Assembly: GCF_027483985.1 (NCBI RefSeq)
Contig: NZ_JAIXTJ010000056.1
Coordinates: forward strand, 62,001-126,000
DNA: 64,000 bases
Direction: 5' to 3'
From: Flavobacterium sp.
GTDB lineage: Bacteria; Bacteroidota; Bacteroidia; Flavobacteriales; Flavobacteriaceae
Shown: one piece after another, positions 1 through 64,000 of the stretch
How positions within the stretch are numbered: the first letter of the stretch is position 1
How the letters are laid out: every line of letters begins with the position of its first letter
Notes under the pieces: generated by a model
What the model was told of the DNA's origin: nothing
Seen by the model: the letters and a program-made list of their open reading frames with translations, nothing else
Databases searched by the model: none
Position numbers and translations under genes: made by a program

Positions 1-1
1 A

Positions 2-178
2 GTAGAATTCTTCCACACAATGGGAATGAAAACCAAAATCTCAGAAAACGCTGAAAACATCGAAAAAACAGCCGATTTTATTGTAAATCGTTTCGAAGAA
101 AGAGGTTGGAAAGCTTTGGGCGAAAAACAAAATATTACTTTAGAAAAAGTAAGAGAAATTGTTGAGATGAGTTACTAG
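2..178 (+). CDS. Iron-containing alcohol dehydrogenase, C-terminal fragment (YqhD-like)
   Basis: Only the last 58 codons are in the window; the frame is open from base 2 to a TAG. The tail reads FFHTMGMKTKIS and later ALGEKQNITLEKVREIVE. This resembles the end of E. coli YqhD (FFEQLGVPTHLS ... QLGENHDITLDVSRRI), an NADPH-dependent alcohol/aldehyde reductase of the iron-containing ADH family. The metal- and cofactor-binding parts lie upstream and cannot be checked. The family call rests on recalled similarity of the tail, so the exact substrate class is open. Confidence 0.72.
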   Translation, partial: VEFFHTMGMKTKISENAENIEKTADFIVNRFEERGWKALGEKQNITLEKVREIVEMSY

Positions 179-182
179 TTTT

Positions 183-262
183 AGTGAAGAGTGAAAAGTA
201 AATAGTGATTAGAATTTAAAATCGTTGTGCACTTTGCGCATTCTTCGTGTCTTAGTGGTTAA
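183..262. repeat. Intergenic dispersed repeat with a heptad-period segment
   Basis: Bases 183-212 read as 7-bp steps (agtgaag, agtgaaa, agtaaat, agtgatt), the same pattern as the repeats near 3.3, 15.4 and 28.1 kb. It is followed by a cttagtggttaa-type sequence that I recall as common between genes in flavobacteria. It sits between the alcohol dehydrogenase and the terminator. No coding potential is seen. The rest of 306-479 is AT-rich and I see nothing in it. Confidence 0.55.
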
Positions 263-271
263 AAAAAATCA

Positions 272-305
272 AAAGGCGTTCAAGATTTATTTCCTGAACG
301 CCTTT
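272..305. terminator. Hairpin terminator after the alcohol dehydrogenase
   Basis: Perfect 11-bp arms (aaaggcgttca / tgaacgccttt) around a 12-base loop, with an A-tract on the left and a short T-tract on the right. It can end transcription from the + gene and would also work on the other strand. Confidence 0.75.
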
Positions 306-479
306 ATCTAACCCCAAAACAAAATTTTTAACTAACTATAATTAATGAATTTCCCTAACCGAAATCATATATATTTAAAACGTACTTTGATTAGGCTTAG
401 TATATTGAATATTATAATTTTAAGTTAAATTAATATACTTCAAACAATCAGTTCTAAATCTAAAACTACTAGATTCACG

Positions 480-508
480 TTGCTTTAAATAAAATTTGAG
501 TATTTTTG
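480..508 (+). promoter_or_regulatory. Promoter of gpsA
   Basis: TTG at 480-482, 18 bp, then TATTTTTG at 501-508. This fits the Bacteroidota -33/-7 consensus TTG-N17-23-TAnnTTTG and lies 19 bp before the gpsA ATG. Confidence 0.65.
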
Positions 509-527
509 TTTATCAAACAAACAAATA

Positions 528-1523
528 ATGAATCGATATCCAAAATTTGCAGTAATTGGTGGAGGAAGTTGGGCTACAGCCATTGCAAAAATGCTTTGTG
601 TTAATCTTGACCAAATTGCTTGGTACATGCGCAATCAATCAGCAATTGAACATATAAAATCTCAAAAACACAATCCAAATTATTTAAGTTCAGTTGAATT
701 TGATACTAAAAAATTACTATTAACTTCTGATATAAATGAAGCTGTTGCTTATGCTGATTATATCATTTTTGCAATTCCATCGGCTTTTTTAAGTGCTGAA
801 TTAGAAAAACTAACTGTTAGTTTACAAGATAAAGTAATTTTCTCTGCCATAAAAGGAATTGTACCTGAAACGTTCTTGATTGTAGGAGAACATTTCAACA
901 AAAAATTCGATATTCCATTTGAAAATATTGGTGTAATAACTGGTCCGTGTCACGCTGAAGAAGTGGCTTTAGAAAGACTTTCCTATTTGACCATTGCTTG
1001 CGGTGATTCTGCTAAAGCTAAAGTTGTTGCCAAAGTTTTGGCTGGAAATTATATCAAAACTAAAATATCTGATGATATCATCGGAACGGAATACGCGGCG
1101 ATGTTGAAAAATATTTATGCCATTGCCGCCGGAATTGCACACGGATTAGGTTATGGCGACAATTTTCAGTCGGTAATCATGAGTAATGCCATTCGAGAGA
1201 TGAAGAAATTCATTAGAAAAGTACATAAAATGAAACGTAACATTAATAATTCGGCTTATTTGGGCGATTTATTAGTTACCGGATATTCGGTGTTCTCAAG
1301 AAATAGAATGTTCGGTAATATGATTGGAAAAGGCTACACTGTAAAATCAGCAATGATGGAAATGAGTATGGTTGCCGAAGGATATTATGCCGTAAAAAGT
1401 GCCTATAAATTAAACCAGGAATATGGTGCTAAAACTCCAATTATTGATGCAGTTTATGAGATTTTATATGAAGGTAAAGATGCTAAATCGGTATTTAAAA
1501 AACTTACAGATAAATTAGACTAA
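528..1523 (+). CDS. gpsA: Glycerol-3-phosphate dehydrogenase [NAD(P)+]
   Basis: GpsA reduces dihydroxyacetone phosphate to sn-glycerol 3-phosphate in the cytoplasm for phospholipid synthesis. The 331-residue length is normal for the family. The N-terminal dinucleotide site reads AVIGGGSWATAIAKML (residues 8-23). The GPCHAEEVA motif is near residue 140, and the catalytic-lysine helix region (EYAAMLKNIYAIAAGIAHG) near 190. NNSAYLGDLLVTGYS forms the conserved C-terminal block. A good -33/-7 promoter lies just upstream. The next small gene starts 1 bp after the stop, so the two are probably co-transcribed. Confidence 0.95.
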   Translation: MNRYPKFAVIGGGSWATAIAKMLCVNLDQIAWYMRNQSAIEHIKSQKHNPNYLSSVEFDTKKLLLTSDINEAVAYADYIIFAIPSAFLSAELEKLTVSLQDKVIFSAIKGIVPETFLIVGEHFNKKFDIPFENIGVITGPCHAEEVALERLSYLTIACGDSAKAKVVAKVLAGNYIKTKISDDIIGTEYAAMLKNIYAIAAGIAHGLGYGDNFQSVIMSNAIREMKKFIRKVHKMKRNINNSAYLGDLLVTGYSVFSRNRMFGNMIGKGYTVKSAMMEMSMVAEGYYAVKSAYKLNQEYGAKTPIIDAVYEILYEGKDAKSVFKKLTDKLD

Positions 1524-1524
1524 G

Positions 1525-1749
1525 ATGAGCGAACGTTGGAAATATCAATTAAAAATGGGAGGATTTTGGGGAATCTTTATGGTTGTTTTTATGCTTTTGT
1601 TTGAGATTAAAGAAAAAACTGTTTCACAACAACTTTCAGAAAATAATTTCTACTTCAGAGCCGCTTCTTATCTTGTGATAGGCATCTTCGTTTTAGGATA
1701 TTTTAGTTGGAAGGAAAAGGTTAAAAGAGAGCATTCTACTAAAAAATAG
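1525..1749 (+). CDS. Small two-helix membrane protein
   Basis: 74 residues starting one base after gpsA. There are two predicted membrane helices (about residues 11-26, GGFWGIFMVVFMLLFE, and 46-61, AASYLVIGIFVLGYF), joined by a short polar loop, with a basic tail (WKEKVKREHSTKK). The tight spacing to gpsA supports co-transcription. I do not recognise a named family, and nothing in the sequence indicates function. Confidence 0.6.
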   Translation: MSERWKYQLKMGGFWGIFMVVFMLLFEIKEKTVSQQLSENNFYFRAASYLVIGIFVLGYFSWKEKVKREHSTKK

Positions 1750-1765
1750 ATTTCTACTAAAAAAA

Positions 1766-2173
1766 CTACCTAACAATCACGCCGTCAACAAACAAAATTG
1801 GCACTTCTTCAACATAATCTGGAGTTATGGTTTGTGCTCGGAAGATGAATTTTTTGTCATACAAAGTATCACCAATAAAGTAAGATACCATAAATTCGTT
1901 GTTCAATCTAAGTACACTTGTTTCAACCATTTCAATTTTAACAACTGAAACCGCTGGAACTTTTGGAAACGAATGACGTAATAGCGACGTCTTTTTTTCC
2001 TCGCCATCAATAGTTCCGAAGGCTTTGGAAACTACCATTACATTTTCTATATCATAGTCAGAATCGTTTACAAGATAAACGTACCAAACTTTATCCATAA
2101 AGTCATCGCTCCATTCTTGAACGGCTGCTACAAATACGTTTTCTACTTTTGGGATGGTGATGTCTGCTTTCAT
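1766..2173 (-). CDS. Conserved hypothetical protein downstream of pheS
   Basis: 135 residues, soluble, no signal peptide or membrane segment. It contains mostly beta-type sequence with acidic patches (VYLVNDSDYDIENVMVV; RAQTITPDYVEEVPILF). It lies on the same strand as pheS, separated by 84 bp of heptad-period repeat. I recall genes of this type next to pheS in other flavobacteria but know no function. It converges with the gpsA unit; only 16 bp separate the two stops. Confidence 0.7.
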   Translation of the reverse strand: MKADITIPKVENVFVAAVQEWSDDFMDKVWYVYLVNDSDYDIENVMVVSKAFGTIDGEEKKTSLLRHSFPKVPAVSVVKIEMVETSVLRLNNEFMVSYFIGDTLYDKKFIFRAQTITPDYVEEVPILFVDGVIVR

Positions 2174-2262
2174 AGGATTGTTGATTTTTGATTAACGATT
2201 TTTGATTTTAGAAGTAAATCTCGAAATCAAAAATCGTTATTCTTCATTCTTAAATCATTATA
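2174..2262. repeat. Heptad-period inverted repeat
   Basis: On the + strand the left half steps by seven bases (gattgtt, gattttt, gattaac, gattttt, gatttta). The right half, aaatcaaaaatcgttatt, is roughly its reverse complement. It fills the whole gap between pheS and the downstream gene. The same element occurs at 9323, 11999 and, shorter, at 3756. Confidence 0.7.
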
Positions 2263-3277
2263 TACTTGATTTAAATTGCTCCAAGAAACGAACATCGTTT
2301 TCGAAGAACATTCTGATGTCGCCAATTTGGTGTAAAAGCATTGCAATACGCTCGATTCCCATTCCAAAGGCGAAACCAGAGAATTCATCGGGATTGATGC
2401 CACAATTCTTTAGAACATTTGGATCAACCATTCCGCAACCTCCAATTTCTAACCAACCTGTTCCTTTAGTAATTCGATAATCTGTTTCGGTTTTTAAACC
2501 CCAATAAATATCAATTTCGGCACTTGGTTCGGTAAAAGGAAAATAACTTGGACGTAAACGAATTTTAGACTTTCCGAACATTTCTTTAGTGAAATAAAGT
2601 AATGTTTGTTTTAAGTCGGCAAACGAAACGTCTTTATCAATATACAAACCCTCCACTTGATGGAAAATACAGTGAGAACGTGATGAAACCGCTTCGTTAC
2701 GGAAAACTCTTCCTGGAGAAATGGTACGAATTGGTGGTTTATTGTTTTCCATATAACGCACTTGCACTGATGATGTATGCGTACGCAACAAAACATCAGG
2801 ATTGGTTTGGATGAAAAACGTGTCTTGCATATCTCTTGCTGGATGATATTCTGGCAAGTTTAATGCTGTAAAATTATGCCAATCGTCTTCAATTTCTGGA
2901 CCTTCAGAAACGTTGAATCCGATGGTTGAAAAGATATCAATAATTTGATTTTTTACTATTGAAATAGGATGACGAGAGCCAATTTGAATAGGCTCACCTG
3001 GACGTGACAAATCGCCATAAAAACCTTTTACTTCTTCTTTGCTTTCTAGCTCTTCTTGAATGGTTTTTACTTTTTCTTCAGCAACAGCTTTAAGTGTATT
3101 AATTACTTGTCCGAAGTCTTTCTTTTGGTCGTTTGGAATATTTTTGAACTCATTAAAAAGTTCTTTCAACAATCCTTTACTTCCTAAATATTTTATACGA
3201 AATTGCTCTAACGATTCTTTATTTTTCTCGTTAAATGCTTTAGCTTCTTCAATATGTTGTTTAATCTTGTCTATCAT
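2258..3277 (-). CDS. pheS: Phenylalanyl-tRNA synthetase alpha subunit
   Basis: PheS with PheT charges tRNA-Phe. 339 residues, the normal length. The N-terminal coiled coil (about 1-85, [20 protein letters not shown]) binds tRNA and contains KYLGSKG. The class II core follows: motif 2 includes [13 protein letters not shown] and [19 protein letters not shown], and motif 3 is [16 protein letters not shown] near the C-terminus. A TAAATTTG -7 element is visible at 3304-3297 on the minus strand. PheT is not in the window, so the subunits are encoded apart, as in many Bacteroidota. Confidence 0.96.
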
Positions 3278-3313
3278 CGTTCGTTCTTTGAAGGTGCAAA
3301 TTTAGCTTTTTTT

Positions 3314-3396
3314 AGTGATTAGTGAAAAGTAATTAGTAATTAGTCAAAAAAACGTTTGTAAAAAGCTAATCACTTTTCACTATTTACTATTCACTT
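3314..3396. repeat. Heptad-period inverted repeat
   Basis: The left arm steps by seven (agtgatt, agtgaaa, agtaatt, agtaatt, agtcaaa). The right arm, ctaatcacttttcactattt and onward, is its imperfect reverse complement, so a long hairpin is possible. It lies between pheS and the gene ending at 3395 and reaches that gene's stop codon. Confidence 0.75.
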
Positions 3397-3751
3397 AAGC
3401 AATAAGTTCTTTCTCTAAAAAATAATTCACAATGGCATCTTTCATTAAAATGGTTTGTTCACCTGCTTTTAATGGCGGTAATTCTTCTTTTACTTTATAG
3501 TGAGGCCATCCGTCTTTATCGAAAAATTCGAATTCGTAGTAGCCATAAGGTTCTAATAATCTACAAATGGCGATGTGCATTAGGTTTACTTTTTCGTCTT
3601 TTTTGAATTCGCGATGGAATTTTCCAAATTCTTGAATTCCGATAAGGTAAATTATGGCGTCTAAATCTAAATCTTCTCCTTGCGAAAATTGATTGGAAAG
3701 TATTTCAACGACTTTTTCCCAGCGTTCTTTTAGTTGTATATCTCTAGACAT
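3395..3751 (-). CDS. Conserved hypothetical protein
   Basis: 118 residues, soluble, no signal. The N-terminal half is helical (RWEKVVEILSNQFSQGEDLDLDAIIYLIGIQEFGK) and the C-terminal half more strand-like (YGYYEFEFFDKDGWPHYKV), ending in a helix. I recall homologues in many Bacteroidota without a function. A TATATTTG -7 element lies at 3825-3818 on the minus strand. The stop codon is inside the heptad repeat. Confidence 0.75.
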   Translation of the reverse strand: MSRDIQLKERWEKVVEILSNQFSQGEDLDLDAIIYLIGIQEFGKFHREFKKDEKVNLMHIAICRLLEPYGYYEFEFFDKDGWPHYKVKEELPPLKAGEQTILMKDAIVNYFLEKELIA

Positions 3752-3755
3752 TTAA

Positions 3756-3790
3756 TTTTTGATTGTCGATTAACGAATTTTAATTTCAGA
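3756..3790. repeat. Short heptad-period repeat
   Basis: gattgtc, gattaac, gaatttt, aatttca in steps of seven bases. It lies just upstream of the minus gene that starts at 3751, and is the same family as the repeats at 2174, 9323 and 11999. Confidence 0.5.
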
Positions 3791-3878
3791 TTTTGTGCTG
3801 AAATTTAAAACTATTTGCAAATATAGTTTATCAAAACTGAATTTTTAGGATTTGGAATTTGCCTTTTGGAAATTCGAT

Positions 3879-3886
3879 TATATTTG
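3879..3886 (+). promoter_or_regulatory. -7 element for the CvpA-like gene
   Basis: TATATTTG matches TAnnTTTG; no well-spaced TTG was found. It lies downstream of the ATG used by the ORF track (3852), which supports the internal start at 3906. Confidence 0.5.
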
Positions 3887-3905
3887 TCGTTTAAAAACAA
3901 GTAGA

Positions 3906-4397
3906 ATGGGTTTTATCGATATTTTTTTAGGGGTTTTATTGGGTTATGGTATTTTTAAAGGAATTAGAAATGGACTAATTGTTGAATTTGCTTCCTTGAT
4001 TTCTTTTTTTGTTGGAATTTATATTGCTGTAAAATTTTCTTCCGTTGTTGGAGGTTTTATTGGAGATTCAAAATCGGCTAAAGTTTTAGCATTTGTACTT
4101 ACATTTATCCTTGTTGTTATCGGAATTCATTTGCTTGCCAAAGTCTTTTCTAAAATTGCAAGTGCCTTGTTTTTAGGATTAATCAACCGAATTGGTGGTG
4201 CTCTTTTTGGTGGACTAAAAACGGCGTTGATTCTTGGTGTGATTTTAAGTTTGTTTCAAAAAGTAAATCTTAATGATGCTTTAATCAGTAAAGAAACTCA
4301 GGAAGAATCTTTATTTTTTAATCCGATATTAAAGACATCTGAATTTATGTTGCCTGTTCTAACGGATTGGTTTAAGGATTTGAAAAGTAAGGTTTAA
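3906..4397 (+). CDS. CvpA family membrane protein
   Basis: I use the ATG at 3906 (163 residues) because the protein then begins MGFIDIFLGVLLGYGIFKGI, as CvpA proteins do, and because a -7 element lies between this ATG and the track start. Four membrane helices are seen (about residues 5-22, 26-43, 61-82 and 97-120) with glycines typical of the family (RNGLIVEFASLISFFVG). CvpA was named for colicin V production in E. coli; its general role in envelope function is not settled. It is monocistronic and converges on the next gene. Confidence 0.85.
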   Translation: MGFIDIFLGVLLGYGIFKGIRNGLIVEFASLISFFVGIYIAVKFSSVVGGFIGDSKSAKVLAFVLTFILVVIGIHLLAKVFSKIASALFLGLINRIGGALFGGLKTALILGVILSLFQKVNLNDALISKETQEESLFFNPILKTSEFMLPVLTDWFKDLKSKV

Positions 4398-4411
4398 TTA
4401 GACTTTCAATG

Positions 4412-4681
4412 TTATCTGTATGGATAAAGAAAGAAAGCTAACACAATTAAAGTGGTACAAAAAAAAAGTAAAAGCATGCTTTTGCTCTCTGAAGTAAATT
4501 TCCATTTGTCAAGACAAAAATATATTATGGAAAATAATATTGAAATTCCTACTAAAATTGGAACAGTTAAAACAAATATTAAACTAACACCACCGCCTTC
4601 AACTGGCACAAATAGCGTCATTATTGGAGTTAAAAAACCTAAAAATAAAATCAAAAATACTCCTTTATTGTTATTTCCCAT
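4412..4681 (-). CDS. Small membrane protein, unknown
   Basis: 89 residues with three hydrophobic helices (about 7-24, 32-53 and 67-85) and a short basic end. The overlapping + strand ORF (4452-4685) lacks such structure, so I take the minus strand as coding. No family recognised. It converges with the CvpA gene, 14 bp between stops. Confidence 0.5.
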   Translation of the reverse strand: MGNNNKGVFLILFLGFLTPIMTLFVPVEGGGVSLIFVLTVPILVGISILFSIIYFCLDKWKFTSESKSMLLLFFCTTLIVLAFFLYPYR

Positions 4682-4718
4682 TTGATTTTATTATATTTAC
4701 ATTCATAGGTTATAATGA

Positions 4719-4806
4719 AAAAATAAGATTCCTACGGAATGACAAACAATGTCTATAAACTACCAGAAGTAAGAAACTGAAAACTAAGCACTGAAAACTG
4801 CCAACT
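4719..4806. repeat. Intergenic dispersed repeats before batE's end
   Basis: Contains agattcctacggaatgaca, a short palindrome (ttcctacggaa) that I recall as widespread between flavobacterial genes. It is followed by heptad steps (aactgaa, aactaag, cactgaa, aactgcc, aacttta) that run up to the batE stop. No ORF is seen. Confidence 0.5.
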
Positions 4807-5559
4807 TTAATTCAATTCCTTAATCGCTTCATCACTGATCCAACCAGTAGTTTCATCGGTAAGTTGTACTTTTTTCCAATTGGCTATACTTTCTAGAATA
4901 TAGACTTTTGTTCCTTCGTGAAGTAAAATTGTTTCTGGACTTGATGCTTTTGGTTCGCCTTTTACCGATGCTGTTTCGGCAAAAACTATAGCTGGTCTTT
5001 CATTTGCTAATCGGTTTTTTTCGAATAGTGCTGAAAAAATTGTGGTAGCTATTATTAACAATACGATAAACATTCCTGTAAAATAGATTCGTTTTTTAAA
5101 AGCCGTTGGAGAAAAATAATATCCAATGAAAAAAGCAAAAAACACAAAAGCAAACGCAACAGCAATCCAAGCCCAAGTATCGTAGCGATAACTAGAAGTA
5201 AAGTCAGCAATTAATTTATCAAAACCTACTTTTGGAATGATTTTAATGTCGTCAATAGCCATTTTTCTTGCAAAATCTAAGTTGGTTTGAATTTCAGAAT
5301 CGTTTGGGTTTAGTTGCAATGCCTTTTCATAATTGTAAATAGCTGGCGCCACTTTATGCAACTTATAATAACAATTTCCGAGATTGAAATACAACTCAGC
5401 CGATTGTTGACCGTTTGCTAAAACACTTTCGTAGCTCGCAATTGCTGCTTCATATTTTCCGTCATTGTACTGATTATTTCCATCTACAAATGGATTAGAA
5501 ACATCGGTTGCAAAAACAGATGCAGAAATAAATAGAATTATGTATAAATACTTTTTCAT
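4807..5559 (-). CDS. batE: BatE-like TPR protein with SH3 domain
   Basis: 250 residues. Signal peptide about 1-17 (MKKYLYIILFISASVFA). TPR helices follow at 25-110 (NQYNDGKYEAAIASYESVL; AELYFNLGNCYYKLHKVAPAIYNYEKALQLNPND). Two membrane helices lie near 130-150 and 160-180, and a C-terminal SH3b-like domain (about 190-250) ends VQLTDETTGWISDEAIKEL. It is the last gene of the moxR-bat operon, named for aerotolerance in Bacteroides fragilis. It is thought to act with BatA-D at the inner membrane; the biochemical role is not established. Confidence 0.85.
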   Translation of the reverse strand: MKKYLYIILFISASVFATDVSNPFVDGNNQYNDGKYEAAIASYESVLANGQQSAELYFNLGNCYYKLHKVAPAIYNYEKALQLNPNDSEIQTNLDFARKMAIDDIKIIPKVGFDKLIADFTSSYRYDTWAWIAVAFAFVFFAFFIGYYFSPTAFKKRIYFTGMFIVLLIIATTIFSALFEKNRLANERPAIVFAETASVKGEPKASSPETILLHEGTKVYILESIANWKKVQLTDETTGWISDEAIKELN

Positions 5560-5669
5560 TTTAAACCATTAAGGTATTAAGGTTCATTAAGCTAACTCAA
5601 TTATAATTTTTGGAACACAGATTTTAGAAATTTTAAAGATTATTAAAAGCTGTGTTGCTCGACTTATTA

Positions 5670-7439
5670 TTATGATATCTGTTTTTCTAAACTCGAAATG
5701 ATCTCAACTGCTTTGTCGTAATCTTGCTGAATTAATGTACTTGATGACGGAGCATATCTTGCCAATTCACAGCTCTCGGTTAAGGTTATAAATTCTTTTA
5801 CCGTTTCTGAATCAGCTTTTCGTGATAGTAAAATTTCTGTGATTTTATCTTTACTCATTTCTGATGTTTCGATGTTTAATTTGGCTTTCAAGAAATTGTG
5901 CATTGCTTTTTCTAACGCAATATAAAATAGCTCTTTATTGTTGATTTGTTTTTTGGCTTCTGATAAATATTTCTTAGCCAACGCATTCGATTTTTTTCTT
6001 CGATTACCAACAATATCAGCGTCTTCAGTGTCTTTTCGTTTTTTGAAAACTATTACTGCTGGAATTAATAAAAATGGCAAACACAACAATCCATAAAACA
6101 ATCCAGAACCTAAGAAATCATCTGAGGCTATATTTTCTAAATTTGTTTTTTGTTTGATAAAAGCAAATGATTTTGTTGGCGTCACCGCTTTTTTAGCCAC
6201 TTCATCCGATGAATTTACTACAGCATTTGTACTATTATTTGTGCCTTCAAGTACATTCAAAACTATATTTGGTGAAGTAATTGTTTTATAACTACCCGAT
6301 GTCAAATCAAAATAAGAAAACTCTAATCCTTTTATCGGAAAGTTTCCTTTAGATTGCGGAATTATAGTATATCTATCGGAAATACTACCAGTCATTCCGG
6401 ATAACGGTGTAGAAACATTTTCTGTATGTTCTGGATCATACATTTCAAGTTCTGATGGAACAACAGGTTTTGGTAAATTGAATAATTTTAAATTTCCTAC
6501 ACCTGTAACTTTAATATCTAAATCTAGTGATTCACCGCTTTTAAGAGTGGTCTTTGACGGAAGAACACTAAAGTTGAATTTACCAACTGCGCCTGTAAAA
6601 CTTGCTGGTTTACCTGCTTCAGGAAGTGGTTTTACATTTATAATTTTACTTCCTGCAGAAACTCTTTTGCTGTCATCGACGAGTTGCACTTGACCAAAAA
6701 AATTAGGTCTTCCGCGTGGAACTTGACAATCAATATCTAATGCTAAAGGTTCAATAACTAACTTACCAGCTTTTTGCGGATATAGAACTGTTTTTCTCAA
6801 GACGACATATCGGTATCGTTCACCTTTAAACATTCCTTCTTCGGCAACTAACTGTTTGATATCGATATTTTGACTCCAAAAATCTTTATACTTTGGCTTG
6901 TTTAATTCTTGCCAGTTGGTGATGCCTATGTTGTAACTAAAATACAATTTGTAAACAACGGTTATTGGCTCGTTTACATAAGGATTGGTTTTAGAAATAT
7001 CAGCAACGAGGTACAAATTATTATCGGCTCTAACTGTTGCTGGTTCATTGGGATCATTTGGTTGATTTACCGCATTGGTCACGGTAATTTTAATGGGTAA
7101 GGTTTTGTAATACTGCCCATTAATTTCAATTAAAGCTTGTTTTATTATCAAATTACCTTTTCGTAAAGGCAATAAAACATAGGTATACGTTTTTAAAAAT
7201 GAGCCACGTCCATTTATCCATGTTTCGCTAATGGATTGACTTGGACCGCCAACTACTCTAAAACCACAAGCTTCAAAGTTTGGTGGAACAAAATTATCTC
7301 CATCTTCATTCATTGAAAATTCAATTCGAACTCTTTCATTTAATCCCAAAGTATTTTTGCTCACTTCGGCTTCGAATTTTACTTGAGCGAAAAGTGAATT
7401 GGCTATAAATAAAACAATTAAAACTACTATTTTTCTCAT
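5670..7439 (-). CDS. batD: BatD-like protein
   Basis: I start at the ATG at 7439 (589 residues). It gives a clean signal peptide (MRKIVVLIVLFIANSLFAQ) and removes the overlap with batC that the track start would create. The long periplasmic part has repeated beta domains typical of BatD (KFEAEVSKNTLGLNERVRIEF near the N-terminus). One membrane helix (SGLFYGLLCLPFLLIPAVIVF) lies near residue 455, with a helical cytoplasmic tail (FYIALEKAMHNFLKAKLNI). It lies 25 bp after batC and 110 bp before batE. Confidence 0.85.
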   Translation of the reverse strand: MRKIVVLIVLFIANSLFAQVKFEAEVSKNTLGLNERVRIEFSMNEDGDNFVPPNFEACGFRVVGGPSQSISETWINGRGSFLKTYTYVLLPLRKGNLIIKQALIEINGQYYKTLPIKITVTNAVNQPNDPNEPATVRADNNLYLVADISKTNPYVNEPITVVYKLYFSYNIGITNWQELNKPKYKDFWSQNIDIKQLVAEEGMFKGERYRYVVLRKTVLYPQKAGKLVIEPLALDIDCQVPRGRPNFFGQVQLVDDSKRVSAGSKIINVKPLPEAGKPASFTGAVGKFNFSVLPSKTTLKSGESLDLDIKVTGVGNLKLFNLPKPVVPSELEMYDPEHTENVSTPLSGMTGSISDRYTIIPQSKGNFPIKGLEFSYFDLTSGSYKTITSPNIVLNVLEGTNNSTNAVVNSSDEVAKKAVTPTKSFAFIKQKTNLENIASDDFLGSGLFYGLLCLPFLLIPAVIVFKKRKDTEDADIVGNRRKKSNALAKKYLSEAKKQINNKELFYIALEKAMHNFLKAKLNIETSEMSKDKITEILLSRKADSETVKEFITLTESCELARYAPSSSTLIQQDYDKAVEIISSLEKQIS

Positions 7440-7464
7440 CTTCTCATTTGTAATTATGAAATAA

Positions 7465-8196
7465 TTACCAGTCTTTTTCAGGTTTTTTAGGATTAGCAAG
7501 TGCTTTTTGAGCATTTACTTTTTCTTGAACTTTTTTCTCTTCATTATTAACAGCATCTAATAAATTTTCTATTCGTTGCTTAGATGCGCCCGATGGCTTA
7601 GGTTGTTCAGGATTATTTCCTTTGCCTTTATCTTTATCTTGGTTGTCTTTTCCGTCTTTTTTATCTTTGTTTTTGTCTTGATCTTTGTTGTCTTTTTCTT
7701 GATCTTTCTTTTCCTCTTTTTTATCTTTTTCTTGATCTTTTTTATTCTCTTTAGGTTTTTCTGGTGGTGGATTATCTTTTAGCATTTTTTTAGCCAAAGC
7801 ATAATTATAGCGCGTTTCTTCGTCATTAGGATTATTTCTCAAAGCATTTTTATAAGCTTCAACAGCACCTTGATATTCTTTTTCTTTCATCAAAACATTT
7901 CCAAGATTATGAAACGCTTTGTGTTTTTCGGGTTTGGTTTTAGCGTCTTGAATCGCCTTTGCAAATTGGTATTTCGATTCTGAAAATTGATTTTCTTTAT
8001 AAATTGTGGTTCCTAGATTGTAGGATGAAATGGCTTTCTTCTTAAACTTTGACTGCGAAATTCTATAATTTGCTTCGGCATCGGCATATTTTTTTTCGGC
8101 AAATTCCTCGTTACCTTTTGGCAAAAATTTATCTTTCTCTTGCGCTTTTATTGCAAAAGAAATTAATATTAAAAGTAATGTTATACTGTTTTTCAT
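7465..8196 (-). CDS. batC: BatC-like TPR protein with a charged linker
   Basis: I choose the ATG at 8196 (243 residues), which puts a signal peptide at the N-terminus (MKNSITLLLILISFAIKAQ). Three TPR units fill about 20-145 (EYQGAVEAYKNALRNNPNDEE). A run of about 55 residues made almost only of K, D, E, N and Q follows (DKKEEKKDQEKDNKDQDKN), then a helical tail (RIENLLDAVNNEEKKVQEK). TPR plus a Lys/Asp-rich linker is usual for BatC in Bacteroidota. It lies in the operon between batB and batD. Confidence 0.85.
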   Translation of the reverse strand: MKNSITLLLILISFAIKAQEKDKFLPKGNEEFAEKKYADAEANYRISQSKFKKKAISSYNLGTTIYKENQFSESKYQFAKAIQDAKTKPEKHKAFHNLGNVLMKEKEYQGAVEAYKNALRNNPNDEETRYNYALAKKMLKDNPPPEKPKENKKDQEKDKKEEKKDQEKDNKDQDKNKDKKDGKDNQDKDKGKGNNPEQPKPSGASKQRIENLLDAVNNEEKKVQEKVNAQKALANPKKPEKDW

Positions 8197-8280
8197 AGTT
8201 TTTTTTGAAACGAATTTCACGAATTTTCACGAATTGTATTGTGTTAATTGCACGAATTTTGAAAGCTTTGCTTTCCTTAT
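8197..8280. repeat. Intergenic repeat between batB and batC
   Basis: Three close copies of cacgaattt(t) (8217-8263) with 9-11 bp steps. Similar acgaatttcacgaatt strings are common between flavobacterial genes in my experience. No ORF. Confidence 0.4.
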
Positions 8281-9321
8281 CTATTTTTCTTCATTAAATA
8301 AATTCAACTTTCTAACCCATTTGGTTCTTCTTTCCAACAAAAATGTGTCTAAAAACAAAAGAAAAAATCCGAATCCTAAAAACCATTGAAACTGCGATTT
8401 TAAATCGGCCATTTGCGTTGCTCCAAATTCGGTTTTTTCGGTTGAATCTAATACTTTTTTTACATAATCAACAACTACTTTGGTTGTATTTCCATCAACA
8501 TAACCGCCTTTAGATGCTTTTGCAATTGTAGCTAAAACAGCTGCGTTTCGTTTGGTTACCACCACATTTCCGTCTTTATCTTTTTGTAATCCTTCACCAT
8601 AACCATTTTTAGCCAACGGAATAGTTCCACCATTTTCAGTTCCAACTCCAACAGTAATAATTTTTACTCCCAATTGTTGGGCATCTTCCGCAGCCGATTC
8701 TGCATTGTCGGAATGATCTTCACCATCAGATATGATTACCAGTAACTTATTGGTTTTATCTTTTTTATCAAAATATTTTGTAGTTGCCAAATCAATTGCT
8801 TGATCAATCGATGTTCCTTGAGAAGAAATCATTCCTGGTTTCATACTTTGAAGAAACATTTTTGCAACAGCATAATCCGAAGTCATTGGTAAAACCGGAA
8901 AAGCACTTCCTGAGTAAGCAATAACACCTATTCTATCGCTTCCTAATTGATTGATTAATTGTGAAACTAATTGCTTGCTTTTTTCTAATCTATTGGGTGC
9001 AACATCTTCTGCAAGCATACTTTTAGAGACGTCAACCGCAAAAACGATATCAATACCTTGACGTTTCACTTTTTCTACTTTTGTTCCCATCTTTGGGTTA
9101 ACCAATCCGATTATTATAAAAGTTAGTCCTAAAAGCACTACAATTATTTTCAAAATTGATTTAAAATTGGATTTTTCAGGACTTAACTTTTGAATCAAAT
9201 CTAAATCACCAAATTCTTTTTGCTTTTTTCTTTTCCACAATTGAACATAAAGAAAAAGCACCACCAATATTGGGATGATGAACAATAAATATAAATAACC
9301 TTTTTCTTCTAATTCGTACAT
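8281..9321 (-). CDS. batB: BatB-like VWA membrane protein
   Basis: 346 residues. Two N-terminal membrane helices (about 8-26 and 57-75) flank a short cytoplasmic stretch. A von Willebrand A domain follows (about 88-300) with the MIDAS motif DxSxS in FAVDVSKSMLAEDV, then SSQGTSID and SDGEDHSDN. A C-terminal membrane helix is at 313-332. This is the BatA/BatB layout: a VWA domain held at the inner membrane facing the periplasm, presumed to bind partners through a metal. It lies 40 bp after batA, with a heptad repeat between. Confidence 0.88.
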   Translation of the reverse strand: MYELEEKGYLYLLFIIPILVVLFLYVQLWKRKKQKEFGDLDLIQKLSPEKSNFKSILKIIVVLLGLTFIIIGLVNPKMGTKVEKVKRQGIDIVFAVDVSKSMLAEDVAPNRLEKSKQLVSQLINQLGSDRIGVIAYSGSAFPVLPMTSDYAVAKMFLQSMKPGMISSQGTSIDQAIDLATTKYFDKKDKTNKLLVIISDGEDHSDNAESAAEDAQQLGVKIITVGVGTENGGTIPLAKNGYGEGLQKDKDGNVVVTKRNAAVLATIAKASKGGYVDGNTTKVVVDYVKKVLDSTEKTEFGATQMADLKSQFQWFLGFGFFLLFLDTFLLERRTKWVRKLNLFNEEK

Positions 9322-9322
9322 T

Positions 9323-9361
9323 TGATTGTCGATTGCTGATTAACGATTTTTGATTTCAGAA
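9323..9361. repeat. Heptad-period repeat between batA and batB
   Basis: Five steps of seven bases: gattgtc, gattgct, gattaac, gattttt, gatttca. It fills the gap between the two genes and is close to the copies at 2174 and 11999. Confidence 0.65.
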
Positions 9362-10366
9362 TTAAATAAAACTTTTAAAAATTGTGTTTTTTAAAGCGAT
9401 TTCTATCAGTAATAAAATTCCGGCTATCCAAACGAATAAACGGTATTTTTCATCATAATCGTAGAATTTTAGCTCTTCAATTTCTGTTGTTTCTAGTTTA
9501 TTAATTTCGTTATAAATACTTTCTAATTTGCTGTTATTGTTGGCTCTAAAATATTTTCCACCCGTGTTTTTAGCAATCGTTTTCATTAATTGCTCGTCAA
9601 TTTCTACAGGAAGCATTTTGTATAAAAAATCTCTTCCGTTGGGTGCATATGCATAAGGAAATTGTGCCATTCCATTAGTTCCTAAACCAATGGTGTAGAC
9701 TTTGATTCCGTATTCTTTAGCAATTTCTGAGGCTGTTTCTGGCTCAATAAATCCGGAATTGTTTACGCCATCAGTTAAAAGAATTATTACTTTACTTTTG
9801 GCTTTGCTATCTTTTAATCGGTTTACGGCTGTTGATAATCCCATTCCGATTCCCGTTCCGTCTTGAAGCACATTATCAAATTTAATATCAGCAATAGCTT
9901 GTTTTACGATGGCTTTATCGCTTGTAACCGGTGTTTTAGTATAAGCTTCGCCAGCGTAGGCAACAACGCCAATTCTATCGTTAGGACGACCGTCAACAAA
10001 ATCAATGGCAACTTCTTTTAAAGCTTCCATTCTGTTAGGTTTTAAATCTTTTGCTAACATACTACTAGAAAGGTCAATTGCCATAACAATATCGATTCCT
10101 TTAGTCGTCTTGGTTTGATTACTAATATCAACTGTTCGTGGTCGCGCTAAAGCGATGATTAAAAAACATAAAGACAAAATTCGCAGTACTGATACATATG
10201 GTTTTACTTTGGCCAAGATCGAATTTGAACCTTTAAATCCTTTAACCGAACTTATTTTTAAAGTGGCTGTTTGTTCTTTATTTTTCCACCAAAGCCACGC
10301 TATTGCTACAGGAATTAGCAAAAACAACCAAAAAAATTCAGGATTTAAAAAACTTATTTTTTCCAT
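9362..10366 (-). CDS. batA: BatA-like VWA membrane protein
   Basis: 334 residues with the same layout as BatB: membrane helices near 10-27 and 58-74, a VWA domain at about 90-290, and a last helix near 312-330. The MIDAS sequence is MAIDLSSSMLAKDL, with LQDGTGIG and LLTDGVNNSGF as later metal-site segments. BatA and BatB are paralogues expected to work together. The start lies 2 bp after the stop of the BatD-like gene, so translation is probably coupled. Confidence 0.88.
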   Translation of the reverse strand: MEKISFLNPEFFWLFLLIPVAIAWLWWKNKEQTATLKISSVKGFKGSNSILAKVKPYVSVLRILSLCFLIIALARPRTVDISNQTKTTKGIDIVMAIDLSSSMLAKDLKPNRMEALKEVAIDFVDGRPNDRIGVVAYAGEAYTKTPVTSDKAIVKQAIADIKFDNVLQDGTGIGMGLSTAVNRLKDSKAKSKVIILLTDGVNNSGFIEPETASEIAKEYGIKVYTIGLGTNGMAQFPYAYAPNGRDFLYKMLPVEIDEQLMKTIAKNTGGKYFRANNNSKLESIYNEINKLETTEIEELKFYDYDEKYRLFVWIAGILLLIEIALKNTIFKSFI

Positions 10367-10368
10367 TG

Positions 10369-11994
10369 TTATTGCGCTTGTTTTAATTCGGCAGAATTAA
10401 TAATTCTTTTACCAATTTTTTCACCATATTCATCACCTTCTCTTTGAGCAACTATGATTTGCTGCAAACCACCATCTTGTTTAAACAATAAAATTTCATA
10501 ATACATTTTCTCACTTTCATCTTCTTCTTTGTCAAAAACAGTCATTGTTCCATAGGCTTTTACACCTGTAACGCCTTTTCCTGTATTGAATTCTTCTTGT
10601 TTAAAAAGCATATTTTGTGCTCCAAGTTTTTCCCAATTTTTAGTTATTCCATCTAAAACCGTTTCAAATTTAATATCGGTTGTATCTTTGAATTTAATAG
10701 TGGAAACACCAATAAACAGCTTCTGATTTAATGCACCATATTCAAACAATTGCATCTCTTTTAAAATAGCGTACGATTCTCTTGGAAGTGATTTTTTAGC
10801 ATCAATTCTTTTTAAAACCTTAGGAGTTTCTAGAATTACTCCAGGATTTCCGTACTCACTTAAAACCCATTCGCCTTCTACTAACTCTTTGGTCTCGTTA
10901 CCTAAAACAAAATCTTTGACAAAGTCGAATCCTTTTATTGCAGACGTTATTCCAACAGCTAATGCAAGAACCAAAACCGTAATAAAGACTGCATTTTTAA
11001 TGCGTTTAATTTTTTGTTCTGATGCTTTTTTAGCTAATGCTTTTTGTTTTTGCTCTTCATTCCACTCCTCTAATTCATCTTTTTCTTCAACTAGTTCTGG
11101 AATGGCTTTGTGAATGGTTACAATCGTACTTGTAATTCGCTTTTTGTCTTCCTCAATTTCAAAATCTAGTGGTTTTACTTTAGCAAACTTTACTAAATCG
11201 GCTTGTTGTAATACTTTTTCTAAATTTTCAAGTATTTCTTTAGAAAGTTTTAATTTTTTGCTTTTGGCAACGTTTCTCAAACTCACAATTAACTCTGAAG
11301 TCGTGCTTTCCATTGCTGGAATGTGAATTTCTTCTTCGATGTAAGTTCTGGCAATATCAGTTAATTCAGAATAATACGATTTTATTTCACCACGTTGAAT
11401 AAGTTCTTTTCGTTCTAATTGTTGCAATAGCGATGTTGCTTTTTCAATTGGAGTTTTATAGACGATTTCTTCAATCTTTTCTGGTTTTTTATAATATTTT
11501 TTGAATAACCAAAAAGCTAAAAATCCTAAACCAACTAAAAGTAAAATTCCTAAAAGATATTTCCACCAATCGCTTGAGCTTTTAACAGGAATGACATCTT
11601 TTATTTCATACATTTTCTGTTTTAAGGTATCGACTTTTACATCGGCAACCTCAACTTTTACACTGTCTGAAAAAGAAGGTTTTCCGTTAATTAAAATCTG
11701 AATTCTTGGAATAGTATATTTGCCTGAATCAAACTGAGTCAATCCGTATTTCTTGATTAACTCGTATTTATCATTAGTTTTAATCGTGTCAATTTTATAA
11801 GATTCAATAACTTCTAGAGCACCAAAATTCTGCGCTTTTGGAAAAACAACTTTATCTGTTTTATTCACTGATGCTTTTAAAGTCAACTTGAATTCTGCTC
11901 CGATTTTTTTCTTAGTTGAATCAATAGAAGTCGTGACTTTTTGGGCAAAAAGCGTTGATGTGAATAATAATATGAATAGTAACTTAAGTTTCAT
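10369..11994 (-). CDS. BatD-like membrane protein of the bat operon
   Basis: 541 residues. Signal peptide 1-17 (MKLKLLFILLFTSTLFAQ). A periplasmic beta domain (18-135) resembles the start of BatD proteins. A membrane helix (WWKYLLGILLLVGLGFLAFWL) sits at about 142-165. A cytoplasmic helical region with IPAMESTTSEL, as in DUF4381-type proteins, runs to about 320. A second membrane helix (330-350) and a C-terminal domain of about 180 residues follow. It lies between the DUF58 and batA genes. I cannot name the C-terminal domain; it may be particular to this lineage. Confidence 0.7.
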   Translation of the reverse strand: MKLKLLFILLFTSTLFAQKVTTSIDSTKKKIGAEFKLTLKASVNKTDKVVFPKAQNFGALEVIESYKIDTIKTNDKYELIKKYGLTQFDSGKYTIPRIQILINGKPSFSDSVKVEVADVKVDTLKQKMYEIKDVIPVKSSSDWWKYLLGILLLVGLGFLAFWLFKKYYKKPEKIEEIVYKTPIEKATSLLQQLERKELIQRGEIKSYYSELTDIARTYIEEEIHIPAMESTTSELIVSLRNVAKSKKLKLSKEILENLEKVLQQADLVKFAKVKPLDFEIEEDKKRITSTIVTIHKAIPELVEEKDELEEWNEEQKQKALAKKASEQKIKRIKNAVFITVLVLALAVGITSAIKGFDFVKDFVLGNETKELVEGEWVLSEYGNPGVILETPKVLKRIDAKKSLPRESYAILKEMQLFEYGALNQKLFIGVSTIKFKDTTDIKFETVLDGITKNWEKLGAQNMLFKQEEFNTGKGVTGVKAYGTMTVFDKEEDESEKMYYEILLFKQDGGLQQIIVAQREGDEYGEKIGKRIINSAELKQAQ

Positions 11995-11998
11995 TTTA

Positions 11999-12197
11999 TT
12001 GTTGATTGAAGATTAACGATTTTTGATTTTAGAAGTTTTACATTCGTCTGTGATAAATTTATTCCTCTTTTAATCGTTAATTTCTTCTTGTTGTTATTAT
12101 CATTGTTGTTTACAGAAATGCTACTAAATTATTACAATTTACTATGGTTGGTATCAAATCTTAAATCAAAAATCGTTAATCATCAATCTTAAATCAT
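11999..12197. repeat. Heptad-period inverted repeat pair with spacer
   Basis: The left part steps by seven (gattgaa, gattaac, gattttt, gatttta). The right part at 12160-12196 (aaatcaaaaatcgttaatca) is the reverse complement of the left core. About 120 bp of AT-rich sequence lie between, with no ORF or promoter that I can see. The repeat touches the stop codon of the DUF58 gene. Confidence 0.65.
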
Positions 12198-13063
12198 TAC
12201 CTAGATTTAAAATAACCCAATAATTTTTTTACATAACTCTCATCTACACGAGTATTTACTGTTCCTGAACCACATTTCGAAAAAATATCTTTAAAATAAC
12301 CAACTTTCTGTTGATAGTTTTTTTCGTAATTCAATCTAACATTTTTAGAACTCGTATCAACAACCATAATTTCGCCCGATTCGGCATCTTCCATTTCAAC
12401 TATACCAATGTTTGGCATTGTTTCTTCGCGAACATCATATACTCGAATTCCAGTAATATCGTGTTTTTTTCCAGCTATTTTCAGTGTTTTTTCATAATCA
12501 TCGTCTACCATAAAATCGGAAATCAAAAATACGATGGCTTTCTTTTTTTGGGTTGATGATAGAAATTTTAAAGCTTGAGATAAATCGGTTTTTCTACTTT
12601 TAGGTTGGAATTCGATTAATTCTCGTATGATTCGAAGTACGTGTGATTTCCCTTTTTTTGGTGGAATATACAATTCGATGGCGTCGGAAAACAAAATCAA
12701 TCCAATTTTATCGTTATTTTGAGTTGCTGAAAATGCCATTGTCGCAGCAATTTCAGTTACAATTTCACTTTTCAACTGATTTTTAGTTCCAAAATTTTCT
12801 GAACCCGAAATATCGACCATTAACATCATTGTTAATTCGCGTTCTTCTTCAAAAACCTTTACGTGTGCCTCGTTGTAACGCGCGGTCACATTCCAATCAA
12901 TAGCACGCACATCATCACCAAATTGATAAGGTCGCACTTCAGAAAACGTCATTCCGCGTCCTTTAAAAGACGTATGGTATTCTCCCGAAAAGATATGATC
13001 GCTCAATCTTCGGGTTTTGATTTCTATTTTACGAACTTTTTTTAGTAGGTCTTTCGTCTCCAT
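12197..13063 (-). CDS. DUF58 domain protein (VWA-like) of the moxR-bat operon
   Basis: 288 residues, no signal or membrane helix, so cytoplasmic. The N-terminal part carries the DUF58 hallmark (GRGMTFSEVRPYQFGDDVRAIDWNVTAR, residues about 36-63). A VWA-like fold follows, with VDISGSENF in MIDAS position and FLISDFMVDDDYE. Genes of this family almost always follow moxR, and here moxR lies 69 bp upstream on the same strand. It is thought to act with the MoxR ATPase as a metal-dependent adaptor. Confidence 0.9.
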   Translation of the reverse strand: METKDLLKKVRKIEIKTRRLSDHIFSGEYHTSFKGRGMTFSEVRPYQFGDDVRAIDWNVTARYNEAHVKVFEEERELTMMLMVDISGSENFGTKNQLKSEIVTEIAATMAFSATQNNDKIGLILFSDAIELYIPPKKGKSHVLRIIRELIEFQPKSRKTDLSQALKFLSSTQKKKAIVFLISDFMVDDDYEKTLKIAGKKHDITGIRVYDVREETMPNIGIVEMEDAESGEIMVVDTSSKNVRLNYEKNYQQKVGYFKDIFSKCGSGTVNTRVDESYVKKLLGYFKSR

Positions 13064-13064
13064 T

Positions 13065-13131
13065 TTCTAGTGTTCAGTATTCAGTGTTCAGTATTCAGTT
13101 TGCCAACTGAGCATTTAGCACTGTAAACTAA
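13065..13131. repeat. Heptad-period inverted repeat between moxR and DUF58
   Basis: agtgttc, agtattc, agtgttc, agtattc, agtttgc in exact 7-bp steps, then aactgagcatttagcactgt as an imperfect reverse complement. It fills the intergenic gap. Confidence 0.7.
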
Positions 13132-13132
13132 A

Positions 13133-14137
13133 TTAAGGTACTTCAATTTCGTTTACGATTTTGTTGATGATGTCAACTGAAGTTACGTTTTCGGCTTCGG
13201 CTTCGTAGGTGATTCCGATTCTGTGGCGTAAAACATCGTGAACTACTGCGCGAACGTCTTCTGGAATTACATAACCACGACGTTTTATGAATGCATAACA
13301 TTTAGCAGCTGTTGCTAAATTGATACTTCCACGAGGTGAAGATCCAAAACTGATTAATGGTTTTAACGATTCTAATTTATATTTTTCTGGGAAACGTGTT
13401 GCGAAAATGATATCAAGAATGTATTTTTCGATTTTCTCATCCATATAAACTTCGCGAACCGCTTCTTGAGCACGCAAAATTTGTTCTACAGAAACAACAG
13501 CGTTTACTTTTTCGTAAGAACCTTTCAGATTTTGACGAATAACCATTCGTTCTTCATCCATTTTAGGATAATCAATAACTGTTTTAAGCATAAAACGATC
13601 GACTTGTGCTTCTGGTAATGGATATGTTCCTTCTTGCTCTATTGGGTTTTGCGTAGCAAGAACTAAAAATGGTTTTTCTAGCTTGAAAGTAGTATCACCA
13701 ATAGTCACTTGTTTTTCTTGCATAGCTTCAAGCAAAGCCGATTGTACTTTGGCTGGCGCACGATTAATCTCATCTGCAAGAACGAAATTAGCAAAAATTG
13801 GACCTTTTTTTATTGAAAACTCATTGGCTTTAATGTTGTAAATCATTGTTCCAACAACATCTGCTGGAAGCAAATCTGGTGTAAACTGAATACGACTAAA
13901 ACTGCCTTGAACTGCTTGAGACAAGGTGTTAATTGCCAACGTTTTTGCCAATCCTGGAACTCCTTCAAGAAGAATATGTCCTTGACCTAAAAGTCCAATC
14001 AACAATCGTTCTACCATGTGCTTTTGACCCACAATGACTTTGTTCATTTCCATTGTCAATAAGTCAATAAAAGCGCTTTCTCTTTCTATCTTTTCATTGA
14101 TGGCTCTAATATCTAAAGCGGCAACATTTTCTTCCAT
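13133..14137 (-). CDS. moxR: MoxR family AAA+ ATPase
   Basis: 334 residues. Walker A is EGVPGLAKT (about 58-66), Walker B LADEINRAP (about 123-131), sensor 1 in VLATQNPIEQEGTYPLPEAQ, and sensor 2 in SFGSSPRGSINL. This is the MoxR subfamily of chaperone-like AAA+ proteins. As first gene of the minus-strand operon it is expected to supply ATP-driven remodelling for the DUF58 and Bat proteins. No clear -7 element was found in the first 100 bp upstream. Confidence 0.93.
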   Translation of the reverse strand: MEENVAALDIRAINEKIERESAFIDLLTMEMNKVIVGQKHMVERLLIGLLGQGHILLEGVPGLAKTLAINTLSQAVQGSFSRIQFTPDLLPADVVGTMIYNIKANEFSIKKGPIFANFVLADEINRAPAKVQSALLEAMQEKQVTIGDTTFKLEKPFLVLATQNPIEQEGTYPLPEAQVDRFMLKTVIDYPKMDEERMVIRQNLKGSYEKVNAVVSVEQILRAQEAVREVYMDEKIEKYILDIIFATRFPEKYKLESLKPLISFGSSPRGSINLATAAKCYAFIKRRGYVIPEDVRAVVHDVLRHRIGITYEAEAENVTSVDIINKIVNEIEVP

Positions 14138-14289
14138 AAATTCTATTTTTTTCGAGGCACAATTAACTATAAAATTTTAACATTTCAAAATTGAATATTT
14201 TAGCACGAATACAATGTTAACAATGCGTTAAAACTTGTCTCTGATTCTGGTTTTTAAGGATGATTTATGATTTTGTTTTAGTAATATTA

Positions 14290-14325
14290 AAGGTTGCGAG
14301 TTTCGGGTTGCGAGTTTCGGGTTAC
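14290..14325. repeat. Heptad-period repeat, left member of an inverted pair
   Basis: ggttgcg, agtttcg, ggttgcg, agtttcg, ggttact in 7-bp steps. It is roughly the reverse complement of the element at 14518-14552. The bases between 14138 and 14290 are AT-rich and I see nothing else there. Confidence 0.7.
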
Positions 14326-14406
14326 TATATGTGAAATTAAAATTGCAATGCAAAAGGTAAAAATTTGCTAAATTTGAAATGAAATAACTTTTAAGTAACA
14401 AATGCT

Positions 14407-14478
14407 ATGGCTACAATAACTACATTTGAAGAACTTGATATTTGGCAGTCAGGAAGAGAAATTTGTACAGGTATTTAG
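14407..14478 (+). pseudogene. Four-helix-bundle (23S rRNA IVS-type) protein remnant
   Basis: An ATG-started reading frame of 23 codons, MATITTFEELDIWQSGREIC, ends in TAG. This is the characteristic start of the small four-helix-bundle family (23S rRNA intervening-sequence protein, about 120 residues). The rest of the family sequence does not follow in any frame, so it is a 5' fragment. It lies between the two members of an inverted heptad repeat. Confidence 0.6.
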
Positions 14479-14501
14479 TATCAATTATTTATAAAAAATC
14501 T

Positions 14502-15422
14502 ATGAATCAACAAAATAAAAACCCGAAACTCGAAACTCGAAACTCGAAACTTTCTGAAATAATTGCTGGAACTATGAATTGGGGCGTTTGGGATAAAAAA
14601 CTCAACACCCAAGAAATGATTCATTTGATAAACATTTGTATCGAAAACAGCATTACCACTTTTGATCACGCCGATATTTATGGTGGTTATACGACCGAAG
14701 AGCAATTCGGAAAAGCATTTGGCGAAAGCAAAATTTCACGAGAAAAACTGCAATTAATTTCAAAATGTGGTATCCAACTTGAAGGAAATAGAACTAATAA
14801 AATCAAACACTACGATTACTCGAAAGAATACATCATTTGGAGCGTTGAAAATTCGTTAAAAAATCTCCAAACAGATTATTTGGATGTTTTGCTTTTGCAT
14901 CGCCCAAGTCCGTTGATGGTTGCCGATGAAATTGCTGAAGCAGTTGAAAAACTTAAAGCGGAAGGAAAAATTATCGATTTTGGATTATCTAATTTTACTA
15001 CTTCACAAACCGAGCTAATTAGATCTCGAATCAAGTTCGGGACAAGAACAGAAGTTAGTTATAATCAAATTCAATTTTCGGCAACACATTATGAAGCAAT
15101 GTTGGATGGAAGTTTAGATTATATGCAAACACACGATATTCGACCAATGAGTTGGAATCCGTTAGGAACGGTGTTTAGAGAAGATAATGAGCAAACAAGA
15201 CGATTGAAAAAACTTTTGGTGCAATTGGTTGAAAAATATGGAGTTGGCTCTGATACGATTTTACTTTCTTGGATTTTAAAACATCCTTCTAAAGTTGTTC
15301 CTGTGGCTGGAACGGTAAATATTGCCCGAATTCAACAATTAATGAAAGCAGTTGAATTGCCATTAGACAACCTAGATTGGTTTGCTATTTGGACAGAAAG
15401 TATTGGAAATAAAGTACCTTAA
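14502..15422 (+). CDS. Aldo/keto reductase
   Basis: I take the ATG at 14502 (306 residues); the track's earlier start is a TTG inside the four-helix fragment. Family signatures: TTFDHADIYGGYTTEEQFG (catalytic Asp/Tyr), LISKCGIQ (Lys), and YLDVLLLHRPSP (His), followed by IDFGLSNFTTSQ and SWILKHPSKVVPVAGT. It is expected to be a soluble NADPH-dependent oxidoreductase of the YdhF type; substrate unknown. Residues about 5-17 (NKNPKLETRNSKL) are encoded by the heptad repeat, so that part is probably not ancestral and may be a disordered tail. Confidence 0.85.
   Translation: MNQQNKNPKLETRNSKLSEIIAGTMNWGVWDKKLNTQEMIHLINICIENSITTFDHADIYGGYTTEEQFGKAFGESKISREKLQLISKCGIQLEGNRTNKIKHYDYSKEYIIWSVENSLKNLQTDYLDVLLLHRPSPLMVADEIAEAVEKLKAEGKIIDFGLSNFTTSQTELIRSRIKFGTRTEVSYNQIQFSATHYEAMLDGSLDYMQTHDIRPMSWNPLGTVFREDNEQTRRLKKLLVQLVEKYGVGSDTILLSWILKHPSKVVPVAGTVNIARIQQLMKAVELPLDNLDWFAIWTESIGNKVP
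14518..14552. repeat. Heptad-period repeat inside the 5' end of the aldo/keto reductase gene
   Basis: acccgaa, actcgaa, actcgaa, actcgaa, acttt in 7-bp steps. It is read in frame as part of the reductase N-terminus and forms an inverted pair with 14290-14325. Confidence 0.75.
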
Positions 15423-15424
15423 AT

Positions 15425-15498
15425 TTAGTGATTAGTGAAAAGTGATTAGTAAATAGTATGCTGCTAATCACTTTTTACTTTTCACTCATCACTAAAAA
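15425..15498. repeat. Heptad-period inverted repeat
   Basis: The left arm (agtgatt, agtgaaa, agtgatt, agtaaat) steps by seven; the right arm is ctaatcactttttacttttc and onward. Imperfect hairpin. It fills the gap between the reductase and the AlbA_2-like gene. Confidence 0.75.
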
Positions 15499-16644
15499 AT
15501 GATAAACAAACGCCTACTTATCAAGAACTTACTGGCTCACAATGATGAGTGTAGTTTTTATGATAAAAAACGGCAGTTGAATTTGCATACCAAGGAAGGA
15601 AAAGCGAAATTTTTGAAACATATTTGTGCTTTGTCTAATTCAAATCCTTCTAATAATTCTTATATCGTTGTTGGCGTTGAAGATGAAAATAACGAAATAA
15701 CCGGCGACGATTTTTTTGACGACAGTCGCATTCAGAATTTGGTAAATGCTTTTTTGGAAAATCCACCAAAAATTCAGTATGAAAATGTTCCTTTTCCGAA
15801 TTTGCCTCGGGATAAAGTTGTTGGATTGGTTACTATAAAACCCAAATCTAAAACTTCCTATTTTAAGAAAAACATTCATACGATTTTGGCTAATGCTACT
15901 TTTGTTAGAAGAGGAAGCAATACCATTCCTACGGATGAGAAAATTCCTTATTCTAAACTCAATATTGAAACGGTTTTAAGTATTGAAAACAGCTCGAGAA
16001 ATAGCATTTCTAATACGCTTGATGGTGTAATTGATTTTGTGAATAATCGTCACAAGGATATGCCATCAAAGTACAAGGTTTTCAAGGAATTGTTTGTGAT
16101 TTGTTGGGCTGGAATTCCGAAAAAAAATAGAGATAAAACTTTTTTTACACGCGTTGATATCGAATTGGTAAACGAGCAAATCAAGTTGTTTTATTCGGCT
16201 CAAGATGATGTGACGATTGATTATGACGAAAATACATTTACGATAACCGAATATGTGCCTTTGGGATTGAATGATAAAACGAGTTATTATCCGTTGGAGA
16301 AACAAAAGTTGTCTTTTTTTGATAATGGTTATTATAAAATTGAAACCGAAATGCTTTTTGAACCACCACAATACAATCGAAAAGTTTTGTTTCATATTTA
16401 CAATTCTAATTTATCTTTGTTGAATAAATTGCAAAAAGGAATCGAATTATCGGATAGAGAACATCAAGATTTGATTAATTTACCCTCAACATTAATGATT
16501 TGTTACCTCAACGGATTTGAAGATGCTAAACAGAAATTAATTGAGGCAAAACCTTTATTGAAATTGCATTCGTTTACAACAGTTTATGTAAATTTTAAGG
16601 AAGTGATGCGAGTTTTGAGGAAGGTGAAATATAATGGAAAATAA
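15499..16644 (+). CDS. AlbA_2 (Schlafen-like) domain protein
   Basis: 381 residues, soluble. The N-terminal 150 residues look like the AlbA_2 putative nucleic-acid-binding domain: KAKFLKHICALSNSN, then YIVVGVEDENNEITGDDF, IQNLVNAFLENPPKIQYE and FVRRGSNTIPTDE. The usual early E-FK motif is weak (DECSFYDKKRQL). The C-terminal 230 residues match nothing I recognise. Such proteins are often called transcriptional regulators or ATP-binding proteins without proof. It is followed by a hairpin shared with the convergent accessory island. Confidence 0.72.
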   Translation: MINKRLLIKNLLAHNDECSFYDKKRQLNLHTKEGKAKFLKHICALSNSNPSNNSYIVVGVEDENNEITGDDFFDDSRIQNLVNAFLENPPKIQYENVPFPNLPRDKVVGLVTIKPKSKTSYFKKNIHTILANATFVRRGSNTIPTDEKIPYSKLNIETVLSIENSSRNSISNTLDGVIDFVNNRHKDMPSKYKVFKELFVICWAGIPKKNRDKTFFTRVDIELVNEQIKLFYSAQDDVTIDYDENTFTITEYVPLGLNDKTSYYPLEKQKLSFFDNGYYKIETEMLFEPPQYNRKVLFHIYNSNLSLLNKLQKGIELSDREHQDLINLPSTLMICYLNGFEDAKQKLIEAKPLLKLHSFTTVYVNFKEVMRVLRKVKYNGK

Positions 16645-16647
16645 AAA

Positions 16648-16670
16648 AACGACAGCTCGAGACTGTCGTT
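16648..16670. terminator. Bidirectional terminator
   Basis: Arms aacgacag / ctgtcgtt with loop ctcgaga, an A-tract on the left and T-rich sequence on the right. It separates the + gene ending at 16644 from the minus operon ending at 16691. The same stem recurs at 17633 and 18868, and a shorter form at 20684. Confidence 0.75.
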
Positions 16671-16690
16671 GTCTTAAATTTAATTTATAA

Positions 16691-16858
16691 TTAACTTCGT
16701 TTCTTTTTATTTAAAAAAAAATAAAAAAGACATCCAATGTAAGGAAAAGCTAATATAATAAAATACCAATATAATGCTTTTCTTTTTGAGTAAACATCAT
16801 ATAATGAAACTACTACTAATAACAAATAGATTATAAAAAAGAATATAAAAAGTTCCAT
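16691..16858 (-). CDS. Small PLDNc-like membrane protein (missed by the ORF track)
   Basis: 55 residues, too short for the track. Two membrane helices: about 3-20 (LFIFFFIIYLLLVVVSLY) and 29-49. The second contains ALYWYFIILAFPYIGCLFYF, the pattern (aromatic, hydrophobic, P-x-x-G, Y) of the cardiolipin-synthase/PLD N-terminal membrane domain. A basic tail KKKRS follows. It starts 9 bp after the disrupted exported-protein gene and so belongs to its operon. By position it could be an immunity or accessory factor; this is inference. A run of nine A/T pairs lies near its 3' end. Confidence 0.6.
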   Translation of the reverse strand: MELFIFFFIIYLLLVVVSLYDVYSKRKALYWYFIILAFPYIGCLFYFFLNKKKRS

Positions 16859-16867
16859 ATCAAATAT

Positions 16868-17446
16868 TTAATGCGTTGCGCAATATGTTGCTGCCCATGC
16901 CGCTAACATAGGTAAACAAGATGGATTAAGATCACACATCATATCACAAAAATCATCAGCTTGGCAGGCATTCTTCAATTTTCGATATGTTGATGCAATA
17001 CAATTTGCTCTATAGTTAACTTGGTTACCTGATGCAGTTGGATTAAATGCTTCTCTTATTTTATAATTGTAATTTTCGCCAAACCTTATAACATCAAAAA
17101 TAGAATATAAATTTCCATATTCATCAAAATGCTCTGAAATATTTTTTGATAAGTCAATTTTTTCATAACTTAGAGCATAATTTTTTCCATCATTATCAGT
17201 AAAGAAAGTAATAAAATTTTTATTACCATTCACAGAAATACTAACTCTGTATATTTTATATAATTTAGATTCGTGACTCAATGATGCATAATTTTTGGTG
17301 TCAACATCAGTGTTTTTAATTGAGAATTTTTTTGTTAGTTGATTAAACTCTTTGCTTGAAAAAAAAGAATCAAAGTTTTTATCTTATGCATTACCAACAA
17401 ATCCAAACACAACGGTAGCAATTAAGCCAAATAGAATTTTTTTCAT
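16868..17446 (-). pseudogene. Exported Cys-rich protein disrupted by a stop codon at the signal peptide
   Basis: The ORF track begins at 17281, but on the minus strand the same frame is open from ATG 17446 except for one TAA at 17386-17384. The N-terminus MKKILFGLIATVVFGFVGNA matches the signal peptides of the genes at 18680 and 22654. In the 22654 sibling the next codon is Q (GNAQ); here it is TAA, consistent with a single C-to-T change in CAA. The mature part would be about 172 residues with six Cys in the last 46 (QADDFCDMMCDLNPSC). Promoter and operator are intact. It is either a recent pseudogene or a base error. Family function unknown. Confidence 0.72.
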
Positions 17447-17487
17447 TTTTAATTGTTTTATAAAATTAATAATTATTTGTTAATCTT

Positions 17488-17517
17488 CAAATATTCGCGA
17501 GTAATTTGATACTTCAA
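17488..17517 (-). promoter_or_regulatory. Promoter of the disrupted exported-protein operon
   Basis: On the minus strand: TTG (17517-17515), 19 bp, AATATTTG (17495-17488). The -7 element departs from TAnnTTTG at its first base, which would fit a promoter that needs an activator. Confidence 0.6.
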
Positions 17518-17541
17518 AAATAATTATAGAAGTTAGGGTGA

Positions 17542-17562
17542 TTTTACACTAAAAGTGTAAAA
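17542..17562. promoter_or_regulatory. Operator-like inverted repeat, site A
   Basis: Perfect 9-bp arms TTTTACACT / AGTGTAAAA with a 3-bp spacer, 24 bp upstream of the TTG -33 element. Same site as at 18776, 20613, 22781 and 26091. Confidence 0.75.
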
Positions 17563-17632
17563 AAAGTTAAGGTTTTAAAAGATTAGATTCTGAAACCCTG
17601 AAATAAATTAAGAATAAATAAGTTTAGCATAA

Positions 17633-17663
17633 AAAAAACGACAGCTCGAGACTGTCGTTTTTT
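17633..17663. terminator. Bidirectional hairpin terminator
   Basis: 12-bp perfect arms (aaaaaacgacag / ctgtcgtttttt), loop ctcgaga. It ends the minus operon 18680-17807 and lies upstream of operator A. The track ORF 17583-17768 runs through it and is not real. Confidence 0.8.
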
Positions 17664-17806
17664 AGGTATTAGTTTTTCAACTAGTAAAACATTTAACTTT
17701 TTAAAAAATCTGATTTCAAAACAAATCTTTGTTTTGATTGTACAAATTTGCCTTTGCCAGATATACAAATAAGTAAGTATACCCTAAAATAAAACACATT
17801 TTTAAT

Positions 17807-18136
17807 TTATTTTGTTTCTGTTTTCTTCTTCAAAAATAAAAAAAATAAAAAAACAATAACAATGCTAAATACTAAATAAGTGAATATACTTATTGTTTTG
17901 CAAACAAATAAAGCAACCAATACTATTTGCGAAATTACAAAATAGATTTTGAGATTTTTAATGTTGCTTTTTTCTTCCTTGGATTTGTTTAGAAATAAAA
18001 TCACAATTATTAAAAAGTTAAAAATCATATTTGCGATAAATTTTTGTAATTCATGTATGTTTGTTGTAAAACAAAAAATATCATAAAATATTTTCACTAA
18101 TACTAGTGCCAGAATAATTATAAGTTTTTTATTCAT
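17807..18136 (-). CDS. Small four-helix membrane protein, possible immunity factor
   Basis: 109 residues with four hydrophobic helices (about 4-22, 33-49, 65-81 and 84-103) and a Lys-rich end (LKKKTETK). It starts 1 bp after the stop of the exported protein at 18138-18680, so translation is probably coupled. A small multi-pass protein directly behind a small exported protein is the arrangement of bacteriocin/immunity pairs, but no family is recognised and the function is inference. Confidence 0.6.
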   Translation of the reverse strand: MNKKLIIILALVLVKIFYDIFCFTTNIHELQKFIANMIFNFLIIVILFLNKSKEEKSNIKNLKIYFVISQIVLVALFVCKTISIFTYLVFSIVIVFLFFLFLKKKTETK

Positions 18137-18137
18137 T

Positions 18138-18680
18138 TTAACAAGCTCTAATTAATTGATAAGTTGCATAACCGTGCGACAATAACCAAAGAACTAATCC
18201 TATTCCTCCAGTTACAGCAATTGCAGTAACTGAACATAATAAAATACCTGCAATAGCCTCTGCACAATTTCTTGTAAGTCTTCCTGCTGATGAGGAATTG
18301 TCTCCAAGTAAAGACGTATAAATATTTTCTAACGCAATAAGATTTTTAATCTCATCTTTGGATAATCCATCTGTAGCTTCATATAAATCTTTAAATTTAC
18401 CATCGTGAAAATTAGTGAAATTTTCATAAATTTTAGGATTTAAATTGTTTTTTCTGAATAAAGTTACCATTCCATCTTTACGGTATGTATCCATATTGGA
18501 CAAAAGGTTAGAGTCCATTTGTTTATCATATGTTTTAAAATCAACCTCCTTAGACGTTAGGTTTTTTTCGATTTCACTTTTTAAAATTAGAAAATCAGAT
18601 TTTTCCATTGCATAGTTCTGACTTAAACATAAATTGGTAAACATTACTGTGGCAATTAAGCCAAATAGAATTTTTTTCAT
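18138..18680 (-). CDS. Exported protein with hydrophobic Cys-containing C-terminus
   Basis: 180 residues. Signal peptide MKKILFGLIATVMFTNLCLSQ (cut about 20/21), nearly identical to those at 17446 and 22654. The middle (25-130) is polar and helical (LSKDEIKNLIALENIYTSLL). The last 45 residues are different: hydrophobic, Gly-rich, with three Cys (CAEAIAGILLC, TGGIGLVLWLLSHGY, final Cys). This tail could insert in a membrane or be released as a peptide. It is first in a two-gene operon with the membrane protein at 18136. The unit carries operator B and a duplicated promoter. Unknown function. Confidence 0.72.
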   Translation of the reverse strand: MKKILFGLIATVMFTNLCLSQNYAMEKSDFLILKSEIEKNLTSKEVDFKTYDKQMDSNLLSNMDTYRKDGMVTLFRKNNLNPKIYENFTNFHDGKFKDLYEATDGLSKDEIKNLIALENIYTSLLGDNSSSAGRLTRNCAEAIAGILLCSVTAIAVTGGIGLVLWLLSHGYATYQLIRAC

Positions 18681-18721
18681 TTTTAATTGTTTTATAAAAT
18701 TAATAATTATTTGTTAATCTT

Positions 18722-18751
18722 CAAATATTCGCGAGTAATTTGATACTTCAA
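18722..18751 (-). promoter_or_regulatory. Promoter of the 18680 operon
   Basis: Minus strand TTG (18751-18749), 19 bp, AATATTTG (18729-18722); same as copy A. Confidence 0.6.
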
Positions 18752-18775
18752 AAATAGATATAGAAGTTATGGTGA

Positions 18776-18796
18776 TTTTACACTAAAAGTGTAAAA
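18776..18796. promoter_or_regulatory. Operator-like inverted repeat, site B
   Basis: Arms TTTTACACT / AGTGTAAAA with spacer AAA; 24 bp upstream of the TTG -33 element and 95 bp from the start codon, as at site A. Confidence 0.75.
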
Positions 18797-18867
18797 AAAG
18801 TTAAGGTTTTGAAAAATTAGATTCTGAAACCCTGAAATATATTCAGTGTAAACGAGTTCAGCATAAA

Positions 18868-18897
18868 AAAAACGACAGCATTACTACTGTCGTTTTT
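18868..18897. terminator. Hairpin terminator of the 20559-18937 operon
   Basis: Arms aaaaacgacag / ctgtcgttttt, loop of eight bases; 40 bp after the stop at 18937. Same stem as 17633 and 16648. Confidence 0.8.
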
Positions 18898-18936
18898 ACA
18901 GAAAAATTAACCCAATTTTTCAACTTACTAACTATT

Positions 18937-20073
18937 TTAATCAAATTCGTTCAATCCGTAGAGTATTTCCTTCATTTTGGTTCCGTTTATTTCTACTGGT
19001 TTGTAGGCAACGTTGAACTTGTTTATGGCAACATCAATATCGGCTTTGAGTTTTTTGTATTCTAATGGTAATTTGGTTTCGCATTGTTTTTCGTTTTCGT
19101 AACTGTTTAAAATGATTTTGAACTTCTCATAAAACTTGCCACCTTGATCAATGAAATTATTGTATTGTGTAATAAATTGAAGCAATCTATCGATAGGAAA
19201 TTCTAGATTAACTTGCATCTTAAACTGTGTTGTGCCAGTTGCAGCTTTCATCTTAGAAAGATATTCCTCCATTTTTTGGTTAACTGTTTCCCAATCGTCA
19301 CTGCCTCTGCAGTTTTCTAACGACGCAACATACCCAATTGGTTTGGTATAATCTTTAAATAAAAGTTCGATTTCTTGCTTAATTTTATCGTTACTGGTTT
19401 GCAAAAAAGCGGTTTCAAAATAAATAGTGTTTAAGTCGTTTTGCATACTCAAAGTGAAATCTAAAATACAATCTACATTGGCCAACTCTTTTTCTTTTTC
19501 TTCTTTAGTGAGTGATGAGCTGAACATATTGGAGAATGTTTGCACTACAGAAACAATGGTGTTGGTTCCTAAAACCGAGGTTAAATCGAATCCTGCTTTT
19601 TTGTCTTTCTTTGAAGCTAAAAGTTCTTTAAGTTTTTCATATTCAGGATATTGGTTTGGATTGGATATTTTATTGATTTCATTAAGCGTTCGAACAGAGG
19701 CAAAATGATGATCTAAACCTAAGACTTTTTCATATAGAATTTTAATGATTTGTAACCCTTTTAAGTATCTAATTTTGGATATTTCGCCCGAACTTTCTTT
19801 TAACAAATCATTGATTTCTGTAATAACAAAATCTTTTTTTACTAATAAATCAACTTTTTGCTCTGTACTGTAGGCAACGGCAAGCGATTTGTTAATTTCA
19901 TTTAATTCTTCTTGCTTGATATCTATTAACAATTCAAATTTATGATTAATAGCTTTAATTTCATTTATCAGCTCAGCAACGATTTCATCAGGATCGCTGT
20001 TTTCTACTTTTACAAAAGCATTGGCTTTAGCAACAAGTAGAAAAAGAACCACTATGTATTTAATCGTTTTCAT
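18937..20073 (-). CDS. Exported coiled-coil protein, unknown
   Basis: 378 residues. Signal peptide about 1-19 (MKTIKYIVVLFLLVAKANA). The mature part is nearly all helical with long charged stretches (EIKAINHKFELLIDIKQEELNEINKSL), a short hydrophobic stretch near 175-190 (VLGTNTIVSVVQTFSNMFSSS) and four Cys, so it is probably periplasmic or surface-attached. It follows the 150-residue gene by 33 bp in the operon with operator C. No family recognised. The helical rod shape is the only structural guess the sequence allows. Confidence 0.65.
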   Translation of the reverse strand: MKTIKYIVVLFLLVAKANAFVKVENSDPDEIVAELINEIKAINHKFELLIDIKQEELNEINKSLAVAYSTEQKVDLLVKKDFVITEINDLLKESSGEISKIRYLKGLQIIKILYEKVLGLDHHFASVRTLNEINKISNPNQYPEYEKLKELLASKKDKKAGFDLTSVLGTNTIVSVVQTFSNMFSSSLTKEEKEKELANVDCILDFTLSMQNDLNTIYFETAFLQTSNDKIKQEIELLFKDYTKPIGYVASLENCRGSDDWETVNQKMEEYLSKMKAATGTTQFKMQVNLEFPIDRLLQFITQYNNFIDQGGKFYEKFKIILNSYENEKQCETKLPLEYKKLKADIDVAINKFNVAYKPVEINGTKMKEILYGLNEFD

Positions 20074-20106
20074 TTTTCTTAAATTTTAGTTTGTACTAAA
20101 TTCTTT

Positions 20107-20559
20107 TTACTCTTTAGTAAGCGTTAGTGTGATAATTACTTTATTGTCTTTAATTTCAAGAGGATATTCACCTTTCTTTAAATATTTGTAGTGGTAATCA
20201 AAATCTAAATAAAGTAATGTTTTAAGGTCAAATTCATAATCTACTTCCTGGATGAAATACAATCGTTCTCCTGCAGTGATTTTAGAATATTCTTTATCAA
20301 AAAATTTGTGTTGCTCTTCTTTTGACAAATTCAATACGTCCATTTCGATCACCATCGTGTTTTGAGCTTTTTTATAGGTTTTAATCGCTTTCATTGAAGT
20401 TGATTTGTTATTTGTTGCTGTTGTATCGATGTTGCATAAACCTCTTCCAATATCACAAAGCTTTCCGTTGAAATTGGCTTGTGCTGTTTTACTTTGAACT
20501 TGTGCCGTTGAAAAAAAGGATAATAATAATGCCGCTATACTTATAAGTAACTTTATCAT
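20107..20559 (-). CDS. Exported protein, unknown
   Basis: 150 residues with a signal peptide MIKLLISIAALLLSFFSTAQ (1-20). The early mature part has a motif with two Cys (FNGKLCDIGRGLCNI). The C-terminal half looks like beta strands (EYPLEIKDNKVIITLTLTKE). It is first gene of a two-gene operon, with operator C 53 bp upstream of the ATG. No family recognised. Confidence 0.65.
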   Translation of the reverse strand: MIKLLISIAALLLSFFSTAQVQSKTAQANFNGKLCDIGRGLCNIDTTATNNKSTSMKAIKTYKKAQNTMVIEMDVLNLSKEEQHKFFDKEYSKITAGERLYFIQEVDYEFDLKTLLYLDFDYHYKYLKKGEYPLEIKDNKVIITLTLTKE

Positions 20560-20612
20560 AATTAATTAGTATTATTTTGTAGATGTAAAATTACTATGAT
20601 GACAAAAGCTAA

Positions 20613-20633
20613 TTTTACACTTAAAGTGTAAAA
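20613..20633. promoter_or_regulatory. Operator-like inverted repeat, site C
   Basis: Arms TTTTACACT / AGTGTAAAA, spacer TAA. The nearest minus-strand TTG (20605-20603) is only 7 bp away, and no -7 element fits, so the promoter layout differs from sites A, B and D. Confidence 0.68.
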
Positions 20634-20683
20634 AAAGTTAAAAGTTTAGAAAAATTAATTTTGAAACAATTGAAGTATAAAAA

Positions 20684-20709
20684 AAACGACAAGTATTAGT
20701 TGTCGTTTT
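20684..20709. terminator. Hairpin terminator of the 22654-20822 operon
   Basis: Arms aaaacgaca / tgtcgtttt with an 8-base loop, preceded by further A residues (T-tract on the minus strand). It lies 110 bp after the stop at 20822. Confidence 0.7.
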
Positions 20710-20821
20710 GGAAGTAAACTATTAAATTATTTTTTATTTTTTAGGAAATAATAAAGCGTCATAAATAATGTAACGGTTGCAAATCAGCACTATCGAGTTT
20801 ATAACTGAAAGCATTTTCGGT

Positions 20822-21307
20822 TTAAATCTTATAATTTAAAAATAAATTACCAATTATTACATTATCTAATTTCGAGAAATAATATCCTGTCTTTATGCCA
20901 ACAATAAAGTTTTGGCTTAATTTATAATTTAACTTTGTTCCTAAAAAGATGGTTCCTGAATTTTCTTCAAAATTTAATGCTTTTTGTTCTATGAATCCCA
21001 AACCAATGATACCTGAAAAATATAACTTTTCCTTAATCATTCCTTTTTCAGGAATCCCTCCTTCAACATAAGGCATTAAAATATTTGTTTTTATAATGAT
21101 ATTATTTTCGCTTACTTCATTAAAAAGACCATCTAAACCTATTATTATATTTTTAGATGTATTGTAACCTATAAAAAAATTACCATTGATTCCGTATTCT
21201 TTATCGACGGTTGTAAAACCACTACTAGCGCCAAAACTAATTCCCTTTTGTGAATATCCATAATTTACAATTAAGCAAATTATTAATATAAAAATGTATT
21301 TTTTCAT
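20822..21307 (-). CDS. Small outer-membrane beta-barrel-like protein
   Basis: 161 residues. Signal peptide about 1-19 (MKKYIFILIICLIVNYGYSQ). The rest alternates hydrophobic and polar residues in strand-sized segments with Gly turns (GISFGASSGFTTV, NGNFFIGYNTSKNIIIGLDG, TIFLGTKLNYKL, FIVGIKTGYYF). This suggests an eight-stranded barrel of the OmpW/porin-like type. It is third gene of the operon with the exported protein at 22654 and the hydrolase at 21914. It could be an exit or receptor partner; that is inference. Confidence 0.65.
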   Translation of the reverse strand: MKKYIFILIICLIVNYGYSQKGISFGASSGFTTVDKEYGINGNFFIGYNTSKNIIIGLDGLFNEVSENNIIIKTNILMPYVEGGIPEKGMIKEKLYFSGIIGLGFIEQKALNFEENSGTIFLGTKLNYKLSQNFIVGIKTGYYFSKLDNVIIGNLFLNYKI

Positions 21308-21317
21308 ATTGTTTAAA

Positions 21318-21914
21318 TTAATTTATATATTCGGTTTTAATTTCTATAATGCGTTTATTGTTCAAGAAAAAATCAACTGGAATATAAGATAGTTTATCAT
21401 TTCCTAGAATTTGTTGTTCAATTCTGTTTAACTCAATCGTAGATGCTTCAAAGTTAAACTCTTTTACAGATTTTAAAATTTTGAAAACAAATTCTGAACA
21501 ATATAGTTGATTATCATCTCCTAATTTAAATTTCCTGTCGAAAATTATTTGTGCTTTACTTATTTTTAATAATTCAAATTTAATTTTCTTCAGATTTTTT
21601 TTTGATATTTTACATTCCCAAATACCATAGTAGAAAATATCATTGACATTTTTAAAACTTGATAATGTTTCAATAATTAAAGATGAATTTTTTTCTTTTT
21701 TGTCACTTGACACATTATAAATACGTAAAGTATCGTTTTCAATCAATCCCAAACCTATATGAGTTAAATCCATATTTAAAAGATTGAATCGCTCTCCAAT
21801 CAACTCTTTTTTACTTAAAGTGCCTCTTCCAACAAAATAGATTGAACTTGAGTCTAACTTTTGACTAAAACAATTTAAGCACAAAATATTTAATACTATT
21901 AATAATGTTTTCAT
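21318..21914 (-). CDS. YiiX-like permuted papain-fold hydrolase
   Basis: 198 residues. Signal peptide about 1-17 (MKTLLIVLNILCLNCFSQ). The motifs fit the permuted NlpC/P60 family of YiiX/YebB: a His in LTHIGLGLIENDTLRIYN (about residue 52) and a nucleophile Cys in NQLYCSEFVFKIL (about 140), in the reversed order typical of the family. It is probably an exported amidase or peptidase acting in the periplasm. It sits between the exported protein and the beta-barrel protein, 10 bp before the latter. It might process the upstream product or act on peptidoglycan; both are guesses. Confidence 0.68.
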   Translation of the reverse strand: MKTLLIVLNILCLNCFSQKLDSSSIYFVGRGTLSKKELIGERFNLLNMDLTHIGLGLIENDTLRIYNVSSDKKEKNSSLIIETLSSFKNVNDIFYYGIWECKISKKNLKKIKFELLKISKAQIIFDRKFKLGDDNQLYCSEFVFKILKSVKEFNFEASTIELNRIEQQILGNDKLSYIPVDFFLNNKRIIEIKTEYIN

Positions 21915-21973
21915 TTTACAAATTTTTTATAAAAGTTAGCTTGAAAAAATATATTTTCAAGCTAACTAAAGGA

Positions 21974-22654
21974 TTAAGGTTTATTTGATATAGCTTCTGA
22001 TACAGCACTGGTAGCTACAGCTCCTGCTGCTATGCCTGCTGCACCTCCTGGTATTCCTAAAACACCACCTGCAATGTCTGCAACTATTGACCACCAACGA
22101 AAACGACCTGATAAACTATTTGTAAAAGTTGGGTTAGGATTTTCTACTAACCATAGATAACTAGAGTATCTAGCGATTGACGTAGCACCTAAAACAAACT
22201 CTTTTTCTGAATTTGATATTTTAGATGCTATTATTCTATCTTCTAAAGAAATTACATTTTTATATATTTTATCAAAATCAGTAGCGCCTTCAAAACTATT
22301 TAGCAACTCTTTTAAAAACTCTTTGGCCTCAAAACTCAACTTTTGATCATCTACAAGAGTGTTAAAATTATTTGCAATATCTGGCATATATTGCTTCACT
22401 TGGTTTGTAGTTATTGCATAATATTTACTACCAAATTTTGATTTGTATTTTTGATTTTCTAATACAACAGGTTTTATTTTTGTTAAAATCTCTTCAATAG
22501 ACATATTCGGTGTTTTGAATTGTTTAAAGAATTCAGATAATACTTCATTATGAATTACTCCTAAATAGTCATATTCATTTTTTGAATTAGACTGTGCATT
22601 CCCAACGAAACCAAACATAACTGTGGCAATTAAGCCGAAAAATAATTTTTTCAT
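21974..22654 (-). CDS. Exported protein with Gly/Ala-rich hydrophobic C-terminus
   Basis: 226 residues. Signal peptide MKKLFFGLIATVMFGFVGNAQ (cut near 20/21), a near copy of those at 17446 and 18680. The mature start NEYDYLGVIHNEVLSEF may be a family signature. A helical middle runs to about 175. The last 45 residues change character: SGRFRWWSIVADIAGG, then GIPGGAAGIAAGAVATSAVS, a Gly/Ala-rich hydrophobic tail like that of pore-forming peptides. It is first gene of a three-gene operon with operator D. No named family; a bacteriocin-like role is inference. Confidence 0.72.
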   Translation of the reverse strand: MKKLFFGLIATVMFGFVGNAQSNSKNEYDYLGVIHNEVLSEFFKQFKTPNMSIEEILTKIKPVVLENQKYKSKFGSKYYAITTNQVKQYMPDIANNFNTLVDDQKLSFEAKEFLKELLNSFEGATDFDKIYKNVISLEDRIIASKISNSEKEFVLGATSIARYSSYLWLVENPNPTFTNSLSGRFRWWSIVADIAGGVLGIPGGAAGIAAGAVATSAVSEAISNKP

Positions 22655-22725
22655 AATAAATAAAATTTTAGAATTAAATAGTCCAAAACCTTTTTTGAAC
22701 CTGTTTTTAATAATTGTTTTGATAA

Positions 22726-22756
22726 CAAATAATTCTCGAGTAATTTGTTATATCAA
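22726..22756 (-). promoter_or_regulatory. Promoter of the 22654 operon
   Basis: Minus strand TTG (22756-22754), 20 bp, ATTATTTG (22733-22726). The segment CAAATTACTCG between the boxes is shared with promoters A and B. Confidence 0.58.
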
Positions 22757-22780
22757 AACTACTACAACCCTCAAAGGTGG

Positions 22781-22801
22781 TATTACACTAAAAGTGTAAA
22801 A
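22781..22801. promoter_or_regulatory. Operator-like inverted repeat, site D
   Basis: TTACACT, AAA, AGTGTAA (22783-22799); the outermost left base pair is retained and the next is changed. The full 21-bp frame lies 24 bp upstream of the TTG -33 element. Confidence 0.72.
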
Positions 22802-22898
22802 AACGTTAAAACTTTATTTATCTATGAAATCATTAAAAATACTAAATAGTATTACGAGGTTAATCTAAGTGAAATTCTGAATCAAATTAAGAATAAAC

Positions 22899-23561
22899 CT
22901 AAAGTAAACCAAGAGCTCTACATTCTCTTAGAATGTCTTCATCGGTTCCTTTCTCTATGCCAAGAAGGTCTTTTATTTTACTTTTTCTCTTTTTTATTTT
23001 ATCTTCAGACACATTCATTTTATCTGCAATAGACTTTATTTGCAAACCTTCCGCTAATAATTCAATAATCTTTCTATCTTCACTATCCAACAGCCCTTGA
23101 GTAAATAAAGGTTCTCTAAGCTTTTCTTTAGCAGTTATTGTCATATAAAGTTCTCCTCTTAGAACTGTTTCAAGGGCTTCATAAAGATGTGTTGGTTTGA
23201 AATCGCTTTTAATCAACAAACCGTTTGGGTTTATTTTTTTGACAACATTATATAGTCTGATGGCATCAAAGTGTGCCGTAAGCATAATAATCTTGGTGTT
23301 AGGCATATGTTTTCTTATTAAAACACCTAAATCTTCACCGTTCTGAATTTTTTTCTCTGGATAGCTTGGAATAGAGTAGTCTAAAAAAACTAAATCAAAA
23401 TAATTTGCATTTTTAGCATCTGAAATGATGGTGTAAGCTTCTTCACAGTTATTGGCGGTCGATATTTCAAAAACATACTCCTCGGTGTTGAGCGCTAAAA
23501 TAGCCTTGTAGCCTTCAATCATTGCCGGATGATCATCAATCATTAAAATTTTAACTTCCAT
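22899..23561 (-). CDS. Response regulator, NarL/LuxR-like
   Basis: 220 residues. Receiver domain 1-125 with acidic pocket MIDDHP and phospho-acceptor Asp61 in VFLDYSIP; a conserved Lys lies in LIKSD. The C-terminal domain (about 155-220) is helix-turn-helix of the NarL type: LDSEDRKIIELLAEGLQIKS, then IADKMNVSEDKIKKRKSKIK. It follows the sensor kinase by 37 bp in one operon. It is the best candidate to bind the inverted repeats at sites A-E, because NarL-type dimers bind such sites. This link is inference from position. Confidence 0.88.
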   Translation of the reverse strand: MEVKILMIDDHPAMIEGYKAILALNTEEYVFEISTANNCEEAYTIISDAKNANYFDLVFLDYSIPSYPEKKIQNGEDLGVLIRKHMPNTKIIMLTAHFDAIRLYNVVKKINPNGLLIKSDFKPTHLYEALETVLRGELYMTITAKEKLREPLFTQGLLDSEDRKIIELLAEGLQIKSIADKMNVSEDKIKKRKSKIKDLLGIEKGTDEDILRECRALGLL

Positions 23562-23598
23562 AAAAATATTAAGTTATATCTTACGTGAAAGTAATAAA

Positions 23599-25626
23599 CT
23601 AATATGGAATTATCAAATTTATTTTTGTTCCTTTTTTTATAGCTGATTGAATCTCAATTTTTCCGTTTAATTCTGCCACTCTAGTTTTCATATTGTTAAG
23701 CCCAATACCTTTCTTTTTTTGAGTGACATCAAAGCCATTTCCGTCATCAGAAATTTCTATTTGCAACTCACCATTATCGGTGTTGAACATACTAACTGCT
23801 ACTGTAGTAGCTTGGGCATATTTTTCAATATTTTGCAATGCTTCTTGCAGTATTCTATATAAATTGATTTTGGTTGTATTATTAATTAAATCCCAATTTA
23901 CAGCATCACTAACTTGAAGTTGAAAATGAATTTGAGAGTGATTTTCTATTTTGGCAAAAAGTTCTTTTACAATTCCAATAAAATTGGCATTATCTGAAAA
24001 TAAATCAGAGTTCAAATTGTGTGCAATGGCTCTTATTTCTTTTTCAACATCTTGAATTTCGTCAATTTGTTTTGAAAAACCGCTTTCTTCTGCAAGTTTG
24101 TGTTTTACTAAGGCAACATAAAGGTTCATCCTTACCGCAGTTAACTTGCCCATTACACTGTCGTGAAGGTCAAGCGAAATTCTTTGCTTTTCAATATTTT
24201 TAGCTTCTTCAATTTTTTGTTGTTGCTCCATCATTAATTGATAGATTTCTTCGTTGGCTTTTTGCTGATCTTGTTTTAAAAGCAATTCGCGTGTTTTAGC
24301 TTTTTGCGAATTATTTTTAAACCATAAAACAATGATAATTATAGCAAGAATTGAAATTCCAACAATTACCAAAATTTGATAAGTGAGATACTTTTTTTCC
24401 TCCGACAGACTGTTGCGTTCGGTAATAATCTCATCGGTTTCAAATTCTATTCGGGCAAATTTGTCTCGTGTCTTTCTTTCTTCAATTTGAAGACTATCAT
24501 TCAACTGAATAAATCGATTAGTATAGAAGGAAGTTTGTTTTGGATTGGCTTTGCTTAGAAGTTTTAAAATAGTTAACTCATCTTCAAAAATATTATTTAA
24601 GTGGGCTTGCTTTTGAGCATCTTTTAAATAGATATTAGCTTTAATTGTATCTTTTTGAGCTAAATAATATTCTCCTAAATAAGTTTTAGATGTAATTTGA
24701 ATAGGTGCAAATTTCAAGCTATCACCAATTTTTAAAGTTTCTAGAAAACCATTAACCGATGATTTTTCACCGAGTTTAAATTTGGAATAGTTTAAACTGT
24801 TTAAAAGATAAGAATAAATTGATGGATCAACTTTTTTTAGATTCTTACTGTTTAAACCTTTCTGTGCATATTTAATTGATTTAGCATATTGTTTTTGTTT
24901 ACGATAAACATTTGAAATATAAACTAATGGCATTGAACGAAGAGAGGTGTGATTTGGATTTAACAATAACTTATCAGTGGAAACTAATGCCTTTTCATAA
25001 AACTCAACAGCTTTGTTATAATTATTTAGGCCATTAGAGCAATTTCCTAATGTTAAGTAACAACCATATTTTAAATCCTCTTTATTTAAATTTTTACTTA
25101 TTTTTAATGCCTTTATTGCAAGATTTTCAGCAGTAATATATTCATTTTTAAAAGTTAAAATATCTGCTTTAGTAGTTAATGTCTTAACTAAATATTCTAA
25201 ATTATTTAGAGCCATAAAGCTCTTTTCAGCTCTCGAAAATGCAATAAAAGCATCTTCATAATTTGCATTATTATAGTAATAATTTCCTAAAAGAAAATTA
25301 TAAAATGATATTTCATAAGGATTTACTTTTTCGGAAGGATTCGCAATTAATAATTTGCATATCTTAACATATTTAGGATTATTCAGAGAATAAAAAATTC
25401 TTGTAACTCCAAGGTATTTACTTCTTGAAATTGAATCAAAATTATTTTTTTCAATTCCATTTAATACCTGATCTGCAATCTTTAGTTTTAGCTTAGTATC
25501 CATTGTACTTTCTGCAACAATAAACAAGCTATCAATAACCTCTTTTTTTGAAAAATAGTCAGCATTCTCCTTTTTACAACTAAAAAGAAGAATGCCTACT
25601 ATTAAAATAAGTACTATTTTTTTCAA
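23599..25626 (-). CDS. TPR-containing lipoprotein-type sensor histidine kinase
   Basis: I choose the TTG at 25626 (675 residues). It gives KKIVLILIVGILLFSCKKEN, a lipoprotein signal with Cys at about 17; the track start at 25725 overlaps the preceding gene and has no signal. A periplasmic TPR array follows (about 60-390), then a membrane helix (YQILVIVGISILAIIIIVLWF, near 420). A coiled coil and a HisKA_3-type domain come next, with the phospho-acceptor in RISLDLHDSVMGKL (about 485). The HATPase domain has ISDDGNGFDV and GIGLNNMKTRV. It is partner of the regulator at 22899. Such TPR kinases are frequent in Bacteroidota; the signal is unknown. Confidence 0.85.
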   Translation of the reverse strand: MKKIVLILIVGILLFSCKKENADYFSKKEVIDSLFIVAESTMDTKLKLKIADQVLNGIEKNNFDSISRSKYLGVTRIFYSLNNPKYVKICKLLIANPSEKVNPYEISFYNFLLGNYYYNNANYEDAFIAFSRAEKSFMALNNLEYLVKTLTTKADILTFKNEYITAENLAIKALKISKNLNKEDLKYGCYLTLGNCSNGLNNYNKAVEFYEKALVSTDKLLLNPNHTSLRSMPLVYISNVYRKQKQYAKSIKYAQKGLNSKNLKKVDPSIYSYLLNSLNYSKFKLGEKSSVNGFLETLKIGDSLKFAPIQITSKTYLGEYYLAQKDTIKANIYLKDAQKQAHLNNIFEDELTILKLLSKANPKQTSFYTNRFIQLNDSLQIEERKTRDKFARIEFETDEIITERNSLSEEKKYLTYQILVIVGISILAIIIIVLWFKNNSQKAKTRELLLKQDQQKANEEIYQLMMEQQQKIEEAKNIEKQRISLDLHDSVMGKLTAVRMNLYVALVKHKLAEESGFSKQIDEIQDVEKEIRAIAHNLNSDLFSDNANFIGIVKELFAKIENHSQIHFQLQVSDAVNWDLINNTTKINLYRILQEALQNIEKYAQATTVAVSMFNTDNGELQIEISDDGNGFDVTQKKKGIGLNNMKTRVAELNGKIEIQSAIKKGTKINLIIPY

Positions 25627-25663
25627 ATTATTATTTTTTTCAAATTTACAAAAAAAATAGTAT

Positions 25664-25951
25664 TCAAGGATTCGGTGGTGGTGGTGGTGGATTGTTTCCT
25701 TTAACTGGTGCTGTTGGTGGATCAATCGGTCCCGAATTTATTGTATTTGATGTGCTAGGAACATTAAGTATAGTGTCTTTATTTTGTAGATTTACGTCTT
25801 TTGTAATTTTGTCAAAGGGCTGTGCATCTATTTCGTCAGCCGTACAAGAGTCAAATAATAAAGTAATAACAATTGCTGCAAGAAATAAAACAGGTTTTTT
25901 GTTTAACAATTTTGTTTTTAAATATGGATAAAAAGAGATAATAGTTTTCAT
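25664..25951 (-). CDS. Small proline-rich lipoprotein upstream of the sensor kinase
   Basis: I use the ATG at 25951 (95 residues). The N-terminus MKTIISFYPYLKTKLLNKK precedes a hydrophobic stretch and a lipobox-like LLFDSC. The mature part is short and polar and ends in a poly-proline tail (KGNNPPPPPPNP). It is first gene of the operon with the kinase and regulator (37 bp to the kinase TTG). Similar small Pro-rich proteins precede TPR kinases in other flavobacteria as I recall. It may be a sensory ligand or partner; not demonstrated. Confidence 0.62.
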   Translation of the reverse strand: MKTIISFYPYLKTKLLNKKPVLFLAAIVITLLFDSCTADEIDAQPFDKITKDVNLQNKDTILNVPSTSNTINSGPIDPPTAPVKGNNPPPPPPNP

Positions 25952-26090
25952 AAATTTTAGTTTTAAATGAGACAATGATTCAGTTTTAATTACATTTAAT
26001 AAAATATGCTTAAACAATAGTTTTATAATTAATATTATTGTTTGTGTTTGTAATATTACATAGCAAAACTACCTTACTTGCAATTATTGG

Positions 26091-26111
26091 TTTTACGCCA
26101 AAAGTGTAAAA
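26091..26111. promoter_or_regulatory. Operator-like inverted repeat, site E (imperfect)
   Basis: TTTTACGCC, AAA, AGTGTAAAA: the right arm is perfect and the left differs at two or three bases. A minus-strand TTG lies at 26066-26064, again 24 bp away. It is positioned to control the lipoprotein-kinase-regulator operon, though the divergent phosphatase gene is also close. Confidence 0.58.
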
Positions 26112-26127
26112 AATGTTAAAATTTGTT

Positions 26128-26135
26128 TAACTTTG
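26128..26135 (+). promoter_or_regulatory. -7 element for the phosphatase gene
   Basis: TAACTTTG matches TAnnTTTG and lies 20 bp before the ATG at 26156; no well-spaced TTG was found. Confidence 0.45.
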
Positions 26136-26155
26136 TAGAATAATGAATAAACAAA

Positions 26156-26884
26156 ATGAGTAGAACATTAGTAATAGGCGACATACATGGAGGTTTGCGA
26201 GCATTGCATCAAATTATAGAACGTGCTAAGGTTACCACAAACGATACTTTAATTTTCCTAGGCGATTATGTTGATGGTTGGAGTCAATCGCCACAGGTAC
26301 TCGACTATTTAATACAATTAGGAGAAAAACAAAATTGCATCTTCATTAAGGGCAATCACGATGAACTATTGTTAGAATGGTTGGAAAAAAGCAAAGACAA
26401 TAGAGAATGGTACAAACATGGAGGAGAAGCAACTGTTTTAGCTTATGCCTCAATTACTGAAGCAACAAAGATGAAACACATTGCTTTTTTAAAATCATTA
26501 GAAAATTATTATTTAGATGATAAAAATAGACTGTTCGTTCACGCAGGATTTACCAATATGAACGGTATTGCATATGAATATTTTCCAAAAATGTTTTGTT
26601 GGGACAGAACTCTCTGGGAAACAGCTTTATCATTAAATGAAGATTTAGAAAAAACAAGTTGGTTTTATCCAAGAAGATTGACTTTATATGATGAAATTTA
26701 TATTGGTCACACACCTGTGACACGCATAGGTCAAACCATTCCAATAAAAAAAGCTTGCATTTGGAATGTCGATACTGGTGCGGCTTTCAAAGGTCCGTTA
26801 ACCATAATGGATATTGATACTAAAGAGTTTTGGCAAAGCGAACCTTTAAATGAATTATACGCAACAGAAAAAGGAAGGAATTAA
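26156..26884 (+). CDS. PPP-family serine/threonine-type metallophosphatase
   Basis: 242 residues, soluble. The phosphoesterase motifs appear in order: GDIHGG (8-13), GDYVDGWSQSP (about 41), FIKGNHDELLLEWL (about 66), FVHAGF (about 127) and GHTPV (about 187). These bind two metal ions. The length and GDYVDG pattern fit bacterial PrpA/PrpB or ApaH-like enzymes; the substrate (phosphoprotein or dinucleotide) cannot be told. It is monocistronic, divergent from the kinase operon. Confidence 0.88.
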   Translation: MSRTLVIGDIHGGLRALHQIIERAKVTTNDTLIFLGDYVDGWSQSPQVLDYLIQLGEKQNCIFIKGNHDELLLEWLEKSKDNREWYKHGGEATVLAYASITEATKMKHIAFLKSLENYYLDDKNRLFVHAGFTNMNGIAYEYFPKMFCWDRTLWETALSLNEDLEKTSWFYPRRLTLYDEIYIGHTPVTRIGQTIPIKKACIWNVDTGAAFKGPLTIMDIDTKEFWQSEPLNELYATEKGRN

Positions 26885-26931
26885 TAGTTATAGCGTTGCA
26901 AGTTGTGGGATTTAAGTATTGACTTTTGCAC

Positions 26932-26950
26932 TTCGACAAGCTCAGTGTAA
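26932..26950. repeat. REP-like short palindromic sequence
   Basis: cttcgacaagctcagtg: a short hairpin-forming string that I recall as a common dispersed element in many bacterial genomes, including flavobacteria. It lies between the phosphatase and the next promoter. Confidence 0.4.
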
Positions 26951-26973
26951 AAAATTGATTTTTGACATTGAAA

Positions 26974-27002
26974 TTGCCATTGAAATGGATTCCTTATATT
27001 TG
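26974..27002 (+). promoter_or_regulatory. Promoter of the 27025 outer-membrane protein gene
   Basis: TTG (26974-26976), 18 bp, TATATTTG (26995-27002): an exact fit. It lies downstream of the track's start at 26962, so the true start is the ATG at 27025. Confidence 0.75.
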
Positions 27003-27024
27003 TGCTCTAAAATTTACATTAATT

Positions 27025-27516
27025 ATGAAAAGAATTATTACATTATTACTTGTTTTATCGGCAAGTTTTGCAAATTCACAAGCGTTTAAAGGAAAGGGCG
27101 ATGTTAAATTTCAAGTTGGAGCTACAATGCAAGAATATGCTACAGGAATTGCAGCAACAGTTGATTTTGGTCTTGGAGAAAATATTTCTTACGGATTTTC
27201 AACTTCTTACTTATTGAATACAACAACCAAAGCTGGAACTCCAAAATTTGATGACAAGTTTGATGCCAAAGCACGTTTTAATGCCAACATTGGAAATGTA
27301 TTGAACATTAGTGATAAACTTGATGTTTATCCAGGTCTTGATTTAGGATTAAGAAATTTTGGTGCGCACCTTGGCGCAAGATATTTCTTTACAAATGGTT
27401 TTGGAATTTATACAGAAGCTGGAATTCCGTTAGCAAAATTTGATTCTAATGCTATTGGATATGAGCGTTTTAATAATCAGTTTGTTTTTCAAATTGGAGC
27501 GTCATTCAACTTATAA
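27025..27516 (+). CDS. Small outer-membrane beta-barrel protein (DUF6646-like)
   Basis: 163 residues from the ATG at 27025. Signal peptide MKRIITLLLVLSASFANSQ (1-19), then AFKGKGDVKFQVGATMQ. I recall this as the start of a flavobacterial family listed as DUF6646. Alternating strands (FGLGENISYGFSTSYLL; YPGLDLGLRNFGAHLGARYFF) end in FVFQIGASFNL, a barrel C-terminus ending on a hydrophobic residue. It is probably an eight-stranded outer-membrane barrel of unknown role. A strong promoter suggests good expression. The phnA-like gene follows 9 bp later. Confidence 0.8.
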   Translation: MKRIITLLLVLSASFANSQAFKGKGDVKFQVGATMQEYATGIAATVDFGLGENISYGFSTSYLLNTTTKAGTPKFDDKFDAKARFNANIGNVLNISDKLDVYPGLDLGLRNFGAHLGARYFFTNGFGIYTEAGIPLAKFDSNAIGYERFNNQFVFQIGASFNL

Positions 27517-27525
27517 TCTTATAAA

Positions 27526-28101
27526 ATGAGTGTAGTTACCGAAAAAAGATTAAAAGACAGAAGTGGTTCATTATGCGAAATTAGCGGAAGTAATGAAAAT
27601 TTGGTAGTCTATGTAGTAGAACCAAAAACTGAAGCTATTCCAGAAAATTCAATTTTAATTACAAAATCGTTAAGAGATCAAATTCTAAATCCAGAAACGA
27701 TGAATCCGAACGATTGGCGAGGTTTAAGCGACAGTATGTGGAACGAAAATCTTCCGGTTCAAATTGTTTCTTGGCGCATGCATGCACGTTTAAAAAACAA
27801 TGACATGCTAGAAATGATGTATCTTGATGAAGATGCTCTCGAATGGGCGAAAGCCACAGGCGAAGCAGATGATGATGAAGGTAAACTTATTCACAAAGAT
27901 TCAAACGGAAACATTTTGAAAGATGGTGATTCGGTAGTTTTAATAAAAGATTTAGATGTAAAAGGCGCTACTTTCACTGCAAAACGTGGTGCTGCTGTTC
28001 ACAATATAAAATTGGTTTGGGATGATGTAAACCTAATTGAAGGACGCGTTGAAAACCAAAGTATTTTTATTCTAACGCAATACGTTAAGAAGACGAAATA
28101 A
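27526..28101 (+). CDS. PhnA-like domain protein
   Basis: 191 residues. The C-terminal 70 residues match the PhnA/YjdM family (DSNGNILKDGDSVVLIKDLD, VKGATFTAKRGAAVHNI, then a final QYVKK), an SH3-like fold. E. coli YjdM reads similarly ([21 protein letters not shown]). The N-terminal part (RSGSLCEISGSNENLVVYVV) has one Cys where the family often has a zinc ribbon, so metal binding may be lost. Despite the name, the family's role in phosphonate use is doubtful. It lies 9 bp after the barrel gene. Confidence 0.8.
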   Translation: MSVVTEKRLKDRSGSLCEISGSNENLVVYVVEPKTEAIPENSILITKSLRDQILNPETMNPNDWRGLSDSMWNENLPVQIVSWRMHARLKNNDMLEMMYLDEDALEWAKATGEADDDEGKLIHKDSNGNILKDGDSVVLIKDLDVKGATFTAKRGAAVHNIKLVWDDVNLIEGRVENQSIFILTQYVKKTK

Positions 28102-28105
28102 GTGG

Positions 28106-28301
28106 TGATGAGTGATTAGTGATTAGTAATTAGTGATTAGTGATTAGTGATTAGTGATGAGTGATGAGTGATGAGTGATTAGTGATGAGTGATGAGTGAT
28201 GAGTGATGAGTGATGAGTGATGAGTGATGAGTGATGAGTGATGAGTGATGAGTGATTAGTGATGAGTGATTAGTGATTAGTGATTAGTGATTAGTGATTA
28301 G
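28106..28301. repeat. Heptanucleotide tandem repeat, 28 units
   Basis: Twenty-eight uninterrupted 7-bp units, almost all TGATGAG or TGATTAG, one TAATTAG. TGATGAG units fill the centre and TGATTAG units the ends. It has stops in all frames and is non-coding. It sits between the convergent phnA-like and aldehyde dehydrogenase genes, directly before a strong hairpin built from the same heptamer. Confidence 0.9.
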
Positions 28302-28309
28302 CAAAAATA

Positions 28310-28346
28310 AAAAAGTGATTAGTTGTAAACCAACTAATCACTTTTT
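28310..28346. terminator. Bidirectional terminator built from the heptad repeat
   Basis: Perfect 16-bp arms (AAAAAGTGATTAGTTG / CAACTAATCACTTTTT) with a 5-base loop. A/T tracts on both sides allow termination of both convergent genes. Confidence 0.8.
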
Positions 28347-28369
28347 ACTTTTAACTAATTACTTAAAGA

Positions 28370-29923
28370 TTATAAATCAAATTTAATTCCTTGCGCCAAT
28401 GGCAATTGATCTGAATAGTTGATTGTATTGGTTTGTCTTCTCATGTATACTTTCCAAGAATCTGAACCCGATTCTCTTCCGCCACCAGTTTCTTTTTCAC
28501 CACCAAAAGCACCACCAATTTCAGCACCTGAAGTTCCGATATTTACATTGGCAATTCCACAATCTGAACCAGCAAACGATAAGAATTTTTCAGCTTCTTT
28601 CATTTCGTTAGTCATAATTGCAGACGATAATCCTTGAGCAACACCATTTTGCTTTTCAATAGCATTTTCAACTTCGCCACTGTATTTCATTAAATATAAA
28701 ATTGGTGCAAAAGTTTCGTGTTGCACGATTTCAAACGAGTTTTCAGCTTCAATAATGGCTGGTTTTACATAACAACCCGATTCGTATCCTTCGCCAGAAA
28801 GTACGCCACCTTCAACCAATACTTTTCCACCTTCAGCTTTTGCTTTTTCAATGGCTGCTAAATAAGTGTTTACAGCATCAGTATCAATTAATGGACCGAT
28901 ATGATTTTTTTGATCTAATGGATTTCCAATAGTCAATTGACCATAAGCACCAACGATTGCATCTCTCACTTTATCATAAACACTTTCGTGGATGATTAAT
29001 CTTCTAGTTGAAGTACAACGTTGACCGGCAGTTCCAACAGCACCAAAAACAGCACCAGGAACAACCACTTTTAAATCGGCTGATGGTGTAATAATGATTG
29101 CATTATTTCCGCCTAATTCCAATAAAGATTTTCCGAAACGTTGTGCCACTGTTGCACCAACAATTCTTCCCATTCTTGTTGAACCTGTTGCAGAAATTAA
29201 AGGAATTCTAACATCTGTAGTCATCATTTCTCCTACTTTATAATCACCATTGATGATACAAGAAATACCTTCTGGTAAATTATTGGCTTTTAGAACTTCA
29301 GCAATAATATTTTGACAAGCAATTGAACATAAAGGTGCTTTTTCAGAAGCTTTCCAAACACAAACATCACCACAAATCCACGCTAAAGCCGTATTCCAAG
29401 ACCAAACAGCAACTGGAAAATTAAATGCAGAAATAATTCCAACAACACCAATTGGATGCCATTGTTCTCTCATAACGTGACCTGGACGCTCAGATGGAAT
29501 AGTTTGTCCGTTTAATTGACGTGATAAACCTACTGCAAAATCGCAGATATCAATCATTTCTTGAACTTCACCATATCCTTCTTGCAATGATTTTCCCATT
29601 TCATAAGAAACTAACTTTCCTAATGGTTCTTTCAATTCTCTTAATTTATTTCCAAACTGACGTACAATCTCTCCACGTTGTGGTGCAGGCATTGCTCTAA
29701 AAGTAAGGAAAGCAGCTGTTGCAGTTTGCATTACTTTTTCATAATCTTCTGCCGTAGTTGTTTTTACTTTTCCAATAAGTTGACCATCAACTGGCGAATA
29801 ACTTTCGATAATTTCACCATTTGAAAAATGATTATTCCCTGTAGAAGTTCCGTCGTTTATGGCTTTTATACCTAGAATTTCTAATGCTTCGGTCATACCG
29901 AATTGTTGCGCAATTGTTGACAT
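28370..29923 (-). CDS. ALDH7-type aldehyde dehydrogenase (aminoadipate-semialdehyde type)
   Basis: 517 residues. Catalytic Glu in LLELGGNNAIII (near 270) and catalytic Cys in GTAGQRCTSTRRL (near 304). The end NVNIGTSGAEIGGAFGGEKE followed by GGRESGSDSWKVYMRRQT is characteristic of ALDH7 (antiquitin, AmaB). It oxidises alpha-aminoadipate semialdehyde or piperideine-6-carboxylate in lysine breakdown, using NAD+. A minus-strand TATTTTTG at 29966-29959 may be its -7 element. The substrate is inferred from the subfamily. Confidence 0.9.
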   Translation of the reverse strand: MSTIAQQFGMTEALEILGIKAINDGTSTGNNHFSNGEIIESYSPVDGQLIGKVKTTTAEDYEKVMQTATAAFLTFRAMPAPQRGEIVRQFGNKLRELKEPLGKLVSYEMGKSLQEGYGEVQEMIDICDFAVGLSRQLNGQTIPSERPGHVMREQWHPIGVVGIISAFNFPVAVWSWNTALAWICGDVCVWKASEKAPLCSIACQNIIAEVLKANNLPEGISCIINGDYKVGEMMTTDVRIPLISATGSTRMGRIVGATVAQRFGKSLLELGGNNAIIITPSADLKVVVPGAVFGAVGTAGQRCTSTRRLIIHESVYDKVRDAIVGAYGQLTIGNPLDQKNHIGPLIDTDAVNTYLAAIEKAKAEGGKVLVEGGVLSGEGYESGCYVKPAIIEAENSFEIVQHETFAPILYLMKYSGEVENAIEKQNGVAQGLSSAIMTNEMKEAEKFLSFAGSDCGIANVNIGTSGAEIGGAFGGEKETGGGRESGSDSWKVYMRRQTNTINYSDQLPLAQGIKFDL

Positions 29924-30054
29924 TATGTGTTTTTTATGTTTTATTTTTAAATTTTATACAAAAATAGTGGTTTTTTTTGAATATTTACGATAAAAGAGCA
30001 ATTGGAACAACATTACTAGAATCAATAAAAATCTAAAGTTAAACTTCGGTAATT

Positions 30055-30594
30055 TTACTTTTTATCTACAAATCTAGCATCCGTTTCCATTGTAGTTCCG
30101 CATTTATCGCAAGTTCGTAGCGCTTCCGAATTATAAAAATGCTTGAAGTGTGCAAGAAAATCAGTTTCGATGTTATGAAGTTCAAAATAGACTTCATACA
30201 ATTTATGATTACAATGATCACAAAACCATAATAATCCGTCAGGAATATTTTGACCTACTCTTTTACGTTCAACGACTAATCCGATAGAACCTTCTGAACG
30301 AGATGGAGAATGCGGCACTTTGGCAGGTAATAAAAACATATCTCCTGCTGCAAGTTTCATTGCTTTCTTTTCGCCATCTTCTTGCACATAAACGGTAATC
30401 TCACCTTCAAGTTGAAAATATAATTCTTCAGTTTCATTGTAATGAAAATCCTTACGGGCATTTGGTCCAGCAACAATCATCACTATATAATCGCCAGAAT
30501 CAACATATAAATTTTTGTTACCAACTGGCGGTTTTAATAAGTGTCGGTTTTCATCAATCCATTGGTTGAGGTTGAATGGTTTTTGTATTGACAT
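30055..30594 (-). CDS. 3-hydroxyanthranilate 3,4-dioxygenase
   Basis: 179 residues, a single cupin. Iron ligands are in FHYNETEELYFQLEG (His/Glu, about 52-66) and a later His in AKVPHSPSR. The C-terminal extension has two CxxC pairs (CDHC and CDKC) that bind a rubredoxin-like iron in the bacterial enzymes. It opens 3-hydroxyanthranilate to the precursor of quinolinate in the kynurenine route for NAD synthesis or tryptophan breakdown. No other kynurenine genes are next to it. Confidence 0.93.
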   Translation of the reverse strand: MSIQKPFNLNQWIDENRHLLKPPVGNKNLYVDSGDYIVMIVAGPNARKDFHYNETEELYFQLEGEITVYVQEDGEKKAMKLAAGDMFLLPAKVPHSPSRSEGSIGLVVERKRVGQNIPDGLLWFCDHCNHKLYEVYFELHNIETDFLAHFKHFYNSEALRTCDKCGTTMETDARFVDKK

Positions 30595-30633
30595 AATTCT
30601 TTAAAATTTATAACACGAAATTACTAAATAAAA

Positions 30634-30657
30634 AAAGGTTAGCGTGAACTAACCTTG
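30634..30657. terminator. Hairpin terminator of the nuclease gene
   Basis: Arms aaggttag / ctaacctt, loop of six, with an A-run on the left giving a T-run on the minus strand. It lies just after the stop at 30663. Confidence 0.75.
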
Positions 30658-30662
30658 ATTTT

Positions 30663-31778
30663 TTAATTTAATTGTTTTATCAAATAGATATAGACCGGAA
30701 AGTGATCACTAAATCCGGGTTCGCTTGAATTATTTCTTAGCGGATATCCTTTGTATTGTCCTGTAGTTTGAATGAGGAATGGCTTATTGTAGATTCCTGC
30801 TTTCCAATATCTGAAAGAAGTATAATCATTTCGAGTAAAAGGTTCAGAAACCATAATTTGATCAAAAATATCACCAGAATCTCTGTAGAATAATGTTGCA
30901 TTTCCGTCTTTAGCCATTTGCTCAAAAGGATTGTAAATATCACCAGACGATTTCAATTCTGATTTTTTTAGCTTAGCACCAATTCCAACTTTTACGCTTT
31001 TATTATAAGAACCATCGTTTAAATCACCCATTGTAATAATCTTAGCATTAGGGTTGATTTTCACTAATGAATCAATGATTTTTCTGTTTAATGCGCCAGC
31101 AGCTTCTCTAAAAGGCGAACTTTTTTTCTCACCACCAGAACGTGATGGCCAGTGATTCACAATAATATTTACTTCTTCACCATCTAAAAATCCGGTTACT
31201 AACAATTGATCACGAGTATAAACTCTTTCTGAACTATTATCAAGAACAACAGCATCGTCAGTTTCTTCACCTTTGTCTTTTTTATCTTCTTTTCCTTGTT
31301 GGTTTTTATAAATTAATAACGGAATATTAGCATAGCTTGTTGGTTTAAAGTGTTTTTTCTGATAAAGTAACGCAACATCAATTCCTCTTTTGTCAGGAGA
31401 ATCGAAATGAACAATGCCATAATCACGATTAATAAGTTTAGGTTGTTTTACTAAATCTTCTAAAACCAATCGGTTTTCAATTTCGCAACCACCAATAAAT
31501 GTAGGAGAATTATTGGGATTTTCGCCCGTTCCAATTTCTGAAAGAACACGTGCTAAATTATCAAGTTTCTTTTTATACTTTTTCCCTGTCCAATTCATTG
31601 CACCGTTAACTAACCATTCTTCATCGTTATTTGGTCCGTTTATAGTATCAAACAAGTTCTCGAAGTTGTAAAAAGCCACTGTATGAATAATATACTTTTT
31701 TGTTTGTGCATTTGCTGTCAATGTTGCGAATAACACAACGAAAACGGCAATTAAGTTTTTAATTTTCATTTTAACCAT
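30663..31778 (-). CDS. Exported endonuclease/exonuclease/phosphatase family protein
   Basis: 371 residues (368 if the ATG at 31769 is used, equally good). Signal peptide KIKNLIAVFVVLFATLTANAQ. Family motifs: YNFENLFDT (Asn), a Glu in GGCEIENRLVL, VNHWPSRSGGE, ITMGDLNDGS (Asp/Asn) and PGFSDHFPVYI (Asp-His), all in the EEP order. It probably acts outside the cytoplasm on nucleic acid or another phosphodiester. It is divergent from the TonB receptor operon, which may suggest use of DNA or phosphate; inference only. Confidence 0.88.
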   Translation of the reverse strand: MVKMKIKNLIAVFVVLFATLTANAQTKKYIIHTVAFYNFENLFDTINGPNNDEEWLVNGAMNWTGKKYKKKLDNLARVLSEIGTGENPNNSPTFIGGCEIENRLVLEDLVKQPKLINRDYGIVHFDSPDKRGIDVALLYQKKHFKPTSYANIPLLIYKNQQGKEDKKDKGEETDDAVVLDNSSERVYTRDQLLVTGFLDGEEVNIIVNHWPSRSGGEKKSSPFREAAGALNRKIIDSLVKINPNAKIITMGDLNDGSYNKSVKVGIGAKLKKSELKSSGDIYNPFEQMAKDGNATLFYRDSGDIFDQIMVSEPFTRNDYTSFRYWKAGIYNKPFLIQTTGQYKGYPLRNNSSEPGFSDHFPVYIYLIKQLN

Positions 31779-31842
31779 ATTAATTAATTATGAAGTTTAA
31801 TACAAACTTCGCACCAAAAGTAAATAATATTATTAAAAGATG

Positions 31843-31850
31843 TACATTTG
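31843..31850 (+). promoter_or_regulatory. -7 element of the TonB receptor operon
   Basis: TACATTTG matches TAnnTTTG. It overlaps the track's TTG start at 31848, which confirms translation starts further on, at 31908. Confidence 0.55.
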
Positions 31851-31907
31851 CGGGCTGTTAAGTTTTTATTAACACTTAGCAAAAAGAAAATTAATTTAAT
31901 TCAATTT

Positions 31908-34712
31908 ATGAAAAAACTTGTCATTAGTATGTTGTTTGTGATGCAAGTGTGTTTTACGTTTGCTCAAACTGGTACAGGAATTTCTGGTAAAGTTGTAGAC
32001 TCAAAAACACAAAAACCATTACAAAATGTTGTTGCCACTATTCAGAACAGTAATTTAACTGAGATTACAGATGCTGAAGGTAAATTTATGTTTAAATCAG
32101 TTACTGCTGGTTCGCAATTATTGGTAGTTAAAAGCGACGGTTACAAAGACCAATTACTATCATTAGAGGTTGAACAAGGAAAAATTTTAGAACTAGGTGT
32201 TGTTGTTTTAGAAGAAGATGTTACTGAAGAACAACAATTAAGTTTAGTTACGATCACTGATAATGATTTAGGTGACGACAACAGTGGTTCAGAAAGTACT
32301 TCTGGACTTCTTCAAGCTTCGAGAGATGCTTTTCAACAAGCTGCGGCCTTCAATTGGGGTCAAGCAAGATTTAGAATTAGAGGTTTAGATAATGAAAATG
32401 CTACTACTATGATTAATGGTGTAGTAATGAATAAAATATACGACGGTAGACCACAATGGGGAAATTGGGGTGGATTAAATGATGCTACTCGTAATCAAGA
32501 ATTTACAATGGGTTCTGCACCATCAGATTATACTTTTGGTGGAATTTTAGGTACACAAGAAATTAACACTAGAGCTTCCTTATATAGAAAAGGTTCAAGA
32601 GTTTCATTTTCTGGAACTAACACCAACTACAGTTGGAGAACAATGGGAACACACGTTTCAGGAATGAACAAAGACGGTTGGGCTTATGTACTTTCGGCTT
32701 CAAGAAGATGGGCTCAAGAAGGTTACTTTGAAGGAACGGACTATAGCGCTAACTCTGTGTTTGTAAGTGTTGAAAAGAAAATTAACGAAAAACACTCGTT
32801 AAACTTCACTTCTATTTATGCTGAAAACAGCCGTGGAAGAAACTCACCTAATACTGACGAGGTAAATAGACTTGCTGGTTTCCGTTATAACTCTTATTGG
32901 GGTTACCAAGACGGAAAAAAACGTAACTCTAGAGATAGAGATGTAACTGAGCCAATATTAATGTTAAACCACTTCTGGAAAGTTTCTGATAAAACTAACA
33001 TTACTAGTGGTATTACGCACCAATATGGTAAAATTGGAAGCAGCAGAATTGATAATCAAGGTGCTGATAATCCAGATCCAACTTATTACAGAAATTTACC
33101 AAGTTACTATACTTCATTATGGAATCCAGATGATTATACTGATTTTCAAGGTGATGATCCTGCAAATATTGCTTTAGCAGCAAATGCTAAATTCTTAAAC
33201 AACAGACAATTAAATTGGAATGAATTATATCAAACCAACTTATCAACTGCTGATGGTCATAGTGCTTATATTTTATATGAAGATAGAACCGATGATAAAC
33301 TTTGGACAGCAAACTCTGTAATTAGTTCACAATTGGCAGATAATATTGTTTTAAATGCTGGTGGAACATTCAAGAGCTTGAGATCTCATAACTTTGCAAA
33401 TGTTTTAGACTTACTTGGTGGTCAATTTTATGAAGATTACGACAATTTCCAAGTAGGAGACGAGCAACAATCTGATTTAAACAACCCTAACAGAAGAGTT
33501 GGTGTTGGTGAAAAATTTGGTTACAACTACAACCTTTATGCTACTACTTATGATGCTTTTACACAATTCAAATTCACTTACAAAAAAGTAGATTTTTATT
33601 TAGCTCAAACGTATACTAAAAACCAATACCAAAGAGAAGGTTTATACAAAAACGGATTATATCCAACGAATTCATTTGGTAAAGGAGATAAAATTTCTTT
33701 TGAAAACTTCGGATTTAAAGGAGGTTTAACTTACAAAATTACAGGTAGACATTTCTTGAACTTCAACGGAGCTTATTTAACAAAAGCGCCTTCTATGAGA
33801 AATGTGTTTCCAAATGCTAGATTAAATAACAATACGACTTTAGGCATCGAAAACGAAAATATTTCTAGTGTTGATGCAAGTTACATTATTAGAACTCCTA
33901 AGTTCAAATCTAGAATAACGGCATATATGTCAAACATTAAAAATGCTACTGAAACTTCATTCTTCTTTGGTGAAGGTATTTTTGATGATGATAATGGTGA
34001 TGGTGGTGATGCCTTTGTTGCTGAAACAGTTACAAATATTGAAAAAAGAAATATTGGTGTAGAATTAGGTATGGAATACCAAATTACTTCAACAATTAAG
34101 CTATCATTAAACGGAGCATATGGAGAATATACTTACAACAATAATCCTAATGTTGTGTTAAATAATGACAATTTAGCTTCACCAACAAACACAAATCCTA
34201 TCATTGATTTTGGACAAGCTAATTTAAAAGGATACAGATTATCTGGCGGACCACAAACAGCTGCTTCATTTGGTATTGAGTACCGTGACCCTAAATTTTG
34301 GTGGATTGGCGCTAACGCTAATTATTTAGCAAATAATTACCTTGATGTTTCAGCATTGCTTAGAACACAAAACTTTTTTAGAAACCCTCAAGATAATGAA
34401 GGATTGGCTTTTCCAGAAGCAACTAACGAAAGAGCTAAAGAATTGCTAAAACAAAAAGAATTTAATAACTTTACTTTAGTTAATTTAACTGGAGGTAAAT
34501 CTTGGAGAATAAAAGGAAATACCTACGGATTCTTTGCGTCATTAAATAATGTTTTTGATATCCAGTACAAAACTGGTGGATTTGAACAAGCAAGAAATGC
34601 GAATTTTAGAGAAGTAAATCAAGATGTTTCTAGCGGAACACCTGCATTTGCACCAAAATATTTTTACGGTTTCGGAAGATCATACTTCTTAAATCTTTAT
34701 GTAAACTTTTAA
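31908..34712 (+). CDS. TonB-dependent outer-membrane receptor with carboxypeptidase-like N-domain
   Basis: 934 residues from the ATG at 31908. Signal peptide MKKLVISMLFVMQVCFTFAQ. Next comes a CarboxypepD_reg-like domain (about 22-105, ISGKVVDSKTQKPLQNVVAT), typical of Bacteroidota receptors. A plug domain follows (about 130-240, RFRIRGLDNENATTMINGVV) and then a long barrel ending YFLNLYVNF, with the final Phe needed for outer-membrane assembly. It is first of three genes with two lipoproteins; it lacks the SusD partner of classical Sus pairs. Substrate unknown. Confidence 0.92.
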   Translation: MKKLVISMLFVMQVCFTFAQTGTGISGKVVDSKTQKPLQNVVATIQNSNLTEITDAEGKFMFKSVTAGSQLLVVKSDGYKDQLLSLEVEQGKILELGVVVLEEDVTEEQQLSLVTITDNDLGDDNSGSESTSGLLQASRDAFQQAAAFNWGQARFRIRGLDNENATTMINGVVMNKIYDGRPQWGNWGGLNDATRNQEFTMGSAPSDYTFGGILGTQEINTRASLYRKGSRVSFSGTNTNYSWRTMGTHVSGMNKDGWAYVLSASRRWAQEGYFEGTDYSANSVFVSVEKKINEKHSLNFTSIYAENSRGRNSPNTDEVNRLAGFRYNSYWGYQDGKKRNSRDRDVTEPILMLNHFWKVSDKTNITSGITHQYGKIGSSRIDNQGADNPDPTYYRNLPSYYTSLWNPDDYTDFQGDDPANIALAANAKFLNNRQLNWNELYQTNLSTADGHSAYILYEDRTDDKLWTANSVISSQLADNIVLNAGGTFKSLRSHNFANVLDLLGGQFYEDYDNFQVGDEQQSDLNNPNRRVGVGEKFGYNYNLYATTYDAFTQFKFTYKKVDFYLAQTYTKNQYQREGLYKNGLYPTNSFGKGDKISFENFGFKGGLTYKITGRHFLNFNGAYLTKAPSMRNVFPNARLNNNTTLGIENENISSVDASYIIRTPKFKSRITAYMSNIKNATETSFFFGEGIFDDDNGDGGDAFVAETVTNIEKRNIGVELGMEYQITSTIKLSLNGAYGEYTYNNNPNVVLNNDNLASPTNTNPIIDFGQANLKGYRLSGGPQTAASFGIEYRDPKFWWIGANANYLANNYLDVSALLRTQNFFRNPQDNEGLAFPEATNERAKELLKQKEFNNFTLVNLTGGKSWRIKGNTYGFFASLNNVFDIQYKTGGFEQARNANFREVNQDVSSGTPAFAPKYFYGFGRSYFLNLYVNF

Positions 34713-34724
34713 TAAAATACCGTT

Positions 34725-35339
34725 ATGAAAAAAACAATTTTATCACTTTTTGGAATTTTGGCGATAGCTACATTCACAGCTTGTTCTCCAGAAGAAGACA
34801 TTAAAAATCCAGATTTTCAACCTTACAAATTATTTGAAGATTTTACTTCAAATAGTACTGACGGCGCAGCAATTAGCCTTGCTGGATGGACAAATTTTGC
34901 TGAAGCAGGAACTGTAAAATGGAATCAAGGTATTTATTTTTCAGATAAATATGCTGAATTTAATACGTTTCAATCAGGTCAACCTACCAATATTGGTTGG
35001 TTAGTTTCTCCTAAAATTAGTGTTGATGCAAGTTCAAAATTAGCTTTTGATGTGGCTCAAGCTTATGTATCAACTCCGGCTAATTCAATAGACTTGTTGA
35101 TTTCAACAGACTTTGATGGAACTAATGTAACAGCAGCTAACTGGACCGTATTAAATTTTACTAAACCAGCTTTGAGCTTTGATACTAACTTTGACTTTTT
35201 TAGTTCAGGTTTAATCGATTTATCGGCTTATGCAGACAAAAATGTCTATTTAGCTTTTAGAGTAAAAGGTTCTGGAACTAACACAACTTTAGACGGAACT
35301 TATGAAATTGATAACGTTAGAATTATTAATAAAAATTAA
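34725..35339 (+). CDS. Lipoprotein with choice-of-anchor J / DUF5017-like domain
   Basis: 204 residues. Lipobox IATFTACSPEE puts Cys at about 20. The mature part is a jelly-roll-like domain (KLFEDFTSNSTDGAAISLAG; NIGWLVSPKISVD; VYLAFRVKGSGT; YEIDNVRI) as in choice-of-anchor J or DUF5017 proteins. It lies 12 bp after the receptor gene and is probably a surface-exposed partner that helps bind the substrate. The domain name is from recalled patterns. Confidence 0.8.
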   Translation: MKKTILSLFGILAIATFTACSPEEDIKNPDFQPYKLFEDFTSNSTDGAAISLAGWTNFAEAGTVKWNQGIYFSDKYAEFNTFQSGQPTNIGWLVSPKISVDASSKLAFDVAQAYVSTPANSIDLLISTDFDGTNVTAANWTVLNFTKPALSFDTNFDFFSSGLIDLSAYADKNVYLAFRVKGSGTNTTLDGTYEIDNVRIINKN

Positions 35340-35351
35340 TAGAAAAACACA

Positions 35352-36731
35352 ATGAAAAACAGAATTTTTAAAAATCTATTGGCTTTAGTTCTGACAACTG
35401 GATTATTATCGAGCTGCGTTAATGATGATTCTTATGGCGTTCCTGATAATACGCTAACAACTTATGAATTAACACCTACTAAAGCAGTTAATCAAATAGT
35501 AGCAACTTCAACACCTACTCTTTATACAGCAGATGATATTATTGAAGCTTACGTTACTTCTAGTGACGAAAAAGGAACATTTTATAAATCAATTTCTTTT
35601 CAAGATCTAAAAAATACCGCAACTTCAATTAAAGGATTTAGTGTTCCTTTGAACATTACAACTTTATATGGTAAAGGTTTTACTCCAGGTAGAAAAGTAT
35701 ACATCAAACTAAAAGGTCTTTATGTAGCTAACGTATTTGGTTCATTACAAATCGGAAGTTTATTCGAAGGTGGAATTGGTAGAATTGGTGAAGATGTTTG
35801 GCAAAACCACTTGTTTCCATCACCAACTATCGTACCTGAAAGCGAATTAGTGAGAACATTTAGTTTAAGTAATGCTTACACTGATGTTAATCAAAATACT
35901 TTAGTTGATTTAACTCCTGTTCAATTTGACGAAAGTTCTATTAACAGAACTTATTATGATGTAGATTCTGGTGGTGGCGCAACAAATCACGCAATTATTG
36001 CTACAACAGGTGGAACAAGCAGAATTTTAAGAATGAGTAGCTTTTGTCCTTTTTCTGGTAAAACTGTACCATCAGGAAGCGGAACTATTAGAGGTGTTGT
36101 AACTAAGTACAATTCAGACTTTCAATTTATTGTTAGATATGAAAATGATTTTAAATTAAGCAGTCCTAGAGTTGATGTTTTCCCTCCAATTGTTGGTAAT
36201 GCAATTCAATACTTAGGTGCGTTTACAGAAAATTTTGAAAGTTATACTGCAGGTTCGGCAACAACCGGACAAAATAACTTTCCTAAATATGTAAATGACC
36301 CAGTTGTTGGTTCAAAAACTTGGAGAACAAGATCATCAAGCGGTACTAAGTATATTGAGATGTCTTCATTTGGTAATCCTGTTGAAAATAACAGAACATT
36401 ATTCGTTGTTCCTGTTGATATGACCGCTGCGAATACTTTATCATTTAAAACTAGAACAAATTTCTATAATGGGGAAACTTTAAAAGTTTATTACAGTACA
36501 AACTATGTTCCTGGTTCACCAATAAGTTCAGCAACATTAGTAAACATTACTTCGAATTTTGCTTTTTCTACAGCAAACACTTCAACTGCTACGTTTACAA
36601 ATAGTGGATCTTATGCTATTCCAACTTCAGTAACTGGAAATGGATTTTTCATCTTTGAATACACTGGTTCAGGATTATCAAGTCCTGCACTTACTACGAA
36701 TATGCAAATAGATGATATCGTTGTAAATTAA
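35352..36731 (+). CDS. DUF5689 lipoprotein with choice-of-anchor J domain
   Basis: 459 residues. Signal peptide with lipobox GLLSSCVND. The first half (about 40-270) looks like DUF5689, an OB-like domain (DDIIEAYVTSSDEKGTFYKS; GRKVYIKLKGLYV; GTIRGVVTKYNSDFQFIVR). The second half (about 290-459) is another anchor-J-like domain (YLGAFTENFESYTAGSATT; MQIDDIVVN). It is third gene of the receptor operon, 12 bp after the previous gene. DUF5689 proteins often accompany TonB receptors and exported nucleases in this group; role not known. Confidence 0.82.
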   Translation: MKNRIFKNLLALVLTTGLLSSCVNDDSYGVPDNTLTTYELTPTKAVNQIVATSTPTLYTADDIIEAYVTSSDEKGTFYKSISFQDLKNTATSIKGFSVPLNITTLYGKGFTPGRKVYIKLKGLYVANVFGSLQIGSLFEGGIGRIGEDVWQNHLFPSPTIVPESELVRTFSLSNAYTDVNQNTLVDLTPVQFDESSINRTYYDVDSGGGATNHAIIATTGGTSRILRMSSFCPFSGKTVPSGSGTIRGVVTKYNSDFQFIVRYENDFKLSSPRVDVFPPIVGNAIQYLGAFTENFESYTAGSATTGQNNFPKYVNDPVVGSKTWRTRSSSGTKYIEMSSFGNPVENNRTLFVVPVDMTAANTLSFKTRTNFYNGETLKVYYSTNYVPGSPISSATLVNITSNFAFSTANTSTATFTNSGSYAIPTSVTGNGFFIFEYTGSGLSSPALTTNMQIDDIVVN

Positions 36732-36753
36732 TTTTTACAATATAAATTATATA

Positions 36754-36788
36754 AGAAGAGCTTCCAGATTTGGAAGCTCTTCTTTTTT
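36754..36788 (+). terminator. Terminator of the TonB receptor operon
   Basis: 13-bp perfect arms (agaagagcttcca / tggaagctcttct) with a 4-base loop followed by TTTTT. Confidence 0.9.
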
Positions 36789-36803
36789 GTCTAAAATAAG
36801 TAA

Positions 36804-37166
36804 TTATAAGTCCTCTTTTAAAAAACCTGCTTTTAAAATAGCTGTTGTATCTGTAACTTCATTAGAAAAATCAACTATAATCTTACTGGGGTCTTTTGAG
36901 GAGTAATCTACAACAAAAAACTTGTTTATTTTATCTTCGTAATTTTCTGGACAATTATAATATTTAGTTATATATAAAGAGTCTTTTACATGGTATTCAA
37001 TAAGACTTTTTTTTACTTTGAGCCTTCGTTGACATTCAATGAATTTACATATCGTTTGAGCTTTATTCTCTCTTATTTCCTTTAACATATCGCACCTTTT
37101 ATTTACTGCATATATTATGCAGTAAATAAATACAATAACTGGAATTGAATAAATAATTTTTTTCAT
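36804..37166 (-). CDS. Small membrane-anchored protein, unknown
   Basis: 120 residues. One N-terminal helix (MKKIIYSIPVIVFIYCIIYAV) serves as anchor or signal. The rest is polar (CKFIECQRRLKVKKSLIEYH, then strand-like DSLYITKYYNCPENY). No family recognised. It lies alone between the receptor operon and another unknown gene; low coding complexity makes it a moderate call. The 186 bp upstream are AT-rich with nothing seen. Confidence 0.5.
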   Translation of the reverse strand: MKKIIYSIPVIVFIYCIIYAVNKRCDMLKEIRENKAQTICKFIECQRRLKVKKSLIEYHVKDSLYITKYYNCPENYEDKINKFFVVDYSSKDPSKIIVDFSNEVTDTTAILKAGFLKEDL

Positions 37167-37352
37167 TTTAAAAGATGATAGTGAATATTATTTAATGGCA
37201 AATTTATACAATAACGAAGTAGTATGAAATCTGAATTAAAACATAGAATTTAGCCGTTTTAAATTATGCTAATTAAACAACGTATGGTTCTTTTGTGTAC
37301 ATTATAATTTCCAAAACCAAAATCCGTTTATAACTATTTTTTATGAAGTACA

Positions 37353-37937
37353 TTATGGTTTAAAGTTTTTTAAAAAACGACGAACATCTTCCCTTAATAG
37401 GTTTTCTATAAACTCTTTAGACACTAATTTCTTAATCTTTTCTGGATTACTGCTTTGTTGATACCAATAATCGTTCATCTTAAGAATATGCAAGTTATCT
37501 GGTACCTCTTTAATATTTACAAATTTATAACTACCATCTAAAGAAACAATCCTGTCTCCGTAATCATTACCAGAATATTTTTTAGTTAAGCTTTTCCATT
37601 TCCTATCTTCTTGATTATGTTCTGTTTCATAGACCTCATCAAATAAAAAACCACAATTTGATTTGTCAGAATAACATATAGAAGTAACATATTTACCTTC
37701 TTCAATTTTTATAATTCTAAAGGTACTAATCCATTTAAACCCTAATTTTTCCATTTCATTAGTAACAATATCAATTATCATTGTTCTTGTTAATCCAAAC
37801 GATTTAACATCTGAATTTTTATAATGTGCTTTATAATCGTAAAAATCACAATAATTAGTAGAATCTATTTTAATATCTTGAGCATTTATTGATACACTGC
37901 AAAGTATAGAAAGTAAACATAATTTTAATGTTCCCAT
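37353..37937 (-). CDS. Exported protein, unknown
   Basis: 194 residues. Signal peptide about 1-19 (MGTLKLCLLSILCSVSINAQ). The mature part is mixed alpha/beta with four Cys (YCDFYDYKAHYK; VTSICYSDKSNCGFLFDE) and a basic helical end (LLREDVRRFLKNFKP). No family recognised. It stands alone with a long empty region upstream. Confidence 0.55.
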   Translation of the reverse strand: MGTLKLCLLSILCSVSINAQDIKIDSTNYCDFYDYKAHYKNSDVKSFGLTRTMIIDIVTNEMEKLGFKWISTFRIIKIEEGKYVTSICYSDKSNCGFLFDEVYETEHNQEDRKWKSLTKKYSGNDYGDRIVSLDGSYKFVNIKEVPDNLHILKMNDYWYQQSSNPEKIKKLVSKEFIENLLREDVRRFLKNFKP

Positions 37938-38620
37938 TATGATTGTTTTTAGTGCTTTATTTGTTTTATAATTCTACTGATGTACATTGTAATAACTTTT
38001 TCAATTTTACTATTATCAGTACTAATTCTTTTATGATTTATTCCATTTGAAATTAGATAGCGTTGAATTGATTTTCTTCCACCTAATTACAACCATTCAA
38101 CTTAAACACTATAGGACTAGTTTCTAGTATAACTACTTTCCGATATTTGGTTAATTGGCATACTATTAATTTAATATCTTAAGCAATATTTAATGCAATT
38201 AAGCAAATCTATATTACGAAAAAATATTGTATAATCTACATAATATCGAATTCATCTGATATCAAATGTACACAAACCTAAAACAAACTATACAAAATCA
38301 GAAATAATTCACCTTCTATATACTTTCCTTTTTTCAATCAACAAATAACTCACTCTGAAACTTATGTAAAACTAAATAATATTAAGAAACTTTCAACAAA
38401 TTTATGTTTCCTAACAATTTAGGTAGAAAAAGTTATTATCTAATATTCTATGTTTAGCCGTTAAACAGCAAAACCTACAACACAAATTATCTAGAAATCA
38501 TTTAAAGCCCTTAAACACATTAAAAACCTACAAGCAACTAATGGCTTGTAAAAACACAAAAAACTATCTACAACACGTAAAAAAGCACTAAATAACCATC
38601 GTCAGACCACGGCACAACTT
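37938..38620. other. Long AT-rich intergenic stretch without recognisable genes
   Basis: About 680 bp with no ORF of note on either strand, no tRNA and no clear hairpin until 38628. A short ORF or a small RNA cannot be excluded. It may hold the promoter of the 37937 gene; I saw no convincing TAnnTTTG with a spaced TTG. Confidence 0.6.
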
Positions 38621-38627
38621 CAAACAA

Positions 38628-38656
38628 AAAAACCGAGACTTTCATCTCGGTTTTTT
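38628..38656. terminator. Terminator of the adhesin-sprF-porE operon
   Basis: Arms aaaaaccgaga / tctcggttttt with a 6-base loop; it lies 22 bp after the stop at 38678 on the minus strand. Confidence 0.85.
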
Positions 38657-38677
38657 ATACTATTAGTCAGTTCTTAT

Positions 38678-40540
38678 TTATTTCACGATTAAGAATTCTG
38701 AACGTCTGTTTTGAGCATGCTCTTCTTCAGTACATTTGTCACAAACAACTTTAGGCTCTGTTTCACCAAATCCTTTTCCTGAGATTCTTTCTGCAGGAAT
38801 TCCTTTAGAAATAACATATTGAACAGTTGCTTGCGCTCTTCTTTCTGATAAAGTTAAGTTGTAGTCATCGCTACCTCTTCTATCTGTATGTGATTTAGCA
38901 TAGATAACTAACTTATCATTATTCTTCATTACTTGAACTAATTTATCTAATTCAAAAGCTCCTTCTTGAGTAATGTTGCTCTTATCGAATTCAAAATAAA
39001 TTGGTTTCAAGATAATCTCTGTTGGAGTTACAATTACATCAATTGGTTGTAACGCAGCATCAACTTTAGCAGTTGGTCCTTTGCTTTTAGCTACAGCAAA
39101 AACATTTCCTTCAAAGCCATCTTTTGAAGCTTGAATTGAGTAAGGCTTATCACACTCTATTTTAAAATTAACTTCACCTTTATCGTTAGAAGTTTCAGTA
39201 GCAATAACGTTTTTCTTATCATCAAGAATAGACACTTTAGCATTTGCTAAAATCTCTCCAGTTTTTGCATTGGTAACCACAGTCAACAAATCAACTGAAC
39301 AGATTGGTGTAGCGCTAAAGATATCGTCATTACCGTTTCTATTACTAGATAAGAATCCTAAGTTTTTAGCTTTGTTAAAAGTAAAACCAAAATCATCTTT
39401 TTCAGTATTAATTGGCCTACCCATATTAACAGCGTCTGAACCTTTAGCTAGATCTATTTTAAAAATATCTAAACCTCCTAAGCCTGGTTTTCCATTAGAA
39501 GCAAAATATAATGTAGCATTGTCATCAGAAATAAAAGGAAAATTCTCATTACCTTCAGTATTTACTTTTGATCCTAAATTCTCTGGCTCACCATAAGAAT
39601 CACCGTTAATAGTAACTTTCCAGATATCAACACCACCAATACTTCCAGGTCTATTAGAAGAAAAATACAATGTTTTACCATCTCTGCTTAATGATGGGTT
39701 ACCTGTTGAATATTCTTTACTATTAAAAGGTAAAAGTTTAAAATCAGCCCAAGTATCTCCTTGCTTAGTTGCTTTGTATAAATAAATTTGACTAAATTTA
39801 GAATTTAAGGACTTTACTTTTTCATACGCTTTGTCTTTAAAACTTTCAGTTGAAAAATAACATGTATTGCCATCAGCAGAAATAGTTAAAGTCCCATCGT
39901 GAAATCTAGAATTTAATTCTGAAATAGCTGTTGGTTCAGAATAAGTTCCGTTATCCCCTAAAACAGACTTATATATATCTAAAAATGGCTCGTTTATCCA
40001 TCCATAATTTTTTTTTGCTCCGTTTCTTGCACTAGAAAAATAAACAGTATTATCATACATTACTGCTCCAAAATCAGATTTATCACTACTTACTTGTAAA
40101 GAATTAACTGTATATCCAGACTCTTTACTAGCTAACTTAGGTAAATAATTAGGGTTTTCTTTATATGCTTTGGCTCTTAAATCATTTGGAACCATAGTAG
40201 CAAATTTACTCATTTGTTTATTTGCTTCTTCATACTTTCCGTTAGCTTTTAGCATTTGTGCATACCTAAAGTAAGTTTCAGCATCTTGCGCAGTTTCCGT
40301 TGCTTTAGCATACCACGTAGCAGCTTCCGCTGTATTGAACATATTATAATAAGTGTCTGCTAATTGTTTATATACATATCCGTCACCTTTGCCATTATCA
40401 ACTAACTTTTGATATTCTTTGGCAGCAGAAACATATTCGTATCTGCTAAATAATTTATCTGCAGCTTTTGTGTCTTTATTTTGTGCAAAAACAGATGTGC
40501 TTATTGCTACAAAACTTAATGCTATATATAGATTTTTCAT
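38678..40540 (-). CDS. PorE-like OmpA family protein (TPR, PD40, CRD, OmpA)
   Basis: 620 residues. Signal peptide 1-19 (MKNLYIALSFVAISTSVFAQ). TPR helices at about 25-130 (YKQLADTYYNMFNTAEAATW). Beta-propeller PD40/WD40-like repeats at about 150-410 (LSRDGKTLYFSSNRPGSIGG repeated with variants). A carboxypeptidase-regulatory-like domain is at about 415-490. A C-terminal OmpA peptidoglycan-binding domain follows (IYFEFDKSNITQEGAFELDK; NLTLSERRAQATVQYVIS). This is the layout of PorE, a periplasmic T9SS component. Here it follows a sprF-like gene by 19 bp, so it probably serves the adjacent adhesin. Confidence 0.9.
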   Translation of the reverse strand: MKNLYIALSFVAISTSVFAQNKDTKAADKLFSRYEYVSAAKEYQKLVDNGKGDGYVYKQLADTYYNMFNTAEAATWYAKATETAQDAETYFRYAQMLKANGKYEEANKQMSKFATMVPNDLRAKAYKENPNYLPKLASKESGYTVNSLQVSSDKSDFGAVMYDNTVYFSSARNGAKKNYGWINEPFLDIYKSVLGDNGTYSEPTAISELNSRFHDGTLTISADGNTCYFSTESFKDKAYEKVKSLNSKFSQIYLYKATKQGDTWADFKLLPFNSKEYSTGNPSLSRDGKTLYFSSNRPGSIGGVDIWKVTINGDSYGEPENLGSKVNTEGNENFPFISDDNATLYFASNGKPGLGGLDIFKIDLAKGSDAVNMGRPINTEKDDFGFTFNKAKNLGFLSSNRNGNDDIFSATPICSVDLLTVVTNAKTGEILANAKVSILDDKKNVIATETSNDKGEVNFKIECDKPYSIQASKDGFEGNVFAVAKSKGPTAKVDAALQPIDVIVTPTEIILKPIYFEFDKSNITQEGAFELDKLVQVMKNNDKLVIYAKSHTDRRGSDDYNLTLSERRAQATVQYVISKGIPAERISGKGFGETEPKVVCDKCTEEEHAQNRRSEFLIVK

Positions 40541-40559
40541 CTTTTACTATTATTTTATG

Positions 40560-41483
40560 TTAGAAATATCTTGGAGAACGTGAAACTTTTTTCGGGAAGT
40601 TCAAATCGAACAACAAAATTACCTCGTGAGAAGATGGCGTTGTTATATTCAAATCTGAAACGATATGGTCGTATGCATATCCAATTTTTAAATTTGGAGT
40701 GATAGCATAATTCACCATCGCACCAAACGAATCTTCTAATCTATAAGTAGCACCTACTTCAAATTTATCATTAAACATAAAGTTAGTCGATACATCAAGT
40801 GATGTCGGAGCATTAAATGCTGATTTAATCATTGCAAATGGTTTGAATTTAACATTAGGTGTTAGATCAAAAACGTAACCTCCTGTTAAGAAATAATGTA
40901 GAGTTTCAGTACCGAATTGTCTTCCATTAAAATCAAGATGCTTCGATTTTAGCATATTTGGTACAGAAAAAGCTACATAATACTTGTCGGTATAATAAAA
41001 CAAACCTGTTCCGATATTCAAAAAGGTATTGCTTGTATTAGAAGAGAACGCCGGATCGTTTGCATCTGGAACATTACCATTACCAATATCATCAAATAAT
41101 GCAACTTTGTGAAAAGTAGCACCAGTTTTAAGACCTAAAGCTAATCTGTGTTCACCACCTAAATTTAGAGTGTATGAAAAATCACCATAGATATTAGTTT
41201 CTTCAACTGGACCAATTTTATCGTTGATTACCGACAAACCAAGTCCAACATTTTTTCCAGTTGGACTGTGCAAGAAGAACGTACCAGTTGTTGGCGCATC
41301 TTCAATATCAACCCATTGTTTTCTGTAAAGTAAACCTCCTGAAAGGTTTTCTTTAGATCCAGCATAAGCAGGGTTTATAACACTCATATTATACATATAT
41401 TGAGTATAATGTGGATCTTGTTGTGCACTGACATCTAGTAATGTCAACAAAGCAAACGCGGTTAAGAAATATATTTTTTTCAT
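40560..41483 (-). CDS. PorP/SprF family T9SS outer-membrane protein
   Basis: 307 residues. Signal peptide 1-20 ending in LLDVSAQQDPHYTQYMYNM, the hallmark start of the family (QQDPxYTQYM). Next comes INPAYAGSKENLSGGLLYRK and a barrel-like sequence. SprF in F. johnsoniae is needed for secretion of the adhesin SprB, and type B C-terminal domains need a SprF-like partner. The adhesin gene just upstream (34 bp) carries such a domain, so this protein is its likely dedicated partner. Confidence 0.92.
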   Translation of the reverse strand: MKKIYFLTAFALLTLLDVSAQQDPHYTQYMYNMSVINPAYAGSKENLSGGLLYRKQWVDIEDAPTTGTFFLHSPTGKNVGLGLSVINDKIGPVEETNIYGDFSYTLNLGGEHRLALGLKTGATFHKVALFDDIGNGNVPDANDPAFSSNTSNTFLNIGTGLFYYTDKYYVAFSVPNMLKSKHLDFNGRQFGTETLHYFLTGGYVFDLTPNVKFKPFAMIKSAFNAPTSLDVSTNFMFNDKFEVGATYRLEDSFGAMVNYAITPNLKIGYAYDHIVSDLNITTPSSHEVILLFDLNFPKKVSRSPRYF

Positions 41484-41516
41484 GCTTTAGAAATTTATCA
41501 TTTTATAGTTAGTTTG

Positions 41517-44500
41517 TTATTTGTTTTCTCTGTTAATGTATATCCAACCTGATTTACTTGCCTGATTATTTTTAAATTCAATTACATAGTAATAAGTTCC
41601 ATCAGGTAATTCATTACCATTATCTGACTGTCCTATCCATTCATTGGTGTAATCGGCTTTAGAATAAACTTTAGAACCATATCTATTGTAAATACTTAGT
41701 TTTTGAACACCAAGGTATTCCAAATCAAAGTATTCATTTGAGCCATCATTATTAGGTGAAATACCTTTTTGAATAGTGCAATAAATAGCAGGTAAAGTTA
41801 TTGGTTTTTGTAAAATACAACCAGCTGCTGTAGTAACTGTTACATTAAATGTTAACGGTAATGGTTCTATTACTGATGTAGAATTTACATAAGCTGTAAC
41901 ATCAAAGGTCGCATCACCAGTTCCAACTGATGTTGAACCAAATTGCCAAGCAAATGAAGCTGTATTGATATCAAAACTATTATTAGTTGGAATAACTTCT
42001 AAAACAAAACTATTATTTTCACAACCACCGTCAATAACAAAATCAAAAGCAGGTGTAAATGTTACAGTTCCAGAATCAGTTCCTGTACATCCAGTTGCAG
42101 TATTGGTGATAACTACACTATATTGTCCAGACACACTAGTAGTGAAAGAAGCAACATTACCTGGATTAGTAACAGAAGCCGGTACAGTCCATACATAACT
42201 ATAAGTTCCTGCCGTACCTGGAGTAGCTACAACTGTAGCAGAACCACCTTGACAAATAGTTAAATCTGTCACTGTAACTGTAGGATTTGCATTAATTGTA
42301 ACTGTACCACTTGCACTAGAACTTGTACAACCAGTAACTGTATTAGTAATTATAACTGAATAAGTTCCCGCAACTGTAGTATTAATTGTTGCTACATTTC
42401 CTGGATTGGTCGCTCCAGTTGGAACTGTCCATACATAACTATATGTTCCTGCAGTACCTGGAGTAGCAGCAATTGAAGCTGTTGTACCTTGACAAACTGT
42501 AGCACTTGATACAGAAACCGTCGGAATTGAATTTACAGTAACAGTACCCGAAGCGCTAGAACTAACACAACCAGTAGAAGAATTAGTAATTACAACTGAA
42601 TATGTTCCAGCTACAGATGTAGTAAATGAATCTACGTTTCCTGGGTCAGAAACACCAGTAGGAACTGTCCAAACATAATTATATGATGCAGTAACATTTG
42701 GAGTAGCGGTAACTGTCGCCAATGTACCTGAACAAACACTTGGACTATTAACCGTAACAATAGGATTAGCATTTATTGTAACTACACCTGAGGCAGATGT
42801 ACTAAAACAACCTGTAGTAGCATCAGTAATAACTACTGAATATGTTCCAGAAACTGTTGTAGTAAAAGTTGATACATCACCTGGATTAACTACACCTGAA
42901 GGAACAGTCCAAGCGTAATTATATGTGCCTGCTGAGCCTGCTGTTGCAACCAAAGTAACTGTTGAGCCATCGCAAGCCACTGGACTATTGACAGAAACCG
43001 TTGGATTAGTATTTACTGTAACAATTCCAGAAGCAGAAGCACTTGAACAACCTGTTGCGGTATCGGTAATTACAACTGAATAAGTACCAGCGATAGATGT
43101 ATCAAACGTTGCAACATCGCCTGGATTAGTAACTCCTGACGGAACTGTCCAAACATAGCTATAGCTTCCTGTTGATCCTGCCGAGGCAATTAGTGTAGCT
43201 AGTGCACCACTGCAAACTGTCGGACTGTTAACTGAAACTGTTGGATTAGGATTTGCAGCTACAACTCCCGAAGCAGAAGCACTTGAACATCCTGTTATTG
43301 TATCAGTTATTATTACCGAATAAGTTCCAATTAATAATGTGGTAAATGAAGCAACGTTTCCAGGATCAGTTCCACCCGCAGGAACAGTCCAAACGTAATT
43401 ATATGATCCTGCTACATTTGGAGTAGCAGTTACTGTTGCTAAGGCACCAGAACAAACACTTGTATTATTAACTGAAACAATAGGGTTTGGATTTATTGTA
43501 ACTATCCCTGCAGCAGATGTACTGATACAACCTGTTGCAGAATTTGTGATAACGACAGAATATGTTCCAGAAACTGTTGTAGTAAAAGTTGACACATCAC
43601 CAGGATTAACAACTCCTGAAGGAACTGTCCAAGCGTAACTATATGTACCTGCGGATCCTGCTGTTGCAACTAAAGTCACGGTTGAGCCTTCACAAGCTAC
43701 TGGACTATTAACTGAAACGGTTGGATTTGTGTTTATTGTAACAATTCCAGATGCAGACGAGCTTGAACAACCTGTTACTGTATCAGTAATTATTACTGAA
43801 TAAGTTCCAGAAACGTTAGTATCAAATGTAGCGACATTACCCGGATTAGCAACTCCTGATGGAACTGTCCAAGAATAACTATAAGTTCCAGTAGTACCCG
43901 GTGCTGCAGTGATTGTTGCTAATGCACCGCTACAAACTGTAGGGCTATTAACTGTAACAATAGGATTAGAAATTACAGTTACAACTCCTGATGCAGATGA
44001 ACTTGAACATCCTGTTGTTGTACTTGTGATTATTACAGAATAAGTTCCAGCAATAGTTGTGGTAAATGTAGCAACGTTACCTGGATTTGTTACGCCAGCA
44101 GGAACTGTCCAAACATAATTATAAGATCCTGAAACATTTGGAGTAGCAGTAACTGTCGCTGAAGTACCATCACATACTGTTGGGCTATTAACAGTAACAG
44201 TAGGGCTGCTTGGATCTATTAATACTATTGATGTAGTGTTTGGCAAAGAACATCCGTTAACAGTTAATAAAAAGTTAGAATAATTTCCAGAATTCAAACC
44301 AGTTATTACATATACGCCTGCACTATTAGTTGTAATAGTATTTGGACCAACTGTTGTTGTATCATCTTGATAAGTTAAAGCATAAGATTCGTTAGAAGCT
44401 AAACCAGAAATTGTGATAGTTCCATTTGTGCCAGCACATGTCGTTGGATTAGTACCTGCATAAACTGGATTAGATTGAATAGTAAAAGTAGCAATATAAT

Positions 44501-47500
44501 TTGCACCATTATTATTGATGAAAATTGTATCATCACAAGCACTAGTTGAGTTAACATCTCCTGTAACATCATAATAAACTTCAATCACATAATTTCCCGG
44601 AGGATAATTTGTTAAATTTATTGGAGATTGAGAATCATTTAAAACTCTTTGCCATTTTTGATCTCCTGTGCTACAAGGACCGCCAGATGGGAAAGTTCCA
44701 CCGCCGCAATTATCGAAGAACGGTAAATCAAATACTGTAAATGCGCCTGGTGTTGATGCAGCAGGATAAATTCTATAATTTAACCTTGCACTACAAACAT
44801 TTGCCGTTGCAGATTTGAAAGTTTTTAATTCACCACCTCTAAAAATTAATGTATTTGAATTTTGAACATAAGTTCCTAAATCAGTATTTGGAAACACGTT
44901 AGTTGCAGGACCAATTATATCAGTTCCTGATCCTACCGTATTAAAGAAACCAGATGTTTCGCAATTTGTTAACCAAACCGCATTGGCATAACTACCAAAA
45001 TCGCAATTAGGCAATACTGTAACATTTAAAGTTGTAGTTGCAGCACATTGTCCTGGATCAGGAGTAAATGTGTAAGTTCCAGAAGCTGTATTACTTACAA
45101 CTGATGGCGACCACGTTCCCGTAATTGGTGTAGCATTACTAGATGATGTTGGTAATACCGGCGCTGGAGAACCGGGACAAATAGGCGCAGGTGCTAAAAA
45201 CGATGGAACAACATTTGGCGTCACAACAATATCCATTGTGGTTGGGAAAGAACATTGTGTAATGTTAGGTGTAAATGTATAAGTAGTTGTACCCACTGTA
45301 TTACTTACAACCGAAGGAGACCACGTTCCTGTTACACCTGAGTTAGCAGTTGTAGGTAACACTGGCGGAGTAGTTCCTTCACAAAAAGGTTGAATTTGAT
45401 TGAAGGTAGCGTTTACATAATCAACAACAATTATTGTTTGAGTACTTGAAGCAGACTGCGGACATAAAGGATTATTATCTGATGATGTAGCTGTAATATT
45501 ATATGTTCCAACAGCTGTTGGTGAAAATATTACGCTACTACCCGTTGTAGTATTCAATTGAGTAGAAGGCGACCAAGTATAGATACCATTTCCACCTGTA
45601 GCATTTAAAGTTGCAGTTTGTCCAAGACATATAGTTGGAGATGTTGTCGTTGTTGATGTATTTATTGCTACTGGTGTTTGAATTCCTGTATTAGCACCAA
45701 TAACATAATTACAAACGTCACCTGCAAATCCATCTATCATTACATAATATGTTTGACCTGGAGTTAATCCTGTTGCAGATAAATTTGTTGCTCCAGCAGG
45801 TACGTTACCTGGACTCCAACATAAATATTCAGTAACTGGACCTGAGCCACAAGTTGCAGCTCCAAATATCATAATTTGAATACCTAAATTATCTTGAGAG
45901 CTTGTTACCCAAACATCTAATGATATAGTTGATGATGAAGCTACAAAAGTTAAGAATGAATTATTTTCAAGCGAACCACAAAACTCCGTTGTTAATTGTG
46001 GCCAAGAATCTGATGTATAAGAAGCTGAAGTATTTCCGCAATATCCATTTAAATTACATATAGGAGTTGCAACAGCACATGTATTCCCAGCTGGCGTGTT
46101 TGTAATACAACTTGGAGGTGGAACTGGTGTTCCAATACATAATGTAAAAGCTGATGTTTGGTTAGGTGTTCCTGTCCAAGTATAAACTCTAATAAAATAA
46201 GTTTGACCAGGAACTAAACCATTTGCGTTACTATTATTAGGATCACTACAATACAATTGCGTTAAAGTTCCACAAGAACCAGAATATAGTACGTGATATA
46301 AATCAGTAGTACTACCAGTTACGTTATTAAGATTTATTGTATGACTAGTGCTAGTTGCAGTAAACTGAAACCAAACGTCATCATCATCAGTTCCTCCACA
46401 AGCATTAGGCTGAGTTGAAGCCGTTGCTCCAATAACTGTTCCTGATACCGTTTGAAGACATGTGTTTGTCGTATTCACAGGAGCAACTGTTGCATTAGCA
46501 CATTCATCATTTGCAATTAGTGTGGTAAATGATCTAACATTAGACCATAAACTTATATCTGTATTACTACATCTAGAACGAACATAAACATCATATTGAG
46601 TGCCTGAACTTAAACCAGTTGCAATGTAAGGATTAGTCGTCGTTATAATACCCGCAGAACTTGCGTTAGGTACAGGAGAACCCGCAGGCACTATAAGAAC
46701 TTCCCAAGTTGTTGCTGAACCTATCTCTGTCCAAGAAATTGTTGCGCCTGTTTGCGTTATCGCTGATATAGCAACTGCTGTAGGTTTTGGACATGTTGGA
46801 GGCGGCGCACATGTTACATTTGCCACCCATCCTGGTGCATTAACAGATCCATCGCTTCTAAATCTAAATGTTAAACATCCATTGGCACTTGAAGCAGTAA
46901 AAGGTCCAGGTAAATTCGCACCTGTTAAAGTTCCCCAATAAGATCCTGGTAAACCACCTGGAACGTTTCCTCCACCATTTGTACTAGCTAATTGTGGCGC
47001 TGCAATTGAATTTCCATCAAAAACATATAAACCATCCCATGTTGCTTCGGTATTAAATGAAGTAAAAGTCACAGTTACTTGCTCAGTTGGAATTGTTGGA
47101 CAAATAGTTACTGTATAGTCTGAACCATTAGCATAATTTACTGTAGCGCCAGCTGGATCGGTAAACGTTCCTCCACATGCTGGTGGTGCAATTTGTGTTG
47201 TAATTGTTGACGGTCCAACCCAGTTACTCAAATCATTTCCAGGACAAACAGCTCTTACATATAAATTATAACAAGTATCTGGAGTTAATCCCGTAAACAC
47301 GTGTGGATTAGTTGTTGTAGTAATAAAAGTTGTTGTAGATGCATTTGGAGCAGGTGAACCACAAGGTAAGGCTAAAACATGCCAAGTAGTTGCTGTATTT
47401 GGATTAACCCAAGCTAAAGTCGCAGAGTTTGATGTAACTGCTGAAGTGGTTAAAGTATTTGGATTTGGACAAGTTGGTGGAACAGCACATGAAACATTTG

Positions 47501-50129
47501 CAACCCAACCAGGATTGTTTACTGAACCATCACTTCTAAATCTGAAGGTTAAACATCCATTTGGAGCTGTTGAAGTAAAAGATCCTGGTAAATTTGCTCC
47601 TGTTAAATTACCCCAATAAGATCCTGGCAAAGCTCCTGGAACGTTTCCTGCACCGTTAGTACTAGATATTTGTGGTGATGTTATGGCATTTCCGTTAAAA
47701 ACGTACAACCCATCATAAGTAGCTTCGGTATTAAAAGTTGTAAAGGTAACCGTAACAACTTCGCCCGGTACAGTAGGACAAATTGTAACAGTAGTATCTG
47801 CACCGTTAGCATAATTTGCAGCTGAACCTCCTGGATCAGTAAATGTACCTCCACAAGCTGGAGGTGTTATTGATGTAGTAAATGTAGTTGGTCCTGACCA
47901 AGTACTAAAATCTGATGAAGAGCAGGCACTTCTAACATATACATTATAACAAGTTTCACCTGTTAAACCAGTTAAAGTAAAAGGGTTCGTATTAGCGATA
48001 ACCCATCCTGTAGACGACGCAGTTGGCGCTGGTGCTGTACAAGGCAAAGCTATAACGTGCCATTGTGTTGCTGGACCTGCTGCAGTCCAAGCTATATTAG
48101 CCGAACTTGATAATACTGTATTTGAAGTTATAGAAAACGGAGCTGGACAAGCTGGTGGTAATGCACACGTTACGTTAGCAACCCATCCTGCAGCATTTGT
48201 GGTTCCATTACTTCTAAATCTAAAAGTTAAACAACCATCGGCACTAGAAGAAGTAAATGCTCCTGGATTAGTTGTACCCCAATAAGAACCTGCAACTCCA
48301 CCAGGTACAGTACCTGCTGGATTACCACTTAAAAATTGTGGTGCTGAAATTGAGTTTCCATTAAAAATATATAATCCATCATTACTTGCTTGAGTATTGA
48401 ATGATGTAAATGTTACGGTTACTACTTCGCCAGGAGTGGTCGGACAAATAACCACTGTAGAATCTAAATTATTTGCATAATTCGCTGAAGCTCCACCTTG
48501 ATCTGTAAATGTTCCTCCGCATGCAGGTGGTGGAACTAGTGTGTTAAAAACAAAAGGACCAGCCCAAGCACTAAATGTTCCATTTCCACAATCAGCTCTT
48601 ACCCAATATTGATATGCTGTATCAGGATTTAAACCAGTAATTGGGTTTGTTGTATTTGAACTAGTTTGTGTACCTGCTCCAGCCGGAATTGCTGAGCCCG
48701 ATGTTTGAACTACATATTCCCAAGAAGTTGCATTTCCTGGATTAGCCCAAGATAAATTTCCTCCTGTTAATGAAATTCCAGTTACAGCTTGATTCGTAGG
48801 CTGTGCACAATTTAATTGTTGAATAACTAAGGAATAGCTATAAGTCTGTGCGGCAGTTGTTCCTGAAAGCACTATAATATATTGTTGCCCTGCAATAACA
48901 TTCAAACTAGGAATAGATCTTACAGTATTTGTAGTATTGGCGACACCAGCTAAACACGTAGCTCCAACATTTGCACAACCTTGATAAACAAAAATTGATG
49001 AACTATTAGCTCCAGGTGTCATAGTAATACTTATAGCACCAGTGGTTGTTGGTGTGTAGGAATAAAACACATCATTACCTGTCATAAAATTAGTTGTTGA
49101 TCCACAAGAGGTACCTTGATTAGTATCTGTAGTATCACCATAATTTGTTGTGTTATCATTTGTACTATAAGGTAACGCAGAAATTGTAATCGGCGCAATA
49201 CAAGATAGACCAGGAGTAGTGGTGGCAAAATTAAATGGTCCTACCCAATTACTTGAACCATCTGCACACAGAGACCTAACGTAATAGACATATCCTGTTC
49301 CAGGTTGCAATCCAGTGGCTACATATGGAAGTGCTCCATTGTAAACAACTCCAACTCCTGTTGGAGTAGTATTTGTTACTTCAATTTCCCACGAAGTTGA
49401 ACCACTTGGATTTGACCAGCTTAAATTTGCTGAATTTTGTGTAATACCAGTAGCTGATAAATTTGTAGGTTCTAAACATCTTTGTGCCAATCTAACATCA
49501 TCAACTAACCATCTATCTCCACCTAAAGCACCTGTTGGTTGATTATAACGCATCACAAATGCAATATAAACTTGATGATTTGCAAAAGCAGTAAGATCTA
49601 CCACTTTTTCTTCATATACATTATAGGTAGCACTAAGTGTTGCTTCTGTCCACTGAGCTGGAGTATTAATATAATTAGCTATATTTGTTTGACTTCCTGC
49701 GCCTTGTGCGGTTACATCAAATACCTTAATAAAGTACTCTGTTCCGTTAGGTCCGCTAATTGTAGATCTAGTCCAAAAACGTAATTGTCCGTTAGAAGGA
49801 ACAGTTACTAAAGGCGTTGCTAAATAATCTTCAGACGTATTTCCAACACCAATATTCTCTCGATCCATATAGGCCGAATTTGTTCCTTGATAAACATTTG
49901 CAACAACAGAGTTTATACCCCATCTTCTTGTTAAACCAACGCCGTTATCAAAAACAGCCCATTGGTTGGTAGTTGCTCCAGTACCTAATGTCCAAGGACT
50001 AGGCGTTGTTGGTGCTGCTAAATCGGGTCCTGTAGTTCCTTCAAAGCCCTCCGAACCTGGAGTTGGAAACTGGGAAAATCCCGCAATAGAAAATAGCAAG
50101 GCAACAATTAGTAGTGTAATTTTCTTCAT
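41517..50129 (-). CDS. Giant T9SS-secreted adhesin with FN3, CUB-like and Ig/PKD-like repeats
   Basis: 2870 residues. Signal peptide 1-19 (MKKITLLIVALLFSIAGFSQ). The order after that: an anchor-J-like domain (about 25-215); FN3 domains; a PPC-like segment; three CUB-like plus FN3 units (about 530-1110, each starting CGGTFTD); another PPC-like part and several Ser/Thr/Pro-rich beta domains; nine 80-residue Ig/PKD-like repeats (about 1973-2691); and a type B sorting domain (KGISPNNDGSNEYFDLEYLG; KLSIYNRYGSKVY). It is exported through T9SS and kept at the surface, probably for attachment or gliding. It heads the sprF-porE operon. A TAAATTTG -7 lies at 50190-50183. Confidence 0.92.
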   Translation of the reverse strand: MKKITLLIVALLFSIAGFSQFPTPGSEGFEGTTGPDLAAPTTPSPWTLGTGATTNQWAVFDNGVGLTRRWGINSVVANVYQGTNSAYMDRENIGVGNTSEDYLATPLVTVPSNGQLRFWTRSTISGPNGTEYFIKVFDVTAQGAGSQTNIANYINTPAQWTEATLSATYNVYEEKVVDLTAFANHQVYIAFVMRYNQPTGALGGDRWLVDDVRLAQRCLEPTNLSATGITQNSANLSWSNPSGSTSWEIEVTNTTPTGVGVVYNGALPYVATGLQPGTGYVYYVRSLCADGSSNWVGPFNFATTTPGLSCIAPITISALPYSTNDNTTNYGDTTDTNQGTSCGSTTNFMTGNDVFYSYTPTTTGAISITMTPGANSSSIFVYQGCANVGATCLAGVANTTNTVRSIPSLNVIAGQQYIIVLSGTTAAQTYSYSLVIQQLNCAQPTNQAVTGISLTGGNLSWANPGNATSWEYVVQTSGSAIPAGAGTQTSSNTTNPITGLNPDTAYQYWVRADCGNGTFSAWAGPFVFNTLVPPPACGGTFTDQGGASANYANNLDSTVVICPTTPGEVVTVTFTSFNTQASNDGLYIFNGNSISAPQFLSGNPAGTVPGGVAGSYWGTTNPGAFTSSSADGCLTFRFRSNGTTNAAGWVANVTCALPPACPAPFSITSNTVLSSSANIAWTAAGPATQWHVIALPCTAPAPTASSTGWVIANTNPFTLTGLTGETCYNVYVRSACSSSDFSTWSGPTTFTTSITPPACGGTFTDPGGSAANYANGADTTVTICPTVPGEVVTVTFTTFNTEATYDGLYVFNGNAITSPQISSTNGAGNVPGALPGSYWGNLTGANLPGSFTSTAPNGCLTFRFRSDGSVNNPGWVANVSCAVPPTCPNPNTLTTSAVTSNSATLAWVNPNTATTWHVLALPCGSPAPNASTTTFITTTTNPHVFTGLTPDTCYNLYVRAVCPGNDLSNWVGPSTITTQIAPPACGGTFTDPAGATVNYANGSDYTVTICPTIPTEQVTVTFTSFNTEATWDGLYVFDGNSIAAPQLASTNGGGNVPGGLPGSYWGTLTGANLPGPFTASSANGCLTFRFRSDGSVNAPGWVANVTCAPPPTCPKPTAVAISAITQTGATISWTEIGSATTWEVLIVPAGSPVPNASSAGIITTTNPYIATGLSSGTQYDVYVRSRCSNTDISLWSNVRSFTTLIANDECANATVAPVNTTNTCLQTVSGTVIGATASTQPNACGGTDDDDVWFQFTATSTSHTINLNNVTGSTTDLYHVLYSGSCGTLTQLYCSDPNNSNANGLVPGQTYFIRVYTWTGTPNQTSAFTLCIGTPVPPPSCITNTPAGNTCAVATPICNLNGYCGNTSASYTSDSWPQLTTEFCGSLENNSFLTFVASSSTISLDVWVTSSQDNLGIQIMIFGAATCGSGPVTEYLCWSPGNVPAGATNLSATGLTPGQTYYVMIDGFAGDVCNYVIGANTGIQTPVAINTSTTTTSPTICLGQTATLNATGGNGIYTWSPSTQLNTTTGSSVIFSPTAVGTYNITATSSDNNPLCPQSASSTQTIIVVDYVNATFNQIQPFCEGTTPPVLPTTANSGVTGTWSPSVVSNTVGTTTYTFTPNITQCSFPTTMDIVVTPNVVPSFLAPAPICPGSPAPVLPTSSSNATPITGTWSPSVVSNTASGTYTFTPDPGQCAATTTLNVTVLPNCDFGSYANAVWLTNCETSGFFNTVGSGTDIIGPATNVFPNTDLGTYVQNSNTLIFRGGELKTFKSATANVCSARLNYRIYPAASTPGAFTVFDLPFFDNCGGGTFPSGGPCSTGDQKWQRVLNDSQSPINLTNYPPGNYVIEVYYDVTGDVNSTSACDDTIFINNNGANYIATFTIQSNPVYAGTNPTTCAGTNGTITISGLASNESYALTYQDDTTTVGPNTITTNSAGVYVITGLNSGNYSNFLLTVNGCSLPNTTSIVLIDPSSPTVTVNSPTVCDGTSATVTATPNVSGSYNYVWTVPAGVTNPGNVATFTTTIAGTYSVIITSTTTGCSSSSASGVVTVISNPIVTVNSPTVCSGALATITAAPGTTGTYSYSWTVPSGVANPGNVATFDTNVSGTYSVIITDTVTGCSSSSASGIVTINTNPTVSVNSPVACEGSTVTLVATAGSAGTYSYAWTVPSGVVNPGDVSTFTTTVSGTYSVVITNSATGCISTSAAGIVTINPNPIVSVNNTSVCSGALATVTATPNVAGSYNYVWTVPAGGTDPGNVASFTTLLIGTYSVIITDTITGCSSASASGVVAANPNPTVSVNSPTVCSGALATLIASAGSTGSYSYVWTVPSGVTNPGDVATFDTSIAGTYSVVITDTATGCSSASASGIVTVNTNPTVSVNSPVACDGSTVTLVATAGSAGTYNYAWTVPSGVVNPGDVSTFTTTVSGTYSVVITDATTGCFSTSASGVVTINANPIVTVNSPSVCSGTLATVTATPNVTASYNYVWTVPTGVSDPGNVDSFTTSVAGTYSVVITNSSTGCVSSSASGTVTVNSIPTVSVSSATVCQGTTASIAATPGTAGTYSYVWTVPTGATNPGNVATINTTVAGTYSVIITNTVTGCTSSSASGTVTINANPTVTVTDLTICQGGSATVVATPGTAGTYSYVWTVPASVTNPGNVASFTTSVSGQYSVVITNTATGCTGTDSGTVTFTPAFDFVIDGGCENNSFVLEVIPTNNSFDINTASFAWQFGSTSVGTGDATFDVTAYVNSTSVIEPLPLTFNVTVTTAAGCILQKPITLPAIYCTIQKGISPNNDGSNEYFDLEYLGVQKLSIYNRYGSKVYSKADYTNEWIGQSDNGNELPDGTYYYVIEFKNNQASKSGWIYINRENK
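42055..44213 (-). repeat. Nine 240-bp coding repeats (80-residue units) in the adhesin
   Basis: Each unit runs from PxVSVNSP through VWTVPSGV, NPGNVATF and GTYSVIIT to TGCSS. Units 1, 4 and 7, units 2 and 5, and units 3 and 6 resemble one another most (3 and 6 agree at about 71 of 80 residues), which shows a 3-unit, 720-bp higher-order period. Units 8 and 9 are more diverged. Confidence 0.88.
46800..48540 (-). repeat. Three CUB-like plus FN3 coding repeats in the adhesin
   Basis: Three units of about 205-225 residues, each CGGTFTDxGG with YAN, VTVTFTxFNT, DGLY(I/V)F(N/D)GN and GCLTFRFRS, followed by a domain with W(H/E)VL and T-G-L segments. The unit boundaries are approximate. Confidence 0.8.
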
Positions 50130-50266
50130 TAACGCAGAAATTTAAGTTAATTAATTTAATGAGTTTGTTTGGTTTTAATCTCCAAATTTAACAAAATTTA
50201 TAAATAAAGCTATAAAAATGGCGTTTTTAACTAAATTAAATTGTTAAAAACATTTCGTATTGTAGA

Positions 50267-50299
50267 TTGTCGATTTTTTGTGCATTTTGTCTATTTTTG
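50267..50299 (+). promoter_or_regulatory. Promoter of hflX
   Basis: TTG (50267-50269), 22 bp, TATTTTTG (50292-50299). It lies between the track start (50278) and the ATG at 50317, and supports the latter. Confidence 0.55.
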
Positions 50300-50316
50300 C
50301 ATTAGAAAAGAAAATT

Positions 50317-51543
50317 ATGTTAGAAAAAGAGAAAGTAGATTTTGAAAAAACAATTATTGTTGGTATCGTTACTCAAAATCAAAATGAAGAAAAACTTATT
50401 GAATATCTTGATGAACTAGAGTTTTTAACTTTTACCGCAGGTGGTGAAGTTGTAAAACGATTTTGGCAAAAAATGGATAAGCCCAATCCTAAAACCTTTT
50501 TAGGAACTGGAAAGATGGACGAAATTCATTTGTATGTCAAAGAATATCAAATTTCAACTGTAATATTTGATGATGAATTATCACCATCACAGCAAAAGAA
50601 CATTTCAAAAATATTAGATTGTAAAGTTTTAGATAGAACAAATTTAATTTTGGATATTTTTGCGCAACGTGCTGAAACTTCTTATGCTAGGACTCAAGTT
50701 GAGTTAGCGCAATGCCAATATTTACTTCCGAGACTTTCTGGAATGTGGACGCATCTTGAACGTCAAAAAGGAGGAATTGGTCTTCGTGGTCCAGGAGAAA
50801 CCGAAATAGAAACCGACAGACGTATTGTTCGCGATAGAATTTCTTTATTAAAAGAAAAAATTAAAACTATTGACAAACAAATGTCTATACAAAGAAGCAA
50901 CCGAGGAGCTATGGTAAGAGTGGCTTTAGTTGGATATACTAATGTTGGAAAATCAACATTAATGAATGCTATTGGAAAAAGCGATGTTTTTGTTGAAAAC
51001 AAACTTTTTGCAACGCTTGATACCACGGTTAGAAAAGTAGTTATAAAAAACCTTCCTTTCTTGTTATCTGATACTGTTGGATTCATTAGGAAATTACCAA
51101 CACAATTGGTTGACTCATTTAAAAGTACACTTGACGAAGTTCGCGAAGCTGATCTATTACTTCACGTTGTAGATATTTCACATGCTGATTTTGAAGACCA
51201 CATCGCATCTGTAAATCAAATTTTGATGGATATCAAAAGTAATAATAAACCAATAATAATGGTTTTCAATAAAATTGATGCCTACAAACATCTTACAATA
51301 GAAGAAGATGATTTAATGACTGAAAGAACAACTAAACACTACACGCTTGAAGAATGGAAACAAACTTGGATGAGCAATGTTGGTGAAAAAAACGCACTAT
51401 TTATATCAGCTACAGAGAAAGAAAATTTCGAACAGTTTAGAGAAATTGTATATGAAGCAGTACGCGAAATTCACGTTACACGTTTTCCATACAATAAGTT
51501 TTTGTACCCTGATTATAAAGACGCTATAGAAAAAGAAGAATAA
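50317..51543 (+). CDS. hflX: GTPase HflX
   Basis: 408 residues from the ATG at 50317 (MLEKEKVDFEKTIIVGIVTQ). The N-terminal HflX domain has FLGTGKMDEIHLYV; the family motif LSGMWTHLERQKGGIGLRGP follows, then a coiled coil. The G domain has G1 GYTNVGKST, G3 DTVG and G4 NKID. HflX splits stalled or heat-damaged 70S ribosomes. The last 32 bp of the gene and the A-tract behind it are repeated exactly at 53418-53454, next to a terminator that was probably the original hflX terminator. Confidence 0.95.
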   Translation: MLEKEKVDFEKTIIVGIVTQNQNEEKLIEYLDELEFLTFTAGGEVVKRFWQKMDKPNPKTFLGTGKMDEIHLYVKEYQISTVIFDDELSPSQQKNISKILDCKVLDRTNLILDIFAQRAETSYARTQVELAQCQYLLPRLSGMWTHLERQKGGIGLRGPGETEIETDRRIVRDRISLLKEKIKTIDKQMSIQRSNRGAMVRVALVGYTNVGKSTLMNAIGKSDVFVENKLFATLDTTVRKVVIKNLPFLLSDTVGFIRKLPTQLVDSFKSTLDEVREADLLLHVVDISHADFEDHIASVNQILMDIKSNNKPIIMVFNKIDAYKHLTIEEDDLMTERTTKHYTLEEWKQTWMSNVGEKNALFISATEKENFEQFREIVYEAVREIHVTRFPYNKFLYPDYKDAIEKEE

Positions 51544-51548
51544 AAAAA
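51512..51548 (+). repeat. 37-bp direct repeat, left copy (hflX 3' end)
   Basis: Starts ATTATAAAGACGCTATAG and ends in seven A. Identical to 53418-53454, 1906 bp away. It contains the last ten codons and stop of hflX. Confidence 0.9.
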
Positions 51549-51706
51549 ATTTAAAATTAACAATAATTTCAGTGTTGCTTCAAAAAAAGTTTAATTTTAC
51601 TATGTGATTATTTTATAATTTTTTCATAATAAACGAATCGACTCACAATACACAAAAAAAATTTTTGATTTTGATTTTCTTATCAAATATTAAATTTTTT
51701 GGGTAA

Positions 51707-51886
51707 ACCACCGAAATCAAAACAACAGATTCTATAGAGAAAGAAATAGAAATTAATATCAATGAAAATTTGAATAAAGAAGAATCAAAAATTAATTTAT
51801 GTAATCTTTCCAAAGGCACTTATTTCATTAGTATTAATAATAGTAAGTACATTGGTAATATTACCAAAACAATAATCATAAAATAA
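51707..51886 (+). pseudogene. Remnant of a T9SS type A sorting domain
   Basis: Open frame after a TAA, without a usable ATG, about 59 codons. The end INLCNLSKGTYFISINNSKY followed by ITKTIIIK is the typical close of a type A C-terminal domain (LSKGxYFxxI ... KxIIK). It ends 7 bp before the next ATG. It looks like the 3' remnant of a lost cargo gene. The bases 51549-51706 hold nothing else I recognise. Confidence 0.6.
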
Positions 51887-51892
51887 TTAATC

Positions 51893-53407
51893 ATGAAAAA
51901 TATTTTATTTATGTTATTGTTTAGTTACAATTGCTTTTCGCAAATTGCTGGCTCATTAGATACAAGTTTTAATTTTACAGGAACTTCAACAAGATGCAAT
52001 TATACGTCACCAAGCATCAATTTTATTAACAATTCTTTTTTTCAATTTAATGATAAAATAATTTGTTTGAATTTTAACTTTACATCCTGTAGCATAACGT
52101 TAACTAGATTTAACGGTGATGGTTCTCTAGATAATTCTTTTGGAACAAATGGAGTTATAGTTAATACAATGTGTGCCGTTTTTACTAATGGTGGTTATTA
52201 TCCGTACAATATGGTAATTCAACCTGACAATAAAATAGTAATAATGGGATTGCAACAAAATACTACCTATCCAAATGCATATTGGGTTGTTCGATTATTA
52301 CCCAATGGTGATTTAGACCCAAGCTTTAATGGAAACGGTTATCTTGACGTTAGTTTTGGTACTGTTCAAGATAGAGGTTATTGTGTAGCTTTGCAACCTG
52401 ATGGCAAAATATTATTGGGAGGTAACACTGGTAACACTGCAGAGTTTTTCTCGGTGGCACGAATAAACAGCAATGGTAGTCTTGATACTACTTTTGGTGT
52501 TAACGGTTTAGCCAAAACTGCTTTTTCTACGCTAGAAAGTACGCCAATAAGTATTGCTGTTCAAGCAGATGGTAAAATTGTATTAGGCGGTTATACTGTA
52601 ACCGCTTATGCTCGAGATTTTGCATTAGCTCGTTTTAACAATAATGGTACTCTTGATTTAACATTTGGAGATAACGGTAAAGTGATTACAACTGTTGATT
52701 ACACAAACTCGGATGCAATAAGTAAAGTATTAATTGAACCCGATGGAAAAATTACTGCAGTTGGTGATGCATCATTTACCAATAATCCTTATACAGCTAT
52801 GACAAGATATTTATCAAATGGATCACTAGATAATACCTTTGGTTTAAGTGGAATAGTATTGGCCTCAAATGTTACAGGTAGACGGCCAACTTTTGCACGA
52901 CAGGTAGATGGTAAATATGTTATTGGAGGTGGCGGAGATTCTGGAACTTTTCAAGTGTATAGATATAATTATGATGGAACTTTAGACACTGGTTTCGGTT
53001 CTAATGGTAGTGCATTTACAACACCATTTGCTGACAATGCAACAGCTGTTTTAATACAACCTGATAATAAAATTGTAGTTGTAGGAAATACTGTGAGTCC
53101 AGATGGCTTAGAAAATTGTACAACTGTTTTTCGTTTCAACCCAGGTACTTTAAGTACTAATGAATTTGAAGGAATTGCTTTAAATTTATACCCAAACCCA
53201 ACTCAGGATAATATTTATTTTGATAACAGCAATACACAATATACAACTGCTGAGATTTATAATTATCTAGGACAAGAAGTGGGAAAACAAAATATTGGTT
53301 TATCAAATAATGAAAAACTCGAGTTAAATAATTTTAGTAGTGGTGTATATATGCTAAAGTTTTTTGGCGAAAAAGGAATTTTATTTCAAAAAGTAATCAA
53401 AAATTAA
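51893..53407 (+). CDS. Delta-60 repeat protein with T9SS type A sorting domain
   Basis: 504 residues. Signal peptide about 1-17 (MKNILFMLLFSYNCFSQ). The body (18-420) has about seven delta-60 repeats (NGSLDTTFGVNGLAKT; NNGTLDLTFGDNGK with VQADGKIVLGG), predicted as a beta-propeller-like fold. The C-terminal sorting domain (about 430-504) starts LNLYPNPTQDNIYF and ends SSGVYMLKFFGEKGILFQKV. It is exported and attached through T9SS; role unknown. It lies between two copies of the hflX 3' end and so appears to be an insertion. Confidence 0.88.
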   Translation: MKNILFMLLFSYNCFSQIAGSLDTSFNFTGTSTRCNYTSPSINFINNSFFQFNDKIICLNFNFTSCSITLTRFNGDGSLDNSFGTNGVIVNTMCAVFTNGGYYPYNMVIQPDNKIVIMGLQQNTTYPNAYWVVRLLPNGDLDPSFNGNGYLDVSFGTVQDRGYCVALQPDGKILLGGNTGNTAEFFSVARINSNGSLDTTFGVNGLAKTAFSTLESTPISIAVQADGKIVLGGYTVTAYARDFALARFNNNGTLDLTFGDNGKVITTVDYTNSDAISKVLIEPDGKITAVGDASFTNNPYTAMTRYLSNGSLDNTFGLSGIVLASNVTGRRPTFARQVDGKYVIGGGGDSGTFQVYRYNYDGTLDTGFGSNGSAFTTPFADNATAVLIQPDNKIVVVGNTVSPDGLENCTTVFRFNPGTLSTNEFEGIALNLYPNPTQDNIYFDNSNTQYTTAEIYNYLGQEVGKQNIGLSNNEKLELNNFSSGVYMLKFFGEKGILFQKVIKN

Positions 53408-53417
53408 TTTCATTTTA

Positions 53418-53454
53418 ATTATAAAGACGCTATAGAAAAAGAAGAATAAAAAAA
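53418..53454 (+). repeat. 37-bp direct repeat, right copy
   Basis: Exact copy of 51512-51548. It includes the last codons and stop of hflX out of context and runs straight into the terminator hairpin. Confidence 0.9.
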
Positions 53455-53484
53455 TGCCTTTAGAAATTCTAAAGGCATTTTTTA
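53451..53484. terminator. Bidirectional terminator, probably the original hflX terminator
   Basis: Arms aaaatgccttta / taaaggcatttt with a tight AT loop, then TT. It now serves the delta-60 gene and the convergent DUF3078 gene. Confidence 0.85.
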
Positions 53485-53500
53485 TATAACTAATTATGTA

Positions 53501-54388
53501 CTAAAAGCCATAATTCACTCCTAAACCAATAATTTGTCTAGTTTGAAATCCTCTAAATGCATTGTCATCATAAATGGTTTGAAATGCAAAATTAGTAGAC
53601 AACGATTTGTTAATTTTCATTACAATATTCAAAGTATAATCGATATCAACATTCTGCGGATCTTCTAAATAATTTGAATATAAATTTAGAATATTTTCAA
53701 CTGCTACATTTTCCATCAAGTTAAATTTATAATATCCGTTTAAAGCTGCTCCAAATTCATATCTTGAAGAATCTCCTTGCTCAACTCCAAAAGAAGCGCC
53801 AACTTGAGTAAAATGAGGATGTACAATAATTAACTTGGATGTTGCTGGTGCGATATTCACTTTTAAATTATCGCTTTTTTTCCACATCATACCCGGACCA
53901 AATTGAAAATAAGCCGGTGAGAAAAAATGAGAAGTTTTAACTCCTGATGCTAAATCTATTCCAGAATCAAATTGCGTTTTAAAATTAAAAAAAGTAGAAT
54001 AAAACCAATAACCAGTTGCTTTTTTACCTAAAAGAGAATTAAGTTCTAATCTATCATCTGATTTTTGCATTTCTTGGTCTTTTATTTTGGTTAAACCATA
54101 AGCTGCAATAATTTTATTATCCCAATTCCAATCTCCATTTTTATAATTGAAATCATAATTTAAACCCACATTTCCTGAAATATTACTTTGTCCTCCAGCT
54201 AACCAATTGTTGAAAGTAGCTTGATTGGCTAAAAACGTGAAAGTTCCTTTTTTTACCCAACCATTTGGTTTGTCTGCTGACACCTTCAAAGCTTCTTCGG
54301 TTTTCTTTAAGTTTTCTTTCTCATTTGTTTGCGCTAATGATAAACTAACTGTCATTAGTAAAACAACTTGATGTAAAATTCTTTTCAT
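53501..54388 (-). CDS. DUF3078 family outer-membrane protein
   Basis: 295 residues. Signal peptide 1-19 (MKRILHQVVLLMTVSLSLAQ). The family segment FLANQATFNNWLAGGQSNIS is followed by beta-rich sequence (WNWDNKIIAAYGLTKIKDQE; YWFYSTFFNFKTQFDSGID) to GLGVNYGF, with a C-terminal Phe. It is probably an outer-membrane barrel. It comes after the DUF2480 gene but has its own good promoter, so it may be transcribed alone. Function unknown. Confidence 0.85.
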   Translation of the reverse strand: MKRILHQVVLLMTVSLSLAQTNEKENLKKTEEALKVSADKPNGWVKKGTFTFLANQATFNNWLAGGQSNISGNVGLNYDFNYKNGDWNWDNKIIAAYGLTKIKDQEMQKSDDRLELNSLLGKKATGYWFYSTFFNFKTQFDSGIDLASGVKTSHFFSPAYFQFGPGMMWKKSDNLKVNIAPATSKLIIVHPHFTQVGASFGVEQGDSSRYEFGAALNGYYKFNLMENVAVENILNLYSNYLEDPQNVDIDYTLNIVMKINKSLSTNFAFQTIYDDNAFRGFQTRQIIGLGVNYGF

Positions 54389-54416
54389 TTTGTTCTTGTT
54401 TTAAAATTTTCGAGTG

Positions 54417-54446
54417 CAAAGGTAAAAATACCAATGACTTTAACAA
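54417..54446 (-). promoter_or_regulatory. Promoter of the DUF3078 gene
   Basis: Minus strand TTG (54446-54444), 19 bp, TACCTTTG (54424-54417): an exact consensus fit, 28 bp before the ATG. Confidence 0.72.
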
Positions 54447-54489
54447 ACTTTAAACAAAAATGTAACCTCTTGACTTTGTAGAATTTAAA

Positions 54490-54993
54490 CTACTTTTTCT
54501 TGTATAACGGAACCGCAGAACAAGCTTCGCCATACATGATACTTTTTGCAATTGGTTGAAGATATTGAAGAGCAAAAATATAGGCACTTTCTGGAACCGG
54601 CTTTTTAGAACAACCTTTTAAAATTAGTGGCTTATCTAAATATGCCGAATAATCAAGTTTTGATAATACTTCTTGATATAATGAGGTTTCTAAACTTTCT
54701 AAGTTGCCTGTTACAACTTTTTTTGCAAAAGGCGAAAGATAAACCGTTACTAATATTTTGGCCCAAGCCGGAATAATAGCATCTGTCGAACAATAAACGG
54801 CAACATAATGATCTTGATATTGCGACCAATTATGATTTTTTAAAGCCTCGCGAAAATCTTTTTCTCTTAATAAAAACCCATCAAATAGCCATTGAGAAAT
54901 ATCAATTTTAGTACGAATTCCTTTTTGATAATAATCTTCTAAATCGAAAACTTCTAAAGCAGAATTAGCAACTTTATTTACAATTTCATCCAT
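54490..54993 (-). CDS. DUF2480 family protein
   Basis: 167 residues, soluble (MDEIVNKVANSALEVFDLED; then TKIDISQWLFDGFLLREKDF). The end GCSKKPVPESAYIFALQYLQ matches what I recall of DUF2480, a Bacteroidota family found at the end of suf operons. It starts 24 bp after the sufT-like gene, in line with a role linked to Fe-S assembly. No activity is known. Confidence 0.82.
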   Translation of the reverse strand: MDEIVNKVANSALEVFDLEDYYQKGIRTKIDISQWLFDGFLLREKDFREALKNHNWSQYQDHYVAVYCSTDAIIPAWAKILVTVYLSPFAKKVVTGNLESLETSLYQEVLSKLDYSAYLDKPLILKGCSKKPVPESAYIFALQYLQPIAKSIMYGEACSAVPLYKKK

Positions 54994-55017
54994 AATATCG
55001 AAGTTAATAGCACTGTT

Positions 55018-55341
55018 TTATAACATTCCGAGCTCTAATTTTGCCTCTTCACTCATTAGGTCTTTACTCCAAGGCGGATCAAAAGTAATTTCTACTTCAC
55101 AAGATTTTATAGTATCTATTTTTTGAACTTTATCTTCAACTTCACGTGGCAATGTTTCGGCAACAGGACAATTAGGCGAAGTAAGCGTCATTAACACTTT
55201 TACCTCATTATCTTCATTAATCATTACATCATAGATTAATCCTAATTCATAGATATCAACCGGAATTTCTGGATCGTATATTCCTTTTAAAACCTTTACT
55301 ACGCTTTCTCCTAGATTGATTTCGTCTTTAAATTCTTCCAT
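55018..55341 (-). CDS. SufT-like DUF59 (MIP18 family) protein
   Basis: 107 residues. The DUF59 fold shows in LKGIYDPEIPVDIYELGLIY and the conserved TLTSPNCPVAETLP with its Cys. The end is DPPWSKDLMSEEAKLELGML. SufT-type proteins help in maturation or delivery of Fe-S clusters. It lies 48 bp after sufE in the suf operon, as in related genomes. Confidence 0.9.
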   Translation of the reverse strand: MEEFKDEINLGESVVKVLKGIYDPEIPVDIYELGLIYDVMINEDNEVKVLMTLTSPNCPVAETLPREVEDKVQKIDTIKSCEVEITFDPPWSKDLMSEEAKLELGML

Positions 55342-55389
55342 TTAAATTGAATTTATTATAGCATTACTGCTGCAAGTTAGTATCTTTTT

Positions 55390-55809
55390 TTAATTTTTGG
55401 CGTTGAACGCTAAAGCATACATTTTAATCTGCTTTATCATTGAGACTAATCCGTTTGCTCTTGTTGGTGATAAATGTTCTTTTAACCCAATTTCATCAAT
55501 AAAATCGGTATTTGCTTGTAAAATATCGGCTGCTTTTTGATTGGAAAATGTTCTAATCAAAATAGCGATAATGCCTTTGGTTAAAATAGCATCACTATCG
55601 GCAGTGAAAACAATTTTTTCATCGCTTTCTTCACCGTGAACCCAAACTTTAGACTGGCATCCTTTAATGATATTATCTTCTGTTTTGAATTGCTCCTCAA
55701 TTAAAGGCAAGGATTTTCCTAGTTCAATAATATATTCGTAGCGTTGCATCCAATCATCAAACATTGAAAATTCATCTACAATTTCGTCTTGTATTTCTTT
55801 TATTGTCAT
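55390..55809 (-). CDS. sufE: SufE cysteine desulfuration protein
   Basis: 139 residues. The sulfur-accepting Cys is in NIIKGCQSKVWVHGE (about residue 50). The rest fits the family: FSMFDDWMQRYEYIIELGKS at the start and SPTRANGLVSMIKQIKMYAL at the end. SufE takes persulfide sulfur from SufS and stimulates it. It lies in the suf operon, with one small lipoprotein gene between it and sufS. Confidence 0.94.
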   Translation of the reverse strand: MTIKEIQDEIVDEFSMFDDWMQRYEYIIELGKSLPLIEEQFKTEDNIIKGCQSKVWVHGEESDEKIVFTADSDAILTKGIIAILIRTFSNQKAADILQANTDFIDEIGLKEHLSPTRANGLVSMIKQIKMYALAFNAKN

Positions 55810-55856
55810 AGTAGTAAGGAAACACTAATTATTCTCTGTTTAAAACTCCATTTAAC

Positions 55857-56291
55857 TTATTCTTCTTTGACTAAGGAAACTAATTTATTTACAAATTTCT
55901 CAATTTCTACAGGCGGATGACCGTGATCAAAATTTTGTGTTTGGTATTGCTTTTCCTTGTAATCAATAATTAGCTCTGCGATTGCTGCGCCATCATAAAC
56001 TCTTTTTTGCGTTGGATCTTTAAACGTTGCTAAGCTATCTAACTGTATCTTATCAAAATAACCCACTAATTCCTTCCAATCAGCGTTGGAGATTTTAGTT
56101 GTAACGCCTTTGTCTTTAGAATCTCGTTCCTTTGAAATTGAAACTTCTTGATTTTCTACCGTTATCTTTTGATAAAATCCACGTGTATTGGCTGTGTATG
56201 TAATCTTAGCTGTTGCAATATCATTTTTAGATTCTTGAGAACATCCTTTAGCCATAAAAATGGTTAGTAAAATCATTGTGATTGCTTTCAT
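55857..56291 (-). CDS. Small lipoprotein between sufS and sufE
   Basis: 144 residues. Signal with lipobox-like MAKGCSQES (Cys at about 17). The mature part is beta-like (AKITYTANTRGFYQKITVEN) with a late NFDHGHPPVEIEKFVNKLVS. I recall similar lipoproteins in this place in Flavobacterium suf operons; the function is unknown. It starts 10 bp after sufS, so it is co-transcribed. Confidence 0.72.
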   Translation of the reverse strand: MKAITMILLTIFMAKGCSQESKNDIATAKITYTANTRGFYQKITVENQEVSISKERDSKDKGVTTKISNADWKELVGYFDKIQLDSLATFKDPTQKRVYDGAAIAELIIDYKEKQYQTQNFDHGHPPVEIEKFVNKLVSLVKEE

Positions 56292-56301
56292 TTTTTTATT
56301 T

Positions 56302-57516
56302 TTAAGACAACATCATTTGCGCTTTTTTTACCGCTTCAACAAAGATATCAATTTCTTCTTTAGAATTATAAAAAGCAAAACTCGCTCTAATTGTTCCAGG
56401 AATTTTATAGAAATCCATAATAGGTTGTGCACAATGATGTCCGGTTCGTACTGCTATTCCTAACTTATCTATAATTGTGCCAATGTCGTAAGGATGAATT
56501 CCTTCAATATTAAACGAAATCACCGAAGTTTTTTCTTTAGCCGTTCCATAGATTTTTAAACCATCGATTTCTAACAATCTTTTGGTTCCATACTCTAACA
56601 ATTCGTGTTCGTAGGCTGCGATGTTTTCAAAACCTATTTCATTTAAATAATCAATCGCTGTTCCTAGCACAATTCCTCCGGCAATATTTGGTGTTCCTGC
56701 TTCGAATTTGTGTGGCAAATCAGCATAAGTAGTTTTCTCAAATGAAACGGTTGCAATCATTTCTCCTCCACCTTGATAAGGCGGCAATTTGCGAAGCCAT
56801 TCCTCTTTTCCATATAAGATTCCGGTTCCAGTTGGACCACAAATTTTATGTCCTGAAAAAACATAAAAATCACAATCTAAATCTTGAACATCAGGTTTTA
56901 AGTGCGGAACAGCCTGAGCGCCATCAATTAATATAGCTGCACCAACTTGATGCGCTTTATCAATGATATACTTAACCGGATTTAAAGTTCCTAAAGCATT
57001 AGATATATGATTTACGGTAACAATTTTAGTTTTTTCTGAAAGTAATTTATCAAATTCTGATACTATCAATTCGCCTTCAGTATTCATCGGAATCACTTTC
57101 AAGATTGCGCCTGTTTTCTCGCACAACATTTGCCAAGGAACAATATTGCTGTGGTGTTCTAACGCCGAAACTAAAACCTCATCGCCTTCTTTTAAAATAG
57201 AAGTAAATCCGTTAGCTACAGCATTAATTCCGTGGGTTGTTCCTGATGTAAAAATAACTTCATAAGGAAATTTAGCGTTGATATGACTTTGGATTTTACC
57301 ACGAGAAACTTCATAAGCATCTGTAGCCAGTTGACTTAAAGTATGTACTCCACGATGAATATTAGCATTGATTTCTTCATAATACTTTGTAATGGCATCA
57401 ATGACAACTTTGGGTTTTTGTGAAGTGGCTCCATTATCAAAATACACCAAAGGTTTACCATTAACTTTTTGGGTTAGTATTGGAAAATCAGCTCGTATTT
57501 TATTTATATCTAGCAT
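56302..57516 (-). CDS. sufS: SufS cysteine desulfurase
   Basis: 404 residues, the normal length for group II desulfurases. PLP-binding Lys in FYVFSGHKICGPTGTG (about 225). Catalytic Cys in AVRTGHHCAQPIMDFY (about 363), the RxGHHC motif of SufS. The start MLDINKIRADFPIL and YFDNGATSQKP are typical. It removes sulfur from cysteine for Fe-S assembly with SufE and SufBCD. It has its own promoter here, because the suf genes are split by other genes. Confidence 0.96.
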   Translation of the reverse strand: MLDINKIRADFPILTQKVNGKPLVYFDNGATSQKPKVVIDAITKYYEEINANIHRGVHTLSQLATDAYEVSRGKIQSHINAKFPYEVIFTSGTTHGINAVANGFTSILKEGDEVLVSALEHHSNIVPWQMLCEKTGAILKVIPMNTEGELIVSEFDKLLSEKTKIVTVNHISNALGTLNPVKYIIDKAHQVGAAILIDGAQAVPHLKPDVQDLDCDFYVFSGHKICGPTGTGILYGKEEWLRKLPPYQGGGEMIATVSFEKTTYADLPHKFEAGTPNIAGGIVLGTAIDYLNEIGFENIAAYEHELLEYGTKRLLEIDGLKIYGTAKEKTSVISFNIEGIHPYDIGTIIDKLGIAVRTGHHCAQPIMDFYKIPGTIRASFAFYNSKEEIDIFVEAVKKAQMMLS

Positions 57517-57541
57517 TGTTTATTTAGAATTTTTCTAAATA

Positions 57542-57575
57542 CAAAAGTAATAAAATAGAAACTGATTTATACCAA
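57542..57575 (-). promoter_or_regulatory. Promoter of the sufS operon
   Basis: Minus strand TTG (57575-57573), 23 bp, TACTTTTG (57549-57542), 25 bp before the sufS ATG. The spacer is at the long end of the range. Confidence 0.5.
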
Positions 57576-57704
57576 ACAGATGTTAATAAAATTAAAGTTT
57601 AAACTATAAAATTTAACAAATGATTACCGATTTGAATTTTAATTTGTTTCAAACCATAAAATCTGTATTGAATATTTAGTAAATTGCATCAAAATATATT
57701 TATA

Positions 57705-59051
57705 ATGAAAAAATTTCTCAAGTATTTTGCCTTCGGCTTTCTAGGTTTTCTTCTTTATTTTGGTATCACAACTTATCCCGAACTAGATTTAATCTCAGGC
57801 TTTTCTGCTAAAAGTGTTGCTTCAGGACATTTTATAGATAATCGCTCGCTAGAAACCATTCAACAAGGTGATAACGATATTGATAAAATAGATTGGGCAA
57901 CCATTGAAATTAATGATCTAGAGCAATCTGTTACTTCAAAAGTTTATGGATTAAAAGAACGAAAAGCTATTTATCGTGAAGGTTTGGGTGTTACATTAAT
58001 TAACGATGACTATGATGTTTCTAAACCATTTAATGTACCTAAACGAAATAAAACCAACATTAACTTACCTTATCCTTCTGGGAATTTAGAACCAAAGGAT
58101 ACTGTTTTTTCTAACATTGATTATGCTAAATTGAATGCTGTTATTGCAAACGCTTTTGATAAAAAAGGCGAAAAAAATAAGCGAACGCGCTCATTAATTG
58201 TGCTTTATAAAGGTAAAATCATTGCTGAAAAATACGCCGATGGCTTTGATGAAAATTCTAAAATTTTAGGTTGGTCAATGACTAAAAGTTTAACGGCAAC
58301 CTATTTTGGAATTTTGCAAAAACAAGGTAAATTCGACATTATGAAACCTGCACCAATTGCCGAATGGAAAAACGATGAACGTGCTAAAATAACAACCAAC
58401 GATTTACTTCACATGAACTCAGGATTGGAGTGGGAAGAAAATTATTCTAAGATTTGTGATGCTACAAGAATGCTATTTGTGGAGGAAGATATGACTAAAT
58501 CACAAATCAACAAACCCTTAGTTGGAAAACCAAATAACAGTTGGAATTACTCATCGGGAACAACCAATTTATTAAGTGGAATTTTACGAAATCAGTTTAA
58601 AACGCATCAAGAATATTTAGATTTTTGGTACAGCAGTTTGTTAGATAAAATCGGGATGCATTCGGCTATTGTTGAAGTTGATATGAAAGGGAATTTTGTT
58701 GGTTCGTCTTATGGTTGGGCAACTACAAGAGATTGGGCAAAATTTGGTTTATTATACCTAAATAAAGGCAATTGGAATGGCGAACAAATTTTTGATGAAA
58801 GTTGGGCAAAATATGTAGCAACACCAACCAATTCGTCTAACGGAAATTATGGTGGACAATTTTGGCTAAACGCTGGCGGTAAATTTCCTAATGCTCCAAA
58901 AGATATGTATTATGCAAGTGGTTTTCAAGGACAAATGATAGCAATTTTCCCAAGCAATGATTTGGTTATTGTTAGAATGGGATTAAAAGAATATCCTGAA
59001 TTTGATTTTAATGGATTGTTGAGTGGCGTTGTTGGGAGTTTGAAGAAGTAA
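57705..59051 (+). CDS. Serine hydrolase, beta-lactamase family (class C-like)
   Basis: 448 residues from the ATG at 57705; the track used a TTG. The N-terminal helix MKKFLKYFAFGFLGFLLYFG anchors or exports it. The penicillin-binding-type active site is present: SxxK in LGWSMTKSLTATYF (about 202), and YxN-type site in NNSWNYSSGTTNLLSG. A later GGQFWLNAGG is in place of KTG. It is probably periplasmic and acts on a peptide or ester; true beta-lactamase activity is doubtful. It lies on the strand opposite to the suf genes, between sufD and sufS. Confidence 0.85.
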   Translation: MKKFLKYFAFGFLGFLLYFGITTYPELDLISGFSAKSVASGHFIDNRSLETIQQGDNDIDKIDWATIEINDLEQSVTSKVYGLKERKAIYREGLGVTLINDDYDVSKPFNVPKRNKTNINLPYPSGNLEPKDTVFSNIDYAKLNAVIANAFDKKGEKNKRTRSLIVLYKGKIIAEKYADGFDENSKILGWSMTKSLTATYFGILQKQGKFDIMKPAPIAEWKNDERAKITTNDLLHMNSGLEWEENYSKICDATRMLFVEEDMTKSQINKPLVGKPNNSWNYSSGTTNLLSGILRNQFKTHQEYLDFWYSSLLDKIGMHSAIVEVDMKGNFVGSSYGWATTRDWAKFGLLYLNKGNWNGEQIFDESWAKYVATPTNSSNGNYGGQFWLNAGGKFPNAPKDMYYASGFQGQMIAIFPSNDLVIVRMGLKEYPEFDFNGLLSGVVGSLKK

Positions 59052-60281
59052 CTATTTAAAATATTTAACTGTTTTCCCATCAAAGTAACCAATTCCATTA
59101 CTTGATGTTAAAAAAATAATTTCTTTTTCACTAATAAATTCAAATTTAGTCACATTCATTTGATAACCAACTGCATCCGGCAAACCACCTTTCCACATTA
59201 TCCATGGTTTAAAAATAAATTCTTTTGAATTTTTACATTGATTTCCACTTAACTTATAAAAACCATTACTACTATAATAATATATTGACTTATTGAATTT
59301 ATTATATGCTAATGGTCCTAAATATTCCGTAATATTTCTGTCTAAAAAATCCATTTTTATCAATGAATCTTTTGGTCTTTCCCGATCTAAAATATCTTCG
59401 TCAAAACAAGATTTGTAAAAACCTTTTATTCCTGATTTATATATCTTTGAAATGCTTCCGTCAATAAAAAAGTGCATTCCACTTGAAGATATAAAAATAT
59501 TGCTTTCATCATCATAAATGACTCCTTTCATACCTGATGAAATACCCAATTCATAAGGAAACTTATAAACTGTATCGTTCTGATGTATTTTTATTTTATC
59601 TGAAAATTTGTTTTGTAAGTCTTTGAAATATTCATTTTTGTCATTGTATTTTTTGTCATCATCTAATCTTAACCAATCATCATAAATAAACTCTTTTGTG
59701 TTTAAATTAAAAAAACAAACGTCTCCACCCCATTCACCCGCGTCGTATGCAAACCAAATATTTTGTTCTTTATCTAAAAAAATATAATTAGCAGGAATAA
59801 GCTTCTCACTTGCACGAATACGTCCCGATTTTCTGTACATCGGAGTTCCTTTTTCTGGTATAAAATTTTCTTTTTTATACCTTATGTATTCGTCCGTAAT
59901 CACAATATAATCGTCATATTTGTCAACTAATATTTTATATATTTTTCCTTCTACTTTATCCTTTTTTATAAAATTATTTTTAGTGTTTTGTTCCATCACA
60001 ATTCCATTATTTGTCACTCCAATAATTTTACTTTTAGAATTCTTAGTAATTGATGTAAAAAGATAATTAGTAAATTTTAATTTATCATTTTTAACATTTA
60101 AAATAACTAAACTATCACCTTTAGTAATAGCATAAATCAATTTGTCAACCACTACAAAATCTTTATAATCAGTATTTAATAATTTTACATGTAATGCAGG
60201 AATACTATCCTTTTTTAAATTTGATTGCGAAAATAATTGCGTTGAAATAAGTAAAATTGAAATAAATATTGCTTTCTTCAT
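59052..60281 (-). CDS. Exported beta-propeller-like protein, unknown
   Basis: 409 residues from the ATG at 60281; the track's longer start would run over the sufD terminator region. Signal peptide MKKAIFISILLISTQLFSQ. The body has repeated strand segments with aromatic ends (NYIFLDKEQNIWFAYDAGEWGG; GVIYDDESNIFISSSGMHFF; KSIYYYSSNGFYKLSG), like two-component-regulator or NHL propellers. No family named. Its stop meets that of the serine hydrolase without a gap. Confidence 0.6.
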   Translation of the reverse strand: MKKAIFISILLISTQLFSQSNLKKDSIPALHVKLLNTDYKDFVVVDKLIYAITKGDSLVILNVKNDKLKFTNYLFTSITKNSKSKIIGVTNNGIVMEQNTKNNFIKKDKVEGKIYKILVDKYDDYIVITDEYIRYKKENFIPEKGTPMYRKSGRIRASEKLIPANYIFLDKEQNIWFAYDAGEWGGDVCFFNLNTKEFIYDDWLRLDDDKKYNDKNEYFKDLQNKFSDKIKIHQNDTVYKFPYELGISSGMKGVIYDDESNIFISSSGMHFFIDGSISKIYKSGIKGFYKSCFDEDILDRERPKDSLIKMDFLDRNITEYLGPLAYNKFNKSIYYYSSNGFYKLSGNQCKNSKEFIFKPWIMWKGGLPDAVGYQMNVTKFEFISEKEIIFLTSSNGIGYFDGKTVKYFK

Positions 60282-60349
60282 AATAATAGTATTTACTAAA
60301 TTATATAGATGACAATATAAACAAAAAGGTTGGTATGAAAATAAAAAAA

Positions 60350-60375
60350 TCCGCAAAGTATCTAATCTTTGCGGA
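60350..60375. terminator. Terminator after sufD
   Basis: 9-bp arms tccgcaaag / ctttgcgga, 8-base loop, with an A-run on the left that gives TTTTTTT on the minus strand. It lies 26 bp after sufD and separates it from the following gene. Confidence 0.82.
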
Positions 60376-60400
60376 AGCTTATATTTAATAGTTCTAATTT

Positions 60401-61717
60401 TTATAAATCGAACCCTAAATTAACACCTAATTTATTGGCGATAATCTTAGTAATTCTTTGTTTTAATTCAGGTATTTTAATACTATCGATTACTGTATTG
60501 GAGAAGGCATACATCAATAATGCTTTGGCTTCTTTTTTAGGAATTCCGCGTTGTTGCATGTAGAACATTGCGCTTTCGTCTAATTGACCAATCGTGCAGC
60601 CGTGTGAACATTTTACATCATCTGCAAAAATTTCTAATTGTGGTTTGGCATTAATTGTAGCTTTATCTCCTATTAAAATATTGTTGTTTTGTTGAAAAGC
60701 ATCTGTTTTTTGCGCTTCTTTTTCTACATAAATTTTCCCGTTGAAAACTCCAGTTGAACTGTCAGATAGAATTGTTTTGTAGTTTTGATGACTTTCGCAA
60801 TTTGGCGTTGCGTGGTTTACAAGTGTATAATGATCAACGTGTTGCTTGTCTCCAATAATTGTAATTCCTTTTAAAGTGGAATCTATTCTTTCACCAAAAT
60901 GATAGAAATTCAAGTTGTTTCTTGTGATGTTTCCGCCGAATGAAAAAGTGTGCACTGACACAAAACTTTCTTGTTTTTGCGAGATATAGGTATTATCAAT
61001 TAAATTAGCTGATTGCAAATCATTTTGAATTTTGTAATAATCAACAATAGCACGTTTTTCTGCAAAAATCTCTGTAACTGAATTGGTTAAAACTGGATTC
61101 TCATTCAAAGATTGATGTCTCTCGATAATTTGAACGTGAGCATTTTCGCCTACAACAACTAGATTTCGTGGTTGTGTCATCAATGCATTTTCTATTCCTG
61201 TAAAAAAATAAATAATTTCGATTGGTTTTTCAACTACTTTACTTTTCGGAATATTGATGTAAGCGCCTTCGTTTGCAAAAGCAGTATTTAATGAGGTTAA
61301 TGATTCATCTTTACTGGCAATTTTATTGAAATACTCATCAATAACTGTTTTGTATTTTGGTTTTGTAAATGCCGACGACATTAAGCAAACGTCTAATCCG
61401 TCATGGGTTGTTGATGATAAAAATGAAGAGAATTTTCCGTCTACAAAAATCACTTTGTAAGTATCAATTTCGTGAAGAAAATATTTTTTTACCTCAGCAA
61501 ATTCGATAGCATTTTCGTTCTTCGGAAAAACTGTAAAATCATTTTTTAAAACAGTATTCAACGATGTATATTTCCAAGCTTCCTCTTTTTTAGTTGGGAA
61601 ACCTTTATTTTCAAAGTTTTTAATGGCTGAAGTTCTAACGTTGTGCAATTCATTGTGCACATCGATACTTTCTTCAAAGGCCATAAAAGACGAGATTAAT
61701 TTTTCTTTTAATTCCAT
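60401..61717 (-). CDS. sufD: SufD, Fe-S cluster scaffold subunit
   Basis: 438 residues. The N-terminal helical part has FENKGFPTKKEEAWKYTSLN, the standard SufD start. The beta-helix core follows, and the end contains CSHGCTIGQLDESAMFYMQQ and RGIPKKEAKALLMYAFSNTV, the shared SufB/SufD C-terminal block. SufD forms SufBC2D with SufB and SufC, which builds clusters. It lies 72 bp after sufC with a short repeat-like gap. Confidence 0.95.
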   Translation of the reverse strand: MELKEKLISSFMAFEESIDVHNELHNVRTSAIKNFENKGFPTKKEEAWKYTSLNTVLKNDFTVFPKNENAIEFAEVKKYFLHEIDTYKVIFVDGKFSSFLSSTTHDGLDVCLMSSAFTKPKYKTVIDEYFNKIASKDESLTSLNTAFANEGAYINIPKSKVVEKPIEIIYFFTGIENALMTQPRNLVVVGENAHVQIIERHQSLNENPVLTNSVTEIFAEKRAIVDYYKIQNDLQSANLIDNTYISQKQESFVSVHTFSFGGNITRNNLNFYHFGERIDSTLKGITIIGDKQHVDHYTLVNHATPNCESHQNYKTILSDSSTGVFNGKIYVEKEAQKTDAFQQNNNILIGDKATINAKPQLEIFADDVKCSHGCTIGQLDESAMFYMQQRGIPKKEAKALLMYAFSNTVIDSIKIPELKQRITKIIANKLGVNLGFDL

Positions 61718-61789
61718 ATATTTTGTTGTCGGTCATCAGTTGTTTTTGTTTTCAGTTTAAAACCGATAACACAAAACTGACAACTTTTT

Positions 61790-62542
61790 TTAAACTTCTA
61801 ATTCAGCTTTAATCCAGTCGTATCCTTTTTCCTCAAGCTCATAAGCTAATTCTTTTCCGCCTGATTTTACGATTTTTCCATCCATCAAGACGTGCACAAA
61901 ATCTGGAATGATATAATCTAACAATCTTTGGTAATGCGTGATTACCAAAACTGCATTGTCTTTGTTTTTAAGTTTGTTTACGCCATTTGCAACGATTCTA
62001 AGCGCGTCGATATCCAAACCTGAATCTGTTTCGTCTAGAATAGCAATTTTAGGCTCTAACATCGCCATTTGAAAGATTTCGTTACGTTTCTTTTCTCCAC
62101 CAGAAAAACCTTCGTTTAACGAACGAGAAAGAAATTTTCTATCAATCTCTAATAATTCGGATTTTTCACGAATTAATTTTAGCATTTCATTGGCTGGCAT
62201 TTCTTCTTTTCCGTTAGCTTTTCTGCTTTCGTTGATTGCCGTTTTCATAAAATTGGTTACCGATACACCAGGAATTTCTACTGGATACTGAAACGATAAA
62301 AACACACCTTTGTGAGCACGTTCTTCTGGAGCCAACTCTGAAATTTCTTCGCCATCAAGAAAGATTTCTCCTGCAGTGACTTCGTAGTTTTCATTTCCGG
62401 CAATGATTGAAGAAAGTGTTGACTTTCCGGCACCATTTGGACCCATAATGGCGTGCACTTCTCCTGCTTTTATCTCAAGATTTATTCCTTTTAATATTTC
62501 TTTGTCTTCTACTGAAGCGTGTAAATTGCTAATTTTTAACAT
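61790..62542 (-). CDS. sufC: SufC, Fe-S assembly ATPase
   Basis: 250 residues. Walker [10 protein letters not shown] (about 35), Q-loop in [12 protein letters not shown], signature [17 protein letters not shown] in place of LSGGQ, Walker B and switch [15 protein letters not shown], and H-loop VITHYQRLL. All are diagnostic of SufC. It is the soluble ABC-type ATPase that drives SufBCD. It starts 13 bp after the toxin gene, so in this genome it is transcribed with a toxin-antitoxin pair. Confidence 0.96.
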
Positions 62543-62555
62543 TTTGTTGTTTTAT

Positions 62556-62828
62556 TTATTCGTAATGTCCTTTTAGTGAAATGATATTTAATATTTCAAT
62601 TGTATTTTCATCGACAATTTCATAAACCAAACGATGTTCTTGATTTATTCTTCTTGACCAAACTCCAGAAAGATTATGTTTTAATTGCTCTGGTTTTCCA
62701 ATTCCTTCAAAGGGATTTTCTTGAATTGCTCTTAATAATTCTGAAATCTTTTTAAGAATTGGTTTGTTCCCAGATTTTGACCAAAACTCTAAATCTTTTT
62801 TGGCTTTGTTAGAAAATATTATTTCCAT
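62556..62828 (-). CDS. Txe/YoeB family toxin
   Basis: 90 residues. RelE-fold endoribonuclease of the YoeB branch: FSNKAKKDLEFWSKSGNKPI at the start, then NPFEGIGKPEQLKHNLSGVW and SRRINQEHRLVYEI. The end SLKGHYE has the His-Tyr pair of YoeB. The expected catalytic Glu, Arg and His are all present, so it may be active. It cuts mRNA at the ribosome when freed from its antitoxin. The first 10 bp overlap the antitoxin gene. Unusual place: between sufB and sufC. Confidence 0.9.
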   Translation of the reverse strand: MEIIFSNKAKKDLEFWSKSGNKPILKKISELLRAIQENPFEGIGKPEQLKHNLSGVWSRRINQEHRLVYEIVDENTIEILNIISLKGHYE

Positions 62829-63022
62829 AATTTATCTATTTCTTCCAAAGTCATTTTTATACCTTTTCCTTGTTTTAATTCTTCTCTTGCCTCCAAAATT
62901 TCTTTAACAAATTCAGGATTGTATGGCTTTTCTTCTTCAACAATTTCAAAACCAAGAGATTTAGCCAATGACTTCAACAATGGAAAATCTTTTTTCTTTA
63001 CATTTTTTAAAATTATATCCAT
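62819..63022 (-). CDS. Antitoxin of the Txe/YoeB pair
   Basis: 67 residues. The N-terminal part (MDIILKNVKKKDFPLLKSLA) is a compact predicted alpha/beta or ribbon-type segment. The C-terminal half is charged and helical (EFVKEILEAREELKQGKGIK ... LEEIDKLW), as expected for the toxin-wrapping arm. I recall such proteins in Bacteroidota under DUF2683. It precedes and overlaps the toxin gene, the usual order. It starts 16 bp after sufB. Confidence 0.8.
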   Translation of the reverse strand: MDIILKNVKKKDFPLLKSLAKSLGFEIVEEEKPYNPEFVKEILEAREELKQGKGIKMTLEEIDKLWK

Positions 63023-63038
63023 AGCTTTTAATTTATTA

Positions 63039-64000
63039 TTATCCTACCGAACCTTCTAAAGAAATCTCCAATAATTTCTGAGCTTCGACTGCAAACTCCA
63101 TTGGTAATTTATTTAAAACATCTTTGCTAAAACCATTTACAATTAAGGCAATAGCCTTCTCTGTTGGAATTCCTCTTTGATTGCAATAGAATACTTGGTC
63201 TTCACCAATCTTTGAAGTCGTTGCTTCGTGCTCAATTTTAGCAGAAGAATTTTTACTTTCTATATAAGGAAAAGTATGTGCACCACAATTATTTCCCATC
63301 AAGAGCGAATCACATTGAGAAAAATTTCGAGCATTTTCTGCATTGGCACTAATTCGAACCAAACCTCTGTAACTATTTTGAGATTTTCCAGCAGAAATTC
63401 CTTTAGAAATAATAGTTGATTTAGAGTTTTTACCTAAATGAACCATTTTTGTACCTGTATCGGCTTGCTGAAAGTTATTAGTAACCGCAATCGAATAAAA
63501 CTCACCAATTGAATTATCACCTTTCAAAATCACCGATGGATATTTCCAAGTTACAGCCGATCCTGTTTCTACTTGCGTCCAAGATATTTTGGCATTTTTC
63601 TCGCAAATTCCTCTTTTAGTAACAAAGTTAAAAACACCACCTTTTCCTTCTTTATTTCCAGGATACCAGTTTTGTACGGTAGAATATTTTATTTCGGCGT
63701 TTTCCATTGCAATTAATTCTACTACAGCGGCGTGCAATTGGTTTTCGTCACGACTTGGTGCGGTACAACCTTCTAGATAAGAAACATAACTTCCTTCGTC
63801 AGCAATTAAAAGTGTTCTTTCAAATTGACCTGTACCTGCTTGATTAATTCTAAAATAAGTAGATAATTCCATCGGACATTTAACACCTTTTGGAATGTAA
63901 CAGAAACTTCCGTCAGAGAAAACAGCCGAATTTAAAGCTGCATAAAAATTATCTCTTTGTGGCACTACAGTTCCTAAATATTTTTGAACTAACTCTGGAT
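63039..64000 (-). CDS. sufB: SufB, Fe-S cluster scaffold subunit (5' end outside the window)
   Basis: The C-terminal 320 residues are present; the frame runs off the right edge. Diagnostic parts: [20 protein letters not shown] and [57 protein letters not shown], and the end [20 protein letters not shown]. SufB carries the assembling cluster and receives sulfur from SufE. It is the first suf gene seen on the minus strand, followed by antitoxin, toxin, sufC and sufD. Confidence 0.97.

Follow-up and report, generated by a model that had tools for sequence, protein, structure and literature searches.

Inverted arrays of short tandem repeats around four-helix-bundle genes: a decayed element in Flavobacterium and a proposed protein-plus-cognate-repeat system

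To our knowledge, no function is known for the S23/IVP proteins, which occur in the intervening sequences (IVS) of 23S rRNA and in many genomes. RAYT/REPIN systems consist of a conserved gene with inverted repeats at its flanks and many gene-less intergenic hairpins of the same core. REPIN populations have been described (PMC8049555), as have intergenic heptamer arrays in Beggiatoaceae (TAACTGA), Cyanobacteria and Bacteroidetes, where they often abut start codons (PMC4679880). The 23S rRNA IVS of Coxiella has a 28-bp terminal inverted repeat, or stem, and tandem GACAGAT heptamers ahead of the S23p ORF in strain-variable number, and a Xanthomonas relative of the four-helix-bundle (FHB) proteins is described as a homopentamer (PMC4990558).

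The elements reported here, in which a PF05635/S23-type FHB gene lies between inverted arrays of 7-nt or, in some clades, 8-nt units, resemble the IVS of Leptospira and Coxiella in combining a PF05635 family protein with an S23p ORF enclosed by terminal inverted repeats. The IVS differ in lying within a 23S rRNA helix and in being excised by RNase III, whereas FHB elements lie between protein genes, their cores are specific to a clade, and gene-less relatives are scattered elsewhere in the genome; the IVS look like a special case of the FHB element class, inside rRNA. As in RAYT/REPIN systems, the gene of one FHB clade, with repeats of period 8, is flanked by inverted copies of its own genome-dispersed repeat. 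However, RAYTs are tyrosine (HUH) transposases, none of which FHB proteins match, and each FHB arm consists of some four heptads or octads in tandem rather than of single palindromic REPs. The published heptamer arrays are likewise intergenic, tandem and found in the same phyla, but they are mostly direct repeats with no partner gene or FHB link given (PMC4679880). A literature search returned no paper tying PF05635 genes to dispersed heptamer repeats; its coverage was partial, and an earlier description is not excluded.

The window, a 64,000-nt stretch of a Flavobacterium sp. contig (NZ_JAIXTJ010000056.1), contains a feature best read as the wreck of such an element, located between protein genes and not in a 23S rRNA gene:

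14290-14328, plus strand: left (upstream) arm, 39 nt, heptads GGTTGCG AGTTTCG GGTTGCG AGTTTCG GGTT, 85% complementary to 14515-14553
14343-14376, plus strand: promoter-like TTG-N23-TAAATTTG, after the left arm and ahead of the gene remnant, seen in the sequence
14407-14478, plus strand: 23-codon FHB gene remnant, MATITTFEELDIWQSGREICTGI then TAG, by alignment to the starts of L060 and L056
14502-15422, plus strand: aldo/keto reductase gene (PF00248, 164.7 bits), with the right arm inside its N-terminal coding sequence
14515-14553, minus strand: right (downstream) arm, 39 nt, ACTCGAA heptad array with unit NNGAAAC

A sequence-only reading of the window had proposed that inverted heptad repeats flank an FHB gene fragment here. 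The repeats are real, and their limits were placed correctly to within a few bases. Spaced 186 nt apart, the arms comprise 2.3 copies of GGTTGCGAGTTTCG on the left, that is, two heptads in alternation, and 4.7 copies of AAACTCG on the right. Their inverted-repeat score of 48 exceeds all 1000 first-order Markov randomizations (mean 20.4, maximum 37), ruling out a chance origin of the pair. The 23 codons between them had been recognized as the start of an S23-type four-helix-bundle protein, an identification supported by alignment to the starts of the intact FHB proteins L060 (score 67) and L056 (65), against at most 41 for shuffled versions; by itself, the 23-aa remnant had no Pfam or NCBIfam match in a profile search. 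The TTG-N23-TAAATTTG motif is presumably promoter-like, as judged by the Bacteroidota consensus that we assume.

The reductase ORF has an ATG at 14502 (the mechanical ORF start is a TTG at 14442), and the right arm is translated within it as NPKLETRNSKL, consistent with the earlier claim that the right repeat runs into the reductase N-terminus. A comparison of reductase N-termini, suggested at the same time, bears out the insertion's absence elsewhere: orthologues in eight congeners lack the peptide and start, for example, with MTKTTLSPIIAG, MSKTLLSPIIVG, MNKTKLSPIVAG or MSIKLSPIIAG. No such repeats lie upstream of the orthologous reductase in these congeners, and the orthologous sites are without arms and remnant.

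FHB genes are associated with inverted arrays of short tandem units across bacterial phyla. We examined 175 FHB loci in many phyla, plus cyanobacterial plasmids, and most intact genes sit between such arrays, so that the inspection of flanks proposed in the sequence-only reading did find inverted heptad arms around intact members of the family. The genome of the window alone has 11 intact PF05635 genes, nearly all with inverted short-unit arrays on both sides and with a unit sequence that differs from gene to gene. In 17 genomes of the order, 78 FHB loci had 150-nt flanks with a periodicity of 7, 14 and 21 nt, and upstream arms scored a mean of 36.6 against the reverse complement of their own downstream arm versus 18.1 against the arms of other loci; the largest mean among 2000 random arm pairings was 21.0, and non-FHB control genes scored 17.3. 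A cross-phylum scan with one genome per species gave 80 FHB loci in many phyla. Together with 16 viral-contig loci, these scored 33.4 for own arms versus 16.2 for cross pairs, and 79 of the 96 exceeded the 95th percentile of the cross-pair scores. Armed loci include KSB1, Nitrospirae, Planctomycetes, Verrucomicrobia, Clostridia and one CPR bacterium. For ten cyanobacterial plasmid genes, lag 7 ranked top in nine and tied in the tenth, and the arms were clearly inverted in about half. A few loci (L161, L312) had direct or no clear arms. The FHB loci examined lay between protein genes. Searches used narrow FHB alignments, an initial broad one having proved too diverse for the purpose. FHB genes on IMG/VR contigs classed as viral (L089-L104) had an equal inverted-arm build.

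Intact elements matched PF05635 (23S_rRNA_IVP / four-helix-bundle protein) at 110-143 bits, against a cut-off of 33.8. Profile searches with FHB proteins returned no transposase family, only FHB/S23 families and a weak similarity to Avd of diversity-generating retroelements, a related four-helix-bundle family; L012 fell below both Avd cut-offs (27 vs 80 bits for NF033474, 34 vs 40 bits for PF22296). Two solved relatives, 2gsc and 2rld, each contain five chains.

Across phyla, it is the clade of the FHB protein, not the host, that the period and core of the arms track. In a phylogenetic tree built from 169 FHB proteins, with 136 rows carrying a period label, the period switched between 7 and 8 in 11 places, compared with a mean of 31.1 and a minimum of 25 for shuffled labels; with stringent period calls, six changes remained (shuffled mean 13.2, minimum 10). 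In one clade every period that could be called is 8 and the core reads C-W-R-A-G followed by three variable bases; its hosts include Flavobacterium, Sphingobacterium, KSB1, Nitrospirae and Desulfobacteraceae, among others. The remaining clades have period 7 and cores such as TAGT, AAG and AATT. Core motifs lie on the sense strand in the upstream arm and are inverted in the downstream arm. When fresh genomes were scored against the period-8 clade profile, the expected split by score was seen: all four FHB genes at or above 192 bits had period 8, and period 7 was found in each of the seven that ranked next (141 to 173 bits), with L279, at 139 bits, leaning to period 8. The arm unit of one further FHB pair, L013 and L014, is about 9-10 nt long (CTAAGAAGT), which suggests a third period class.

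For the period-8 clade, and with exceptions, FHB genes co-occur with gene-less arrays of the cognate core. The core array pattern CWRAG(NNN CWRAG)x3, counted in 21 genomes, matched 288 times in G004, 214 in G008, 152 in G006, 58 in G009 and 28 in G005, and 0 to 4 times in the other 16. The clade gene (L012, L024, L029, L028 and L015) is present in exactly those five genomes, a coincidence with a chance of 1 in 20,349 under random assignment; the genomes are related, hence not independent. Matches were about equally frequent on both strands, as expected if the copies are hairpins, and twenty gene-less loci had arms of mostly four units. In a replicate set of 151 genomes from 150 genera, independent of the 21, the four genomes with the period-8 clade gene all matched (two with 19 and 25 matches, two only beside the gene itself), and most genomes without it had zero matches. 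The exceptions were G086, G136 and G159, which have period-8 arrays with no recognized clade gene, and six further genomes in which the matches were few and in several instances simple tandem runs.

Period-7 cores gave a similar, if less tight, picture. The window core GAAACNN reached its top counts, 187 and 46, in the two congeners that have an intact relative of the remnant, and the TAGT core matched 170 times in G000 and 63 times in G005, both with the cognate gene. The TAGT fit is looser in that G007 has the gene but only 4 matches and G009 has 53 matches without an assigned gene. Sampled period-7 array density was 13 in FHB-carrying versus 0 in FHB-less genomes, in a small sample in which FHB-carrying G010 gave none. 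A link between this protein family and the spread of heptad repeats had been raised from the remnant alone, and it is borne out by the period and motif specificity and by the genome-wide co-occurrence.

Gene-less arrays are also present in the window:

3312-3398, no strand assigned: gene-less hairpin of TTAGTNA heptads, two arms and a short loop, from a heptad array scan
13064-13105, plus strand: gene-less TTCAGTR heptad array, core as in FHB element L004
15425-15498, no strand assigned: gene-less hairpin, TTAGTGA-type heptads, occupying the space from the reductase stop to the next ATG
28099-28314, plus strand: extended gene-less array with TTAGTGA/GTGATGA heptads in about 28 copies, from a heptad array scan

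The hairpin at 15425-15498 has a core matching that of the intact FHB element L002 on the same contig. More gene-less heptad arrays or hairpins lie at 183-213 and 12156-12199, and the cores at these two sites and at 3312-3398, 13064-13105 and 15425-15498 (TTAGTNA, TTCAGTR, TTTGATT) recall the FHB elements L002, L004 and L010 of the same genome. The array at 28099-28314 far exceeds the usual four units per arm.

Clean empty sites were seen at orthologous positions. The L260 hairpin of G005, about 100 nt long, lies in the interval from a stop codon to the following ATG, and the matching gap in ten congeners measures 0 to 41 nt with no hairpin. Downstream of the window reductase, G000 and G012 have TAGT hairpins with differing units and G002 has an empty gap, while the yicC-gmk and gmk-nadD sites vary among congeners, some having an FHB gene, some a gene-less hairpin and some neither of these. 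No target-site duplication could be read around the empty sites, where the congeners are too diverged. Some gene-less hairpins enclose native-looking transcription terminators, and the same gene end in relatives has the terminator without arms; in G004, G006 and G008, period-8 arms flank the terminator on both sides (L254; orthologous gene ends L323-L335). In G005, the terminator at this gene end is flanked by what look like the arms of another repeat family, and in G010 the gene end has an array on one side. As the loops of gene-less hairpins are unrelated in sequence, range from 7 to 170 nt and in some cases contain terminators, a transposon with fixed cargo was not adopted as a model.

Much of the complementarity between arms derives from the shared core, since arms swapped within a clade pair about as well as a locus's own arms. 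Pairing unique to each locus was rejected on this basis, with extra in-register agreement seen only in a set of 36 period-8 hairpins, gene-bearing ones included, where agreement of the variable triplets between arms was 0.576 versus 0.450 across hairpins (above all 5000 permutations) and the CTAAG/CAAAG variant was common to both arms (r = 0.80). Constraint on the arms at the RNA level was likewise rejected: sense-strand G-U mismatches were not in excess over A-C mismatches (207 vs 220), which makes recognition of the core in DNA the simpler reading. No Rfam family fell on the arms, the few Rfam matches in 18 sources all lying off them.

We consider it reasonably probable that the FHB-repeat element is a protein-plus-cognate-repeat system of RAYT/REPIN-like organization built around a non-transposase protein, with mobilization in trans as an inference. 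The inverted arms, the clade specificity, the co-occurrence, the occupied and empty orthologous sites, purifying selection on the FHB genes and the like build of the Coxiella IVS speak for this reading; the unrelated loops of gene-less hairpins, the lack of a G-U excess, the exceptions to co-occurrence and the few loci with direct or unclear arms weigh against it. Recognition by FHB proteins of their own repeats is strongly implied, in the absence of binding data, and movement in trans is inferred, no transposition event having been observed. In this view the FHB protein, of which a solved relative is a pentamer, would recognize the cognate repeat core and also act on gene-less copies in trans; the gene would then be the autonomous member and the hairpins the non-autonomous members of a population that may spread through intergenic DNA as RAYT/REPIN populations do. 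Because the protein matches no transposase family, movement would probably require an RNA step or enzymes of host replication or repair. In the window, an element may have inserted into the interval that separates the divergent MoxR-type and reductase genes; most of its FHB gene would then have been lost and its right arm taken into the coding sequence of the reductase. The sequence-only reading had described a small mobile unit that decayed after landing. The decay of a repeat-gene-repeat element stands, but 'small mobile unit' may be too simple, given that several dispersed hairpins bracket terminators, and no transposition event has been demonstrated.

A regulatory role for the repeats, which we judge unlikely as the full account though worth keeping in view, would have the FHB protein bind gene-end repeats in RNA or DNA and tune transcript ends, stability or translation, with the repeats retained for that use and changing by duplication and gene conversion. 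FHB genes are indeed co-directional with both neighbours inside gene strings in 54 of 58 cases, compared with 25 of 48 control genes, hairpins adjoin stop or start codons and some bracket terminators, and the protein is under strong purifying selection (dN/dS mostly 0.03 to 0.17 between related gene pairs); such a role has also been proposed for the TAACTGA arrays of Beggiatoaceae (PMC4679880). Yet orthologous sites are often empty, copy number varies between related genomes from one element to more than 100 matches, and no RNA-level pairing constraint was seen. Regulation and mobility are compatible and need not exclude one another.

That FHB genes are mere passengers in some of the arrays, and that a different enzyme, be it a transposase or a host recombination system, moves and amplifies these, would fit the lack of a transposase family match and the varied content between arms. 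This possibility is nonetheless improbable, as a passenger would not predict its repeat, whereas period and core track the FHB clade across phyla rather than the host and the arrays co-occur with that clade. Neutral polymerase slippage, proposed for heptamers, which are the most abundant repeat class in many genomes (summarized in PMC4679880), would make heptamers arise anywhere and their adjacency to FHB genes incidental; it can scarcely be sustained, since slippage does not give arms inverted across a gene, clade-specific periods or co-occurrence with a gene clade.

If, as in the protein-plus-cognate-repeat reading, a small pentameric protein without a match to any transposase recognizes and spreads tandem-repeat hairpins, this would reveal a novel route by which repeat populations, selfish or domesticated, persist, and two puzzles would merge: the function of S23/IVP proteins and the cause of intergenic heptanucleotide arrays in Cyanobacteria, Beggiatoaceae and Bacteroidetes. 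FHB elements are a candidate explanation of the heptamer repeats of many bacteria, with the TAACTGA arrays lying outside our data. More tentatively, and short of being persuaded, we suggest that PF05635 proteins define a phylum-spanning class of repeat spreaders without a transposase of their own, in which each clade reads its own 7- or 8-nt code and maintains gene-less hairpins in trans; this class would be a main source of the heptanucleotide arrays that Bacteroidota and Cyanobacteria carry, with the 23S rRNA IVS as one landing site. The correspondence between protein clade and repeat yields ready binding predictions.

The surroundings of individual loci also varied. On plasmids of Pseudanabaena (L312) and Anabaena sp. 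90 (L318), the FHB gene lies between cas6 and cas4 of a CRISPR operon, and at L117, from candidate division KSB1, two Acido-Lenti-1 RNAs (RF01687; 3486-3531 and 4059-4104) follow a period-8 FHB element at a distance of no more than about 1.3 kb. The window itself contains tandem repeats of 240 bp (42138-44204, about 8 copies) within a 2870-aa ORF on the minus strand (41517-50129), which probably encodes a large repetitive surface protein.
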